Shown here piece by piece: positions 1-64,000 of a stretch of 64,000 nt of DNA (within the stretch, counting starts at the first letter, position 1; the number at the start of each line of letters is the position of its first letter). Source of the stretch: Mycobacterium branderi (GTDB taxonomy: Bacteria; Actinomycetota; Actinomycetes; Mycobacteriales; Mycobacteriaceae); assembly GCF_010728725.1 (NCBI RefSeq), contig NZ_AP022606.1:3782001-3846000 (forward strand). The letters run 5' to 3'. The notes beneath the pieces were generated by a model. That model had not been told where the DNA came from and did no database searches. It saw nothing but the letters and a program-made list of their open reading frames with translations. The position numbers and the translations under genes are program-made.

Positions 1-172
1 ACACCCATCTCTGATATGTCGTGTGGCAAATATACCTACCGTCCGTTTGCCGACGACTCACTAATTTCGGGATAGGTAGCGAGCTTCGCCTCGTCGAACG
101 TGGGAGATATGGATGAAAAGTGGGCTGCTTCTGTGTATTTCCCCACGCTCGGCGCCACTATGATCAGCGGTC
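1..172. other. AT-richer upstream region, no gene seen
   Basis: No convincing coding frame was found in this stretch. It is visibly richer in A and T than most of the window. A hexamer TATGAT at 159-164 lies 8 bases before the GTG of the next gene and fits a mycobacterial -10 element giving a very short leader. The window edge may hide the 3' end of another gene's regulatory DNA. Confidence 0.4.
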
Positions 173-628
173 GTGGCGAGTTTTGAGTTGGTCGACATCG
201 ACTACGACCAGACTGGTTTCGGTGAACTACATGCTGTGCCCGAGCTGAAAAGGCAGCTGCCCCGGACCGCTCGACTTGCCCGACGGTTCGCAGGACCGGA
301 CCGCGACGACTATTTCTCTGCGATCTTCACACATCCGGTCAAGTATCATCCGTCGGACCAATTCGACTGGGACAGAACACAACCAGAGTTTGCCGCTACC
401 GATGATGCGGGGCAGTTTCTGTGGGTGCCGGCGATCGTGATCGCCAGTCTGCAAGCAGGAACGCAGATTCACGCCAGGATGAAAAATTTCCCGGTGTACG
501 TGGCGTACATCATCGACAACACCGCCGGACTCGACGATCAGCTTGACTTCGCCAAATGTGACTCGATCGGTTGGGGCGCCATCACCGCCGTTGATGATCC
601 GCCGGACGTCGAATCACGTTCGGGGTAA
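173..628 (+). CDS. Hypothetical protein, 151 aa
   Basis: I do not recognise this protein. It has no signal peptide, membrane segment or familiar motif; it is soluble-looking with several aromatic and acidic residues (for example FSAIFTHP near residue 48 and DQFDWDR near 62). The GTG start at 173 follows TATGAT at 159-164, so the mRNA may be almost leaderless. Codon use is less GC-biased at third positions than in neighbouring genes, which could mean recent acquisition. The coding call rests on an uninterrupted 456-base frame with a plausible promoter, so a spurious frame is not excluded. Confidence 0.5.
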   Translation: MASFELVDIDYDQTGFGELHAVPELKRQLPRTARLARRFAGPDRDDYFSAIFTHPVKYHPSDQFDWDRTQPEFAATDDAGQFLWVPAIVIASLQAGTQIHARMKNFPVYVAYIIDNTAGLDDQLDFAKCDSIGWGAITAVDDPPDVESRSG

Positions 629-653
629 GTGGCCTCCGCCGTTCTGCTCTATC

Positions 654-1061
654 TCAGGTCGGGATATAGAAACAGGTCACGACGACGACCACGCTGAACG
701 CGACGCCGATGATTCCCAGGCCGACCAGCGACAGATAACCGGAATCCAGTCCCCACCACAGCATCCAGAAACCGGCCGGGATCATGACCGCAAGACCGAC
801 CCAACGGCGAATCTTGCTGGCTCGGCTCTCTTTCGCGGCATGCCGAGGATGGTTCCTGCTGGCGCGCCGCCGGGAGCCCGGTTCACGGTGGTCGCGCCAT
901 GCGACCACGATCATCCAGATGGCGCCATCGATGAGCATGACACCCGTGACCGGTAGGGAACGGCTTGCGCGAAATCCTGGCGGTCCAGGGTTGAACGCCA
1001 CGAGCACGCCGCCAATCACTGACACCGCACACAACAGAAGACGGAGAATCGCCGGCGCCAC
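654..1061 (-). CDS. Small membrane protein, about 135 aa
   Basis: A probable integral membrane protein with about four hydrophobic segments: two near the N terminus (LRLLLCAVSVIGGVLVAF and an LIDGAIWMIVVAW stretch), a basic cytoplasmic-type loop rich in Arg, and two near the C terminus ending in SVVVVVTCFYIPT. The GTG at 1061 is preferred because AGGA lies 8 bases upstream and the hydrophobic region starts at once; a longer frame reaches 1154 but would run through the large inverted repeat at 1102-1162. No family was recognised, so the role is unknown. Confidence 0.55.
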   Translation of the reverse strand: MAPAILRLLLCAVSVIGGVLVAFNPGPPGFRASRSLPVTGVMLIDGAIWMIVVAWRDHREPGSRRRASRNHPRHAAKESRASKIRRWVGLAVMIPAGFWMLWWGLDSGYLSLVGLGIIGVAFSVVVVVTCFYIPT

Positions 1062-1101
1062 AGTGAGTATCCTCGCACCCCCACGGCAGCAAAGAGTGCG
1101 G

Positions 1102-1162
1102 CGCCGAACGTGCAACTGTTGCGAAATCCGTGCCGAATTTCGCAACAGTTGCACGTGCGGCG
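1102..1162. repeat. Long inverted repeat, 26-base arms
   Basis: Arms 1102-1127 and 1137-1162 are complementary with one mismatch (20 of the inner bases, 1108-1127 with 1137-1156, pair perfectly) around a 9-base loop. The inner part reads TGCAACTGTTGCGAAAT on one arm. It lies between two genes on the minus strand, downstream of the PAC2 gene, so it could end that transcript, although no T-run follows. It shares the string ATTTCGCAA with the palindrome at 44004-44062. Confidence 0.85.
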
Positions 1163-1171
1163 GTATGAGCC

Positions 1172-2044
1172 CTATCGCCCGTAGCCCGGACGTCGGCGTC
1201 GCAGGTAACGCTCGAACTCGGCGGCCAGCGCGTCGCCGTCGATCTTGCCCAGCGCCTCATGCATGTCGACCTCGGCGTCGCCGCGCTGCTCCAACGACTG
1301 CACATACTCGGCGATCTCGTCGTCCTCGGCGGTCATCTCGCTGACCGCCTGCTCCCACTCCTCGGCCTGGGCCGGCAAATCGCCCAGCGGCACCTCGATG
1401 TCGAGCACATCCTCCACACGGCGCAGCAGCGCCACCGTGGCCTTCGGGTTGGGCGGCTGCGACACGTAGTGCGGCACCGCCGCCCAGAACGTCACCGCCG
1501 GGATCCCCGCGGCCACGCAGGCGTCCTGGAACACCCCGGCGATGCCGGTTGGGCCCTCGTAGCGGGTCTCCTGCAGCCCGAAGCGGCGCGCCGACTCCGG
1601 GGAGTACGCCGCGCCGGAGACCGGCACCGGCCGGGTGTGCGGCGTGTCGGCCAGCAATGCGCCCAGGATCACCACCGTGTCGACGTTGAGCTTGTCGGCG
1701 ACGGCCAGCAGTTCCGCGCAGAACGTGCGCCAGCGCATGTTGGGCTCCACGCCGTTCATCAGCACGATGTCGCGGTCGCTGCCGGGCGGTCGGCAATGCG
1801 AGATCCGCATCGACGGCCACACCAGCTCCCGCGTCACGCCGTCGACCTGGCGGATCACCGGCCGGTTGACCTGGTAGTCGTAGTAGGCCTCGTCGTCGAT
1901 CTCGACGATCGGCTCGGCCTCCCAGATGGCGTCCAGATGCTCCACCGCATCGCTGGCCGCATCGCCCGCGTCGTTCCAGCCCTCGAACGCGGCCACGACG
2001 ATCGTGTTGTGCAGTTCGGGCAGCCTGCTATCCGGCGAGGTCAC
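1172..2044 (-). CDS. PAC2-family protein (Rv2125-like)
   Basis: A 290-residue protein of the PAC2 family, named after eukaryotic proteasome assembly chaperone 2; actinobacterial members are widespread and their biochemical role is not settled. Recognisable parts are the N-terminal VVAAFEGWNDAGDAA stretch, DIVLMNGVEPNMRW, and VVILGALLADTPHTRPV, the region conserved around the family's Rossmann-like core. The C-terminal third is acidic and probably helical, ending in an Arg-rich tail. Its closest M. tuberculosis counterpart is Rv2125, next to metH there too. It is transcribed away from metH. A link to the proteasome genes 15 kb downstream is suggestive by family name only. Confidence 0.9.
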   Translation of the reverse strand: MTSPDSRLPELHNTIVVAAFEGWNDAGDAASDAVEHLDAIWEAEPIVEIDDEAYYDYQVNRPVIRQVDGVTRELVWPSMRISHCRPPGSDRDIVLMNGVEPNMRWRTFCAELLAVADKLNVDTVVILGALLADTPHTRPVPVSGAAYSPESARRFGLQETRYEGPTGIAGVFQDACVAAGIPAVTFWAAVPHYVSQPPNPKATVALLRRVEDVLDIEVPLGDLPAQAEEWEQAVSEMTAEDDEIAEYVQSLEQRGDAEVDMHEALGKIDGDALAAEFERYLRRRRPGYGR

Positions 2045-2112
2045 GAACTCAGCCTAAGGCCTGTGGGAAGGTGGCGACGTGGCGACAAACCGAGCCAATT
2101 TGATAGACGGGC

Positions 2113-2118
2113 TATGCT
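2113..2118 (+). promoter_or_regulatory. Candidate -10 of metH (TATGCT)
   Basis: TATGCT matches TANNNT and would start transcription near 2125, giving a leader of about 150 bases that carries the whole structured region at 2164-2266. No good -35 hexamer was found, as is common in mycobacteria. Confidence 0.4.
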
Positions 2119-2192
2119 TATGGGGATGACTTCCACCGGGTCGAGCTGAACCGGGGCGTCCAGACGTCGGGTAGCGACGTAAACTTCTCACC

Positions 2193-2266
2193 GTCGAGAG
2201 GCGTTGCAACGGATACGGGTATCCGCCACGCTCGGCAGAGTCAAGGACGCCTTCCGCTACGGAAGG
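2193..2266 (+). promoter_or_regulatory. SAH-riboswitch-like leader of metH
   Basis: The RNA can fold as in S-adenosylhomocysteine riboswitches. GUCGAG 2193-2198 pairs with CUCGGC 2231-2236 as the pseudoknot (one G-U). It is followed at once by P1 5' strand AGGCGU 2199-2204, then the conserved-looking UGC, and a 6-bp hairpin CGGAUA/UAUCCG (2210-2225). P1 closes with ACGCCU 2247-2252. Segment order and the strings GGCGUUGC and GCUCGG match the class as I recall it; one core position (CACGCUCG instead of CAGGCUCG) differs. P1 3' strand overlaps a second hairpin (2250-2256 with 2260-2266) whose 3' arm GGAAGG is the metH ribosome-binding site. The two folds exclude each other, so ligand binding would free the site and switch translation on. 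A further hairpin at 2164-2180 lies upstream. Confidence 0.72.
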
Positions 2267-2273
2267 AACGTAC

Positions 2274-5999
<3,726 letters not shown>

Positions 6000-6010
6000 G
6001 GCCGGCGGGT

Positions 6011-7027
6011 ATGCATGCGACGTGGTGGCTTCCCCCGACGGCAGCGCTGCGGAATGTGCGTGCCACCTTGGGACTGCTCGCCGATTCGCGCGGGCTCAGT
6101 CGCATCCGTTTTCTCGGCGTGGCCGAGCGGATCGGTTTGATAGCGGCACTGCGCAAGCCGGCGACCGTCGACCAACTCGGCCGCACCCTCAGCATCGGTG
6201 ACGTCGACTTACTCACAGAATTACTCGACGTCGGTGTCGCGCTCGGCGAGCTGCGGTGCCGCAAGGGTCGATACCGGCTGAAAGGCAACCGAATACGCGC
6301 TTTGGCCTCGTCAGACGGTGAAGGTCTTCGCGGGTTTACCGCGGAGCTGGCCGACTACCGCGGCGACGTCTACCGCGACCTGCCGTCGCGGCTCCAGACC
6401 GGCGAACGTGGCTCGTACCTCGACGAATACGACGAGGTGGTCGCACGAGGTTCACGGCTCGTCGAACCATTCATCGCCCGCTTCGTCCGCCGGATCGTCG
6501 GAGAGCAATCCCCACGCGCGATGCTTGAAATCGGTTGCGGCACAGGTATATACGTCAAGCATGCGGCGGAGACGTGCCCTCAACTATCGGCGATCGCCAT
6601 CGACCTGTCCGAGCGCGTCGTCGCGCTTGCGTCCGCCAACTTGGCCGCGTGGGGACTGGAAGACCGGTGCACCGTGCTGCATGCCGACATTCGGGACTCG
6701 AACCTCGCGGAGCTCGCCGGCCCGTTCGACCTGATCACCCTGCACAACAACATCTACTACTTCCCCCCGGCAGAGTGGCGGGCCTTGCTCACGGATCTGC
6801 GACGACGCCTGGCGCCCACCGGTCGGCTGGTACTGACCTCGATGTTCGCCGGAAAGTCGCTCAACGCAGCCGAATTCGACCTGGTGTTGAGGTCGACCGC
6901 GGGCTGCTGGCCACTGCCGCAACGCGCTGAACTCGTCGACGCGCTCACCGACGCCGGCTACCGCACAGTCGCGTTGCACCGGCTGCTCGCCACCGATCCG
7001 CTCTTCGGCGTCGTCGCCGAGCGCTAG
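6011..7027 (+). CDS. SAM-dependent class I methyltransferase
   Basis: A 338-residue methyltransferase. Residues 1-100 look like a helical winged-helix-type region common in small-molecule methyltransferases (RFLGVAERIGLIAALRKPATVDQLG). The SAM-binding core starts with MLEIGCGTGIYVKHA near residue 175, followed by an acidic residue at the end of strand 2 (AIAIDLSER) and a FDLITLHNNIYYF motif 4 region. The substrate is not evident. The ATG at 6011 is 11 bases after the metH stop, so it is probably co-transcribed with metH; a methyltransferase making SAH just after an SAH-type riboswitch is a coherent arrangement but not proof of function. It ends in a CTAG shared with the converging crotonase gene. 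Confidence 0.85.
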   Translation: MHATWWLPPTAALRNVRATLGLLADSRGLSRIRFLGVAERIGLIAALRKPATVDQLGRTLSIGDVDLLTELLDVGVALGELRCRKGRYRLKGNRIRALASSDGEGLRGFTAELADYRGDVYRDLPSRLQTGERGSYLDEYDEVVARGSRLVEPFIARFVRRIVGEQSPRAMLEIGCGTGIYVKHAAETCPQLSAIAIDLSERVVALASANLAAWGLEDRCTVLHADIRDSNLAELAGPFDLITLHNNIYYFPPAEWRALLTDLRRRLAPTGRLVLTSMFAGKSLNAAEFDLVLRSTAGCWPLPQRAELVDALTDAGYRTVALHRLLATDPLFGVVAER

Positions 7028-7794
7028 CCGCGGCCCAGGCGCGTCAAATACGCCTCCGCCGCGGCCCGTGACTCGGGATCGCCGAGCGCGGTGACCAGCG
7101 AGTCGGCGTCGTTCCAGGCGCGGGCGGTGCCGACCATGCCCTCGGTCACGGCGTTGGTATGCCGCTTCGTGGCGGTCAGGGTCAGCGCCGACTTGTCGAC
7201 CAGCACCCCGACCAGCTCGTCGACCGCGGCGTCAAGCTCGGCGGCGGGAACCACGCTGTTCAGGAAGCCCGCCGTCAACGCCTCCGCGGCGCCGAACGGG
7301 CGGCAGGTCATCACCAACTCCTTGGTCCGGGCCGGGCCGATCTCGCGCACCAGCCGGGGGATGCCGCCCCACGCCAGCGGGATGCCCAGGTCGACCTCGG
7401 GAATCGAGAAGCGGGTGTCGTCGGCGGCGATCCGAAGGTCGCAGGCCGCGGCCAGGACTACCGCGCCCCCGACGCAGTGGCCGTGGATCCGCGCGACGGT
7501 CACCGCCCCCATCGCCTCGATCGCATCGGCCATCCGCCGCCCGGCGTCGGCCGCCTCACGCGGTGGCGGGCCACCCTCGGCGGCGAACGACGCGAGATCG
7601 GCCCCGGCGCTGAACGCCCGTCCCCGCCCGGAGATCACCACCACCTTCACACCGGACCGGGTGTCGAGCTCGCGTGCGGCGTCCACCAACTCGGTCAAGG
7701 TGGTGGTAGACAGTGGGTTCAGCTTGTCCGGCCGGTTCAGTGTGATAGCGGCGCGGGCGCCGTCGACGGTCACCTCGATCTCGGAGAAGTTCAT
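7024..7794 (-). CDS. Enoyl-CoA hydratase/isomerase-family protein
   Basis: A 256-residue crotonase-fold protein acting on acyl-CoA thioesters in the cytosol. Oxyanion-hole segments are present: AFSAGADL near residue 62 and HGHCVGGAVVL near 105. The position that carries the first catalytic Glu in classical hydratases (GGCELA-type motif) is Val here (GGAVVLA), while the second acidic residue is kept in IPEVDLGIPLAWG. Loss of one Glu argues for isomerase or another crotonase activity rather than hydration; this rests on an alignment by eye. It is divergent from the MFS gene with only 23 bases between starts. Confidence 0.88.
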   Translation of the reverse strand: MNFSEIEVTVDGARAAITLNRPDKLNPLSTTTLTELVDAARELDTRSGVKVVVISGRGRAFSAGADLASFAAEGGPPPREAADAGRRMADAIEAMGAVTVARIHGHCVGGAVVLAAACDLRIAADDTRFSIPEVDLGIPLAWGGIPRLVREIGPARTKELVMTCRPFGAAEALTAGFLNSVVPAAELDAAVDELVGVLVDKSALTLTATKRHTNAVTEGMVGTARAWNDADSLVTALGDPESRAAAEAYLTRLGRG

Positions 7795-7817
7795 GCCACA
7801 CCGTACGTTGGATTCTC

Positions 7818-9218
7818 GTGGGAAATGACCTGACCGGCCGCGCAGTTCGATTTGCGTCGGTGGCCGCGATCGGTGGGCTGCTGTTCGGCTACGACGTTTC
7901 GGTGACCAACGGCGCGGTGAGAGCGCTGCAGGCCGACTTCCAGATCGGCAACGTCGTCCTCGGGTTTGCGGCGGCCTCGGGCCTGCTCGGGGCGGCGGTG
8001 GGAGCGACGACCGCCGGACGCGTCGCCGACCGCACCGGCCGGCTGGCGATGATGAGGCTGGCCGCCGCGCTGTTCTTCGCCTGTGGGCTGGGCACCGGCC
8101 TGGCGAGCAACATCTGGATGTTCATCGCCTTTCACAGCGTGGGGGGTCTCGGCATCGGGGTCGCGTCCGCGATCGGGCCGGCCTACATCGCCGAGATATC
8201 GCCGCCGGACGTCCGCGGCCGGCTCGGTTCGTTGCAGCAGCTCGCGATCGTGTCCGGAATCTTTTTGTCGCTGGCGGTGAATTGGCTGCCGTTTCACATC
8301 GCGGGCGGCTCTCGCGGCGAACTGTGGCTGGGCATGGCCGCCTGGCGCTGGACATTCCTCGGGGAAATGATTCCAGCGCTGGTCTACGGTTTGCTGGCTT
8401 TCACCATCCCCGAATCGCCGCGCTATCTCGTTGCCGCACACCGGCTTGCCGAAGCCCGCCGAGTGTTATCGCTGCTGCTCGACGAACGCGACGTGGATTC
8501 GACCGTGACTCGGATCGCCGAGACGCTGCAGCGCGAAACGCCGCCGTCGTGGCGTGACCTGCGCAAGCCGACCGGCGGCCTGTACGGCATCGTCTGGGTG
8601 GGGCTGGGGGTGGCGTGCTTTCAGCAACTCGTCGGCATCACCGTGATCTTCTTCTACTCCGATGTGCTTTGGGAGCACGTCGGATTCGGCGAGGGGTGGT
8701 CGTTCACGATCGCCCTGGCCACGTCGGTGGTCAACGTGGCCATTACCCTGATCGCCTTCGCGTTGATCGACAAGGTCGGCCGCAAGCCGTTGCTGTTGGC
8801 GGGTTCGGCGGGCATGGCCGTGATGCTGGCCACGATGACCATTGTCTTCGCCAGCGCGCCGATCGTCGCCGGCGAGCCGCACCTCGCCGGCGCGTCGGCC
8901 GTGGTTGCCTTGATCGCCGCGAACCTGTTCGTCGTGGCGTTCGGTGTGTCGTGGGGACCGATCCTGTGGGTACTGCTGGGCGAAATGTTCCCCAATCGCA
9001 TCCGGGCCGAGGCGGCGGGCCTGGCGGCCACCGCGCAGTGGATCACCAACGCCACCATCGCCGTGACCTTCCCGGCACTGCGGCACATGCTCGGCTTCGC
9101 CTATAGCTTCTACACGCTGTGCGCGGTCCTGTCGTTCGTGTTCGTGTGGCGTTGGGTCCGCGAGACCAATGGCGTCGCGCTGGAAGACATGCACGCCGAG
9201 TTACTGCACGACGGCTAA
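7818..9218 (+). CDS. MFS sugar-porter-family transporter
   Basis: A 466-residue integral membrane protein with about 12 hydrophobic segments. Sugar-porter signatures are clear: GRVADRTGR between helices 2 and 3, IAEISPPDVRGRL, PESPRYL after helix 6, and DKVGRKPLLL between helices 8 and 9. It probably imports a sugar or polyol by proton symport. It resembles mycobacterial SugI-type proteins, but the substrate cannot be read from sequence. The GTG at 7818 places LFGYD in helix 1 at the usual distance from the N terminus. It shares a short divergent promoter region with the crotonase gene. Confidence 0.9.
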   Translation: MGNDLTGRAVRFASVAAIGGLLFGYDVSVTNGAVRALQADFQIGNVVLGFAAASGLLGAAVGATTAGRVADRTGRLAMMRLAAALFFACGLGTGLASNIWMFIAFHSVGGLGIGVASAIGPAYIAEISPPDVRGRLGSLQQLAIVSGIFLSLAVNWLPFHIAGGSRGELWLGMAAWRWTFLGEMIPALVYGLLAFTIPESPRYLVAAHRLAEARRVLSLLLDERDVDSTVTRIAETLQRETPPSWRDLRKPTGGLYGIVWVGLGVACFQQLVGITVIFFYSDVLWEHVGFGEGWSFTIALATSVVNVAITLIAFALIDKVGRKPLLLAGSAGMAVMLATMTIVFASAPIVAGEPHLAGASAVVALIAANLFVVAFGVSWGPILWVLLGEMFPNRIRAEAAGLAATAQWITNATIAVTFPALRHMLGFAYSFYTLCAVLSFVFVWRWVRETNGVALEDMHAELLHDG

Positions 9219-9235
9219 CTTCTTCCCGCGACCGG

Positions 9236-9296
9236 GCGTGTTTGTACGCCGACACGCGGCGCAGCGCGTCATTTTGTGCACGCTCGCGGGGGAGGT
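9236..9296. repeat. Intergenic palindromic repeat, copy A
   Basis: Between the transporter gene and hisE. GCGTGT at 9236-9241 pairs with ACACGC at 9252-9257. The 20-base string starting TTGTACGCCGACACGC at 9242-9261 recurs at 18306-18325 with one mismatch. On the right, the minus strand reads CGCGAGCGTGCA, which resembles the left flank of copy B, so this copy looks compound. Confidence 0.7.
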
Positions 9297-9331
9297 GGGC
9301 GTGAAACCGCCGTGACTTTGCTGACCGCCGC

Positions 9332-9613
9332 ATGAAACAATCGCTGGCCGTGAAGACGTTCGAAGATCTGTTCGCCGAACTCGGCGAGCGCGCCCGCACC
9401 AGGCCGGCCGGCAGCAGCACGGTCGCCGCGCTGGACAGCGGAGTGCATGCCGTCGGCAAGAAGATCCTCGAAGAGGCCGGCGAAGTGTGGTTGGCGGCCG
9501 AACACGAACCCGACGACGCCCTCGCCGAGGAGATCAGCCAATTGCTGTACTGGACGCAGGTACTGATGATCGCGCGCGGACTGACGCTCGACGACGTGTA
9601 TCGGAAGCTGTGA
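9332..9613 (+). CDS. hisE: Phosphoribosyl-ATP pyrophosphohydrolase
   Basis: HisE removes pyrophosphate from phosphoribosyl-ATP, the second step of histidine synthesis. The 93-residue all-helical protein has the metal-binding [12 protein letters not shown] segment (near residue 47) and the [14 protein letters not shown] helix typical of the MazG-like fold. The sequence follows M. tuberculosis HisE nearly end to end, including the N-terminal [12 protein letters not shown], supporting the ATG at 9332. It is a stand-alone protein, not fused to HisI. Its stop overlaps the hisG start by one base (TGATG), so the two genes are translationally coupled. Confidence 0.97.
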
Positions 9614-10464
9614 TGCTGCGCGTGGCCGTTCCCAACAAGGGAGCGCTCAGTGAGCCGGCCGTCGAGATCCTCGCCGAGGCTGGTTACCGTCGTCGCACCG
9701 ATCCCAAGGACCTGACCGTCCTCGACCCCGTCAACAACGTCGAGTTCTTCTTTCTGCGGCCCAAAGACATCGCCATCTATGTCGGGTCGGGGGAGCTCGA
9801 CTTCGGAATCACTGGGCGGGATTTGGCCCGCGAATCCGAGGCGCCGGTGGCCGAACGGCTGTCGCTGGGCTTCGGGTCGTCGAGTTTCCGCTACGCCGCC
9901 CCCGCGGGCCGGGACTGGACCACCGCCGACCTGGCGGGCCGGCGGATCGCCACCGCCTACCCCAATCTGGTGCGAAAAGACTTGGCCGCCAAGGGAATCG
10001 AGGCCACAGTGATCCGGCTCGACGGCGCGGTGGAGATCTCGGTGCAACTTGGCGTGGCGGACGCGATCGCCGACGTGGTGGGCTCGGGCCGCACCCTGAG
10101 CCTGCATGACTTGGTGGCCTTCGGCGAGCCCCTGTGTGACTCGGAGGCGGTGCTCATCGAGCGGGCCGACGCCGGCGGGCATCCCAGTCCCGCGCGCGAC
10201 CAGCTGGTTGCCCGAGTGCAGGGCGTGGTGTTCGGTCAGCAGTATCTGATGCTGGACTACGACTGCCCGCGTTCGGTCCTCGACAACGCCACGGCGATCA
10301 CGCCGGGGCTGGAGTCCCCGACGATCGCCCCGCTCGCCGACCCGGATTGGGTGGCGGTTCGCGCGCTGGTGCCACGCCGCGACGTCAACGCGATCATGGA
10401 CGAACTCGCCGCGATCGGGGCCAAGGCGATCCTGGCCTCCGACATCAGGTTCTGCCGATTCTGA
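9613..10464 (+). CDS. hisG: ATP phosphoribosyltransferase
   Basis: HisG joins ATP and PRPP, the first and feedback-inhibited step of histidine synthesis. The 283 residues match the long HisG form, with two periplasmic-binding-like domains (VAVPNKGAL at the N terminus; DFGITGRDL near 70; VVGSGRTL, the PRPP loop, near 155) and a C-terminal ACT-like regulatory domain from about residue 212 that binds histidine in long-form enzymes. The start ATG overlaps the hisE stop. Length equals the M. tuberculosis enzyme within one residue. Confidence 0.97.
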
Positions 10465-10529
10465 TCTGTTCCGGTGTCGACGACGGCGCTGTGTTAGCGT
10501 CCCGCTAGTTCCCCATTAGGAGGGCCGCC

Positions 10530-11009
10530 GTGACGCATTTCCTTGTCCTGCTGCTCGCTCTGCTGATCGGCGTCGTCGCCGGCTTGCGCTCGCTGACGGC
10601 CCCCGCCGTAGTCGCGTGGGCGGCGCTGCTGGACTGGATCAACATGGACGGCACGTGGGCCTCCTGGGTCGGGCACCCGGTGACGGTCGCGGTGCTGAGC
10701 GTTCTGGCGATCCTCGAATTGGTGGCCGACAAGCATCCCAAGACACCGAGTCGCACGGCCGCGATCGGGTTCATCGCGCGGATCGTCTTGGGCGCGTTCG
10801 CCGGTGCGGTCATCGGCACCGCATGGGGCTACACCTGGAGCGCGCTCGGCACCGGCGCCGTCGGCGCCGTCCTGGGCACTCTCGGTGGCTACGAGGCCCG
10901 CACCCGGCTGGCCACCGCCCACGGCCACGACCTGCCCGTCGCGCTGCTCGAAGACGCGGTTGCGGTGCTCGGCGGATTCGCCATCGCCGTGACGACAGCT
11001 GTGCTGTGA
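10530..11009 (+). CDS. DUF4126-like membrane protein (Rv2120c-like)
   Basis: A 159-residue membrane protein with about four hydrophobic segments and small-residue-rich helices (LGAFAGAVIGTAWGYTW, GAVGAVLGTLGGYEAR). The N-terminal LLIGVVAGLRSLTAPAVVAW resembles the conserved start of DUF4126 proteins; function unknown. AGGAGG lies just before the GTG at 10530. The stop codon overlaps the GTG of the next gene by four bases, so the two are co-translated. M. tuberculosis has Rv2120c at this place next to hisG. Confidence 0.8.
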   Translation: MTHFLVLLLALLIGVVAGLRSLTAPAVVAWAALLDWINMDGTWASWVGHPVTVAVLSVLAILELVADKHPKTPSRTAAIGFIARIVLGAFAGAVIGTAWGYTWSALGTGAVGAVLGTLGGYEARTRLATAHGHDLPVALLEDAVAVLGGFAIAVTTAVL

Positions 11010-12376
11010 CAACCCATTTCGATGCGATCATAGTAGGCGCCGGTCAGGCCGGACCGCCGCTGGCCGGCCGGCTGACCGCCGCGGGACAGCGCGTCGCGGT
11101 CGTCGAGCGCAAGCTGATCGGCGGCACCTGCGTCAACACCGGCTGCATCCCCACCAAGACGTTGGTGGCCAGCGCGCACGCGGCCCACCTCGCGCGTCGC
11201 GGTGCCGACTACGGCGTCGGCACCGGATCGATCAGCGTGGACATGGCAAAAGTCAAGGCGCGCAAAGACGACATCATGCTCAAGGACCGCAAGGGCGTCG
11301 AGGACTGGCTGGCCGGCATGCAGGGCTGCACGGTTGTCCGCGGCCATGCCTGCTTCACCGACCCGCACACACTGCGAGTCGGCGACCAACTCCTGCACGC
11401 CGACCGCATCTTTCTCAACCTCGGTGGCCGCGCCGTCGTCCCGGACATCGCCGGGCTTTCCGACGTCGACTTCCTCACCAACACCTCGATCCTCGACCTC
11501 GATGTGCTGCCCGACCACCTGGTGATCATCGGCGGCAGCTACATTGCGCTCGAATTCGCCCAGATGTACCGCCGGTTCGGCGCCGCGGTGACGGTCGTCG
11601 AGAAGGGGCCGCGGTTGGCCTCCCGCGAGGACGACGACGTCTCGGCCGCAATCCGGACGATTCTGGAGAACGAAGGCATCGACGTCGTCGTCAATGCCGA
11701 CGGCATCCGAATAACCAAACAGGGCAATGGGTTTGACGTGACGCCGCGAAACGGCGCGAAACCGATCGCCGGTAGCCATCTACTGGTCGCGGTGGGGCGC
11801 CGACCCAACACCGACGACATCGGACTCGAGCATGCCGGCGTGCAGACCGACGCCCGCGGATACATCACCGTCGACGACGGGCTCAAGACCAATGTGGATC
11901 ACATCTGGGCGATGGGCGACTGTAACGGCAAGGGCGCGTTCACCCACACCTCCTACAACGATTTCGAGATCGTCGCGGCCAACCTGCTCGACGGCGACCC
12001 GCGACGGGTCAGTGACCGCATCGCCACCTACGCGCTCTACATCGACCCACCCTTGGGACGCGCCGGCATGACGGTCGAGCAGGTGCGCGCCTCGGGCCGC
12101 CCAGCGCTGCTCGGCCAGCGGCCGATGACCAGAGTCGGGCGGGCGGTGGAAAAGGGTGAGACACAAGGCTTTATGAAAGTCGTCGTCGACGCCGACACGA
12201 AACAGATTCTGGGAGCGGCCATCCTCGGCGTTGGCGGCGACGAGATCATCCACGCCATCCTCGATGTGATGTCCGCCAGGGCGCCCTACACCACGCTGTC
12301 GCGCACCATGCACATCCACCCCACGGTCAGCGAGCTGATACCCACGATGCTGCAGGAGATGTCGCCGCTGCAGTGA
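11006..12376 (+). CDS. FAD-dependent pyridine-nucleotide disulfide oxidoreductase
   Basis: A 456-residue class I flavin disulfide reductase, of the family of mercuric reductase and dihydrolipoamide dehydrogenase. It has the N-terminal FAD motif IIVGAGQAGPPLAG, the redox-active disulfide GGTCVNTGCIPTK near residue 40, the NAD(P)H motif IIGGSYIALEFA near 173, the second FAD motif IWAMGDC near 302, and a C-terminal dimer-interface His in IHIHPTVSE-like context (MHIHPTVSELIP). No extra N-terminal heavy-metal domain or CC tail is present, so mercury reduction is unlikely. The physiological disulfide is unknown. The GTG at 11006 overlaps the preceding stop by four bases. It abuts the converging thioesterase gene with no gap (TGATCA). 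Confidence 0.88.
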   Translation: MTTHFDAIIVGAGQAGPPLAGRLTAAGQRVAVVERKLIGGTCVNTGCIPTKTLVASAHAAHLARRGADYGVGTGSISVDMAKVKARKDDIMLKDRKGVEDWLAGMQGCTVVRGHACFTDPHTLRVGDQLLHADRIFLNLGGRAVVPDIAGLSDVDFLTNTSILDLDVLPDHLVIIGGSYIALEFAQMYRRFGAAVTVVEKGPRLASREDDDVSAAIRTILENEGIDVVVNADGIRITKQGNGFDVTPRNGAKPIAGSHLLVAVGRRPNTDDIGLEHAGVQTDARGYITVDDGLKTNVDHIWAMGDCNGKGAFTHTSYNDFEIVAANLLDGDPRRVSDRIATYALYIDPPLGRAGMTVEQVRASGRPALLGQRPMTRVGRAVEKGETQGFMKVVVDADTKQILGAAILGVGGDEIIHAILDVMSARAPYTTLSRTMHIHPTVSELIPTMLQEMSPLQ

Positions 12377-13152
12377 TCACAGGCGCTGCACCAGAAGTGT
12401 TTGCGCTGACGTTCCGATGAATCCGGAGCGGTCGAAGATCTCCGCGGTGGTAACCCCGATCCCGTCGGGTCCGATGGAGCCGCGCGCCCGCAACGCGAAG
12501 TCGCTGCCGCGCGGCGCCCGGTGCAGATGCACGACGGTGTCGGTGTTCATGAACGTGAACCGTTCCGGGTGCAGCGCGGCGCCGACACCGTTGGCGGAGT
12601 CGACGACCATGGCCAGGTTCTGCAACGAAGTGGTGTCCTCGGTGTCCACCACATGCACTAGCGGGCGCAACCACCACACCGCCGCGCCGGCCGCGTCGTC
12701 GGGCTGCGGGCGCCAATCGATGGACTTCAGGTATCCGCCGACGTTCCACCAATACGACGGCTGCGGTTGGGCCGGGCCCTCCACTATCGGCGGGTAGCGG
12801 TCGGCGGCCACGTCGGCGGTGTCGCTGGTGGCCAGCGCCCACACACTGAGCCGCGCCACCGGGCGGTCGCCGGCCCGCATTTCGGCCGCCAGCAACGAGA
12901 TTCGCTTGCCGGGCCGCTCGACCCACGCCCGCACCGACACCGGCGTCACCGGAATGATTCCCAGGATGTCGAGGCTCAACCGCGCGATCCGAAGCGGCGA
13001 ATCGGCCAGCCGTTCTTCGACGGCTTTGGTCAGCAGCGCCAGCGGTGGTGAGCCGTGCTGAAGCTCGGGCGCCCAATTGCTGCGGGTGAAGTCGGTGGAG
13101 TCGAATTCCATGACGTCGCCGTCGGCTCCGAGCCGGCGGTAGTGGCAACCGA

Positions 13153-13156
<4 letters not shown>
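12377..13156 (-). CDS. Acyl-CoA thioesterase-family protein
   Basis: A 259-residue double-hotdog protein of the TesB/thioesterase-like superfamily. Visible marks are NWAPELQHGSPPLALLTKAVE (first hotdog helix), SLDILGIIPVTPV, and in the second half LQNLAMVVDSANGVG and FTFMNTDTVVHLHR, the usual catalytic-region strand. Such proteins hydrolyse acyl-CoA, but the acyl chain is unknown. The GTG at 13156 is chosen because it overlaps the stop of the upstream nuclease gene (GTGA) and keeps the YRRLG start seen in relatives; an internal ATG at 13111 is the alternative. Confidence 0.82.
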
Positions 13157-15239
<2,083 letters not shown>

Positions 15240-15246
15240 GGCGTCG

Positions 15247-15789
15247 TCACGGAGTCGGGGTCGGCGGCGCCCCGCTTGGCGCAGTGCCGAAGGCGAGCAG
15301 TGTCTCCGCGGTGCGCTGCGAGAGCTGCCAGCCACCCTGGTACGGCTTGAACTCCATCGGAAACGAGAACCCTGGCGTACCGCGACGGGGCGTGCTGACG
15401 TTGACGGTGGCCACCACGTCGGCCGGATCCCGGTCCGACCAGGCGATGTCGCGCGCCTCGAAGGTCATCGGCGCGTAGCCGCCACTGAGCAGTGCGTTGG
15501 CGAATTTGTCCAGAGCCGCGGCGTTGTCGGGGGTTGCACCCTCGACGGGGTTGAGCTTCTCACCACCGGGCACCCCCGGGTCGGCAAGTCGGTACAGCAC
15601 GTCGGTGAGCGCCTCGGGCGCCGGCAACGGAGCGGTCTGCGGGGCCGCCGTCGTGGCCGGTGCGGCTTCCGGCGACGACGTGGACGGGGCGGGAGAGCTC
15701 GAATCGCCGCTCGAACACCCCGGCAGCCCGAGCGCCGCCACGATCGCGGCGACGCTCACGGCTGCCCGCAGGTGCCTGGAGACCGGCAC
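15247..15789 (-). CDS. lppK: Lipoprotein LppK, MTB12-like domain
   Basis: A 180-residue secreted lipoprotein. The GTG start at 15789 gives a short basic N terminus, a hydrophobic stretch and a lipobox LPGC with Cys25 as the lipidation site, followed by a Ser/Pro/Ala/Thr-rich linker. The folded part (about 65-180) contains [16 protein letters not shown] and [19 protein letters not shown], which parallel [15 protein letters not shown] and [18 protein letters not shown] of the next gene, so the two are probably old tandem paralogues. Position and features fit M. tuberculosis Rv2116. Function unknown; cell envelope. Confidence 0.88.
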
Positions 15790-15803
15790 AGCACCAGTAG
15801 CGG

Positions 15804-16304
15804 TCAGCCCGCGGACTGGATTTGCTGCACCAGCGTCATCGCCGAGGCGCGGGACAGCTTCCAGCTGCCCTGGTTCACGAACGTGATGTTCTGCGTGGTC
15901 GGGGCCAACGTGGGACCCGAGGCGGTGATGTCCGCCGACGCCGCACCCGGCCCGGCGGGCGCGATGTTGGCCACCTGGAACGTCAGCGGCAGGGAGCCGT
16001 GCTGGGCGGCCTGCTGCAGTTTGCGGTCGGCGATGCGCCCCTCGACGCCGCCGACGCCACCCTCCACCAGATAGCCTTTGCTCGCGAACGGAACGCTCGG
16101 GTTCTGCAAGCCGTTGAGGACGTTGATCAACTGGTCGGGAGTCGGCACATCCGCGGCGGGATCGAGCGGCATCGGCGCCCCGAATACCACAGGCTGCACT
16201 TGCGGGGCGGCCGGGGCAACGGATGCAATAGATGTCACACCGGCGGCCGCCGCACCGATCGCGGCGACGGCTGCAGCAGCTGTGGCTAGGGATTTCACGG
16301 TCAC
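15804..16304 (-). CDS. Secreted MTB12/CFP-2-like low-molecular-weight antigen
   Basis: A 166-residue exported protein. Residues 1-33 form a Sec signal peptide (basic start, then an Ala-rich core, cleavage near SVAPAAPQ). The mature part matches M. tuberculosis MTB12 (Rv2376c) in many places: [51 protein letters not shown] lies before the GTG at 16304. It is 14 bases upstream of lppK on the same strand, so both may share a transcript. In M. tuberculosis, mtb12 lies elsewhere, so a paralogue or relocated copy is possible. Confidence 0.88.
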
Positions 16305-16449
16305 GAATGTCCTCTCGGATAGGCCAGATCGGTGACATGTTAACGCCGTTGCCAGCGCGCCCTATTTCTAGTTCCCGCATGAATCCCAAATCGCCGGTAG
16401 CGTTGAAGTATCCGCCGTGCCACATTCCGGTGCGGGAAAGGAGCGCAAC

Positions 16450-18276
16450 ATGGGTGAGTCAGAGCGTGAAGCGTTCGGAGTCCCTCGCGAACACGACTTG
16501 TCCAGCGACGATGCGGCCGAGCTGGAGGAGTTGCGGCGCGAGGCCTCGATACTGCGCGAGCAGCTGGAGACCGCTGTAGGCCCGCAGAGTGCTGCGCGCA
16601 ACGCCCGCGATGTGCACCAGCTCGAGGCACGCATCGACTCCCTTGCGGCGCGTAATTCCAAGCTGATGGAAACCCTCAAGGAAGCGCGCCAGCAGCTGTT
16701 GGCGCTGCGCGAGGAGGTGGACCGGCTGGGGCAGCCGCCGAGCGGGTACGGCGTGCTGTTGGCCACCCACGACGACGACACCGTCGACGTGTTCACCTCG
16801 GGCCGCAAGATGCGGTTGACGTGCTCGCCGAACATCGACGTCGACTCGCTGAAGAAGGGCCAGACGGTTCGGCTCAACGAGGCTTTAACTGTCGTCGAGG
16901 CCGGCACCTATGAGTCGGTCGGCGAGATCTCGACGTTGCGGGAGATCCTCGCCGACGGCCACCGGGCGCTGGTGGTCGGGCACGCCGACGAGGAACGCAT
17001 CGTCTGGCTCGCCGAGCCGTTGGTGGCCGCCGACCTGCCCGAGGGCATCCCCGATGCCCTCAACGACGACACCCGGCCGCGCAAGCTGCGGCCCGGCGAC
17101 TCGCTGCTGGTGGACACCAAGGCCGGGTATGCGTTCGAGCGCATCCCCAAGGCCGAGGTCGAGGATCTGGTGCTCGAGGAAGTGCCGGACGTCAGCTACG
17201 AGGACATCGGTGGCCTGACGCGTCAGATCGAGCAGATCCGTGACGCGGTGGAGTTGCCGTTCCTGCACAAGGAGCTCTACAAGGAGTACGCGCTGCGCCC
17301 GCCCAAGGGTGTGCTGCTCTACGGCCCGCCCGGCTGCGGTAAAACGTTGATCGCCAAGGCGGTTGCCAACTCGCTGGCCAAGAAGATGGCCGAGGTCCGC
17401 GGAGACGACGCGCGCGAGGCGAAGTCCTACTTCCTCAACATCAAGGGCCCCGAGCTGCTGAACAAGTTCGTCGGGGAGACCGAGCGGCACATCCGGCTGA
17501 TCTTCCAGCGGGCCCGCGAGAAGGCGTCCGAGGGCACCCCGGTGATCGTGTTCTTCGACGAGATGGACTCGATCTTCCGCACCCGCGGCACCGGTGTCTC
17601 CTCCGACGTCGAGACGACGGTGGTTCCCCAGTTGCTGTCCGAAATCGACGGCGTGGAGGGCCTGGAGAACGTCATCGTGATCGGCGCGTCGAACCGTGAG
17701 GACATGATCGACCCGGCGATCCTGCGGCCCGGCCGCCTGGACGTCAAGATCAAGATCGAGCGGCCGGATGCCGAAGCGGCGCAGGACATCTTCTCCAAGT
17801 ACCTCACCGAAGAGCTGCCGGTGCACGCCGACGATCTCGCCGAGTTCGGCGGCGACCGCTCGGCATGCATCAAGGCGATGATCGAAAAGGTCGTCGACCG
17901 GATGTACGCCGAGATCGACGACAACCGGTTCCTGGAGGTCACCTACGCCAACGGGGACAAAGAAGTCATGTACTTCAAGGACTTCAACTCCGGGGCCATG
18001 ATCCAGAATGTCGTCGACCGGGCGAAGAAGAACGCGATCAAGTCGGTGCTGGAAACGGGCCAACCCGGTCTGCGCATTCAGCATCTGCTGGATTCGATCG
18101 TCGACGAGTTCGCCGAGAACGAGGACCTGCCCAACACCACCAATCCCGATGACTGGGCACGGATCTCGGGCAAGAAGGGGGAGCGGATCGTCTACATCCG
18201 CACCCTGGTCACTGGCAAGAGCAGCAGCGCCAGCAGGGCAATCGACACCGAATCCAACCTCGGTCAGTACCTGTAG
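16450..18276 (+). CDS. mpa: Mycobacterial proteasome ATPase Mpa (ARC)
   Basis: Mpa is the hexameric AAA unfoldase that binds Pup and threads pupylated proteins into the PrcBA core. Of 608 residues, the N-terminal third has a coiled coil that captures Pup ([50 protein letters not shown] region), then two OB domains, then the AAA domain with Walker A GPPGCGKT (Lys298), Walker [10 protein letters not shown] and arginine-finger region ILRPGRLD. The C terminus ends GQYL, the tail that docks on the proteasome. The ATG at 16450 follows AAAGGAG and gives the M. tuberculosis length within one residue. Confidence 0.98.
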
Positions 18277-18305
18277 CTTTCAGCCGTCGTCGCGAGCGTG
18301 CGTGG

Positions 18306-18325
18306 TTGTACGCCGACACGCCGCG
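18306..18325. repeat. Intergenic repeat, copy B
   Basis: The 20-base string beginning TTGTACGCCGACACGC, one mismatch from copy A at 9242-9261. It lies between mpa and dop, preceded by CGCGAGCGTGCGTGG at 18291-18305. CGTG and CACG flank the core, so it can form a small hairpin. It may be part of a dispersed mycobacterial intergenic element. Confidence 0.65.
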
Positions 18326-18368
18326 AAAGCCGGACAACCGCGCACGGTCGCGCCAAAAGCCGTTCGCC

Positions 18369-18374
18369 TAGTCT
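18369..18374 (+). promoter_or_regulatory. -10 for leaderless dop (TAGTCT)
   Basis: TAGTCT lies 7 bases before the dop ATG, so transcription would begin at or next to the start codon. No Shine-Dalgarno sequence is present, which agrees. The upstream repeat copy B separates this promoter from mpa. Confidence 0.55.
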
Positions 18375-18381
18375 TTAGGTC

Positions 18382-19878
18382 ATGCAACGGATCATCGGGA
18401 CCGAGGTCGAGTACGGCATCTCGTCGCCGTCGGACCCGACCGCGAACCCGATCCTCACCTCGACGCAGGCGGTGCTGGCCTATGCCGCCGCCGCGGGGAT
18501 TCAGCGCGCCAAGCGCACGCGCTGGGACTACGAGGTGGAGTCGCCGCTGCGCGACGCGCGCGGCTTCGACCTGAGCCGTTCGGCCGGCCCGCCGCCGGTG
18601 GTCGACGCCGACGAGGTGGGCGCGGCCAACATGATCTTGACCAATGGCGCGCGGCTCTACGTCGATCACGCCCACCCGGAATACTCGGCGCCCGAGTGCA
18701 CCGACCCGCTCGACGCGGTGATCTGGGACAAGGCCGGCGAGCGGGTGATGGAAGCCGCCGCGCGACACGTCGCCAGCGTGCCCGGGGCCGCCAAGCTGCA
18801 GCTGTACAAGAACAACGTCGACGGCAAGGGCGCCTCCTACGGCTCGCACGAGAACTACCTGATGAGCCGCCAGACCCCGTTCTCGGCGGTCATCGCCGGG
18901 CTGACGCCGTTTCTGGTGTCCCGCCAGGTGGTCACCGGCTCCGGGCGGGTCGGTATCGGGCCCGCCGGCGACGAGCCGGGCTTTCAGCTGTCCCAGCGCG
19001 CCGACTACATCGAGGTCGAGGTCGGGCTGGAGACCACGCTCAAGCGCGGCATCATCAACACCCGCGACGAGCCCCACGCCGACGCCGACCGGTACCGCCG
19101 GCTGCACGTGATCATCGGCGACGCCAACCTCGCCGAGACGTCGACGTACCTGAAGCTGGGCACCACCGCGCTGGTCCTCGATTTGATCGAGGAAGGTATC
19201 GACTTGACCGACCTGGCGCTCGCGCGACCGGTGCACGCCGTGCACGCGATCAGCCGCGACCCGTCGCTGCGCATCGCCGTGGCGCTGGCCGACGGCCGGG
19301 AGCTGACCGCCCTTGCGCTGCAACGGGTTTACCTGGACCGGGTGGCCAAGCTGGTCGACACCCGCGACCCCGATCCCCGCGCCAACGACATCGTGGAGAC
19401 CTGGGCGCACGTGCTCGACCTGCTCGAGCGCGACCCGATGGAGTGCGCCGACCTGCTGGACTGGCCGGCCAAGCTGCGAATCCTCGAAGGCTTCCGGCAC
19501 CGGGAGAACCTGAGCTGGTCGGCGCCGCGGCTGCATCTGGTCGACCTGCAGTACTCCGACGTCCGGCTGGACAAGGGCCTGTACAACCGGCTGGTGGCGC
19601 GCGGCTCGATGAAGCGGCTGGTGACCGAGCAGCAGGTGCTCAACGCGGTGGACAACCCGCCGACCGACACCCGCGCCTACTTTCGCGGGGAGTGCCTGCG
19701 CCGGTTCGGCGCCGACATCGCGGCGGCCAGCTGGGACTCGGTCATTTTCGACCTCGGCGGCGACTCGCTGGTGCGCATCCCGACGCTGGAGCCGCTGCGC
19801 GGCAGCAAGGCGCACGTCGGGGCGCTGCTGGACTCGGTGGACAGCGCGGCGGAGCTGGTGGAACAACTCACCACCTGA
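18382..19878 (+). CDS. dop: Deamidase/depupylase of Pup
   Basis: Dop converts the C-terminal Gln of Pup to Glu and also removes Pup from substrates. The 498 residues have the carboxylate-amine/glutamine-synthetase-like fold shared with PafA. Key residues seen are Glu8 and Glu10 in GTEVEYG (metal/ATP site) and Asp95 in [11 protein letters not shown], the catalytic aspartate of the family, plus ENYLMSR and [11 protein letters not shown]. The Dop loop is present after residue 40 ([28 protein letters not shown] region), which separates it from PafA. Length is within one residue of the M. tuberculosis enzyme. Confidence 0.98.
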
Positions 19879-20028
19879 GCGCCCGTCCGGCGACGATGAA
19901 GGCTGGAAACAGCCTGAAAAGGAGCCGGACAATCAGGCCCAGCGTCGGAAAAGACCGGACGTCGACCGGTAGGGTAGAGAGACCGGCGGGCGTGTAATGC
20001 GCCGCCGATGACATAGCAGGAGGCAGCG

Positions 20029-20223
20029 ATGGCTCAGGAGCAGACCAAGCGCGGCGGTGGCGGCGGCGACGATGACGACCTGACCGCCAGCACAGCCGCG
20101 GGCCAGGAGCGTCGCGAGAAGCTCACCGAGGAAACCGACGACCTGCTCGACGAGATCGACGACGTTCTGGAAGAGAACGCCGAGGACTTCGTCCGCGCGT
20201 ACGTCCAAAAGGGCGGCCAGTGA
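20029..20223 (+). CDS. pup: Prokaryotic ubiquitin-like protein Pup
   Basis: A 64-residue disordered protein tag attached to Lys residues of proteasome substrates. The N-terminal half is Gly/Asp-rich and flexible, the C-terminal half is the acidic helix that coils with Mpa ([16 protein letters not shown]), and it ends GGQ. The terminal Gln means Dop must deamidate it before PafA can use it. AGGAGG lies before the ATG. Its stop overlaps the prcB GTG by three bases, coupling tag and protease production. A TAGGGT hexamer at 19971-19976 is a possible promoter in the 150 bases after dop. Confidence 0.98.
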
Positions 20224-21107
20224 CCTGGCCGTTTCGCGATCGCCTGGCCACCAACTCAGCACTCCCCGGAATCCCCGCTAATCCTGTAGACCTGTCCTCG
20301 TTCGCTGACTTCCTGCGTCGCCAGGCACCCGAGTTACTGCCGGTCGGGGGCGCCGGTAGCGCCGAACCCGCCGCCGGCAATCAGCTGCCCCATGGCACCA
20401 CGATCGTCGCGCTGAAGTACCCGGGCGGGGTCGTCATCGCCGGGGACCGGCGCTCGACGCAGGGCAACATGATTGCGGGCCGCGACGTGCAGAAGGTGTA
20501 CATCACCGACGACTACACCGCCACCGGCATCGCCGGCACCGCGGCCATTGCGGTCGAGTTCGCCCGGCTCTACGCGGTCGAACTCGAGCACTACGAAAAG
20601 CTGGAAGGCGTCCCGCTGACCTTCGCCGGCAAGGTCAACCGGCTGGCCATCATGGTGCGCGGCAACCTGGGCGCGGCCATGCAGGGCCTCGTGGCGCTGC
20701 CGCTGCTGGTGGGTTATGACCTCGACGATCCCGATCCGGAGAAAGCGGGCCGCATCGTGTCGTTCGACGCGGCCGGCGGCTGGAACCTCGAGGAGGAGGG
20801 CTACAAGTCCGTCGGCTCGGGGTCGATCTTCGCCAATTCGTCGATGAAGAAGCTGTATTCGCAGGTGACCGATGGCGATTCGGCGCTGCGGGTGGCCGTC
20901 GAGGCGCTCTACGACGCGGCCGACGACGACTCGGCCACCGGCGGCCCGGACCTGGTCCGCGGCATCTACCCGACCGCGGTCACCATCGGCGCCGACGGCG
21001 CGGCCGAGGTGCCGGAGCCGCGCATCGCCGAGCTGGCCCGCGAGGTCATCGAAAGCCGTTCTCGCGCAGACACTTTCGGTCCCGACGCCGAGCGGGGTGA
21101 CTCGTGA
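20220..21107 (+). CDS. prcB: 20S proteasome beta subunit
   Basis: PrcB forms the two inner, catalytic heptameric rings of the proteasome core. The 295-residue precursor has a propeptide of 59 residues, removed at Gly59 so that Thr60 (GTTIVAL) becomes the N-terminal nucleophile. Supporting active-site residues are in [20 protein letters not shown] (Asp and Lys) and the SGS motif near VGSGSIFA. The GTG at 20220 overlaps the pup stop. The prcA start overlaps its own stop by four bases, consistent with equal synthesis of the two subunits. Confidence 0.98.
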
Positions 21108-21859
21108 GCTTTCCGTACTTCATCTCGCCCGAGCAGGCGATGCGCGAACGCAGCGAGCTCGCGCGCAAGGGCATCGCCCGGGGTCGCAGCGTGGTGGCGC
21201 TGGCCTACGCCGGCGGCGTGCTGTTCGTCGCGGAGAACCCGTCGCGGTCGCTTCAGAAGATCAGCGAGCTCTACGACCGGGTTGGGTTCGCCGCCGCGGG
21301 CAAGTTCAACGAGTTCGACAACTTGCGCCGCGGCGGAATCCAATTCGCCGACACCCGCGGCTACGCCTACGACCGCCGCGACGTCACGGGCCGCCAGCTG
21401 GCCAACGTTTACGCGCAGACGCTGGGCACCATCTTCACCGAGCAGGCCAAGCCCTACGAGGTCGAGCTGTGCGTGGCCGAGGTCGCCCATTACGGCGAGA
21501 CCAAACCCCCTGAGCTGTATCGGATCACCTACGACGGGTCGATCAACGACGAGCCGCATTTCGTGGTGATGGGCGGCACCACGGAGCCGATCGCCAACGC
21601 GCTCAAGGACTCCTACGCCGAGAACGCCGACCTGGCCGACGCCGTGCGGATCGCGGTGAATGCGCTGCGGGCGGGCAGCAGCAACGGCGGCGACCAGCCC
21701 AGCCTCGGGGTGTCCATGCTGGAGGTGGCCATTTTGGACGCGAACCGGCCGCGGCGCGCGTTCCGCCGGATCACGGGGTCGGCGCTGGAGGCGCTGCTGC
21801 CCAAACCCGGTGCGTCCTCGGGCAAGTCGGGTTCGGGCAAGTCGAAGACGGACGGTTAG
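21104..21859 (+). CDS. prcA: 20S proteasome alpha subunit
   Basis: PrcA forms the outer gating rings of the core and binds Mpa tails. The 251 residues start [23 protein letters not shown], the N-terminal gate plus H0 helix, and continue with the Ntn-hydrolase fold without a catalytic Thr. [21 protein letters not shown] is typical of the family. The C-terminal tail after residue 232 is Gly/Ser/Lys-rich and probably disordered. It overlaps prcB by four bases. After it the locus departs from M. tuberculosis order. Confidence 0.98.
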
Positions 21860-21892
21860 TCGCCCGGCCGGATCTGCCTTGATGCGGCCGTG

Positions 21893-21921
21893 TTGCCGGA
21901 ACTGACAATCGCGGCTATCCT
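21893..21921 (+). promoter_or_regulatory. Candidate promoter of the M-box/cpsY transcript
   Basis: TTGCCG at 21893-21898 and TATCCT at 21916-21921 are spaced 17 bases apart. The predicted start near 21928 falls exactly where the M-box closing stem begins, which supports both calls. Confidence 0.6.
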
Positions 21922-21928
21922 GCTGCAG

Positions 21929-22034
21929 CACCTCGTTAGGCGAGGCTTCTGGATGAACACAGGCCACTGATCTGACGACGTCGAGAGACGCCCAAGATCA
22001 GGACAGATCTCCCCGGCTTAAGGGGTGATCCCAA
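21929..22034 (+). promoter_or_regulatory. M-box (ykoK) magnesium riboswitch
   Basis: The conserved M-box strings are present in order: GTTAGGCGAGGCTTCTGGATG at its 5' side (split at 21935-21955), GACGTCGAGAGACGCCCAAGATC in the middle, and CCGGCTTAAGGGGTGATCCC at the 3' side (to 22032). The closing stem pairs CACCTC 21929-21934 with GGGGTG 22022-22027. M-boxes sense Mg2+ and usually switch off Mg transport genes when Mg2+ is plentiful. Here the 3' strand of the closing stem contains AAGGGG, a good ribosome-binding site 9 bases before a GTG at 22035, so Mg2+-bound RNA would hide that site. No Mg transporter follows; the next real gene is cpsY. Confidence 0.9.
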
Positions 22035-22259
22035 GTGGCTTCCCGGGTTTCCGCGGATACGTCGTCCAGTGCCAAAGCTCAACGTGTGAGGGCATTGTCG
22101 CCGCTCCACCGCCTGCGCGGGATCCCTCTTTGTGCGCGTCGTGACCGACATCGAGCGTGGAAGGCAGGTGTTTCCCATGACCAGCATGATCGACGTCCCC
22201 CGGACCGGGTTGGCCGGATCAGTCAGCTCAGCCGATGGGCTGCGCCTGACCCCGTATGA
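22035..22259 (+). CDS. Possible leader ORF after the M-box, 74 aa
   Basis: GTG 22035 has the best-placed ribosome-binding site in this leader (AAGGGG at 22020-22025). The frame runs 74 codons, is Arg-rich, resembles no family, and overlaps the start of cpsY in another frame. It may be a regulatory leader peptide whose translation links Mg2+ sensing to cpsY. It could also be a chance frame in GC-rich DNA. Confidence 0.3.
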   Translation: MASRVSADTSSSAKAQRVRALSPLHRLRGIPLCARRDRHRAWKAGVSHDQHDRRPPDRVGRISQLSRWAAPDPV

Positions 22260-23694
22260 GGCGATGGTGGCGGACCTGTTGTTCGTCAGCGGCGAGCTGG
22301 AGATGGCGGGCATCCCGTTCCTGCTGATCCGCGGCGCCGACGGCCGCCCTGCGCTCATCGTGGACATCGCGCTGCGCGCACGGGTGGCCGAGGCTCTGAT
22401 GGCCGCATGCCTGGAAGCCCCGTTGCGCGCCAAGATCTTCGACGGAACGGGACGCCGGTCGGTGGACCTCGCCGACAGTCTGCTCTCGACGGACCCCGAC
22501 CCGCGGTTGCTGCGGGTATTCCGGCAGCGTCAATGTCCGCGTTCCGGCGTGCGCTACGGCGCCTCGGCAGGAGTGGAGCTGCAGTTCTGGGTGTTCGACG
22601 GCCAGCAAGCGATCTGTCCGATCGAGAACTCGTTGACCCGGAAGGCGCTGCCGCTCAGCGACGTTGAGTACACGAGCGTCGAATTGCACGGCCGCACCTG
22701 GTCGACGATCGACGGGATGTTCACGCCGCACGCCGGCGACATCACTTTCGACATCGACATGGTGTTCTCCTGGGTGGACGGCAACGACCCGGAGTTCCGT
22801 TCCCGCCGCGCAGCGGCGATGGCCAATCATGTTGTGGGCGAAGGTGATGACGCCGACGCGCGGATCCGTCAGATCGACGAGCTCAAGTACGCGCTGCGGT
22901 CGGTGCACGCCTTCGCGCCCTGGGTGCGACGGATCTTCATCGCCACCGACTCGCGGGTGCCGGAATGGCTTGCGCCGCACCCGAAGATCACCATCGTGCG
23001 CGCCGAGGAGCACTTCACCGACCTGTCGGCGCTACCGGTGTACAACAGCCACGCGGTCGAGACCCAGCTGCACCACATCCCCGGCCTGGCAGAGCATTTC
23101 CTGTACTCCAACGACGACATGTTCTTCGGCCGGCCGCTCTCGCCGACCATGTTCTTCTCGCCCGGCGGGGTGACGAAGTTCATCGAGGCGGGCACCCGGA
23201 TCGGACTCGGGGTCAACCACCCGGAGCGCAGTGGCTTCGAGAACGCCGCCCGAGTGAACCGGCAGCTGCTGTGGGAAAAGTTCGGGAAGATCATCACCCG
23301 TCACCTGGAGCACACCGCCGCTCCGCTGCGCAAAAGTGTGCTGGCCGAACTGGAGCGAGAGTTCGCGGAGGACTTCGCCCGCACGCAGGCGAGCCGCTTT
23401 CGGTCGAGCACCGACATCTCGGTGACCAACTCGCTGTACCACTACTACTCGCTGCTGACCGGGCGCGCCGTACAAAACGAATCGGCGAAGGTGCTCTACG
23501 TGGACACCACGCTGCGGTCGGGGTTGGCGAAACTCCCGAAGCTGCTCAAGAAACGCAAGTTCGACTTCTTCTGCCTCAACGACGGCAGCTTCCCGGAGGT
23601 GAGCGCCGACGAACGGGCTCGGCTGGTCGGGGAATTCCTGGAGAGCTACTTCCCGGTCCCGGCGCCATGGGAACAGGTGGCCGGCGAGGAATGA
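22177..23694 (+). CDS. cpsY: Stealth-family polysaccharide phosphotransferase CpsY
   Basis: Stealth proteins transfer hexose-1-phosphates to build capsule-like polysaccharides. The four conserved regions are seen: CR1 DIDMVFSWVDGNDPEFR near residue 192, CR2 LKYALRSVHAFAPWVRRIFIATD, CR3 YNSHAVETQLHHIPGLAEHF followed by YSNDDMFFGRPL, and CR4 toward the C terminus (FCLNDG). The first 185 residues form a separate mixed domain. M. tuberculosis Rv0806c (CpsY) is the likely counterpart, and its neighbour there, Rv0805, is also adjacent here. ATG 22177 has AGG 8 bases upstream; GTG 22132 is an in-frame alternative. The gene lies under an M-box, which is unexpected for this family. Confidence 0.9.
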   Translation: MTSMIDVPRTGLAGSVSSADGLRLTPYEAMVADLLFVSGELEMAGIPFLLIRGADGRPALIVDIALRARVAEALMAACLEAPLRAKIFDGTGRRSVDLADSLLSTDPDPRLLRVFRQRQCPRSGVRYGASAGVELQFWVFDGQQAICPIENSLTRKALPLSDVEYTSVELHGRTWSTIDGMFTPHAGDITFDIDMVFSWVDGNDPEFRSRRAAAMANHVVGEGDDADARIRQIDELKYALRSVHAFAPWVRRIFIATDSRVPEWLAPHPKITIVRAEEHFTDLSALPVYNSHAVETQLHHIPGLAEHFLYSNDDMFFGRPLSPTMFFSPGGVTKFIEAGTRIGLGVNHPERSGFENAARVNRQLLWEKFGKIITRHLEHTAAPLRKSVLAELEREFAEDFARTQASRFRSSTDISVTNSLYHYYSLLTGRAVQNESAKVLYVDTTLRSGLAKLPKLLKKRKFDFFCLNDGSFPEVSADERARLVGEFLESYFPVPAPWEQVAGEE

Positions 23695-23696
23695 CG

Positions 23697-24617
23697 CTAT
23701 CGTCGCGCGAATTGCGGCGCGAGACGCGGAATGCGGGCTGCCGGAAGGATGCTCGTCCGGGCATCGGCGAGTTCGCGCTGCACGGCGTCGGGCGCGACGA
23801 ACCGGCCGACAGTGGGGCCGGCCGCCAGCGGCACGACGGTGTGAACCACGGTGTCGGGGTAGCAGTGCACCAGGTTGAACGCCTGCGCAGCATCGCGACC
23901 CCGGGTGCCGGCAGTCAGCAGGTCTTGGGTGTAGCAGCTGGCCGAGGCCACCGACACCGGAATGCCGGCGAACGTGGCCGTGGTCGAGTAGTGCAGGTGG
24001 CCGGCCAGGATGCTGCGGACGTCGGTGCCGCGCAGAACCTCGCCCAGCGGGGTTTGGTCGCGCAACTCCACCATCACGGCGAGATCCTGGACGCTGGGAA
24101 TCGGCGGGTGATGCATTGCCAGGATGGTGCCGAACGGCGCGGGCTCGGCGAGCTGCTCGGACAGCCACCGCAGCTGCTGCGGTGCGATTTCGCCGTGATG
24201 GCAGCCGGGCACCGAGGTATCCAACACGATGACTCGCAGACCGGCGATGTGGTGCACCCGATCCATCGGCGCCATCGTCGGCGCCTCACGCAGCAGGTGC
24301 TGCCGTAGTGCCGCCCGGTTGTCGTGGTTGCCCATCACCCAGATGACTTGAGCCTCAAGACGATCCGCCAACGGTTCGACCAATTCGCCCAGCTTGCGGT
24401 ATGCATCGGGCTGGCCGGTGTCGGCGAGGTCGCCGGTGAAGATCAACGCGTCGGGGCGGGTTTGCGACTCCTCGAGCCGGTCGAGCAGCTCCGATAATCG
24501 GGCGTCTGCGTCGACATCTCCGTAGAGGTCGTCGCCGCCGGCGACTAGATGGGTGTCACTGATGTGTGCGATGACATGATCCGGCCGCGGGTGCTCCGCG
24601 ACCCTGGGTCTGTCCAC
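23697..24617 (-). CDS. cpdA: Class III cyclic nucleotide phosphodiesterase (Rv0805-like)
   Basis: A 306-residue calcineurin-like metallophosphoesterase that hydrolyses cAMP in the M. tuberculosis homologue. The two-metal site is complete: Asp21 and His23 in ISDTHL, Asp63 in TGDLAD, Asn97-His98 in MGNHD, a His in MHHPPIPS and GHLHYS near the end. With GTG 24617 the residue numbers coincide with Rv0805, which decides the start; the longer frame to 24812 is rejected. The last 30 residues differ from Rv0805. It converges on cpsY with two bases between stops, as in the Rv0805/Rv0806c pair. Confidence 0.95.
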
Positions 24618-24750
24618 AGGACTCCAAAGACCTCTCTGACGACGGTGCTCGCGAGGACGAGCAGCACCCGACTTTACCGGAGCGGCTCGCCGGGCACGCT
24701 GATCTCGATGCCACAAGCGCGCCTCCCGCCCCCGCATGGCGGGATACCAG

Positions 24751-24756
24751 TACGCT
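24751..24756 (+). promoter_or_regulatory. -10 for leaderless pafA (TACGCT)
   Basis: TACGCT is 6 bases before the pafA GTG with no ribosome-binding site, predicting a leaderless mRNA. The 145 bases between cpdA and pafA are the only room for both divergent promoters. Confidence 0.6.
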
Positions 24757-24762
24757 CGAATC

Positions 24763-26121
24763 GTGCAGCGGCGAATCATGGGCATCGAGACCGAGTTCGG
24801 TGTCACCTGCACGTTTCACGGCCATCGCCGCCTGAGCCCCGACGAGGTCGCGCGCTACCTGTTCCGCCGGGTGGTGTCGTGGGGCCGCAGCTCGAACGTC
24901 TTCCTGCGCAACGGCGCGCGGCTGTACCTGGACGTGGGCAGCCACCCCGAATACGCCACCGCCGAATGCGACAGCCTGGTGCAGCTGGTCACCCACGACC
25001 GCGCCGGGGAACGGGTGCTGGAGGACCTGCTGGTCGACGCCGAGCAGCGGCTCGCCGACGAGGGCATCGGCGGCGACATCTACCTGTTCAAGAACAACAC
25101 CGATTCGGCCGGCAACTCCTACGGCTGCCACGAGAATTACTTGATCGTGCGGGCCGGCGAGTTCTCCCGGATCTCCGACGTGCTGCTGCCCTTCCTGGTC
25201 ACCCGTCAGCTGATCTGCGGGGCCGGCAAGGTGCTGCAAACCCCGAAAGCGGCCACGTTCTGCCTCTCCCAACGCGCCGAGCACATCTGGGAGGGCGTCT
25301 CCAGCGCCACCACACGGTCACGCCCGATCATCAACACCCGCGACGAGCCGCACGCCGACGCCGAAAAATACCGGCGCCTGCACGTCATCGTCGGCGACTC
25401 CAACATGTGCGAGACCACCACCATGCTCAAGGTGGGCACCGCGGCGCTGGTGCTGGAGATGATCGAAGCCGGGGTGGCGTTCCGCGACTTCTCGCTGGAC
25501 AACCCGATCCGGGCCATCCGCGAGGTCAGCCACGACATCACCGGCCGTCGCCCGGTGCGGCTGGCCGGCGGGCGGCAGGCCAGCGCGCTGGACATCCAGC
25601 GCGAGTACTACGCCCGCGCCGTCGAGCACCTGCAGACCCGCGAGCCCAACGCGCAGATCGAGCAGGTCGTCGACCTGTGGGGCCGTCAGCTCGACGCCGT
25701 CGAGAGCCAGGACTTCGCCAAGGTCGACACCGAGATCGACTGGGTGATCAAGCGCAAGCTGTTCCAGCGCTACCAGGACCGCTACGACATGGAGCTGTCC
25801 GACCCCAAGATCGCGCAACTCGACCTTGCCTATCACGACATCAAGCGCGGCCGCGGCGTGTTCGATCTGCTGCAGCGCAAGGGCCTGGCGGCCCGGATCA
25901 CCACCGACGAGGAAATCGAGGACGCCGTCGACCAGCCGCCGCAGACCACCCGGGCCCGGCTGCGCGGCGAATTCATCAGCGCCGCACAGGCCGCCGGCCG
26001 TGACTTCACCGTCGACTGGGTGCACCTCAAACTCAACGACCAGGCCCAGCGCACCGTGCTGTGCAAAGACCCGTTCCGGTCGGTCGACGAGCGGGTCAAA
26101 CGGCTGATCGCCAGCATGTAA
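24763..26121 (+). CDS. pafA: Pup-protein ligase
   Basis: PafA phosphorylates the C-terminal Glu of Pup and joins it to substrate lysines. The 452 residues equal the M. tuberculosis enzyme in length. Active-site residues seen: Glu9 and Glu11 in GIETEFG and Asp57 in [29 protein letters not shown] and the [11 protein letters not shown] segment complete the ATP site. The C-terminal helical domain that contacts Pup ends RVKRLIASM. The Dop-specific loop is absent. GTG 24763 gives the [12 protein letters not shown] start; an ATG at 24736 is rejected because the -10 element would lie inside the gene. Confidence 0.98.
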
Positions 26122-26174
26122 TTCGCCCGACGACGATGCAGAGCACGTAGTGCGATGAGGAGGAGTCGGGCAAT

Positions 26175-26180
26175 TAAGGT
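26175..26180 (+). promoter_or_regulatory. -10 for leaderless pafB (TAAGGT)
   Basis: TAAGGT sits 6 bases before the pafB GTG at 26187. This gives the pafBC-tat group its own start inside the proteasome-linked locus. Confidence 0.5.
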
Positions 26181-26186
26181 GGGCCC

Positions 26187-27164
26187 GTGGCGACCTCCAA
26201 AGTCGAACGGCTGATGAACCTTGTCATCGCGTTGCTGTCGGCGCGCGGGTACCTCACCGCCGAGAAGATCCGGTCCAGCGTCGCCGGCTACGGCGACAGC
26301 CCCAGCGACGAAGCGTTCTCGCGGATGTTCGAGCGCGACAAGAACGAGCTGCGCGACCTCGGCATCCCGCTGGAGACCGGCAAGGTGTCGTCGTTCGACC
26401 CGGTGGAGGGCTACCGCATCAACCGCGACACATACGCGCTGCCGCCCGTCGAGCTGACCCCCGAGGAGGCCGCCGCGGTGGCGGTCGCCACGCAGCTGTG
26501 GGAGTCGCCCGAGCTGGTCACCGCCACGCAGGGCGCGCTGCTCAAGCTGCGCGCCGCCGGCGTGGACGTCGACCCCGATGCTCCGGTGACCATCGCATCG
26601 CCGGCCAGACTGGGCGGAGTCCGCGGCTCGGAGGACAGCCTGGGTGCCCTGCTGTCGGCGATCGACGCCGGCCGGGCCGTGCAGTTCCCGCACCGCCCGT
26701 CGCGCACCGAGCCGTACACACTTCGCACCGTCGAGCCGTGGGGTGTGGTCACCGAAAAAGGCCGCTGGTATCTGGTCGGGCACGACCGCGACCGCGACGC
26801 CACCCGCGTGTTTCGGCTGTCGCGGATCGGCGACCCGGTCACACCGATCGGCCCGCCCGGCGCGGTCAGCCGGCCCGAAGGGGTGAACCTGCGCGCGGTC
26901 GTGGCCGAGACGGTGTCCGACACGCCGACCGGTGTGCAGGGGCGGGTGTGGCTGGCCGAGGGCCGTTGCACCGCGCTGCGGCGCGCCGGAAAGGCCGTGG
27001 GCCCAAGACAATTGGCGGGCCGGGACGGCGACGTGATCGAACTCGAGATCGGATCCACTGACCGGCTGGCGCGCGAGATCGCCGGCTACGGCGCCGACGC
27101 CGTGGTGCTGGAACCGGAGTCGCTGCGCGACGACGTGCTCGCGCGGCTGAGGGCACAGGTATGA
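26187..27164 (+). CDS. pafB: WYL-domain transcriptional activator PafB
   Basis: PafB pairs with PafC to activate the RecA-independent DNA-damage response in mycobacteria. The 325 residues comprise an N-terminal helix-turn-helix (KVERLMNLVIALLSARGYLTAEKI; then DEAFSRMFERDKNELRDLGI), a WYL domain from about residue 150 (RTVEPWGVVTEKGRWYLVGHD carries the WYL triad) and a C-terminal WCX extension. Its stop overlaps the pafC ATG by four bases (ATGA), as expected for heterodimer partners. Confidence 0.97.
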   Translation: MATSKVERLMNLVIALLSARGYLTAEKIRSSVAGYGDSPSDEAFSRMFERDKNELRDLGIPLETGKVSSFDPVEGYRINRDTYALPPVELTPEEAAAVAVATQLWESPELVTATQGALLKLRAAGVDVDPDAPVTIASPARLGGVRGSEDSLGALLSAIDAGRAVQFPHRPSRTEPYTLRTVEPWGVVTEKGRWYLVGHDRDRDATRVFRLSRIGDPVTPIGPPGAVSRPEGVNLRAVVAETVSDTPTGVQGRVWLAEGRCTALRRAGKAVGPRQLAGRDGDVIELEIGSTDRLAREIAGYGADAVVLEPESLRDDVLARLRAQV

Positions 27165-28120
27165 CCCCCGTGTCGACGCGGCTGGTGCGGCTGCTCAACA
27201 TGGTGCCGTACTTCCAGGCCAACCCGCGGATCACGCGCGCCGAGGCGGCCGCCGACCTGGGCGTGTCGCTCGAGCAGCTCGACGAAGACCTCAAACAGCT
27301 GTGGGTGTGTGGCCTGCCGGGGTACTACCCGGGTGACCTGATCGACTTCGACTTCTCCGGCGACACCATCGAGGTGACGTTCTCGGCGGGCGTGGACAAG
27401 CCGCTGCGGCTGTCCTCGCCGGAGGCCACCGTGCTGCTGGTGGCGCTGCGGGCGCTGGCCGACATCCCCGGTGTGGTCGACCCGGAGGCGGCCCGCAGCG
27501 CGATCGCCAAGATCGAAACCGCGGCCGGTGTCGCCGCGCGCGGTTCTGGGGCCGTCGACGAGCCGGCGCCGGCCGAGAGCGAGGCCGCGGCCGCCGTGCG
27601 CACCGCGGTGCGCACCAACCGCGCGTGTGCGATCGACTATTACGCCGCCTCGCACGACACGCTGTCCACCCGGGTCGTCGACCCGATCCGGGTGGTGCTG
27701 GTCGGCGACCACAGCTACCTGGAAGCCTGGTCGCGGGAGGCCGAGGGGGTGCGGCTGTTCCGGTTCGACCGCATCGTCGACGCGCAGGTGCTCGACGAGC
27801 CGTCGGCGCCGCCGGAACCCGCGTTGCAGGCCCCGCCGGACACCTCGCTGTTCGACGCCGACCCGTCGCTGCCGTCGGCCACACTGCGGCTGGCGCCGTC
27901 GGCGTCGTGGATGTTCGACTACTACCCGATGCGGCTACTGCGCGAGCTGCCCGACGGCTACTGCGAGGCGGCGATGACTTACGCCTCCGACGACTGGATG
28001 ACCCGCCTGGTGCTGGGGCTGGGGCCGGCGGTGCGGGTGCTGGCGCCCGAGTCGCTGGCCCGGCGGGTACGCGAGGCCGCCGCCGCGGCGCTGGAGGCCT
28101 ACCAGGCCGCGGCGCGGTAG
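27161..28120 (+). CDS. pafC: WYL-domain transcriptional activator PafC
   Basis: The second half of the PafBC regulator, 319 residues with the same plan as PafB: HTH at the N terminus ([29 protein letters not shown]), a WYL domain near residue 170-215 ([23 protein letters not shown], where the Tyr-Leu pair is kept but the Trp is displaced), and a WCX-type C terminus. It is translationally coupled to pafB. tatA follows after 29 bases. Confidence 0.97.
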
Positions 28121-28149
28121 CATCGGGTGAACGTCTGGAGGTAACCAAA

Positions 28150-28380
28150 GTGGGCAGTCTTAGTCCGTGGCACTGGCTGATCCTCGCCGTCGTGGTCGTG
28201 GTGCTCTTCGGTGCCAAGCGGCTCCCCGACGCGGCGCGTTCGCTAGGCAAGTCGTTGCGAATCTTCAAGTCTGAGGTCCGTGAACTGCAGAACGAGAGCA
28301 AGTCGGAATCTCCTACCGGCCCCACATCGGTGCAGTCGGAGCGGGTCGAGCCGCCGGCGACCGACGGACGGTCGAGCTAG
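28150..28380 (+). CDS. tatA: Sec-independent translocase subunit TatA
   Basis: TatA forms the pore-like assembly of the twin-arginine pathway that exports folded proteins. The 76 residues show the single N-terminal membrane helix ([20 protein letters not shown]), the FGAKRLPD hinge, the amphipathic helix ([17 protein letters not shown]) and a short polar tail. GGAGGT precedes the GTG at 28150. tatC follows, and no tatB is nearby, as usual for mycobacteria where tatB is elsewhere. Confidence 0.97.
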
Positions 28381-28397
28381 CCTGCCGTCGACCCCCG

Positions 28398-28416
28398 CGT
28401 GCGGACACTCCGCACG
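28398..28416. repeat. 8-bp hairpin between tatA and tatC
   Basis: CGTGCGGA at 28398-28405 pairs with TCCGCACG at 28409-28416 around CAC. It lies in the 52-base spacer, 16 bases before the tatC start, and could tune the ratio of TatA to TatC by blocking decay or slowing ribosomes. It has no T-run and is not a classic terminator. Confidence 0.55.
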
Positions 28417-28432
28417 TGCTGTCTGACTGACC

Positions 28433-29368
28433 GTGCGCACCACCGGAATCCTGCGGAAGCTCGACCCGCGCATGCGGCGCAGCCGCACCAACCCAGACGG
28501 CACGATGTCGCTCGTCGAGCACCTGACCGAGTTGCGCACCCGGCTGCTCATCTCGCTGGGCACCATCGTGCTCACCACGGCGCTGGGATTCGTGTGGTAC
28601 TCGCATTCGCTGTTCGGGCTGGAAAGCCTCGGCGAGTGGCTGCGCCACCCCTACTGCGCGCTGCCGGCCTCGGCCCGCGCGGACATCAGCGCCGACGGGC
28701 AGTGCCGGCTGCTGGCCACCGCGCCGTTCGACCAATTCATGTTGCGGCTCAAGGTCGGGCTGACCGCCGGCATCGTGCTGGCCTGCCCGATGTGGCTCTA
28801 CCAGCTGTGGGCATTCATCACGCCGGGCCTCTACCGCAAGGAGCGCCGCTTCGCGGTGGCGTTCGTGATTCCGGCCGCGGTGCTGTTCGTCGCCGGCGCG
28901 GTCCTGGCTTACCTGGTGTTGTCCAAGGCGTTGCACTTCCTGTTGACCGTCGGAAGCGACGTGCAGGTGACCGCGTTGTCCGGCGACCGGTATTTCGGCT
29001 TTTTGATCAACTTGCTGCTGGTGTTCGGGGTCAGCTTCGAATTCCCGCTGCTGATCGTGATGCTGAACCTGGCCGGTGTGCTGAGCTACGCGCGCCTGCG
29101 GTCGTGGCGGCGCGGCCTGATCTTCGCGATGTTCTGCTTTGCGGCCATCTTCACGCCCGGGTCCGACCCGTTCTCGATGATGGCGCTCGGGCTGGCGCTG
29201 ACCCTGCTGCTGGAGTTGGCGATCCAGATCGCCCGCGTGCACGACAAACGCAAGGCGAAGCGTGAAGCGCTGACCGCGATCCCCGACGACGAAGCCTCAA
29301 CCATCGAGCCGCCGTCGGCGGTGACGGCGCCGTCGAGCATCGCCGGACCCCATGACGACGTCACCTGA
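28433..29368 (+). CDS. tatC: Sec-independent translocase subunit TatC
   Basis: TatC is the six-helix receptor for twin-arginine signal peptides. The 311 residues include the N-terminal [14 protein letters not shown] segment that binds the signal, [21 protein letters not shown] before helix 2, the PLYRKERR-type loop ([10 protein letters not shown]), and [15 protein letters not shown] in helices 4-5. A charged cytoplasmic C-terminal tail of about 45 residues (after the last helix) is longer than in E. coli and typical of actinobacteria. GTG 28433 is the start. Confidence 0.97.
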
Positions 29369-29401
29369 CCCCCTTTGCCGCCCGCGCGGGGCGGGGACCC
29401 G

Positions 29402-32113
29402 ATGAGCGAGTTGGCGCGGTTCACCGCCGAGCTGCCGTTCGGACTCGACCCCTTCCAACAGCAGGCCTGCGCGGCGCTGGAACGCGGTCACGGGGTGCTG
29501 GTATGCGCACCGACGGGCGCCGGCAAGACCGTGGTCGGCGAGTTCGCGGTGCACCTGGCGCTGGCCGCCGCCGGCAAATGCTTTTACACCACGCCGCTCA
29601 AGGCGCTGAGCAACCAGAAGCACACCGACTTCGTCGCCCGCTACGGCAAGGACCGCATCGGGTTGCTCACCGGCGACCTGTCGGTCAACGCCAACGCGCC
29701 GGTGGTGGTGATGACCACCGAAGTGCTGCGCAACATGCTCTACGCCGATTCTCCGCTGCTGCAAGGGCTTTCGCACGTGGTGATGGACGAGGTGCATTTC
29801 CTTGCCGACCGGATGCGCGGTGCGGTGTGGGAAGAGGTCATCCTGCATCTGCCCGACGAGGTGCGCCTGGTGAGCCTGTCGGCGACGGTGAGCAACGCCG
29901 AGGAGTTCGGCGGCTGGATCCAAACCGTGCGCGGCGACACGGCGGTGGTGGTCGACGAACACCGCCCGGTGCCGCTGTGGCAGCACATGCTGGTCGGCAA
30001 ACGCCTTTTCGACCTGTTCGACTACGACGCGGCCGGGCGTGAGCCCAAAGTCGACCCAAACCTGGTGCGCCACATCGCGAATCGCCGCGAGGCGGATCGC
30101 TTGGCCGACTGGCGACCGCGCCGTGGTCCCGGGCGTCCCACCATGTACCGGCCGCCGTCGCGGCCCGACGTGATCCGTGCGCTGGACTCCGACGGTCTGC
30201 TGCCGGCGATCACGTTCGTGTTCTCCCGCGCCGGGTGTGATGCCGCCGTCGCGCAGTGCCTGCGCTCGTCGTTGCGGCTGACCACCGACGAGGACCGGGC
30301 CCGGATCGCGGAGGTGATCGACCACCGCTGCGGCGATCTGGCCGACGCCGACTTGGACGTGCTCGGCTACTACGAGTGGCGCGAGGGCCTGCTGCGTGGT
30401 CTGGCCGCCCACCACGCCGGGATGCTGCCGATCTTCCGTCACACCGTCGAGGAGCTGTTCACCGCCGGACTGATCAAGGCCGTATTCGCCACTGAGACAC
30501 TGGCTTTGGGCATCAACATGCCGGCGCGGACCGTGGTGCTGGAGCGGCTGGTCAAGTTCAACGGCGAGCAGCATGTGCCGCTGACACCGGGGGAGTACAC
30601 CCAGCTGACCGGCCGGGCCGGCCGGCGCGGCATCGACGTCGAAGGCCACGCAGTGGTGATCTGGCATCCCGACATCGAACCGGCGGAAGTCGCCGGGCTG
30701 GCATCGACCCGGACGTTCCCGCTGCGCAGTTCGTTTGCGCCGTCGTACAACATGACGATCAACCTGGTGCACCGCATGGGCCCACGACAGGCGCACCGGC
30801 TGCTGGAGCAGTCGTTCGCGCAGTACCAAGCCGACCGGTCCGTGGTAGGGCTAGTCCGCGGCATCGAGCGCGGCGAGCGGATGCTCGACGACATCGCCGC
30901 CGAGCTCGGCGGAAAGGACGCGCCGATTCTCGACTATGCCCGGCTGCGCGAACAGATTTCGCAACGAGAACGCGCGCAGGCCCGCGCGTCGCGGCTGCAG
31001 CGGCGGCAGGCCGCCAACGACGCGCTGGCCGCGCTGCGCCGCGGCGACATCATCACGATCCCGCACGGCCGTCGTAATGGGTTGGCAGTGGTGCTGGAAT
31101 CCGATAAGGACAGCTCCGACCCGCGGCCCTTGGTGCTTACCGAACATCGCTGGGCGGGCCGGATTTCGTCGGCGGACTACTCGGGCGCGTCGACGCCGGT
31201 CGGGTCGATGACGTTGCCCAAGCGGGTCGAGCACCGCCAGCCACGGGTCCGCCGCGATCTGGCGTCGGCATTGCGATCGGCGGCGGCGGGGTTGGCGATC
31301 CCGTCTGCCCGCGGCCGCCGCCGGGCCTCGCCATCCGACGACCCGGACGTCGATCCCGAATTGTCAGCGCTGCGCCAGCAGTTGCGGCACCATCCCGCCC
31401 ACCACGCGCCCGACCGGGAAGCCCGGATGCGGGTCGCCGAGCGGTATCTGCGCATCGAACGCGACAACGCGCAGCTGCAAAAGAAGGTGGCCGCCGCCAC
31501 CAATTCGCTGGCCCGCACCTTCGACCGGATCGTCGGGTTGCTCACCGAGCGCGGCTTCATCAGAGTTGTTGACGACGATCCGCGGGTCACCGACGACGGC
31601 CGACTGCTGGCCCGCATCTACAGCGAAAGCGACCTGCTGGTCGCCGAATGCCTGCGCACCGGCGCGTGGACCGGTCTGCGACCCGCCGAACTGGCCGCGG
31701 TGCTCTCGTCGGTGCTCTACGAGTCGCGCGGCGACGGCGGTTCCGGGCCGTCGCGGGAGGCGTTGCCGGCGCCGTTGAGCCAGGCGCTGCATCGGACGCG
31801 ACGGCTCTCGGCGGCGTTGCGCGCCGACGAGCAGCGGCATCGCATCGCGCTGAGTCGCGAACCCGACGACGGGTTCGTCGCCGCGATCTACCGGTGGGCC
31901 GGCAGCGGGGATCTGGCCTCGGCGTTGATGGCTGCGGACGCCGACGGCAGCGGCTCCCCGCTGTCGGCCGGGGATTTCGTGCGCTGGTGCCGTCAGGTCC
32001 TCGACCTGCTCGACCAGGTCCGCAACGCCGCCCCGCAACCAGACCTCAGCGTCACCGCGAAACAGGCGATCGACGCCGTTCGGCGTGGCGTCGTCGCAGT
32101 TGACGCCGGGTAG
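29402..32113 (+). CDS. helY: Ski2-like DEVH-box RNA helicase HelY
   Basis: A 903-residue superfamily 2 helicase similar to Ski2/Mtr4 and probably active in RNA turnover. Motifs: Walker A APTGAGKT near residue 36, TTPLKALSNQK, DEVH near 129, SLSATVSN, and QLTGRAGRRG for ATP-coupled unwinding. The C-terminal half has an Arg-rich beta-barrel-like insertion and the DSHCT-type helical domain (DGFVAAIYRWAGSGDL; MAADADGSGSPLSAGDFVRW). It follows M. tuberculosis HelY (906 residues) closely. ATG 29402 is 33 bases after tatC, so it may share the tat transcript. Confidence 0.97.
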   Translation: MSELARFTAELPFGLDPFQQQACAALERGHGVLVCAPTGAGKTVVGEFAVHLALAAAGKCFYTTPLKALSNQKHTDFVARYGKDRIGLLTGDLSVNANAPVVVMTTEVLRNMLYADSPLLQGLSHVVMDEVHFLADRMRGAVWEEVILHLPDEVRLVSLSATVSNAEEFGGWIQTVRGDTAVVVDEHRPVPLWQHMLVGKRLFDLFDYDAAGREPKVDPNLVRHIANRREADRLADWRPRRGPGRPTMYRPPSRPDVIRALDSDGLLPAITFVFSRAGCDAAVAQCLRSSLRLTTDEDRARIAEVIDHRCGDLADADLDVLGYYEWREGLLRGLAAHHAGMLPIFRHTVEELFTAGLIKAVFATETLALGINMPARTVVLERLVKFNGEQHVPLTPGEYTQLTGRAGRRGIDVEGHAVVIWHPDIEPAEVAGLASTRTFPLRSSFAPSYNMTINLVHRMGPRQAHRLLEQSFAQYQADRSVVGLVRGIERGERMLDDIAAELGGKDAPILDYARLREQISQRERAQARASRLQRRQAANDALAALRRGDIITIPHGRRNGLAVVLESDKDSSDPRPLVLTEHRWAGRISSADYSGASTPVGSMTLPKRVEHRQPRVRRDLASALRSAAAGLAIPSARGRRRASPSDDPDVDPELSALRQQLRHHPAHHAPDREARMRVAERYLRIERDNAQLQKKVAAATNSLARTFDRIVGLLTERGFIRVVDDDPRVTDDGRLLARIYSESDLLVAECLRTGAWTGLRPAELAAVLSSVLYESRGDGGSGPSREALPAPLSQALHRTRRLSAALRADEQRHRIALSREPDDGFVAAIYRWAGSGDLASALMAADADGSGSPLSAGDFVRWCRQVLDLLDQVRNAAPQPDLSVTAKQAIDAVRRGVVAVDAG

Positions 32114-32172
32114 GCTGAGGCCGCAGCTACGGTTGCATAGCCAGCACCGCGACTGAGAGGACCGGAAACACG

Positions 32173-32901
32173 ATGAGCGGACCGCAGGGATCTGACCCGA
32201 ACCAGCCGTGGCAGCCACCGCAGGGCGAGGATCAGCAGTCCGAGCAGCCGACGCAGCAGGCATCGCCCTGGCAACAGCCGTCCGGCGAGCAGCCGACGTG
32301 GCAGGCGCCGGCGTATACGCCCACCGAGTACCAGCAGTACCAGCAACCCGGGCAGTACTATCCGCCGTCTCAGCCCTATGCGCAGCCGCCGGCCTACCCG
32401 CAGCCCGAGCAGTACGGCGCCCAAACCGGCCAGTACCCGCAGCAGCCGGGTCAGTACCCGGGCCAATACGGACAGCCGGGGCAATACGGCCAGTACCCAC
32501 CGGGACAGTACGGCCAGTACCCGCAGCAGCCCGGCCAGTACGGGCCGCCGCCGACCGGCGCCAAGCGTTCGCGGGCGGTGATCGGGACGGTCATCGGCGT
32601 GTTCGCCGCGATCGTGGTGGGCGTCGTTCTGGTGCTGGGTTTTTGGGCGCCGGGGTTCTTCGTCACCACCAAGCTGGACATCAACAAGGCGCAGGCCGGC
32701 GTGCGGCAGATCCTGACCGACGAGACCAACGGCTACGGCGCCAAGAACGTCAAGGACGTCAAATGCAACGACGGTCAAAACCCCGTCGTGAAGAAGGGCG
32801 GCACCTTCGACTGCAGCGTCAGCATCGACGGCAGCAAGCGGCAGGTGACGGTGACCTTCCAGGACAACAAGGGCACCTACGAGGTGGGCCGGCCGAAGTA
32901 G
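32173..32901 (+). CDS. DUF4333 membrane protein with Gln/Pro/Tyr-rich repeats (Rv2091c-like)
   Basis: A 242-residue protein in three parts. Residues 1-130 are a low-complexity cytoplasmic region with many short [11 protein letters not shown] and PPGQYGQY units. One membrane helix follows (about 133-160, from [16 protein letters not shown]). The exported C-terminal domain of about 80 residues matches DUF4333, with two Cys (VKCNDG and FDCSVS) positioned to form a disulfide and a beta-rich end. M. tuberculosis Rv2091c has the same plan. Role unknown; the repeat tract is a likely site of length variation. GAGAGGA precedes the ATG. Confidence 0.92.
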
Positions 32902-32902
32902 C

Positions 32903-33859
32903 TCACCCTGGCAACGAATCCAGCGCTTTCTGCAGCCGCGCGATCGACGACCCGACACCGTAACGCGTCGCGAGGTCGGCCACCCGCGGCGGATCGGCGG
33001 CCGTCAGCGGCAGCGCGTCGGATGGTGTTGACAGCGCGACAGGTACGTTGAGGGCCACCCGCACCACCGGGCCGGCGGCCTCGACGTAGTCGGCGGCGTC
33101 GCGCAGTTTGCGCCGAAGTCCTTTGGACAGCGACGATTTCGGGTCGTCGACGGCCTTCAGGATCGTTGCCAGCGAGCCGTGCTGGGACAATAGCGTTGCG
33201 GCCGTCTTCTCGCCGATCCCCGGCACGCCCGGAAGGCCGTCGGAGGGATCCCCGCGCAGCAATGCCAATTCGGCGTAACCCTCGCCGGCCCGGTCCACCG
33301 GGATCCCGTAACGGTCGGCGACCTCGGCGGGGCCCAGCAGCGTCGCATTGGTCAGGCCGCGGCCGAGGTAGAGCACCCGGACCGGGACCGGGTCGTCGCC
33401 AACCACCTGCAGCAGGTCCCGATCTCCGCTGACGACGACGACGGGGTCGCGGCGTTCGGCGGCGGCGAGCGTGCCGATCACGTCGTCGGCTTCGAAACCC
33501 ACCGCGCCGGCCGTGCAGATGCCGAACGCATCGAGGATTTCTTCGATGATCTCCACCTGCGGCGACAACTCGTCAGGCACTTCCTCGACATCGACTTGGC
33601 CGTCGGGGTTTTCCTGCTCCACGCGGTGGGCTTTGTACGACGGGATGGCGTCCACCCGGAACTGCGGGCGCCAGTCCAGATCCAGGCACACCACCAGCCG
33701 GCGGGGCCGTTGCCGGGTGATCACCAGCGCCATCGAGTCCAGAAAGCCGCGGACGGCGTTCACCGGCCGGCCGTCGGGCGACGTGATCGATGTCGGCACC
33801 CCGTAGTAGGAGCGAAACCACATGCTGGCGCCGTCGAGCAGAAGCAGGGGTGCGGGCAT
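32903..33859 (-). CDS. 5'-3' exonuclease, PolI-type FEN domain (Rv2090-like)
   Basis: A 318-residue stand-alone relative of the 5' nuclease domain of DNA polymerase I. It starts with [16 protein letters not shown] (first metal Asp), continues with [13 protein letters not shown], then [11 protein letters not shown] and [14 protein letters not shown], which hold the acidic metal ligands, and then [18 protein letters not shown], the helix-hairpin-helix that grips DNA. It probably removes flaps or RNA primers. ATG 33859 is used; the reading frame stays open far upstream on the minus strand across pepE, but that extension is a GC-rich shadow. Confidence 0.95.
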
Positions 33860-33865
33860 GCCCGA

Positions 33866-33871
33866 TATCCT
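33866..33871 (+). promoter_or_regulatory. -10 for leaderless pepE (TATCCT)
   Basis: TATCCT is 6 bases before the pepE GTG at 33878. It lies in the 18-base gap between the divergent nuclease and pepE starts, so the -35 region would be inside the nuclease gene. Confidence 0.65.
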
Positions 33872-33877
33872 GCCAGC

Positions 33878-35005
33878 GTGGCCGCGCACCGATTCCCCGC
33901 AGACGTCTACGCCCGCCGGCTCGCCGCCGCGGCGGCCGCCACCGCTGAGGCCGGGCTGGCCGGCCTGGTGATCACACCGGGCTACGACCTGCGGTATCTG
34001 ATCGGTTCGCGGGCGCAGACGTTCGAGCGGCTCACCGCGCTGGTGGTGCCCGCGTCCGGCGACCCGACGGTGGTGGTGCCCCGCCTGGAGCTGGCCGCGC
34101 TGAAGGAGTCCGCGGCAGCGGATCTGGGCCTGGCGGTGGCCGATTGGGTCGACGGCGACGACCCCTACCGGCTGGTCGCCGCAGCGCTGGGCGGCACACC
34201 GGTGGCGACCGCGGTCACCGATGCGATGCCGGCCCTGCATCTGCTCCCGCTTGCCGACATCCTCGGCGTGGTGCCGGTATTGGCCACCGGCGTGCTGCGC
34301 GAGCTGCGAATGATCAAAGACGCGGCCGAGATCGACGCGCTGCGCAAGGCGGGCGCGGCCATCGACCGGGTGCACGCCCGGGTGCCGGATTTCCTGGTGC
34401 CCGGCCGAACCGAGGCCGACGTTGCCGCCGACATCGCGAAAGCCATTGTCGACGAAGGACATTCGGAGGTGGCGTTCGTCATCGTGGGCTCCGGACCGCA
34501 CGGCGCCGACCCGCATCACGAATGCTCGACCCGCGAATTGCGCGCCGGCGACATCGTCGTCGTCGACATCGGCGGCAGCTACGAGCCGGGCTATCATTCC
34601 GACTCGACGCGAACCTACAGCCTCGGCGAGCCCAGTGCCGAAGTGGCGCAACACTATTCGGTGCTGCAACACGCGCAGCGGGCGGCGGTCGACGCGGTGC
34701 GCCCGGGGGTGACCGCCGAACAGGTGGACGCCGCCGCCCGCGACGTGCTGTCCGCAGCCGGGCTCGGCGAGTATTTCGTGCACCGCACGGGCCACGGCAT
34801 CGGCTTGTCGGTGCACGAGGAGCCTTACATCGTCGCGGGCAACGACCTGCAGCTCACCGCGGGCATGGCGTTCTCGGTCGAGCCCGGCATCTATTTCCCG
34901 GGCCAGTGGGGGGCACGCATCGAGGACATCGTCGTCGTCACCGACAACGGCGCCGAGCCCGTCAACCACCGCCCGCATGAGTTGATCGTGGTGCCGATCG
35001 CCTGA
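33878..35005 (+). CDS. pepE: M24-family aminopeptidase (dipeptidase) PepE
   Basis: A 375-residue cytosolic metallopeptidase of the Xaa-Pro dipeptidase group, the same length as M. tuberculosis PepE. Residues 1-130 are the creatinase-like N-terminal domain. The pita-bread catalytic domain has the five metal ligands: Asp in VVVDIGG, Asp in YHSDSTR, His in RTGHGIG, Glu in SVEPGIY and Glu in GARIEDI. It recycles peptides, perhaps proteasome products, though that link is inference. GTG 33878 is leaderless; a longer frame would run into the divergent gene. Confidence 0.96.
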
Positions 35006-35024
35006 TCAGCGCCGCGTAACCGTC

Positions 35025-35030
35025 TACGCT
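35025..35030 (+). promoter_or_regulatory. -10 for leaderless GNAT-fusion gene (TACGCT)
   Basis: TACGCT is 6 bases before the ATG at 35037, with no ribosome-binding site. It is identical to the pafA hexamer. Confidence 0.55.
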
Positions 35031-35036
35031 CAGGCG

Positions 35037-35711
35037 ATGACCAATCACGACCGTGCAGCCGCCCGTCGGGAGATCGCCGACGCTCTGCTCAACGCCCTCG
35101 AACGCCGGCACGAGGTGCTCGACGCAATTGTGGACGCCGACGACCGGAAGGCCGCCGTCGAAGCGATCGTCGCCCTGTTGGGCACCTCGCATCGGGGCGC
35201 CGAGGCCGTGATCGGGATGTCGCTGGAGCAGCTCACCGAGGATTCGCGCAAGAAGATCGCCGCCGAGCTCGAGGATCTGAACAGCCAACTGAGCTTCACG
35301 CTGAAGGAGCGGCCGGCCAGCTCGGGCGAAACCCTGGTGCTTCGACCGTTCGCCGGCGAATCCGATCGCGACATCTTCGCTGCGCGGACCCAGGAGGTCG
35401 GTACCCACGGCGACGGCTCGGCCGGCCCCGCGGACAACCTCGACGACGAGATCCGCTCGGCGATGGCCCGAATCGACGCTGAGGAGGCGGCGTGGTTCGT
35501 CGCGGTCGACGGCGACGAGAAGGTCGGCATGGTGTTCGGCGAACTCATCGGCCACGAAGTGCACGTGCGGATCTGGATTCGGCCCGATTGCCGGCACCGC
35601 GGCTACGGGACTGCCGCGCTGGCCAAGTCGCGACCGGAGATGGCCGCGTATTTCCCGGCGGTGCCACTGGTCATTCGCGCGCCGGGCGCCAGGGACGCGC
35701 GCACCGGCTAA
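35037..35711 (+). CDS. GyrA-tower-like segment fused to a GNAT-like domain
   Basis: A 224-residue protein in two parts. Residues 1-85 resemble the long coiled-coil arm and globular tip of gyrase/topo IV A subunits: IADALLNALERRHEVLDAI, then HRGAEAVIGMSLEQLTEDSRKKIAAELEDL, which parallels the AQAILDMRLQRLTGLERDKI pattern of GyrA. Residues 100-224 resemble an N-acetyltransferase, with AAWFVAVDGDEKVGMVFGEL strands and the acetyl-CoA loop RHRGYGTAAL near 196; the domain is short at its end. No winged helix or catalytic Tyr is present, so it cannot cut DNA. It may bind or modify gyrase, but this is inference. I do not recall it at this position in M. tuberculosis. Confidence 0.7.
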   Translation: MTNHDRAAARREIADALLNALERRHEVLDAIVDADDRKAAVEAIVALLGTSHRGAEAVIGMSLEQLTEDSRKKIAAELEDLNSQLSFTLKERPASSGETLVLRPFAGESDRDIFAARTQEVGTHGDGSAGPADNLDDEIRSAMARIDAEEAAWFVAVDGDEKVGMVFGELIGHEVHVRIWIRPDCRHRGYGTAALAKSRPEMAAYFPAVPLVIRAPGARDARTG

Positions 35712-35733
35712 GGACGGGCCGGCAGACGGACGC

Positions 35734-36147
35734 TCAGCTTTTGCCGCGGTCCAGCAGATCCGAAGACCCCAGCACCCGCTCCACCTGCACCTCGATGACT
35801 ACCCGTCGCGGGTTGACCCGCGGCGTGCGGTACCGCTGGGCATAGCGCAGCTCGGCGTCGCGGACGGCGTCGACGTCGCTGTTCACCTTGGCCTTGCCCT
35901 CCAGCGACAGCCACCGGGCGCCGTCGACCTGGCTCAGCACCGCGACCCCGCCGCGCTCCGCATTGACCGCCTTCTGCGAGCCGCCGGTGGTGATCACCCG
36001 CGCGATGTGCGTCTTGGGGTCGAAGGTGAAACCCACCGCCACCACATGCGGCGAATTGTCGGCGCGCAGCGTGGTCAACATGGCCAGATGGCGTTCGGTG
36101 AGAAACGCCAGCGCGTCCTGGGTGAGCCGGGTGGTGGTATTCGCCAT
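35734..36147 (-). CDS. F420-dependent PPOX-class reductase (Rv2074-like)
   Basis: A 137-residue split-barrel flavin/deazaflavin-binding protein. It matches M. tuberculosis Rv2074, an F420-dependent biliverdin reductase, along nearly its whole length: [63 protein letters not shown] and [11 protein letters not shown]. The GSQK and Arg-rich segments contact F420 phosphate groups in relatives. It likely works as a homodimer in the cytosol. It is divergent from the SDR gene with 35 bases between starts. Confidence 0.93.
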
Positions 36148-36182
36148 CGCTGCTCACGCTAGCGCAGGCCATAATCGCAGCC

Positions 36183-36932
36183 GTGGACGACACGGGTGGC
36201 CGGCCAGTGGTGATTTTCGGTGGCCGCAGCGAGATCGGTGTCGAGCTCGCCCTGCGGCTGGCACCCGGCGCGACGGTGGTGCTGGCGGCGCGCAAAGCCG
36301 ACCAGCTCGCCGATCAGGTGTCGATGGTGCGCGCCGCCGGGGCAGTGGCCGTGCACACCTGCGAGTTCGACGCCGACGACCTGGACACCCACGGACCGCT
36401 GGTCGCCTCGATCATCGACGCACACGGGCCGATCGGCACCGCAGTGCTGGCGTTCGGGATCCTCGGCGATCAGGCCCGCGCCGAGACCGACGCCGCGCAC
36501 GCGGTGGCGATCGTGCACACCGACTACGTCGCGCAGGTCAGCTTGCTGACCCACCTTGCCGCGGCCATGCGGGCCGCCCGAGGCGGTTCGCTGGTGGTGT
36601 TCTCGTCGATCGCCGGGGCGCGGGTGCGCCGCGCCAACTACGTGTACGGCTCGGCCAAGGCGGGTCTGGACGGCTTCGCCAGTGGACTGGCCGACGCACT
36701 GCACGGCACCGGGGTGCGGCTGCTGATTGTTCGGCCCGGCTTCGTGATCGGCAGGATGACGCAGGGCATGACACCCGCCCCGCTGCCGACCACCCCGGCG
36801 CGGGTCGCCGACGCGACCGCGCGTGCGCTGGCCAAGGGCCGACGCTCGGTGTGGGCGCCGCGGGCATTGGGGCCGGCGTCTATGGTGATGCGGATGCTGC
36901 CGCAGTTCGTTTGGCGTCGGATGCCGCGATGA
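36183..36932 (+). CDS. Short-chain dehydrogenase (Rv2073c-like)
   Basis: A 249-residue SDR of the type related to DprE2. The cofactor loop is atypical, FGGRSEIGVELA instead of TGxxxGxG, as in decaprenylphosphoryl-ribose reductases. The catalytic Ser lies in VVFSSIAG near residue 140 and Tyr-x3-Lys in YVYGSAKAG near 154-160. The C terminus ends with a hydrophobic and Arg-rich stretch. The substrate is unknown; relation to DprE2 suggests a lipid-linked sugar. CATAAT at 36170-36175, 7 bases before GTG 36183, predicts a leaderless message. Confidence 0.88.
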   Translation: MDDTGGRPVVIFGGRSEIGVELALRLAPGATVVLAARKADQLADQVSMVRAAGAVAVHTCEFDADDLDTHGPLVASIIDAHGPIGTAVLAFGILGDQARAETDAAHAVAIVHTDYVAQVSLLTHLAAAMRAARGGSLVVFSSIAGARVRRANYVYGSAKAGLDGFASGLADALHGTGVRLLIVRPGFVIGRMTQGMTPAPLPTTPARVADATARALAKGRRSVWAPRALGPASMVMRMLPQFVWRRMPR

Positions 36933-36962
36933 TCCGCGCCGGCGCCGATATACAGTGCAGCG

Positions 36963-37091
36963 ATGGGGTGGGGGTACTCCCCTACCTGCGGTGTGGGCCC
37001 ACCCGCTGCGGGGGAAAGCGGCGCCAATGATTGTCGTGGTCGGCATCGGCGCCGACGGGATGGCCGGGCTGTCGGAGGCGTCGTCGTCTGA
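36963..37091 (+). CDS. Possible leaderless small ORF overlapping cobL start, 42 aa
   Basis: TACAGT at 36951-36956 is 6 bases before an ATG at 36963, the spacing of a leaderless start. The frame is 42 codons, contains two Cys (one in TCGVG, one in NDCRG), and ends inside cobL in another frame. Translation would run across the cobL start. It may be a regulatory upstream ORF or simply the 5' end of the cobL leader. The leader DNA itself holds the palindrome GTGGGCCCAC. Confidence 0.3.
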   Translation: MGWGYSPTCGVGPPAAGESGANDCRGRHRRRRDGRAVGGVVV

Positions 37092-38202
37092 ATTGCGCAG
37101 GGCCGCAGTAATTTACGGGTCGAGGCGGCAACTCGATCTGCTCGACGACTCCGTACCGGCGGAGCGTCGGGAGTGGCCGTCGCCGTTGCTGCCCGCGTTG
37201 CGCGGCTTGCCCGACGAACCGACCGACGTGCACGTGCTGGCCAGCGGTGACCCGCTGCTGCACGGCATCGGCGGCACGCTGATCCGGTTGTTCGGGGCCG
37301 AGTCGGTCACCGTCATGCCGCATGTGTCGGCCGTGACACTGGCGTGCGCGCGAATGGGATGGAGCGTGCAGGACACCGAGGTGATCAGCCTGGTCAACGC
37401 CGCCCCGCACACCGCGGTGCGCCGCGGTGGACGGGCGATCGTGCTGTCACGCGACGCCGGCACGCCGGCGGCGCTGGCCGACCTGCTCACCGAATATGGC
37501 CGCGGCGACTCGGAATTCAGTGTGCTCGAACAGCTGGGCGGGCCGGGGGAGCGTTGCCGGCACAGCACGGCCTGCGGCTGGGCGGCCGGCCCACCCGACG
37601 ACGTCGACGGCATCAACGTCATCGCGGTCCGCTACCTGCCCGACGAACAGATGTCAGCCGCGCTACCCGAGGATGCGTTCAGCCACGACGGGCAGATCAC
37701 CAAGCAGGGGATCCGCGCGGTGACGTTGTCGGCGCTGGCGCCGCGGCCCGGTCAGCGGCTGTGGGACGTCGGGTCGGGTTCGGGAAGTATCGCGGTGGAA
37801 TGGGCGCGCAGCGGGAAAGGTTGCAGTGCAGTCGCTTTCGAGCGCGATGAGGCCCGTCGCGGGCGCATCATTCGCAACGCGGCGGCTTTCGGGGCCGACA
37901 TCGACGTGCGCGGTGCGGCGCCGGAGGCGTTCGCCGGCGCCGCGGCGCCGTCGGCGGTGTTCATTGGCGGCGGCCTGACCCAGCGCGGCGTGCTCGAAGC
38001 CTGCCTGGAAAACCTGCCCTCCGGCGGACGGCTGGTCGCCAATGCCGTCACCGCGGAGGCGGAAGCTGTTCTGTTGCAAGCGCATTCCATTCTCGGCGGG
38101 GAGCTCCAGCGCTTCCAGCACTATCGGGGCGAGCCGCTGGGCAGTTTCACGGGTTGGCGTCCAGCGCTGCCTGTCACCCAATGGGCGATGGTCAAGCCAT
38201 GA
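37027..38202 (+). CDS. cobL: Precorrin-6Y C5,15-methyltransferase (decarboxylating)
   Basis: CobL adds methyl groups at C5 and C15 and removes the C12 acetate carboxyl in aerobic cobalamin synthesis. The 391 residues are two fused enzymes: an N-terminal uroporphyrinogen-methylase-type domain (VVVGIGADGMAGLS; HVLASGDPLLHGIG) and a C-terminal class I methyltransferase domain (LWDVGSGSGSIAVEW near residue 244; FIGGGLTQ). ATG 37027 matches the M. tuberculosis start (MI-VVGIGADGM). Its stop overlaps the cobM ATG (ATGA). cobL-cobM-cobK form one operon. Confidence 0.97.
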   Translation: MIVVVGIGADGMAGLSEASSSELRRAAVIYGSRRQLDLLDDSVPAERREWPSPLLPALRGLPDEPTDVHVLASGDPLLHGIGGTLIRLFGAESVTVMPHVSAVTLACARMGWSVQDTEVISLVNAAPHTAVRRGGRAIVLSRDAGTPAALADLLTEYGRGDSEFSVLEQLGGPGERCRHSTACGWAAGPPDDVDGINVIAVRYLPDEQMSAALPEDAFSHDGQITKQGIRAVTLSALAPRPGQRLWDVGSGSGSIAVEWARSGKGCSAVAFERDEARRGRIIRNAAAFGADIDVRGAAPEAFAGAAAPSAVFIGGGLTQRGVLEACLENLPSGGRLVANAVTAEAEAVLLQAHSILGGELQRFQHYRGEPLGSFTGWRPALPVTQWAMVKP

Positions 38203-38954
38203 CGGTGTATTTCATCGGGGCCGGCCCGGGTGCCGCGGATCTGATCACCGTGCGCGGGCAGCGGCTGCTGAGCCGTTGCCCGGTCTGCCTGTACGCCGGC
38301 TCGATCATGCCCGACGACCTGTTGGCGTTGTGCCCGTCCGACGCGCGGGTGGTCGACACCGGCCCGCTGACGCTGGACCAGATCGTCGCCGAGCTCGCTT
38401 CTGCCGACGCAGCCGGCCAGGACGTCGCGCGGCTGCATTGCGGTGACCCGTCGCTCTACAGTGCGCTAGCCGAGCAGTGCCGGCGCCTCGACACCCTGGG
38501 AATCGAGTACGAAATCGTGCCCGGCGTCCCGGCTTTCGCCGCCGCCGCGGCCGCGCTGGGCCGCGAGCTGACCGTGCCCGGGGTGGCGCAGACGGTGACG
38601 CTGACCCGGGTCGCCACGTTGTCGACGGCGATGCCGCCCGGGGAGGACCTCGCAACGCTGGCGCGTTCGGGCGGTACTTTGGTGCTGCACCTGGCCGCCG
38701 CGCAGATCGACGCGATCGTCCCGCAGCTGCTGGCCGGCGGCTATCGCGCCGAAACACCCACGGCTGTCGTCGCTTTCGCGAGTTGGCCTCAGCAGACAGT
38801 GCTCCGGGGAACGCTGGCCGACATCGCCGAGCAGATGCACAACGCCGCAATCACCAAGACCGCCGTGATTTTCGTCGGCGACGTGCTGGCCGCCGCGGGG
38901 TTCACCGACAGCTACCTGTATTCGACTGGCCGTGTGCGGGGAAGCAGGCACTGA
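38199..38954 (+). CDS. cobM: Precorrin-4 C11-methyltransferase
   Basis: CobM methylates precorrin-4 at C11 using SAM. The 251 residues, equal to M. tuberculosis CobM, have the family's N-terminal YFIGAGPGAADLITVRG, the SAM-binding RLHCGDPSLYSALAEQ near residue 78, VPGVPAFAAAAAALGREL and KTAVIFVGDVL near the end. The start overlaps cobL by four bases and the stop overlaps cobK by one (TGATG), so the three proteins are made from a tightly coupled message. Confidence 0.97.
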   Translation: MTVYFIGAGPGAADLITVRGQRLLSRCPVCLYAGSIMPDDLLALCPSDARVVDTGPLTLDQIVAELASADAAGQDVARLHCGDPSLYSALAEQCRRLDTLGIEYEIVPGVPAFAAAAAALGRELTVPGVAQTVTLTRVATLSTAMPPGEDLATLARSGGTLVLHLAAAQIDAIVPQLLAGGYRAETPTAVVAFASWPQQTVLRGTLADIAEQMHNAAITKTAVIFVGDVLAAAGFTDSYLYSTGRVRGSRH

Positions 38955-39679
38955 TGCGGGTGTTGCTGCTCGGCGGCACCGGCGAGGCCCGCGCGTTGGC
39001 GGCCCGGCTGCACCCGGACATCGAGGTGATCAGCTCGCTGGCGGGTCGTGTGCCCGATCCGGCGCTGCCCGTCGGGCCGGTGCGCATCGGTGGCTTCGGC
39101 GGCATCGACGGCCTGCGAAAGTGGTTGCGCGACGAGAGAATCGACGCCGTCGTCGACGCCACCCACCCCTTCGCGGCGACCATCACCGCAAACGCCGCGT
39201 CAGCGTGCCGCCAGTTGGGGCTGCCATATCTGGTGCTGGCCCGTCCGGCGTGGGAACCAGGTGATGCCATCGTGGTGGCGTCGGATACCGAGGCAGCTGA
39301 AGTGATTGTGCGTCACGGGTTTTCGCGGGTATTCCTCACCACTGGCAGGTCGGGGGTCAAAGCTTTCGCCGACGCCGACGCCTGGTTTTTGATCCGCGCG
39401 GTCACCGCACCCGACGGCGATCTGTTGCCGCGTCGCCACCAGTTGGTGTTGTCCCGCGGGCCGTATCGCTACGAGGGGGAGTACACGCTGCTGCGTGAGC
39501 ACCGCATCGATGCGCTCGTGACCAAGAACAGCGGGGGACAGATGACCCGGGCGAAGCTTGACGCCGCCGCGGCACTGGACATCCCGGTGGTGATGGTGGA
39601 GCGCCCGCCGTTACCAGCCGGGGTAGCGACAGTGGCCACCGTCGACGAAGCGGCTGAATGGGTTGCTAACGCGGGCTAG
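38954..39679 (+). CDS. cobK: Precorrin-6A reductase
   Basis: CobK reduces precorrin-6A with NADPH, the step between CobM/CobF and CobL. The 241 residues have the nucleotide loop LLLGGTGEARALA at the N terminus, DATHPFAATITANAA near residue 72, VFLTTGRSG near 126 and VTKNSGGQMTRAKLDAA near 195, which holds the substrate. It shares a CTAG with the converging toxin gene, marking the edge of the first cob block. In M. tuberculosis sigC and blaC lie beyond this point; here the DNA differs. Confidence 0.96.
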   Translation: MRVLLLGGTGEARALAARLHPDIEVISSLAGRVPDPALPVGPVRIGGFGGIDGLRKWLRDERIDAVVDATHPFAATITANAASACRQLGLPYLVLARPAWEPGDAIVVASDTEAAEVIVRHGFSRVFLTTGRSGVKAFADADAWFLIRAVTAPDGDLLPRRHQLVLSRGPYRYEGEYTLLREHRIDALVTKNSGGQMTRAKLDAAAALDIPVVMVERPPLPAGVATVATVDEAAEWVANAG

Positions 39680-39960
39680 TGGGTTTGCAGCCGGTACACG
39701 TCACTACGGCGTGCGATGTGCAGAATCGCGATCCGGCGGTTGCGGTCGTCGATGAGGTAGATGACGCGGTAGTCGCCGCGACGAGCCGAGCGCAGACCCG
39801 CAAGGTCGTTACGCAGCGGTTTGCCCAACCTGTGGGGGTTCTCGACGAGAGAGCCGAAGATGAATTCGACGCACGCGGCGGCCGCTTTCTCGGGTAAGCG
39901 CTTAAGGTCACACGCAGCGGTCGCCGTGATGGCGACGTGGTAGTGATCGTCGTCGCTCAC
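39676..39960 (-). CDS. RelE/ParE-family toxin
   Basis: A 94-residue toxin-like protein of the RelE superfamily. The pattern ATAACDLKRLPEKAAAACVEFIFGSL, then GKPLRNDLAGLRSARRGDYRVIYLIDD and a C-terminal Arg-rich end, parallels M. tuberculosis RelG. Basic residues (Arg in LRSARRGDYR and near the C terminus) would contact mRNA in the ribosomal A site if it is a RelE-type RNase; ParE-type gyrase poisoning is less likely from the resemblance. It follows its antitoxin with a four-base overlap and converges on cobK. Confidence 0.92.
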   Translation of the reverse strand: MSDDDHYHVAITATAACDLKRLPEKAAAACVEFIFGSLVENPHRLGKPLRNDLAGLRSARRGDYRVIYLIDDRNRRIAILHIARRSDVYRLQTH

Positions 39961-40226
39961 CGGGCGGTGTAGCGGCTGCGGATCTCGTCATTGCTGACAA
40001 AATGTCCGGCTGCCACATCCGCGAAACCCTGTTGAATCGCATCCACGGCGCCCGGTGTGCGCAACACCTCGAGTGTTTCTTCGATGGACGCGAGTTCGTC
40101 AGCAGAAATCAGTACCGCGGCGGGATGCCCATGCCGCGTGATCGTGACGCGCTCGTGCGTCCGCTCAACGTCGGCGACGTATTCCGAAAGATGATTGCGT
40201 GCCTCACCCAGTGGAACAGTCGCCAT
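39957..40226 (-). CDS. RelB/Phd-family antitoxin
   Basis: An 89-residue antitoxin of the Phd/YefM type: the N terminus MATVPLGEARNHLSEYVADVERTHERVTITRHGHPAAVLISADELASI is the DNA-binding fold, and the C-terminal 35 residues should wrap the toxin. It is the first gene of the pair. ATG 40226 is 6 bases after TATACT (minus strand), so the message is leaderless. The operator may include the TGTACA at 40249-40254, in reach for autorepression. Confidence 0.9.
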   Translation of the reverse strand: MATVPLGEARNHLSEYVADVERTHERVTITRHGHPAAVLISADELASIEETLEVLRTPGAVDAIQQGFADVAAGHFVSNDEIRSRYTAR

Positions 40227-40232
40227 GGGGCG

Positions 40233-40254
40233 AGTATAGCCAAAAGTATGTACA
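40233..40254 (-). promoter_or_regulatory. Toxin-antitoxin promoter and candidate operator
   Basis: On the minus strand TATACT (40238-40233) is the -10, 6 bases from the antitoxin ATG. A near-palindrome around TGTACA (40249-40254) lies just upstream where an antitoxin-toxin complex could bind and repress. Confidence 0.5.
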
Positions 40255-40350
40255 AATGGTCCACAGAGTTTTCCCAGCGTAGGGCAGTGCGGGGTGTCAC
40301 CATAACCGGGTGAGCGGCAACGGGGGGCTCGCGATGGCCGAGGCGGTTCC

Positions 40351-43300
40351 ATGACGGCCGCGGATTCGGCCTGCCCTGCTTGCGGCACAGCGCTGAGCGT
40401 CAACGCAAAGTTCTGTCATGAGTGCGGGTCGCCGCTGACTGCTCGGACTGGCGCCGCGGAGTACAAGCAAGTGACGGTGTTGTTCGCCGATGTGGTGCGA
40501 TCAATGGATATCGCTGCTGCCGTGGGCGCCGAGCGGCTCCGCGAGATCATGACCGCGCTCGTCCATCGTGCGTCGACGGTCGTGCGGCGCTACGGCGGCA
40601 CCGTCGACAAATTCACCGGCGACGGGATCATGGCGATCTTCGGGGCCCCGGTGTCCTTGGAGGACCATGCTGTTCGTGCCTGTGCAGCTGCCCTGGAAAT
40701 CCAGGGAGAAGCCAGGCACTTAGCCGCCGAGGTGGAGGCGAAAGATGCTCTGGCGCTGCAGCTGCGAATAGGTCTGAACTCCGGCGAGGTGATTGCCGGT
40801 GAGATCGGTTCGGGTGCTATGGGTTACACCGCGGTGGGAGTTCACGTCGGTATGGCTCAGCGGATGGAATCCGCGGCGCCTCCCGGCGGCGTGATGCTCA
40901 GTGCGTCCACTGCGCGGCTCGCCGAGAACGTCGCCGTCCTCGCGGACCCAGAACTGGTAACCATCAAGGGCGCCGCCGATCCGGTGTCGGCACGCCGACT
41001 TGTGGCACTGGCGGCACCCCGCGAGCGTATTGGTCCGCACGCCTCGACACTGGTGGGCCGCGAGTGGGAACTTGCCGCTCTGACGGCGATGCTGAATCGT
41101 TCGACAACAGGCCATGGCTGTGTCGCCGCGGTAGTCGGTCCGCCCGGCATCGGCAAGAGCCGCATCGTCGCCGAAACGAGCTCCGTTGCGGATAGCCAGG
41201 GCGTGCAAGTCTTTTGGACATACTGCGAGTCTCATACCAGCGAGGTCGCATTCCACGCGGTGACCCGGCTACTGCGGGCGGTGTTGGGAACGGCGGATCT
41301 CGACGATGCGACGGCGCGGGCCACGGTTCGAAGCCAACTGCCGGATGCCGATCCCGCGGATCTTGTACTCCTCGACGACCTGCTCGGCATCCGCGATCCT
41401 GCAACCGATCTGGCTGATATCGCGCCCGATGCTCGTCGGCGCAGGCTGACGGCGCTGATGATTACGGCCGCGTTGACCCGCTCGACACCGCGTGTCTACG
41501 TTATCGAGGACGCGCACTGGATCGATCAGGCGAGCGAATCCATGCTTGCCGATTTCCTCGCGGTGGTTCCGCGGACTCGCTCACTGGTACTGATCACATA
41601 CCGGCCCGAATACAGCGGCGAGCTCACTAGGGCCCCGGCCGGGCAAGTGATTGCGCTTGCCCCACTGGACGATTCGCAAACTTTGGTGTTGATCGAGGAG
41701 TTACTGGGGTCGGACCCTTCGGTTGCCGCACTGGCCGACCAGATCGCTGAGCGGGTCGCCGGAAACCCGTTTTTCGCCGAGCAGATCATCCGTGATCTTG
41801 CCGATCGAGGCGTGGTCACCGGCGGGCCCGGGGCATATGTATGTGTGGATGAGCACGGCGAAGTGCACGTGCCGGCCAGCCTGCATGCGGCCATAGCCGC
41901 GCGGATCGACCGCCTGGACGCGACAGCGAAACGCACCCTGAACGCAGCCGCGGTGATCGGGTCGTTCGATGCGGAGCTTCTCACCACGGTGGGCGCTGAT
42001 CCGAACCTCGAAACGCTGGTCAAGGCAGAGCTTGTCGACCAGGTCAAGTTCAGCCCGTGCGCCGAGTATGCATTTCGCCATCCGCTCATCCGCTCGGTGG
42101 CCTACGAATCACAGCTCAAATCGGACCGTGCCGAGTTGCACCGAAAGTTGGCCGCAGCCATCGAGCAGACCGACGAAAATGCGTCACTGATTGCCGAGCA
42201 TCTTGAAGCCGCCGGGGACCTACACGAAGCGTTCAGTTGGCACATGCGTGCCGGCACGTGGTTGCGGGCGTACCGCGACATTGCTGCGGCCTGGACCAGC
42301 TGGCAGCGAGCACGCCGGATAGCCGACCGGCTGCCCGCCGACGATCCCGATCGCGCCGCAATGCGCATCGCACCCCGGGCCCGGCTGTGCGCAACCGCCT
42401 GGCGCGCAGGAGGCGACATCGCCGACACCGGATTCGACGAACTCCGGACCATGGCTGCCGAGGCTGATGACAAAGTGTCACTTGCAATCGGTATGGCCGG
42501 CCAAATACAGGCACTCACTGGCCACGAGCGCTTTCACGAAGCGTCGCAGCTGTCCGGCGAACTCGAACCATTGCTGGAGTCGATTGCCGACCCATCGCTG
42601 ACGGTCGCACTGCTGTGGATGGCATTGACCCCAAAAATGAGAGTGGGCGAGGTAACCGAATGCGTGCGGTTGGCGCAGCGCGTGATTGACCTGGCCGACG
42701 GCGATTTCCACATGGGAGATCTCATCATCGAAACCCCGCTGATATGGGCGCTGATGACACAAGCCGTCGCACGGGCGTGTCTGGGGCAGCCGGCATGGAA
42801 GCACCAAATGCAACAGGCTGCGGCAATATGCCGCGAGGTCCAGCCCGGCGGCCGCGCCGTATTCGACTTGCTCGTCTACAACTTCGGGACACTGCATGGG
42901 CTGCTGCGCAACGACACCCCGCTCCTGCAGGACTCCGCGGAGACGCTCAACCGGGCGGAACAGCGCGGCGACGATTTCGCGTTGACGGCTGCCCGCCTTC
43001 TGCGTGGCCTCATCCTTGCTCAATCGGAAGAGCCGCAACGTAGCGATGGCTTCCACCTACTCGCCATGGCTCGTCATGCCATCTTGGAGAAGCGTTTCAT
43101 GATGGGCGAGGTGCATGCGATCGAATTGGAAACTGCAAAGCAAAGGGCACGTACGGGAGATCATGACGGAGCTACCGAGATTCTGCGTGCCCTGGTCGAC
43201 CACGAAATCGCCACTGGCTCACTGATTTATCGAGGAGCAGCAGTTGCCGCTTTAGTCGAGACATTGTTGCAACGCGGTACCCAAGCCGACCTACAGGAAG

Positions 43301-43503
43301 CGCAGTCGGCGATCGAGCGGTTGGCGGCGGTGCCCGTCGAGCCCGGTTTCGTGCTCTATGACGTGGCACTGCTACGACTGCGTGCGCTACTGGCAAAGGC
43401 CCGCGGCGACGACGGTACCTATCGCGATTTCGTCGATCGCTACCGGGCCATGGCCACATCGCTTGGCTTCGAAGGCCATATCGCAGTGGCCGAGGCGATG
43501 TAG
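40351..43503 (+). CDS. Zn-ribbon, class III cyclase-like, AAA ATPase and TPR-like regulator
   Basis: A 1050-residue multidomain protein. A zinc ribbon (Cys8, Cys11, Cys22, Cys25) is followed by a class III nucleotide cyclase domain (about 37-220), then a signalling ATPase with Walker A GPPGIGKS near residue 262 and Walker B VYVIEDAHWID, then about 450 residues of TPR-like helices. Metal residues Asp47 and Asp91 and Lys87 are kept. The segment where true cyclases carry an Asn (GDTVN-type) reads GVHVGMAQRMES, so cyclase activity is doubtful. No LuxR helix-turn-helix is at the C terminus. ATG 40351 overlaps the stop of a 14-codon frame starting GTG 40310. Relatives such as Rv1358 and Rv2435c share parts. 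Confidence 0.88.
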   Translation: MTAADSACPACGTALSVNAKFCHECGSPLTARTGAAEYKQVTVLFADVVRSMDIAAAVGAERLREIMTALVHRASTVVRRYGGTVDKFTGDGIMAIFGAPVSLEDHAVRACAAALEIQGEARHLAAEVEAKDALALQLRIGLNSGEVIAGEIGSGAMGYTAVGVHVGMAQRMESAAPPGGVMLSASTARLAENVAVLADPELVTIKGAADPVSARRLVALAAPRERIGPHASTLVGREWELAALTAMLNRSTTGHGCVAAVVGPPGIGKSRIVAETSSVADSQGVQVFWTYCESHTSEVAFHAVTRLLRAVLGTADLDDATARATVRSQLPDADPADLVLLDDLLGIRDPATDLADIAPDARRRRLTALMITAALTRSTPRVYVIEDAHWIDQASESMLADFLAVVPRTRSLVLITYRPEYSGELTRAPAGQVIALAPLDDSQTLVLIEELLGSDPSVAALADQIAERVAGNPFFAEQIIRDLADRGVVTGGPGAYVCVDEHGEVHVPASLHAAIAARIDRLDATAKRTLNAAAVIGSFDAELLTTVGADPNLETLVKAELVDQVKFSPCAEYAFRHPLIRSVAYESQLKSDRAELHRKLAAAIEQTDENASLIAEHLEAAGDLHEAFSWHMRAGTWLRAYRDIAAAWTSWQRARRIADRLPADDPDRAAMRIAPRARLCATAWRAGGDIADTGFDELRTMAAEADDKVSLAIGMAGQIQALTGHERFHEASQLSGELEPLLESIADPSLTVALLWMALTPKMRVGEVTECVRLAQRVIDLADGDFHMGDLIIETPLIWALMTQAVARACLGQPAWKHQMQQAAAICREVQPGGRAVFDLLVYNFGTLHGLLRNDTPLLQDSAETLNRAEQRGDDFALTAARLLRGLILAQSEEPQRSDGFHLLAMARHAILEKRFMMGEVHAIELETAKQRARTGDHDGATEILRALVDHEIATGSLIYRGAAVAALVETLLQRGTQADLQEAQSAIERLAAVPVEPGFVLYDVALLRLRALLAKARGDDGTYRDFVDRYRAMATSLGFEGHIAVAEAM

Positions 43504-44021
43504 TGGATACCAAACCCGGCCGGCTGCATTTGGCGGTGTGCCGACGCTTCGGTGACCCGGTCCGGTCGGCCGACGGGAAGTGGGACCGCCCAACCCCGTG
43601 CAACGCCTGGGACGCGCGCGGAGTGCTCGAGCATGTGATCGGCTTTCACGACGTGTTGCTGCTTCGGCCGCTCGGACTGAAGCCGCAGCGTCCCCGCCAC
43701 GACCCACAGCGGCGCTGGGAGTTGACCGTCGACCGGTTGAAGGAGGCGTTGGACCGTGAGTGGGTCATCGACGTGCCATTGCCACACCTCACCCGAGACG
43801 TGCTGGTGCACACTTGGGATCTGGCGCGTGCAGTCGGCGCCGACGACCGGCTCGATCCCGGCTGGTGCACAATGTTTTTCGAGGGGCTGCCCGAAAACTC
43901 CAGTGGATCAGGGATGTTCGCCGCCCCTGTCGCCGTCGACGACGACGCGGACATCCAGTCGAAGCTGCTGGCCCGCCTTGGTCGCGACCCGTCCTGGCAA
44001 CCGCCGAATGGCCACTTATGA
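43503..44021 (+). CDS. TIGR03086/DinB-like metal-binding protein
   Basis: A 172-residue four-helix-bundle protein of the maleylpyruvate-isomerase/DinB superfamily. Likely metal-ligand histidines are in VLEHVIGFHDVLLL near residue 44 and DVLVHTWDLARAVG near 105, and the N-terminal CNAWDARG is typical of TIGR03086. These proteins bind a metal and often use mycothiol; the substrate here is unknown. GTG 43503 overlaps the stop of the cyclase-like gene, so the two are coupled. Its last codons and stop lie inside a large palindrome, so the C terminus NGHL may come from a repeat insertion. Confidence 0.82.
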   Translation: MDTKPGRLHLAVCRRFGDPVRSADGKWDRPTPCNAWDARGVLEHVIGFHDVLLLRPLGLKPQRPRHDPQRRWELTVDRLKEALDREWVIDVPLPHLTRDVLVHTWDLARAVGADDRLDPGWCTMFFEGLPENSSGSGMFAAPVAVDDDADIQSKLLARLGRDPSWQPPNGHL

Positions 44022-44062
44022 CACGCTATTTCGCAAAAAGCGTGTCATAAGTGGCCATTCGG
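44004..44062. repeat. Perfect 24-bp inverted repeat, bidirectional terminator-like
   Basis: Arms 44004-44027 and 44039-44062 pair perfectly around an 11-base loop ATTTCGCAAAA. It separates two converging genes, and contains the stop codon of the left one (44019-44021). It could terminate both transcripts. It shares ATTTCGCAA with the inverted repeat at 1102-1162. Confidence 0.9.
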
Positions 44063-44066
44063 TGGC

Positions 44067-45527
44067 CTAAGAAGGATATCGGCGCGGGGTGAACACGCGA
44101 TCCGCATACCACTGCGTTTGCGACGAGCCGACGATCAGCAGACAGCGCATGTCGACGTCGGCCGGGTCCAGATCGGCCAACCGCACCACCGTCACCCGCT
44201 CGTCCGGTCCGGACACGTCGCGGCCGATCACCACCGGGGTGCCGGGATCGCGATGCTCCAGCAGCAGATCCCGCATCGCCGCGACCTGCCAGGTCCGGCT
44301 CTTCGACGCCGGGTTGTAGATCGCCAGCACCATGTCGGCGGCGGCCGCGGCGGAAAGCCGTGTGGCGATGACGTCCCACGGCTTGAGCCGGTCCGACAGC
44401 GAGATCACCGCGTAGTCGTGACCCAGCGGCGCGCCGACCCGGCTGGCCACCGCCTGCGCCGCGGTCATCGCCGGAATCACCCGCACCGACACGCCCGGCC
44501 ACTGCTTGGCCTCCTCCAGCACAGCGGTCGCCATCGCGAACACACCGGGATCACCCGACGACACCACCGCCACCGCGCGGCCCTGCTCCGCCAAAGTGCA
44601 CGCCAGTCGGGCCCGCATGACCTCGTCGGTGTTGTCGCTGGCATGACGGCGCTGCCCGTCCCGGACCGGTACGCGATCCAGATACGGGCCGTAGCCGATC
44701 AGGTCGGTCGCCGCGGCCAGCTCGCGGCGGCATTCCGGCGTCATCCAGTCGAACCGCCCGGGGCCCAGACCCACCACCGCCACGCCGCCGCACCGTGACT
44801 CGCGGCGTCGCCCGCCCGGCACCATGGCCAGCGAGAAATAGGGCACGCTGGTCTCGTCGACCGTACCGGCGGGCAATACCCGTTGGCTCGCAGTGCTGGC
44901 CCGCTCCACGTACAACGCATCGTCGAGTTGCCCCGACATCGAAAGCGCTTCTCGGACAGCAGGATACGAGCGGCCCAGCTTCAAGACCACCGCGGCGTCG
45001 GCCTCGGAAAGCCGGCGGGCCAGCTCGGGGACCGGCAGCGTGCCCGGCAGCACCGAGAGCACCTCGTCGCCTGCCACCAGCGGTGTCCCGATCGCCGCCG
45101 ACGCCGCGCTCACCGACGTCACCCCCGGCACGATCACCGCGTCGAACCGCTCGGTCAACCGGGTGTGCAGATGCATGTAGGAGCTGTAGAACAGCGGATC
45201 GCCCTCGGCCAGCAGCGCCACGTCGCGCCCGGCGTCCAGGTGCGCGGCGATCCGGGCCGTGGCTTCGGCGTAGAAATCCTCGATCGCCCCGGCATACCCG
45301 CCGGGATGATCGGTGGTCTCGGTGGTGACCGGATAAACCAGGTGTTCCTCAATCTGGCCGGGCCGCAGGTAAGCCGAGGCGATCCCGCGGGCGATGCTGC
45401 GGCCGTGCCGCGCACTGTGATAGGCCACCACGTCCGCCTGCCCGATCACCCGCGCGGCCTTGACGGTCACCAGCTCAGGATCGCCGGGTCCCAGACCGAC
45501 GCCGAAAAGCGTGCCCCGCCTAGGCAT
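44067..45527 (-). CDS. cobIJ: CobI-CobJ fusion: precorrin-2 C20- and precorrin-3B C17-methyltransferase
   Basis: Two SAM-dependent corrin methylases in one 486-residue chain. CobI is residues 1 to about 240 ([53 protein letters not shown]). CobJ follows from about 245 ([51 protein letters not shown]), the enzyme that also contracts the ring. M. tuberculosis has the same fusion (Rv2066, 508 residues). The ATG overlaps the cobH end by eight bases. It is the last gene of the cobG-cobH-cobIJ operon. Confidence 0.97.
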
Positions 45528-46134
45528 TACCGGCCGCGATCGCGTTGACGGCGGCGGCGGCCATCGCGCTACCGCCGCGACGGCCCCGCACCACCAGATA
45601 CGACATGCCGCGCGGACGCTCGATCAGCTCCTGCTTGGACTGCGCAGACCCGACGAAGCCGACCGGCCCGCCCAGCACCGCGGCCGGCACCGGCGCGCCC
45701 TCGTCGACGAGCTCGAGTAACCGAAACAGCGCGGTGGGCGCGTTGCCGATCGCGACCACCGCCCCGCCCAGTCGATCCGCCCACAGCTCCACTCCGGCAG
45801 CCGAGCGCGTCGTCGCCCGCTCGGCGGCAAGCTTCGCGGCGCGGGGGTCGGCCACCAGCGACACGACCGGTCCGGGCGCCTTGGTGATCCCGGCGGCCAC
45901 CATCGACGAGTCGCACAGCACCGGGGCGCCGCCGGCCAGCGCTGCGCCGGCCCGGGCGACCACGTCGTCGGTATAGGCCACATGCTCGGCCAGGTCGACT
46001 TGGCCGCAGGTGTGGATCAGCCGCACCACCACCTGTTCGACGTCGGCGGGGAACCGGGTCAGGTCCGCTTCGGCCCGGATGGTCGCGAACGACTGCCGGT
46101 AGATCTCGTGGGCGTCGCGCAGGTAGTCGAGCAC
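45520..46134 (-). CDS. cobH: Precorrin-8X methylmutase
   Basis: CobH moves a methyl group from C11 to C12 to give hydrogenobyrinate. The 204 residues follow M. tuberculosis CobH closely: the catalytic His lies in [15 protein letters not shown] near residue 41, with [28 protein letters not shown] and [19 protein letters not shown] 46134 is preceded by AAGGTGAG, a ribosome-binding site made partly by the cobG stop region nine bases away. Confidence 0.97.
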
Positions 46135-46143
46135 CCGCTCACC

Positions 46144-47247
46144 TTAAGGCCTGGTCTGCAACCGGTAGCCGTCGCCAGTAGCGACCAGCACCTGGCCGAC
46201 GGGCGGGCTGCCGCACGCCCGCTCACAGCCGACGAAATGCCGCCTGATGTCCGCCTCGCCCGCCTGCACTGCCGCGGCGGCGTCGGCGCGCACATCAGCG
46301 GCCGAATGCGCGCAGCCAGGGCTGCCGGTGCAGGCGCTGACCAAAAGCCACAGCGAGGCCTCGTCGAACACCAGGCCCAGCGGTGCCAGCACCCGCAGCG
46401 CCGCATCTGCCACCGCCTCGTCGAGGTCGCAGATCAGCACCGAGCGCCACGGCGTGACCACCAGCGGCGCCCCGATCGCGGCCAGATATTCCGCGACGCG
46501 GGCCGCCAAAACCCCCAGCGGCACGACGGCGCCCAGCGCCACCCGGCCGTCGTCCTGCGAAATCCAGCCCACTGGGGGTGTAGTGACGGGCGTGTGCCGC
46601 AAGCCGAGTCCGGAGCCAGGCACCAGCACCCGCGGATCAGCCAATTCGACTACGCGCCACGCCTTTCCGCGCGTCTCGACAAACCGCACCGCAACCGCGA
46701 CCAGTCTGTCCACAACCTCGCCGGCCTCAAGCCGGACACCGGTGTCGCGGCCGGCCAGCAGCAGCGCCGCGCCGCCCTCGAGCACGTGCACGCCGACGTC
46801 GGCGCCCAACCCCGACACGTCGCCACGGCCGTCGTCGATGCTGAACCAGAACCGCCCCGGCAGCGACGCCAGCGCCGGTTGGGCCTGGATCGCGGCGTCC
46901 AGCTCGCTGACCCACCCGCGCACATCGGCCGCACCGCCCACCCGGCCGGACAACGCCGACGCGACGACGTTGCGGACCCGCTCGTGGGTCGCCGACGGCA
47001 GCAAGCCGGCCTCGGCCACCGCCTCGGCGACCGCCGCGGTATCGGTGATCCCGCGGATTTGCACGTTTCCGCGAGCGGTCAGCTCGAGTGTGCCTGAGCC
47101 GAACCTGCTGGACGCGGCGGCCAGCGCCGCCAACTGGGCGGCGCTGATCGTCCCGCCGGGCAGCCGCACCCGCGCCAGCGCGCCGTCGGCCGCCTGATGC
47201 ACCTGCAGCGCACCCGGACAGGCATCGGTGTGGCGGGATCTCTGCAC
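46144..47247 (-). CDS. cobG: Precorrin-3B synthase
   Basis: CobG is the oxygen-dependent monooxygenase that makes precorrin-3B, so its presence marks the aerobic B12 route. The 367 residues resemble nitrite/sulfite reductases: LELTARGNVQIRGI near residue 50 and, at the C terminus, ACTGSPGCAHS and GCERACG, whose Cys would hold a 4Fe-4S cluster. GTG 47247 lies 6 bases after TACCGT (minus strand), a leaderless start; a longer frame to 47436 is rejected on that ground. M. tuberculosis CobG has 363 residues. Confidence 0.96.
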   Translation of the reverse strand: MQRSRHTDACPGALQVHQAADGALARVRLPGGTISAAQLAALAAASSRFGSGTLELTARGNVQIRGITDTAAVAEAVAEAGLLPSATHERVRNVVASALSGRVGGAADVRGWVSELDAAIQAQPALASLPGRFWFSIDDGRGDVSGLGADVGVHVLEGGAALLLAGRDTGVRLEAGEVVDRLVAVAVRFVETRGKAWRVVELADPRVLVPGSGLGLRHTPVTTPPVGWISQDDGRVALGAVVPLGVLAARVAEYLAAIGAPLVVTPWRSVLICDLDEAVADAALRVLAPLGLVFDEASLWLLVSACTGSPGCAHSAADVRADAAAAVQAGEADIRRHFVGCERACGSPPVGQVLVATGDGYRLQTRP

Positions 47248-47253
47248 GTGTTC

Positions 47254-47259
47254 ACGGTA
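47254..47259 (-). promoter_or_regulatory. -10 for leaderless cobG (TACCGT)
   Basis: On the minus strand TACCGT is 6 bases before the cobG GTG. The operon cobG-cobH-cobIJ therefore has no room for a cobalamin riboswitch in its own leader. Confidence 0.55.
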
Positions 47260-47405
47260 CGGGGTTGCTTTCAGGCCAGTGATCGAGATTGGCTCACCCA
47301 GCGGAAAACCCTTACCCGATCTGATCTTCGGCGCATAACGTCTGGGGCCGCAACCATGCGTTGCGTCGTATCTGCTTGTGCCCCAACCATGAGGACGTCG
47401 ACACC

Positions 47406-48194
47406 GTGAGCATCGCAACAGCGCCGATCGGCACACGGGTGTGGGCGCGTCGCAAATGGGAAATTCTGCGCTTAGCGTCGCCCGTGGCGCTTGTGGTGCT
47501 CTGGCAGCTGGGTAGCGCCATCGGCGTCATACCCGAGGATGTGTTGCCCGCTCCCTCGCTGATCGCCGAGGCCGGCGTGGAACTGCTCGACAACGGGCAG
47601 CTCGCCGACGCGCTACAGGTGTCCGGAACGCGGGTCGTCGAGGGTCTGCTGCTGGGCGGGCTGGTCGGAATCGCCGTGGGCTCAGCGGTTGGCCTGTCCC
47701 GTTGGTTCGAGTCGACCGTCGACCCGCCCATGCAGATGCTGCGTGCGCTGCCGCATCTGGGACTGATCCCCCTGCTCATCCTGTGGTTCGGGATCGGCGA
47801 GCTGCCCAAAGTGCTGCTCGTTGCATTGGGTGCTGCTTTCCCGCTCTACCTCAACAGCTTTGCAGCGATTCGCCAGGTAGACCCGAAGCTGCTCGAAGCC
47901 GCTCAGGTGCTTGGCTTTTCGTTCTGGCAACGGTTCGGCCGGATCATCGTCCCCAGCGCAGCGCCCCTGGTGCTGGTGGGCTTGCGGCAATCGCTGGCGA
48001 TCGCCTGGCTGACATTGGTTGTCGCCGAACAGATCAACGCCGACAAGGGGATCGGCTTTCTGATCAACAACGCCCGAGACTTCCTGCGCATCGACATCAT
48101 CATCTTCGGACTGATCGTCTACGCGCTGCTTGGCATCGTCACCGACGCAATCGTCCGGGTCTTCGAACACCGCGCCCTGCGGTATCGACAGTGA
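47406..48194 (+). CDS. ABC transporter permease, sulfonate/nitrate/taurine type
   Basis: A 262-residue inner-membrane permease with about six hydrophobic segments. The signature EAAQVLGFSFWQRFGRIIVPSAAPLVLVGLRQS is the EAA loop that touches the ATPase, and PLLILWFGIGELPKVLLV is typical of SsuC/TauC/NitT permeases. Substrate is not certain. GTG 47406 has GAGG upstream; an ATG-like extension from 47361 is disfavoured. With the next gene it makes an importer whose binding protein is broken. Confidence 0.88.
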   Translation: MSIATAPIGTRVWARRKWEILRLASPVALVVLWQLGSAIGVIPEDVLPAPSLIAEAGVELLDNGQLADALQVSGTRVVEGLLLGGLVGIAVGSAVGLSRWFESTVDPPMQMLRALPHLGLIPLLILWFGIGELPKVLLVALGAAFPLYLNSFAAIRQVDPKLLEAAQVLGFSFWQRFGRIIVPSAAPLVLVGLRQSLAIAWLTLVVAEQINADKGIGFLINNARDFLRIDIIIFGLIVYALLGIVTDAIVRVFEHRALRYRQ

Positions 48195-48204
48195 AAGGCC
48201 AACT

Positions 48205-48936
48205 GTGACAGCTACTTTGACAGCCAGTCGGGAGGACACCGATGTCGCCGGACAGCTGCGTCACGTCGACAAGTGGTACGGCAACCGTCATGTACTCGTC
48301 GACGTCTCATTGCAGATCAGACGAGGCGAGATCGTTGCCCTTGTCGGGCGCAGTGGCTCGGGCAAGTCCACACTGCTGCGGGTGCTGGCCGGGCTGTCGA
48401 CGGATCACACCGGCGAACGTATGACCGCCGGCGCGCCGGCGCTGGCGTTCCAGGAGCCGCGACTGTTTCCCTGGCGCGACGTGCGCACCAACGTCGGCTA
48501 CGGGCTCACCCGGACCCGGCTGTCTGCGCCGCAGATTCGACAGCGCGCCGAGCGGGCACTTGCCGACGTCGGGCTCGCCGACCGCGCGGATGCATGGCCG
48601 CTGACACTCTCGGGCGGTCAGGCGCAACGGGTTTCGTTGGCCCGGGCACTGGTGGCCGAGCCACAGCTGTTGCTGCTCGACGAACCATTCGGTGCGCTCG
48701 ATGCATTGACTCGGCTGACCATGCACGCCTTGCTCTTGGAGCTGTGGCGCCGTCACGGGTTTGGTGTCCTGTTGGTCACCCACGACGTCGACGAAGCCCT
48801 GGCGCTCGCCGATCGCGTGTTGGTCCTCGAGAACGGCCGGGTGATTCATGCATTGACCATCGACCATCCCCGCGCGTCGCATAACGAGCGGTATCGCGCC
48901 GAACTGCTTGGCCAGTTGGGGGTGCCGCCGCGGTGA
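48205..48936 (+). CDS. ABC transporter ATPase, sulfonate/nitrate/taurine type
   Basis: A 243-residue importer ATPase. Walker A GRSGSGKST near residue 50, Q-loop FQEPRLFPWRDV, signature LSGGQAQRVSLARAL near 138, Walker B LLLLDEPFGALD and switch His in VTHDVDEALALADRV are all intact, so it should be active. Closest in type to SsuB. AAAGG precedes GTG 48205, 10 bases after the permease gene. Its stop overlaps the start of the damaged binding-protein gene. Confidence 0.92.
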   Translation: MTATLTASREDTDVAGQLRHVDKWYGNRHVLVDVSLQIRRGEIVALVGRSGSGKSTLLRVLAGLSTDHTGERMTAGAPALAFQEPRLFPWRDVRTNVGYGLTRTRLSAPQIRQRAERALADVGLADRADAWPLTLSGGQAQRVSLARALVAEPQLLLLDEPFGALDALTRLTMHALLLELWRRHGFGVLLVTHDVDEALALADRVLVLENGRVIHALTIDHPRASHNERYRAELLGQLGVPPR

Positions 48937-49561
48937 TGCCGAAGGTGTGGCACGTATTGCTCGTGCTGAGTTTGGTTGTCACCGGGTGTGTTTCGCGCCA
49001 CGAGTCGAGGCGGCCACCGCGGGCAAGATCGACTTCGCGATCACCGGCAACACCCCGCCGATCTTCGGGGCCGCGAGCAACGCCAAGGTCAAGGCCGTCT
49101 CCGCCTACGGCGGCGGTGGTGCGGGCAATCGGATTCTGGTGCATGCCGATTCGCCGATCCGCTCGGTCGCGGACCTGCGCGGCAAGACGATCATCGTCGG
49201 CAAAGGCAGCTCGTCGCACGGCAACGTGCTCGCGCAGCTGGACAAGGCCGGCTTGCGGCCCTCCGACGTGAAGTTCGTATACCTGCAACCGGCGGACGCG
49301 CTGTCCGCCTTCGCGCAACACCAAGCCGAGGCATGGGCCATCTGGGACCCTTACACCGCGCAGGCCGAGCAGCAGATTCCGGTGCGCAGTATCGCCGAGG
49401 CCTAGGGAGTCACCAACGGGGACTGGATCGGCGTCGCCTCCGAACAGCGGCTGGCCGACCTGTTCGCGGCATCGGGCCAGATCCAGTCGTCGCCGAGGTT
49501 CGCCAACTGGGCAGACCGGCGGTTCAACGACGTCGTGCGACCCTATCTCGCCAGGCCGTAA
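48936..49561 (+). pseudogene. Broken SsuA-like substrate-binding lipoprotein
   Basis: The ATG at 48936 opens a lipoprotein signal (HVLLVLSLVVTGC, lipobox VTGC), but the frame then turns into nonsense. In another frame from about 49011 the SsuA-like body appears: GKIDFAITGNTPPIFGAAS, SVADLRGKTIIVGKGSSSHGN, AWAIWDPYTAQAEQ. The segment normally between signal and body, several dozen residues, is missing, so a frameshifting deletion joined them. A TAG at 49403-49405 stops the body, and the same frame continues to a TAA at 49559-49561 with more family-like sequence (GDWIGVASEQRLADLF). Two independent lesions make it a pseudogene. The permease and ATPase are intact. Confidence 0.85.
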
Positions 49562-49657
49562 GCACCGAATGCGGAAAAACATCCGGTAGATTGGACGATT
49601 CTTCTACAATCCGGAGCGCGGGAGCCCCCGTAACGGCACCAGGTAGAAGGGCTGACC
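49562..49657. promoter_or_regulatory. Leader of the LuxR-type gene with an imperfect hairpin
   Basis: CCGG...ATTG (49583-49593, with TAG bulged) can pair with CAATCCGG at 49607-49614. TAGATT at 49587-49592 could be a -10. AGAAGGG lies 6 bases before ATG 49658. The hairpin overlaps the candidate promoter, so it could be an operator. Confidence 0.35.
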
Positions 49658-52444
49658 ATGGGGTTGCGGGATCACCAGGAAAGCCGGACTGCCGAGCACG
49701 CCCGCCGCGGCTACCACGCATGGGCAAATTCGCGCGGGCGGATTGGTCCGGGCGTACTCTGCCCCCAACAGCGCGTGGCTCAGGAGGCTCTGTATCCGGT
49801 GCAAACAGAGACCGCGTCGAAGTGGCCGCTAGTCGCCCGTGATGACGAGTTCCGCCAGGCAATGGCCGCACTCGGCGACGACTCGGAATTCCGGGGCGTC
49901 GCATTGGTCGGTGCCAGCGGGGTGGGCAAATCGACGCTCGGCCGCGCGCTCGCGGCGGCTGTCGAAGCGCGAGGGGAGACGGTGCGCTTCGTGCTGGGCA
50001 CCGAAACGGGCCGCGAGGTGCCGTTGGGCGCATTCTCGCGCGCCGTCACCGTCGACGCGGCGCATGAGCCCGCCACGATGCTGGCCGCCGCGCACGCGAC
50101 CCTGGAAAAGGATGCGAACCTCGTGGTCGTCGTCGACGACGCCCAGCTGCTCGACCCGCTGTCGGCCACGTTGGTGTATCAGCTCGCGGTCAACGGCAGC
50201 GCGCGCCTGGTCGTGACGATCCGGTCGGGCGAGCCGGTGCTCGACGCGGTGACGGCGCTGAGCAAAGAACGGCTGTTGCTGACCCTGCACATCGACGCGT
50301 TCACCCCCGAGCAGACCGGGGAGCTGGCGCGCCGAGTGCTGGGCGGTGTGGTCGAGCAGCGATTGGTCGACGAGCTCTACGCCCGCAGCGGCGGAAACCT
50401 GCTGTTGCTGCGGGGCCTGCTCAGTGCCGGCCGGGAGAACGGGGTGCTGGTCCACGCCGACGACGGCTGGCGGCTTCGCGGCCCGCTGCGCGCGGACCGC
50501 GAACTCTACGACTTGCTCGAGTTTCGGCTGCGATCCCTGACTCCCGAAGAGCTGGAAGCGGTGGAGATCTTGGCCACCGGAGAGCTGCTGGACTGGGAGA
50601 TCCTGCGCGGGCTTTGCGACGCGGACGCGGTGGCCCGTCTGGAGCGTCGGGGCATGATCCAACTGCTCGCCGACGGATCCGAGACCGTTGTGCAGTTGAA
50701 TCACCCCGTTCTGGGGGACGCCGCAATCCGGCTCGCCGGTGTGGTTCGCTCGCGGCAACTCAATGGTCTTCTGGCACAAGCACTTCAGAAACACCTGCGA
50801 GCCGGAGGGCGTCGTTCGCGACTGCCCGACCTGCGTGGCCAGATCCGGCTGGCGCAGTTCATGATGCGAAGCGACTTGGAGCCGGACCTCGACGTGATCA
50901 TCACCGCCGCGGCAAGCGCGGTCACCATGTCGAACCTCGGCTACGGCGAAGAGTTGGCCCGATACGCACTGGACTGCGGCGGCGGTTTACGGGCCGCCAT
51001 CGTGCTCGCCGACGCGTTGAGCTGGCAGGGGCGCGGTGACGAAGCCGAGGTGGTGCTGTCCGGGTTCGACCCCGACAGCGGCGACGAGCTGCTGACCATG
51101 CGGTGGGGTTGTCTGCGTGCGGCGAACCTGTTCTGGCAGTGCGGGCGAACCGACGCCGCCCAACGGGTGCTCGAAAACGTCAGGGGCCGCGTCGGTTCCG
51201 AGGCAAGCGGCGCGATGGCGATGGCCCTGCAGGTCTCGTTTGCGTTCTTCTCCGGTGACGTCGCGACCACCATCGAAGTGGGTCCGAGCCTGTGCGCATC
51301 CAGCGTGCTTCCGTTGGCGACGGTGTGGGCGGCGGTGCCGACGGCTTGTGCGTTGGCCGGCGTCGGCCGGTTCGGCGAGGTCGCGCCCATCGTCGACGCC
51401 GGATTGCGGGCCGCGACGTCCAGCGAGTCCGGGCCGCAGCGGTTCGCCCTCGGCTTGGCCGAGGTGATGGCGCACACGGCCGCCGGTGATCAGCAGGCGG
51501 CCGAAGCGGCGGCGGAACGGTACGCCGCGATGGCTGCCGGTGTGCCCGCGGCAGACGCCATGGTGGCCGCGATATTCGGGCTCGTGCACCTTGCCGGCGG
51601 CGAGCTGCCCGCCGCGTGCTCGGCATTTGCCGACTCGATATCCGGTTTGTCGCAAGGCTTTCCGTCGGCATGGATGATGCTGGTCACCGCCTGGCAGGCG
51701 CAGGCCGAAGGTGCGCGGGGAGACAGCGACGCGGCAGCCGCCGCGTTGGACAAATCCCGGCAAGCCTATGGCCCGCAGGTTGCGGTATTCCTGCCGGAGC
51801 TCGAGTTGGCGCGAGCCTGGGAGCGAGCGTGCGCCGGCGAAACCACTGCGGCCCAATCGCATGCGATACATGCGGCGCAGATTGCACGGCGATCCGGGTT
51901 GCCCACCGTCGAGATGCGGGCACTGCACACCGCCGTACGGTTCGGCGATCGCTCGCATGCCTCGCGGCTGGGCGAGCTCGCCAAGACGCTGAACACTCCG
52001 ATGGCGGAGGCGATCGCGGCACATGCGCGCGGGCTTGCCGGCCACGACGGCGATCAGTTGGACTTCGCGGCAGACCGCTTCGCGGAGGTCGGTGCGCTGA
52101 CGCTTGCCGCCGACGCGGCCGCGCAGGCGGCGCGTGAGCACGACCGCAGCGGCCGCCGCGGCAAGGAGCTGGAGTCGTCAACCCGGGCGCACTGGCTGGC
52201 CAGCCAGTACGAAATACGAACTCCGGCGGTCAAAGCCGCGGCACGCCCGCTTCCGATCACCGACCGTGAACGCGAGATCGCGATGTTGGTGGCGAGCGGC
52301 TTGTCCAACCGCCAGATCGCCGATCGGCTGTCGGTGTCGGTGCGAACGGTGGACGGGCACCTGTACCGCACGTTCGCCAAGCTGGGGATTGAGCGACGCG
52401 ACCAGCTGGTGAACTTGCTCAATGGGGTCCGGTCCGCCAGGTAG
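49658..52444 (+). CDS. LuxR-family regulator with large ATPase domain (LAL type)
   Basis: A 928-residue transcription factor of the MalT/LAL type. An ATPase domain has Walker A GASGVGKS near residue 85 and Walker B LVVVVDDAQLLD; helical TPR-like repeats follow over about 500 residues; the C terminus carries a LuxR helix-turn-helix (ITDREREIAMLVASGLSNRQIADRLSVS, then VRTVDGHLYRTFAKLG). It probably senses a small molecule and activates neighbouring genes, of which the oxidoreductase group on its right is a candidate. ATG 49658 has AGAAGGG before it. GTG 49799, with AGGAGG 11 bases away, would remove 47 atypical residues and is a real alternative. Confidence 0.88.
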   Translation: MGLRDHQESRTAEHARRGYHAWANSRGRIGPGVLCPQQRVAQEALYPVQTETASKWPLVARDDEFRQAMAALGDDSEFRGVALVGASGVGKSTLGRALAAAVEARGETVRFVLGTETGREVPLGAFSRAVTVDAAHEPATMLAAAHATLEKDANLVVVVDDAQLLDPLSATLVYQLAVNGSARLVVTIRSGEPVLDAVTALSKERLLLTLHIDAFTPEQTGELARRVLGGVVEQRLVDELYARSGGNLLLLRGLLSAGRENGVLVHADDGWRLRGPLRADRELYDLLEFRLRSLTPEELEAVEILATGELLDWEILRGLCDADAVARLERRGMIQLLADGSETVVQLNHPVLGDAAIRLAGVVRSRQLNGLLAQALQKHLRAGGRRSRLPDLRGQIRLAQFMMRSDLEPDLDVIITAAASAVTMSNLGYGEELARYALDCGGGLRAAIVLADALSWQGRGDEAEVVLSGFDPDSGDELLTMRWGCLRAANLFWQCGRTDAAQRVLENVRGRVGSEASGAMAMALQVSFAFFSGDVATTIEVGPSLCASSVLPLATVWAAVPTACALAGVGRFGEVAPIVDAGLRAATSSESGPQRFALGLAEVMAHTAAGDQQAAEAAAERYAAMAAGVPAADAMVAAIFGLVHLAGGELPAACSAFADSISGLSQGFPSAWMMLVTAWQAQAEGARGDSDAAAAALDKSRQAYGPQVAVFLPELELARAWERACAGETTAAQSHAIHAAQIARRSGLPTVEMRALHTAVRFGDRSHASRLGELAKTLNTPMAEAIAAHARGLAGHDGDQLDFAADRFAEVGALTLAADAAAQAAREHDRSGRRGKELESSTRAHWLASQYEIRTPAVKAAARPLPITDREREIAMLVASGLSNRQIADRLSVSVRTVDGHLYRTFAKLGIERRDQLVNLLNGVRSAR

Positions 52445-53830
52445 TTATCCCGCAACCAATTCCGGCTCGGGGACCGCGGCCTCAAGTCGGGCCTGGCGCC
52501 GGCCTGTGGTGGCAACCCGCGCGATAACCGACGGCCGCAGCAACCGCGTCGGCGGGTCGACGAGGTTCATCACCCGCACGAATTCTTCGGTGACGACCGG
52601 ATCGGATGCGGCGGCGGCAAGCACGTGCGCGGTGTACCAATTCGACAATCGCATGGACACCGAACGTCGTCCCTGGGCCTGAGGCAGGGCAAGGTCCGCA
52701 CCCGAAGCCATCTTCCAGACCGACTTGATCGTCTTGGCGGCTGCGCGGAAAAACCGCCGGGGCAGATCGTGGTCTCCGCGAAGCAGGCAGTCGCGCAAGG
52801 CAATTGCCTCCAGGGCGGCCACCGACATGCCTTGTCCGTAGACCGGATTGAAGCTACAGATCGCGTCTCCGAAGACCAGCAGCCCGGCCGGGAAGTGCAG
52901 CATCTTGTCGTAGCGTCGCCACTTGCTGGCGGGGTAACGGTGATGGCACGGCTCGGACAGCGGCTCGGCCGCTTTCATCGCGGCGATCATCGGTGCCGGG
53001 GCGAACTGCTCGGCAAAGCTAATCATGCCGGCCGGATCGGCAGGGGGTTCGTGTCCGCTGAGACCGGCCAGCGTGAGCATCCAGGTGTCGTTTTCGTAGG
53101 CGAACAGCGCCCCGCCGGTCGGCCGGTCCGGCAACGGACCGATCAGAATCAGCTTTTCGTCGAGCGTGTTCGGCGGTATCCGCAACATCTGACTGACGTA
53201 GGCCACCTTGACCACGATGTGTTCCTCGGGCGGACGCCGATAGCCCAAATTCTCCAGGAACGCCGGTGTCCGCGCGGCACGGCCCGTCGCATCGACGACG
53301 AGATCGGCTTCCATGAAGACGTTCTCGCCGGTGTCGCGATCCGCCACCAGCGCGCCGGCCACTCGACCGGTCCCGTCGCCGAACAAGTTGACCACGTCGT
53401 GGCCGTCGAGCAGCGTCACGTTGGCGAACCGTCGCAACCGCGCCCGCACATGCGACTCCAGAAACGGCCTGCTGGCCAGGTATGAGGTCACCGCGCCCGG
53501 GTCGGCGAATCTGCCCGAGCGGTTCAGGTCATGGCCGGCGAAGCGAAGCCACACGCGTGTACCGTCGCCGCCCTCCAGGACGTTGGCGCCCGCGGTGACG
53601 AGCTCGTCGAGCAGTTCGGGAAACAGCTCGTCCAGAATGCGCGAGCCTGTGCTCAGCAGACCGTGAACGTGGCGGCTCTGCGGCACGCCGCGCCGGTGCA
53701 CCGCGTCGTGTCGCAGAGTGTCGCGCTCCACCACCGTGACGGTGGAGTAGAAGTCGGCCAGAACGCGGGCGGCCAGCAACCCGCCCATGCTTGCGCCCAG
53801 GACGACGGCGTGATCGCCGACCTTGCCCAT
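52445..53830 (-). CDS. FAD-dependent oxidoreductase, aromatic-hydroxylase-like
   Basis: A 461-residue flavoprotein of the PHBH-like group. The FAD motif is VVLGASMGGLLAARVL at the N terminus, with an Arg-Gly-Val-Pro-Gln-x-x-His segment (RRGVPQSRHVHGLL) near residue 47, DLVVDATGRAARTP near 180, and the second flavin site LVFGDAICSFNPVYGQGMSVAALEA near 330. Substrate unknown, possibly a polyketide or aromatic lipid. It sits five bases after the SnoaL-like gene, so they form an operon, and abuts the LuxR gene end to end. Confidence 0.85.
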   Translation of the reverse strand: MGKVGDHAVVLGASMGGLLAARVLADFYSTVTVVERDTLRHDAVHRRGVPQSRHVHGLLSTGSRILDELFPELLDELVTAGANVLEGGDGTRVWLRFAGHDLNRSGRFADPGAVTSYLASRPFLESHVRARLRRFANVTLLDGHDVVNLFGDGTGRVAGALVADRDTGENVFMEADLVVDATGRAARTPAFLENLGYRRPPEEHIVVKVAYVSQMLRIPPNTLDEKLILIGPLPDRPTGGALFAYENDTWMLTLAGLSGHEPPADPAGMISFAEQFAPAPMIAAMKAAEPLSEPCHHRYPASKWRRYDKMLHFPAGLLVFGDAICSFNPVYGQGMSVAALEAIALRDCLLRGDHDLPRRFFRAAAKTIKSVWKMASGADLALPQAQGRRSVSMRLSNWYTAHVLAAAASDPVVTEEFVRVMNLVDPPTRLLRPSVIARVATTGRRQARLEAAVPEPELVAG

Positions 53831-53835
53831 CGCGA

Positions 53836-54216
53836 TCAGGCTTGCAGCTTCGCGAATTTGGCGCTGTCGGTGTGGATTTCACCGCGCACGACTTTGCCGT
53901 CGCCGTCGAACTTCAGCACGTTGACGAACGGCGATTCGGCGCTGCCTTTGTCATTGCCGAAACGGACGGTGCCGAGCACCACGACGTAGTCGCCGCCGTC
54001 GATGTATGTGTCCGGTTCGACGCTCACCGTGGACCAGTAGTCCGGCAGCCGGCCCATCATCTCGATGATGGCGTCGCGGCCGTGGATCTCCCCGCCGGGC
54101 GGAATCTCGTCGGAGGACACCCAGACCGCGTCTTGGGCGTAGGACTCCTTCAATGTGGCCAAATCCCCGCGGCTGAACGCTTCGTGTGCCGACCTGGCGG
54201 TATCGACGTTCGACAT
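53836..54216 (-). CDS. SnoaL/NTF2-like protein
   Basis: A 126-residue cone-shaped NTF2-fold protein (ARSAHEAFSRGDLATLKESYAQDAVW, then GGEIHGRDAIIEMM, DGGDYVVVLGTVRF). Such proteins are cyclases, isomerases or binding proteins; the exact reaction cannot be told. GGAGG lies 8 bases before ATG 54216 on the minus strand. A longer frame to 54255 is disfavoured for lacking that site. First gene of the operon with the FAD protein. Confidence 0.85.
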   Translation of the reverse strand: MSNVDTARSAHEAFSRGDLATLKESYAQDAVWVSSDEIPPGGEIHGRDAIIEMMGRLPDYWSTVSVEPDTYIDGGDYVVVLGTVRFGNDKGSAESPFVNVLKFDGDGKVVRGEIHTDSAKFAKLQA

Positions 54217-54387
54217 TTCGCTGGCCTCCCTGGTCGTGTTTCGGGTGCGCAGCACCCTGGTGACCAGTCGACTATTCCGCCGACGCGGCGAGCGCGAATA
54301 GGGTAGTCGGCTACCTCAATTCCCGATGGCGGGGGCGGACCGGCTTACGCGACGTAGGATCAGGCCAGCCCACGTCTGGAGATTCTG

Positions 54388-55848
54388 GTGGTTGACATCG
54401 CGGACAAACGCCCCTTGAAGATCGCGATCATCGGCGCCGGCATGTCGGGCCTGTGCATGGCGGTCAAGTTGCAACAGGCCGGCATCGACTCGTACACCAT
54501 ATTCGAGAAGGCCGACGACGTCGGCGGAACCTGGCGCGACAACACCTACCCGGGACTCACCTGCGACGTGCCGTCGCGGTATTACTCCTATTCGTTTCGA
54601 CCCAACCCGGACTGGTCGCATCTGCTGCCGCCGGGTCCGGAGATCCAGGCCTACTTCCGAAGGGTGGCCGACGAGCGGGCCATCCGCCCGCACATCAGGT
54701 TCGGCACCGACGTCACGTCGGCACGATACGACGACGGGCGCTGGCGGCTGACCACCGCCGACGGCGAGGAGTTCTTCGACGTGCTCATCACCGCCACCGG
54801 CGTGCTGCGGGTACCCCGTTATCCGGACATCCCGGGCCGGGAGACGTTCGCGGGTCCGGCTTTTCATTCGTCGCGCTGGGATCATTCGGTTTCCTTGCCG
54901 GACAAGCGGATCGGGTTGATCGGCACGGGATCGACCGGTGTGCAGATCGTCGCGGAGCTCGGTGGCAAGGTCCGGGCACTGACGGTGTTTCAGCGCACCG
55001 CGCAGTGGATCTGCCCGATGCCCAACCTGCGCTACTCTGCGCTGACCCGGGCGGCGTTGCGCCGCTGGCCGCGGCTAAACGATGTGCCGTATCGATTTTG
55101 GGGTTGGTACGTGCGGCGCATGTTCGGCCGGGCACCGATTCGTCCCGGCTTCCAGCGCAGACTCTTTCAGGTTCAATGCCGATGGAATCTGCGGCTCTCG
55201 GTGCGCGACCCGGCATTACGGGCCAAGCTCACCCCGAAGGACCAGCCGATGTGCAAGCGGCTGATCTTTGCCGGCCACTTCTACCGATCCGTGCAGCAGC
55301 CGGGCGTCGAGGTGGTCACCGACGCGATCGACCACATCGAGCCGCGCGGTGTCGTCACCGCCGACGGCGTCCTGCACGAGCTGGACCTACTCGTCTACGC
55401 CACCGGCTTCGACGCCCGCGCCTATGTGCGGCCGCTGCAGCTGATCGGCGAAGGCGGGCTCGCTCTGGAGGAAGCCTGGGCCGACGGGCCACAGGCATAC
55501 CGGTCGGTCGCAGTGCCCGGCTTCCCGAACCTGTTCATGCTGATGGGCCCGCACTCGCCGATCGGCAACCAGTCGCTGGTGCCGATCGCGGAGGATCAGG
55601 CCGACTATGCGATGTGGTGGATCAACCAGATCCGGGACGGAAACATCCGTGCCGCCGCGCCCACCGAGGTGGCCACCAAGGACTACAACGAGAGCATGAA
55701 AGCCGCGATGCCGCAAACGATCTGGGTCACCGGCTGCAACAGCTGGTATCTGGGCAAGGACGGTCTGCCCGAGTTGTTCCCGTGGGAACCCGAGCGTCAC
55801 CGCGAACTACTGCGTGAGCCCGATCTCGCCGACTTCGACGTCCGCTGA
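54388..55848 (+). CDS. Flavin-containing (Baeyer-Villiger-type) monooxygenase
   Basis: A 486-residue FAD/NADPH enzyme. It has IAIIGAGMSGLCMAVKL (FAD), GGTWRDNTYPGLTCDVPS, the Baeyer-Villiger fingerprint FAGPAFHSSRWDH near residue 153, and GLIGTGSTGVQIVAEL (NADPH) near 175. Relatives such as EthA oxidise ketones or sulfur compounds; the natural substrate is unknown. TGGAGA lies before GTG 54388. It converges on the SDR gene with zero gap (TGATCA). Confidence 0.93.
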   Translation: MVDIADKRPLKIAIIGAGMSGLCMAVKLQQAGIDSYTIFEKADDVGGTWRDNTYPGLTCDVPSRYYSYSFRPNPDWSHLLPPGPEIQAYFRRVADERAIRPHIRFGTDVTSARYDDGRWRLTTADGEEFFDVLITATGVLRVPRYPDIPGRETFAGPAFHSSRWDHSVSLPDKRIGLIGTGSTGVQIVAELGGKVRALTVFQRTAQWICPMPNLRYSALTRAALRRWPRLNDVPYRFWGWYVRRMFGRAPIRPGFQRRLFQVQCRWNLRLSVRDPALRAKLTPKDQPMCKRLIFAGHFYRSVQQPGVEVVTDAIDHIEPRGVVTADGVLHELDLLVYATGFDARAYVRPLQLIGEGGLALEEAWADGPQAYRSVAVPGFPNLFMLMGPHSPIGNQSLVPIAEDQADYAMWWINQIRDGNIRAAAPTEVATKDYNESMKAAMPQTIWVTGCNSWYLGKDGLPELFPWEPERHRELLREPDLADFDVR

Positions 55849-56673
55849 TCAGGACGTCCCGGACCGCTTCGCATACCCGGTGCGCTGCCCGACATCCACG
55901 GTGGTGAACACCCGCTCGCTACCCAATGCTCGGCCGAGCGCCTCGCCCAGTCGCTGCGGCAGGAAACGTTGAACGGCCACTGCGGCGCCTATCGAGCGCG
56001 GAACCAACACGCGCGCTTTCGGTTTGACGATCAGGTTGGCCACCGCCTTGGCGACGTCGTCGGGCTCGGCGTTGCGGAATCCCTTCGCGTGTCCCACGCC
56101 GGCGATCATCTCGGTATTCGTCAACGTCGGTAGCACCGCGGAGAAGTGGACGCCGCTGCCGCGGTTTTCCAGGCGGACGGTGTCGGTGAATCCGAGCACG
56201 GCATGCTTGGTGGCGCAATAGGTGGCAATGCCGGCCGTCGGCAGCACGCTGCCAAGCGACGCGATGTTGATGACGTGACCGCGACCGCGCGGCAGCATGC
56301 GCTGCGCGGCCAGCTTGGTCCCCAGGATCACGCCGTAGATGTTGACGTCCAGCAGCCGCTTGGTGACGGCGTCGGACTCCTCGACCGCGCTGCCCACCGC
56401 GATGACGCCGGCGTTGTTCACCAAGACGTCGATGGGCCCGAGTTGCTCTTCGACCGCGTCGAGGAAATCGGTGAAGGACTGGCGGTCCGTCACGTCCAGG
56501 CGGCGGTGGCAATCCAGGCCGACGCCGGCCTCGGTGGCCGCCGTTTCGTCGACGTCGCCGATCGCCACCTCGGCGCCCAATCCGTGCAGAAGGCTCGCGG
56601 TAGCCAAGCCGATGCCCCGAGCACCGCCGGTGATCGCGACGACCTTTCCCGCGACAGGCATGGGCCACATCAT
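55849..56673 (-). CDS. Short-chain dehydrogenase/reductase
   Basis: A 274-residue classical SDR with TGGARGIG (cofactor loop near residue 15), NNAG near 87, catalytic Ser in NIASLGS and YxxxK in TYCATKHA near 152-156. The Asp in GDVDE suggests NAD(H) preference. The C-terminal hydrophobic and basic end is common to mycobacterial lipid-acting SDRs. ATG 56673 or the next ATG 56670 may be used. It is divergent from cobN; a -10 on the minus strand (TACCGT) overlaps that of cobN. Confidence 0.9.
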   Translation of the reverse strand: MMWPMPVAGKVVAITGGARGIGLATASLLHGLGAEVAIGDVDETAATEAGVGLDCHRRLDVTDRQSFTDFLDAVEEQLGPIDVLVNNAGVIAVGSAVEESDAVTKRLLDVNIYGVILGTKLAAQRMLPRGRGHVINIASLGSVLPTAGIATYCATKHAVLGFTDTVRLENRGSGVHFSAVLPTLTNTEMIAGVGHAKGFRNAEPDDVAKAVANLIVKPKARVLVPRSIGAAVAVQRFLPQRLGEALGRALGSERVFTTVDVGQRTGYAKRSGTS

Positions 56674-56689
56674 TTCACGCCGGCCGGCC

Positions 56690-56696
56690 TACGGTA
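56690..56696. promoter_or_regulatory. Overlapping divergent -10 elements (TACGGTA)
   Basis: The plus strand reads TACGGT (cobN, start GTG 56707) and the minus strand reads TACCGT (SDR, start ATG 56673) within the same seven bases. Both fit TANNNT, so one unit could be opened for transcription either way. Confidence 0.5.
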
Positions 56697-56706
56697 CGAA
56701 TGACGA

Positions 56707-60336
<3,630 letters not shown>

Positions 60337-60340
60337 CCGG

Positions 60341-60346
60341 TAAATT
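60341..60346 (+). promoter_or_regulatory. -10 for leaderless F420-type gene (TAAATT)
   Basis: TAAATT is 6 bases before GTG 60353, and only 4 bases after the cobN stop, so this gene has its own start although it follows cobN closely. Confidence 0.55.
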
Positions 60347-60352
60347 GGGGCC

Positions 60353-60736
60353 GTGGCACCCACTTTTGCCGACCTCGCGAAGTCGCGCTATGTCTTGCTG
60401 ACCACCTTCACCAAGGACGGACGCGCCAAGCCGACTCCGGTATGGGCGGCGCCCGACGGAGACCGGTTGCTGGTCATCAGCGAGGAAAAGTCGTGGAAGG
60501 TCAAAAGGATCCGCAACACCCCGCGGGTGACGCTGGCGATCTGCGACCTTCGTGGGCGCCCCAAGAGTGAGCCGATCGAGGCGACGGCCACCATCCTCGA
60601 GAAGACCTACAACGGCTCGGTCTACCAGGCCATCGGCGAGAAGTACGGAATCGTCGGCGCGGTGTTCAACTTCTTCAGCAAAATGCGTGGCGGCATGGAG
60701 AAGAACGTCGGAATCGAGTTGAGCGCCGCTACGTAG
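60353..60736 (+). CDS. F420/flavin split-barrel protein (Rv2061c-like)
   Basis: A 127-residue PPOX-class protein: FADLAKSRYVLLTTFTKDGRAKPTPVWAA starts the barrel, then EEKSWKVKRIRNTPRVTLAICDLRG with the basic cofactor patch and YNGSVYQAIGEKYG near the end. Matches the TIGR03666 type seen as Rv2061c beside cobN in M. tuberculosis. Reaction unknown. Its stop overlaps the stop of the converging hydrolase by eight bases within the palindrome CTACGTAG. Confidence 0.88.
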   Translation: MAPTFADLAKSRYVLLTTFTKDGRAKPTPVWAAPDGDRLLVISEEKSWKVKRIRNTPRVTLAICDLRGRPKSEPIEATATILEKTYNGSVYQAIGEKYGIVGAVFNFFSKMRGGMEKNVGIELSAAT

Positions 60737-61433
60737 CGTCGTGCAGGTGCTCCCTGAAGAACGCGAAGACCCGCGCCCACGCATCCTGGGTAGCGGCTTG
60801 GTTGTAGCCGAAACCGGTGATGCGAAGCAGCGGTTGGGCCGGCAGCTTGTTGGCGAAGCTATGCCCCGCGTGCGGATAGACCTTGACGTCGTTCGGAATG
60901 GCCTTCTGCTCGAGAACCCGCTGCAGCTTTTTCGGCGCCCCGATTCCCAGTGGATCCCGACTGCCGAAGCTGGCCACAACGGGGCACGCCCCGTCCAGCA
61001 CCTCGTTGAGGTGGCGCGGCAACGGCGTGCCGTAGAACGGTGCTGAGGCGCCAAAACCCTTGGGCGACATGACCAATGCGAACTGGCCTCCCATGCAGAA
61101 ACCGGCGATGCCGACCTTGCCCGAGCACTGCGGCAGCGACAGCAGGTGGTCGCGGGCAGCCAGGATGTCATCTTGTGCGCGACCGGCGCGCTGGGTCATC
61201 AACTCCCGCATGACCTTCGGGACGCAGCGTGCCCGTCCGCCGCGCGCGAACAGGTTCGGGGTGATCGCAATGTATCCCGCCGCGGCGATGTGGTCGTTGA
61301 TCGACTCTTTGTCCGGTCCGTAGCCGATGGCGTCGTGAATCACCACCACGCCCGGAAAGGGGCCTTGCCCGTCGGGAACGTCGAGCAGCGCGTCGATCGG
61401 CCCGGCCGGGGTGTCCATCTGAATTGTCGTCAC
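60729..61433 (-). CDS. Dienelactone hydrolase-family protein (Rv2054-like)
   Basis: A 234-residue alpha/beta hydrolase. The nucleophile is Cys in IAGFCMGGQFAL near residue 112, with Asp in FGSRDPLG and His in PHAGHSF, giving the Cys-Asp-His triad of dienelactone hydrolases. VVVIHDAIGYGPDKESINDHIA near the N terminus forms the oxyanion strand. It may open lactones or act on other esters; position and features match Rv2054. ATG 61433 is the start. Confidence 0.92.
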   Translation of the reverse strand: MTTIQMDTPAGPIDALLDVPDGQGPFPGVVVIHDAIGYGPDKESINDHIAAAGYIAITPNLFARGGRARCVPKVMRELMTQRAGRAQDDILAARDHLLSLPQCSGKVGIAGFCMGGQFALVMSPKGFGASAPFYGTPLPRHLNEVLDGACPVVASFGSRDPLGIGAPKKLQRVLEQKAIPNDVKVYPHAGHSFANKLPAQPLLRITGFGYNQAATQDAWARVFAFFREHLHDAT

Positions 61434-61501
61434 GAAAAGACATCTAACCGCGCTGCGCGCGGCGACGGAACTCCCACAGCGGGCGCGAGCGTTGGCATCA
61501 C

Positions 61502-61930
61502 ATGGTGGCGCGACTGTTTTTGGTTTACGTCCTCGTCGAGCTCGCGGTGGTGGTGGCGCTGGCCCACACGATCGGGCTCGGGTGGACGCTGCTGGTGCTG
61601 CTGGGCACCGTCGTCGCCGGTGCCGCGCTGGCCGGATCGCGGGTCAAGCGTGAGCTCGCGGACCTGGTGGCCGGCCGCAGCCCGGTGACCGACGGCGCGC
61701 TGACCGCCCTGGGCGCTGGCCTGCTCGTCGTCCCGGGACTGGTCAGCAGCGCCGTCGGGTTGCTGCTGCTTCTGCCGCCCACGCGAACAGTCGCCCGCCC
61801 GCTGGTGGTTGCGATGGTCGCCCGCCGCCTCGGCCGGCCTCTGGTCGCCGCCGGCCGACCCGTCCGGCCCGACGTCATCGACGGCGAGGTCATCGACGTC
61901 ACCGACGTCGAACCGCCCCGGCTGGCTTAG
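61502..61930 (+). CDS. fxsA: FxsA-family membrane protein
   Basis: A 142-residue cytoplasmic-membrane protein of the FxsA family (E. coli FxsA relieves phage T7 exclusion by F). Hydrophobic segments cover FLVYVLVELAVVVALAHTIG, LLVLLGTVVAGAALAG and GLLVVPGLVSSAVGLLLLLPPTR, the last with the conserved PG and LLPPTR. The C-terminal acidic tail is soluble. Function in mycobacteria unknown. The amidohydrolase gene follows. Confidence 0.92.
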   Translation: MVARLFLVYVLVELAVVVALAHTIGLGWTLLVLLGTVVAGAALAGSRVKRELADLVAGRSPVTDGALTALGAGLLVVPGLVSSAVGLLLLLPPTRTVARPLVVAMVARRLGRPLVAAGRPVRPDVIDGEVIDVTDVEPPRLA

Positions 61931-61933
61931 TTT
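61928..61933 (+). promoter_or_regulatory. -10 for leaderless amidohydrolase gene (TAGTTT)
   Basis: TAGTTT overlaps the fxsA stop codon and is 7 bases before GTG 61941. It would give a leaderless message inside an apparent operon. Confidence 0.45.
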
Positions 61934-61940
61934 TGCGGCT

Positions 61941-63533
61941 GTGACAACCCTGTTGCTGCACGGTCGGGTGCACAGCCCGACCCACCCCGACGCCACCGCG
62001 ATGGCGGTCCGCGACGGCGTGGTCGCGTGGCTGGGCAGCGACGACGTCGGCCGCAGCCAGTTTCCCGACGCCCAGGTGGTCGACCTCGACGGCGGCTTCG
62101 TCGCGCCCGCGTTCGTCGACAGCCACATCCACGTCACCGCCACCGGCCTGACGCTGACCGGCCTGGATCTGCGCGCCGCCGGCTCCAAGCACCATTGCCT
62201 GCAGCTGATCGCCGACCACGCCGCCGCCCACCCCGACGAGCTGGTGTGGGGCCACGGCTGGGACGAATCGGCGTGGCCCGACGGCGCACCGCCGTCCACG
62301 GCCGAGCTGGATGCGCTGCTCGGCGACCGGCCGGCCTACCTGAGCCGCATCGACGTGCACTCGGCGCTGGCCTCGAGCGCTCTGCGGCGGCAGGTTCCGG
62401 GGTTGGCCGCAGCCGACGGCTTTGCCGACGAGCGTCCGCTGGCCGGCGACGCGCATCACCTGGTCCGGGCCGTGGCTCGCGACCTGCTGAGCAGCGCGCA
62501 ACTGGCCCAAGCCCGCATCGCCGCGCTGGACGCCGCCGCGGCGGTCGGCATCGTCTGTGTGCACGAGTGCGCCGGTCCCGAGATCGGCGGCCCGGACGAC
62601 TGGCAGGCCCTGCGCGCCGTCGAGCACGGCGTCGACGTGATCGGCTACTGGGGTGAGGCGGTGAGCAGCCCGGCGCGCGCCCGCGAGCTGATGGCCGAGA
62701 CCGGCGCGCACGGGCTGGGCGGTGACCTGTTCGTCGACGGCGCGGTGGGCTCCCGCACCGCCTGGCTGCGCGAGCCCTACGCCGACGCCCCGGAGACCGC
62801 CGGCAACTGCTACCTCGAGCCGGGGGCGCTTACGGCCCATCTGCGGGCCTGCACCGAGGCGGGCGTGACGGCGGGTTTCCACGTCATCGGTGATGCCGCG
62901 GTGTCGGCGGCGGTCGCCGCTTTGGAGCGGGTGGTCGACGAGTTCGGGACCATCGCGGTGGCCCGCTGCGGCCACCGGTTGGAGCATCTGGAGATGGTGA
63001 CCGGCGAGCAGGCGGCCAAGCTGGGCGCGTGGGGCGTCATCGCCAGCATGCAGCCGAACTTCGATGCGTTGTGGGGTGGCGGCGACGGCATGTACGCCCG
63101 CCGGCTGGGCAGCGATCGAGGTAGCCAGCTGAACCCGTTTGCGCTGTTAGCATCCCAAGGCGTGCCTCTCGCGTTCGGATCCGACGCCCCGGTGACGGGC
63201 CTTGACCCGTGGGCGAGCGTGCGGGCCGCGGCTCACCACCACACCCCGGACAGCGCGCTGTCCGTACGGGCGGCGTTTGCCGCCGCCACCCGCGGAGGGT
63301 GGCGCGCCGCCGGGGTTCGCGACGGGCTGACCGGCTCCCTGGCGCCGGGCGCACCCGCGTCCTACGCGGTTTGGGACGTCGGCGAACTCGACGTGGTGGC
63401 CCCCGACAACGCCGTCCAGCGCTGGTCGACCGACCCGCGCTCGAGAGTGCCTTTATTGCCGCGCCTGGCGCCCGGCGAAGCGCTTCCGCGCTGCCGGCAA
63501 ACCGTGCACCGGGGTGCGGTCATCTATGGCTAA
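61941..63533 (+). CDS. Amidohydrolase family 3 protein (Rv2052c-like)
   Basis: A 530-residue metal-dependent hydrolase of the YtcJ/AtzD-like amidohydrolase-3 group. [11 protein letters not shown] near residue 56 gives the HxH metal pair; [30 protein letters not shown] and [13 protein letters not shown] (final Asp) complete the TIM-barrel site. The substrate is unknown. GTG 61941 follows a -10 at short distance; a longer frame from 61809 runs through fxsA and is rejected. Its stop overlaps the start of lnt by eight bases. Confidence 0.9.
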
Positions 63534-64000
63534 AGAAAGGCGGCGCTTCGACGACGCCACCGAGATCCTGCCGCTGGTCAGCGACGACGACACCGGCGAG
63601 ATCCCCGTGCCGGACGAGGACGAGGACTACGAGGACGTCGATACCGACGACAGCCCCGAATCGCCGAACGGGCTGGGTGACGCGCTACGGGCCCGGCTTT
63701 CCGCGCTCGGTCCCGCCCTGCTGGCGCGGCTGCCGAGGATCGGCAACGCGCTGAAGCCACGGCTGCTGCGGCTGGGCGCAACGCTCGCCGCGGCGCTACT
63801 GCTCTACGCCAGCTTCCCGGCGACAAACTGGTGGTGGGCCGCCGTCGTCGCGTTCGCGCTGCTGGCCTGGGTGCTGACCCGTCCCGCGACCACACCGGCG
63901 GGCGGACTGGGGTACGGCTTTCTGTTCGGGCTGACCTTCTATCTGCCGCTGCTGCCCTGGATCGGCAGCCTGGTCGGCGCGATGCCCTGGATTGCGCTGG
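63526..64000 (+). CDS. lnt: Apolipoprotein N-acyltransferase domain (Lnt/Ppm1), 5' part
   Basis: The first 158 residues of a larger membrane protein cut by the window end. A 65-residue acidic cytoplasmic N terminus ([17 protein letters not shown]) is followed by hydrophobic segments: [30 protein letters not shown], then [17 protein letters not shown], which matches the N-terminal helices of Lnt. In M. tuberculosis this gene (Rv2051c, ppm1) fuses Lnt to a polyprenol monophosphomannose synthase; whether that applies here lies outside the window. ATG 63526 overlaps the amidohydrolase stop. Confidence 0.88.

Follow-up and report, generated by a model that had tools for sequence, protein, structure and literature searches.

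Organization of the locus

The window, that is, the whole 64 kb stretch of DNA that was analysed, carries an M-box of the RF00380 (ykoK leader) family directly upstream of a single gene of the Stealth family. The following features were recognized (coordinates of the window):

21104..21859, + strand: prcA-like proteasome subunit gene (PF00227), upstream neighbour, outside the Stealth unit
21893..21898, + strand: -35-like hexamer TTGCCG, present in 10/10 mycobacterial leaders (window included); TTGCGC in Segniliparus rugosus
21916..21921, + strand: -10-like hexamer TATCCT, of the form TAnCnT in 11/11 leaders; putative transcription start at ~21927
21925..22097, + strand: M-box (RF00380) aptamer, 142.4 bits; 140/173 columns invariant, 92.9% of 506 pair cells paired
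21931..21936, + strand: P1 5' strand (CCTCGT); 21931-21934 pair with 22088-22091 and 21935-21936 with 22082-22083
22084..22092, + strand: P1 3' strand, SD1-like GTGTGAGGG, candidate anti-anti-SD; pairs with the P1 5' strand or with 22124-22128
22124..22135, + strand: candidate anti-SD CCCTCTTTGTGC; CCCTCT invariant in 10/10
22159..22170, + strand: Shine-Dalgarno region GGAAGGCAGGTG of the Stealth gene; 21/27 columns invariant over 22156-22182 (10 mycobacterial leaders)
22177..23694, + strand: gene for a Stealth-family (CpsY-like) sugar-1-phosphate transferase of 505 aa, Pfam Stealth CR1-CR4
23697..24812, - strand: convergent metallophosphoesterase ORF (longest frame), PF00149; ends the Stealth transcription unit

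When the whole window was searched with cmscan, the M-box was matched at 21925-22097 (+) with 142.4 bits (E 3.7e-32) against a gathering cut-off of 44, the alignment spanning positions 1-169 of the 169 of the model, and it was the sole match above any gathering score. The earlier note on this DNA had placed an M-box upstream of a Stealth gene and had proposed a scan with RF00380 as a check; the element was recovered at full length and in that position. It resembles the ykoK leader in its full-length aptamer with the helices kept, but differs in that it precedes a lone Stealth phosphotransferase gene and not a Mg2+ transporter.

The open reading frame starting with ATG at 22177, 79 nt after the aptamer, scored above the cut-off with all four Pfam Stealth models (CR1, CR2, CR3 and CR4), and ATGAC was found at the start codon in the ten mycobacterial leaders. 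The gene lies between prcA and pafA in 10/10 mycobacterial members of its clade, window included. Since the next gene, the metallophosphoesterase ORF that we take to be Rv0805-like, is convergent, no target of the M-box other than the Stealth gene is evident, and the transcript should carry this gene alone, as a monocistronic mRNA. Of 24 actinobacterial loci examined, cpsY-type loci among them, 21 have a convergent metallophosphoesterase homologue next to the Stealth gene; as the two are found together in these loci, they may have moved as a unit.

The nearest solved structure to the window protein is that of CpsY of Mycobacterium tuberculosis (8J2N). The accessible text of PMC10668966 links residues E305, N322, D324 and R419 of CpsY to substrate, Mg2+ and activity; all four are identical in the window protein in an alignment in which chain position 1 of 8J2N was taken as residue 201. 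CpsY requires Mg2+ or Mn2+ (PMC10668966). Comparison of the window gene with six relatives gave dN/dS values of 0.08-0.13 at dS 0.29-0.74, from which the gene is judged to be under purifying selection.

The two promoter-like hexamers are separated by a spacer of 17 nt, and the M-box begins 4 bases past the last base of TATCCT, so that transcription would start at about 21927, at the 5' end of the aptamer. This pair had been described previously as a promoter. The letters are as described and the hexamers are conserved, but a strict sigma-70 scan did not report the pair, which has 8 of 12 matches by hand count where the scan needs 9.

Conservation of the aptamer

Across the ten mycobacterial leaders 140 of the 173 aptamer columns were invariant. 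The mean frequency of the major letter was 0.95 in the aptamer, 0.65 in the spacer upstream, 0.74 in the 27 bases after the aptamer and 0.82 at the start of the coding region. In the set of 11 sequences, 92.9% of 506 pair cells were paired, versus 31-45% in slid controls. Two-sided changes were detected in 4 of 46 aptamer pairs; shuffling gave a mean of 1.3, and 2 of 500 shuffles reached the observed number. Further pair types were no more numerous than in shuffles (11 versus 11.1). The helices are conserved with compensatory changes, as is characteristic of an M-box. Of the P1 pairs of the model, the two outermost are absent from all 11 sequences, and a P3-side pair (columns 29/145) forms in two of them.

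Phylogenetic position of the Stealth gene and association with the M-box

Matches to the Stealth gene were obtained in 48 of 396 Mycobacterium genomes. Ten of the 396 carry a gene 84-100% identical to that of the window, and most other full-length matches in the genus are 67-70% identical; two genomes (G060 and G147) carry both the window-type and the cpsY-type gene. In the protein tree (52 rows, 46 distinct sequences, with 6 repeats), the M-box-bearing Stealth genes and the gene of a second genome of the genus Segniliparus grouped together with support 100, and their clade is the sister of the cpsY type. The window gene shares neither the clade nor the locus of the cpsY-type genes, and by this sequence comparison it is CpsY-like but not an orthologue of Rv0806c. 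It belongs to the same family as CpsY (Rv0806c, 8J2N), keeps the four residues mentioned above and has the convergent metallophosphoesterase partner, but differs in its membership of the sister clade (~65-70% identity), in its place at prcA-pafA and in the M-box upstream. The earlier identification of the next gene as cpsY holds in so far as the next gene on the strand is a Stealth gene with CR1-CR4, but this gene is from the sister clade of cpsY and occupies another locus.

An M-box was present directly upstream in 10/10 Mycobacterium genomes with a window-type Stealth gene: five of a first sample, then M. kyorinense and MAG Bu41, then three new loci. Among the later loci Mycobacterium sp. 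SM1 and MAG CP_BE_BS_38 were repeats of genomes of the first sample, and the last set held two repeats. The Stealth gene of S. rugosus also has an M-box upstream, the only one found in that genome, and no prc, dop or paf gene was detected in the 18 kb examined around it. Because this pairing stands at a locus without prc, dop and paf in those 18 kb, the M-box is tied to the gene and not to its location, and the view of the M-box as a part of the prc-paf locus was ruled out. It had been stated beforehand that an element present only in this genome would speak against the proposal; its presence in the ten clade genomes of Mycobacterium and in S. rugosus is the opposite of that.

No M-box was found at the Stealth gene of the second Segniliparus-genus genome, probably S. 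rotundus, where ~1.35 kb of the S. rugosus sequence, aptamer included, corresponds to ~70 bases (L159 5770-7123 versus L160 7641-7770). This genome keeps the 3' leader and the ribosome site of its Stealth gene, and loss of the M-box would be the simpler reading of the alignment. As it does without the element, control by the M-box is not indispensable. Short direct repeats were observed 3' of the S. rugosus Stealth gene (L159 8868-9055), and they match the end of the Stealth region of the second genome too.

The earlier note had also raised the question of whether cpsY orthologues keep the M-box. It was present in none of 30 cpsY-type Mycobacterium loci, each with ~1.5 kb upstream, and three further Mycobacterium Stealth genes with 53-55% identity were also without it. 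This count of 30 excludes the second G147 copy and the G312 locus, with too little sequence upstream (152 and 218 bases, respectively), G074, in which the reading frame is broken (a scan of its locus, L037, gave no match), the second G378 copy and a third G147 fragment, which are at contig edges and unscanned, and the weak fragments of G102, G275, G282 and G347. Rfam was used for 12 of 80 named loci. A nucleotide profile, which recovered the M-box in 20/20 loci outside its training set (L161-L180), found none in the 75 loci L045-L119 (L048 has only 221 bases upstream). By the same kind of profile no M-box was found at the cpsY-type locus of M. leprae (L051), the two M-boxes of that genome being elsewhere.

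Since the element is a real M-box, follows a conserved promoter-like pair and is kept in the ten Mycobacterium genomes and in S. rugosus, control of the window-type Stealth gene by Mg2+ is likely on comparative sequence grounds.

Comparison with other M-boxes

The source genome holds six M-boxes. Three precede pe/ppe genes, the PE and PPE families being confirmed for the first of them, and two (one of them upstream of an ileS-like tRNA synthetase gene) precede short genes without a Pfam match that are presumably Rv1535-like. The three M-boxes at pe/ppe genes lie on one strand within 8.7 kb (G000:C1:4115026-4123667, L007), and MgtE_N/CBS and Nramp genes are located in the same stretch.

Stealth M-boxes are 85-94% identical among themselves, whereas that of the window shares 70-73% identity with the other five in its genome; on these values, recent copying of one of those five was ruled out as its origin. 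In a tree of 56 M-box rows, the 11 of the stealth type were set apart with support 100. Their leaders differ as well: the uORF2 site GA[AG]GAGGTGA (GAGGAGGTGA-type), by which the pe20/rv1535 type is recognized, was found in the 200 nt that follow the M-box in 17 of 23 non-stealth cases (L127, too short, is not in this count) and in 0/11 stealth leaders. The closest non-stealth M-box in the set, L176, from another genus of Mycobacteriaceae, is 83% identical and precedes an MgtC-family gene (PF02308). Such mgtC-linked M-boxes of other Mycobacteriaceae genera differ in their target gene, and L176 could represent a possible source of the stealth aptamer. Divergent M-box pairs ~0.3-0.6 kb apart in one intergenic region were observed at L171 and L174, and also in G060 and G476.

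Mycobacterial M-boxes of nine species have been sorted as pe20, Mn2+, rv1535 and mgtE types (PMC12810186). M. kyorinense is not one of the nine species in the accessible text of that study, which notes "various transferases" behind rv1535-type elements; neither stealth nor cpsY appears as a word in the main text. For M. avium, PMC3774663 lists one M-box each upstream of a PE gene, a hypothetical gene and a manganese/iron transporter, three in all, and the accessible part of the regulon survey PMC3766115 makes no mention of Stealth. In the accessible open-licence literature no paper was found that links an M-box with a Stealth gene. The riboswitch class is known; as far as searched, the novelty lies in its target here, in the type of leader and in its being inherited together with a surface enzyme.

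Proposed switch mechanism

In P1, CCUC (21931-21934) pairs with GAGG (22088-22091). The SD1 element is GAGGG in nine of the ten mycobacterial leaders and GGGGG in the other one. Some thirty bases past P1, CCCUCU is invariant in 10/10, and the sequence that precedes it (22098-22124) is variable, with 4 of 27 columns invariant. In the consensus fold of the post-aptamer region the GAGGG:CCCUC pairing was kept in all ten, one G-U included, and for four pairs higher in this anti-P1 hairpin one or more sequences had both sides changed; the covariation term of the fold was slightly unfavourable (+0.37), and apical pairs were broken in 1-3 of the ten. P1 and the anti-P1 hairpin are mutually exclusive, and the alternative is conserved. 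CCTCTTTGTGC also follows another M-box of the source genome (L005), and GAAAGCAGGTG occupies the Shine-Dalgarno position in S. rugosus.

Single-sequence folds of the 11 leaders, with and without the P1 3' strand, showed no consistent change in accessibility of the ribosome site. In ten leaders the pairing of the anti-SD with SD2 was no stronger than that of shuffled anti-SD letters (0.37-0.85 of the shuffles as good), nor was that with SD1 (0.26-0.68 as good). As folds and duplex energies gave no consistent masking, the masking of the ribosome site by the anti-SD is proposed from conservation and by analogy with M. tuberculosis. There, the pe20 M-box has been described with an SD1/anti-SD/SD2 platform and Rho, supported with reporters, and strong control of pe20 by Mg2+ through its leader is documented in work cited in the same paper (PMC12810186). 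The stealth leaders share with the pe20 (rv1806) and rv1535 M-boxes an SD1-like element in the 3' strand of P1 and, further downstream, a pyrimidine-rich candidate anti-SD (PMC12810186), but they are without the uORF2 site and, in the window, only 79 nt separate the aptamer from the start codon.

The M-box is most probably (roughly three chances in four) the functional Mg2+-sensing leader of one Stealth phosphotransferase gene, acting as a translational, possibly Rho-coupled OFF switch. According to this model, the monocistronic Stealth mRNA would start at the 5' end of the aptamer, which would bind Mg2+. With ample Mg2+ the aptamer would close P1 and lock GAGGG (SD1), leaving CCCUCU free either to mask the ribosome site or to make a C-rich stretch accessible to Rho; in both cases the gene would be off. 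At low Mg2+, P1 would open, the anti-P1 hairpin GAGGG:CCCUC would form and the ribosome site would be free; the Stealth enzyme would then be made and the envelope polysaccharide changed. The sign of the response, OFF at high Mg2+, is taken from the M-boxes of ykoK in B. subtilis and of pe20 in M. tuberculosis, both of which are repressed at high Mg2+ (PMC12810186).

The conserved GAGGG:CCCUC pairing also allows the opposite sign. Followed by UUUGU, it would be an intrinsic terminator when P1 opens, and high Mg2+ would permit synthesis of a Mg2+-dependent enzyme; UUUG does come next in some species, and the requirement of CpsY for Mg2+ or Mn2+ (PMC10668966) would suit such an ON switch. However, only a short run of U is present, and it is not conserved (CUGUGUGC in 3/10), no terminator-like site was found in 21860-22250, and the ykoK and pe20 precedents are repressed at high Mg2+ (PMC12810186), which makes this reading unlikely. 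A divalent metal other than Mg2+, for example Mn2+, is quite improbable as the main signal for the aptamer in these cells. In its favour, work cited in PMC12810186 has the rv1535 M-box associating with further divalent ions, and CpsY uses Mn2+ as well as Mg2+ (PMC10668966); against it, PMC12810186 also cites strong regulation of pe20 by Mg2+ via its leader.

A relic of an older gene arrangement, by which the Stealth gene is no longer controlled, might be suspected from the one Segniliparus-genus genome without an M-box. Yet 140 of 173 aptamer columns are invariant in the ten mycobacterial genomes despite a dS of 0.29-0.74 for the gene (six compared), paired changes are kept in the aptamer, the promoter-like pair, anti-SD and SD are conserved too, and the same pairing of M-box and Stealth gene is met at two unrelated loci. 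The relic explanation was rejected on this conservation, being very improbable.

Possible physiological meaning

An M-box that precedes a surface-polysaccharide gene, in a pair kept by relatives, suggests that the cells adjust their coat to the magnesium supply. In its full form the OFF-switch reading would be that a separate M-box class, co-inherited with its gene across two genera, drives the formation of a phosphate-bearing envelope polysaccharide at low Mg2+, the anionic polymer gathering Mg2+ at the surface, so that homeostasis would be achieved by remodelling of the coat and not by transport. This is a tentative proposal that we consider possible but rather doubtful; within it, both the effect of the Stealth enzyme on the cell surface and the Mg2+-binding role of the polymer are presumed.

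Envelope polysaccharide phosphotransfer is hereby added to the processes that an M-box may control. The locus offers a clean test case, with a single-gene transcript and no transporter or PE/PPE genes behind the riboswitch, and a starting point for learning what a Stealth protein does in the physiology of a bacterium; Mg2+ control would tie the sensing of this ion directly to mycobacterial surface chemistry. The data also suggest that the sampling of nine species and four M-box types, as given in the accessible text of PMC12810186, is incomplete.

Occurrence in other genomes, plasmids and phages

At the family level 107 of 301 genomes matched the protein, and an M-box just upstream was found only in the window and in S. 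rugosus when the lists were compared by eye. At the class level the protein was matched at E 1e-80 or better in 21 of 246 genomes, with the pairing only in the window; these large RNA scans of family and class were run with stricter filters, by which weak matches are lost. Phages gave no match to the aptamer. The protein was matched by 50 plasmid records, one of which (62%) was checked with the nucleotide profile and showed no M-box. The aptamer was matched by 11 plasmid records; among the four inspected, two are unannotated at that place and two have metal-related and hypothetical genes, with no Stealth gene listed. A record of 4.9 Mb filed as an Aeromonas caviae plasmid (L181, NZ_AP026896.1), possibly mislabelled, carries an M-box 84.5% identical to that of the window.
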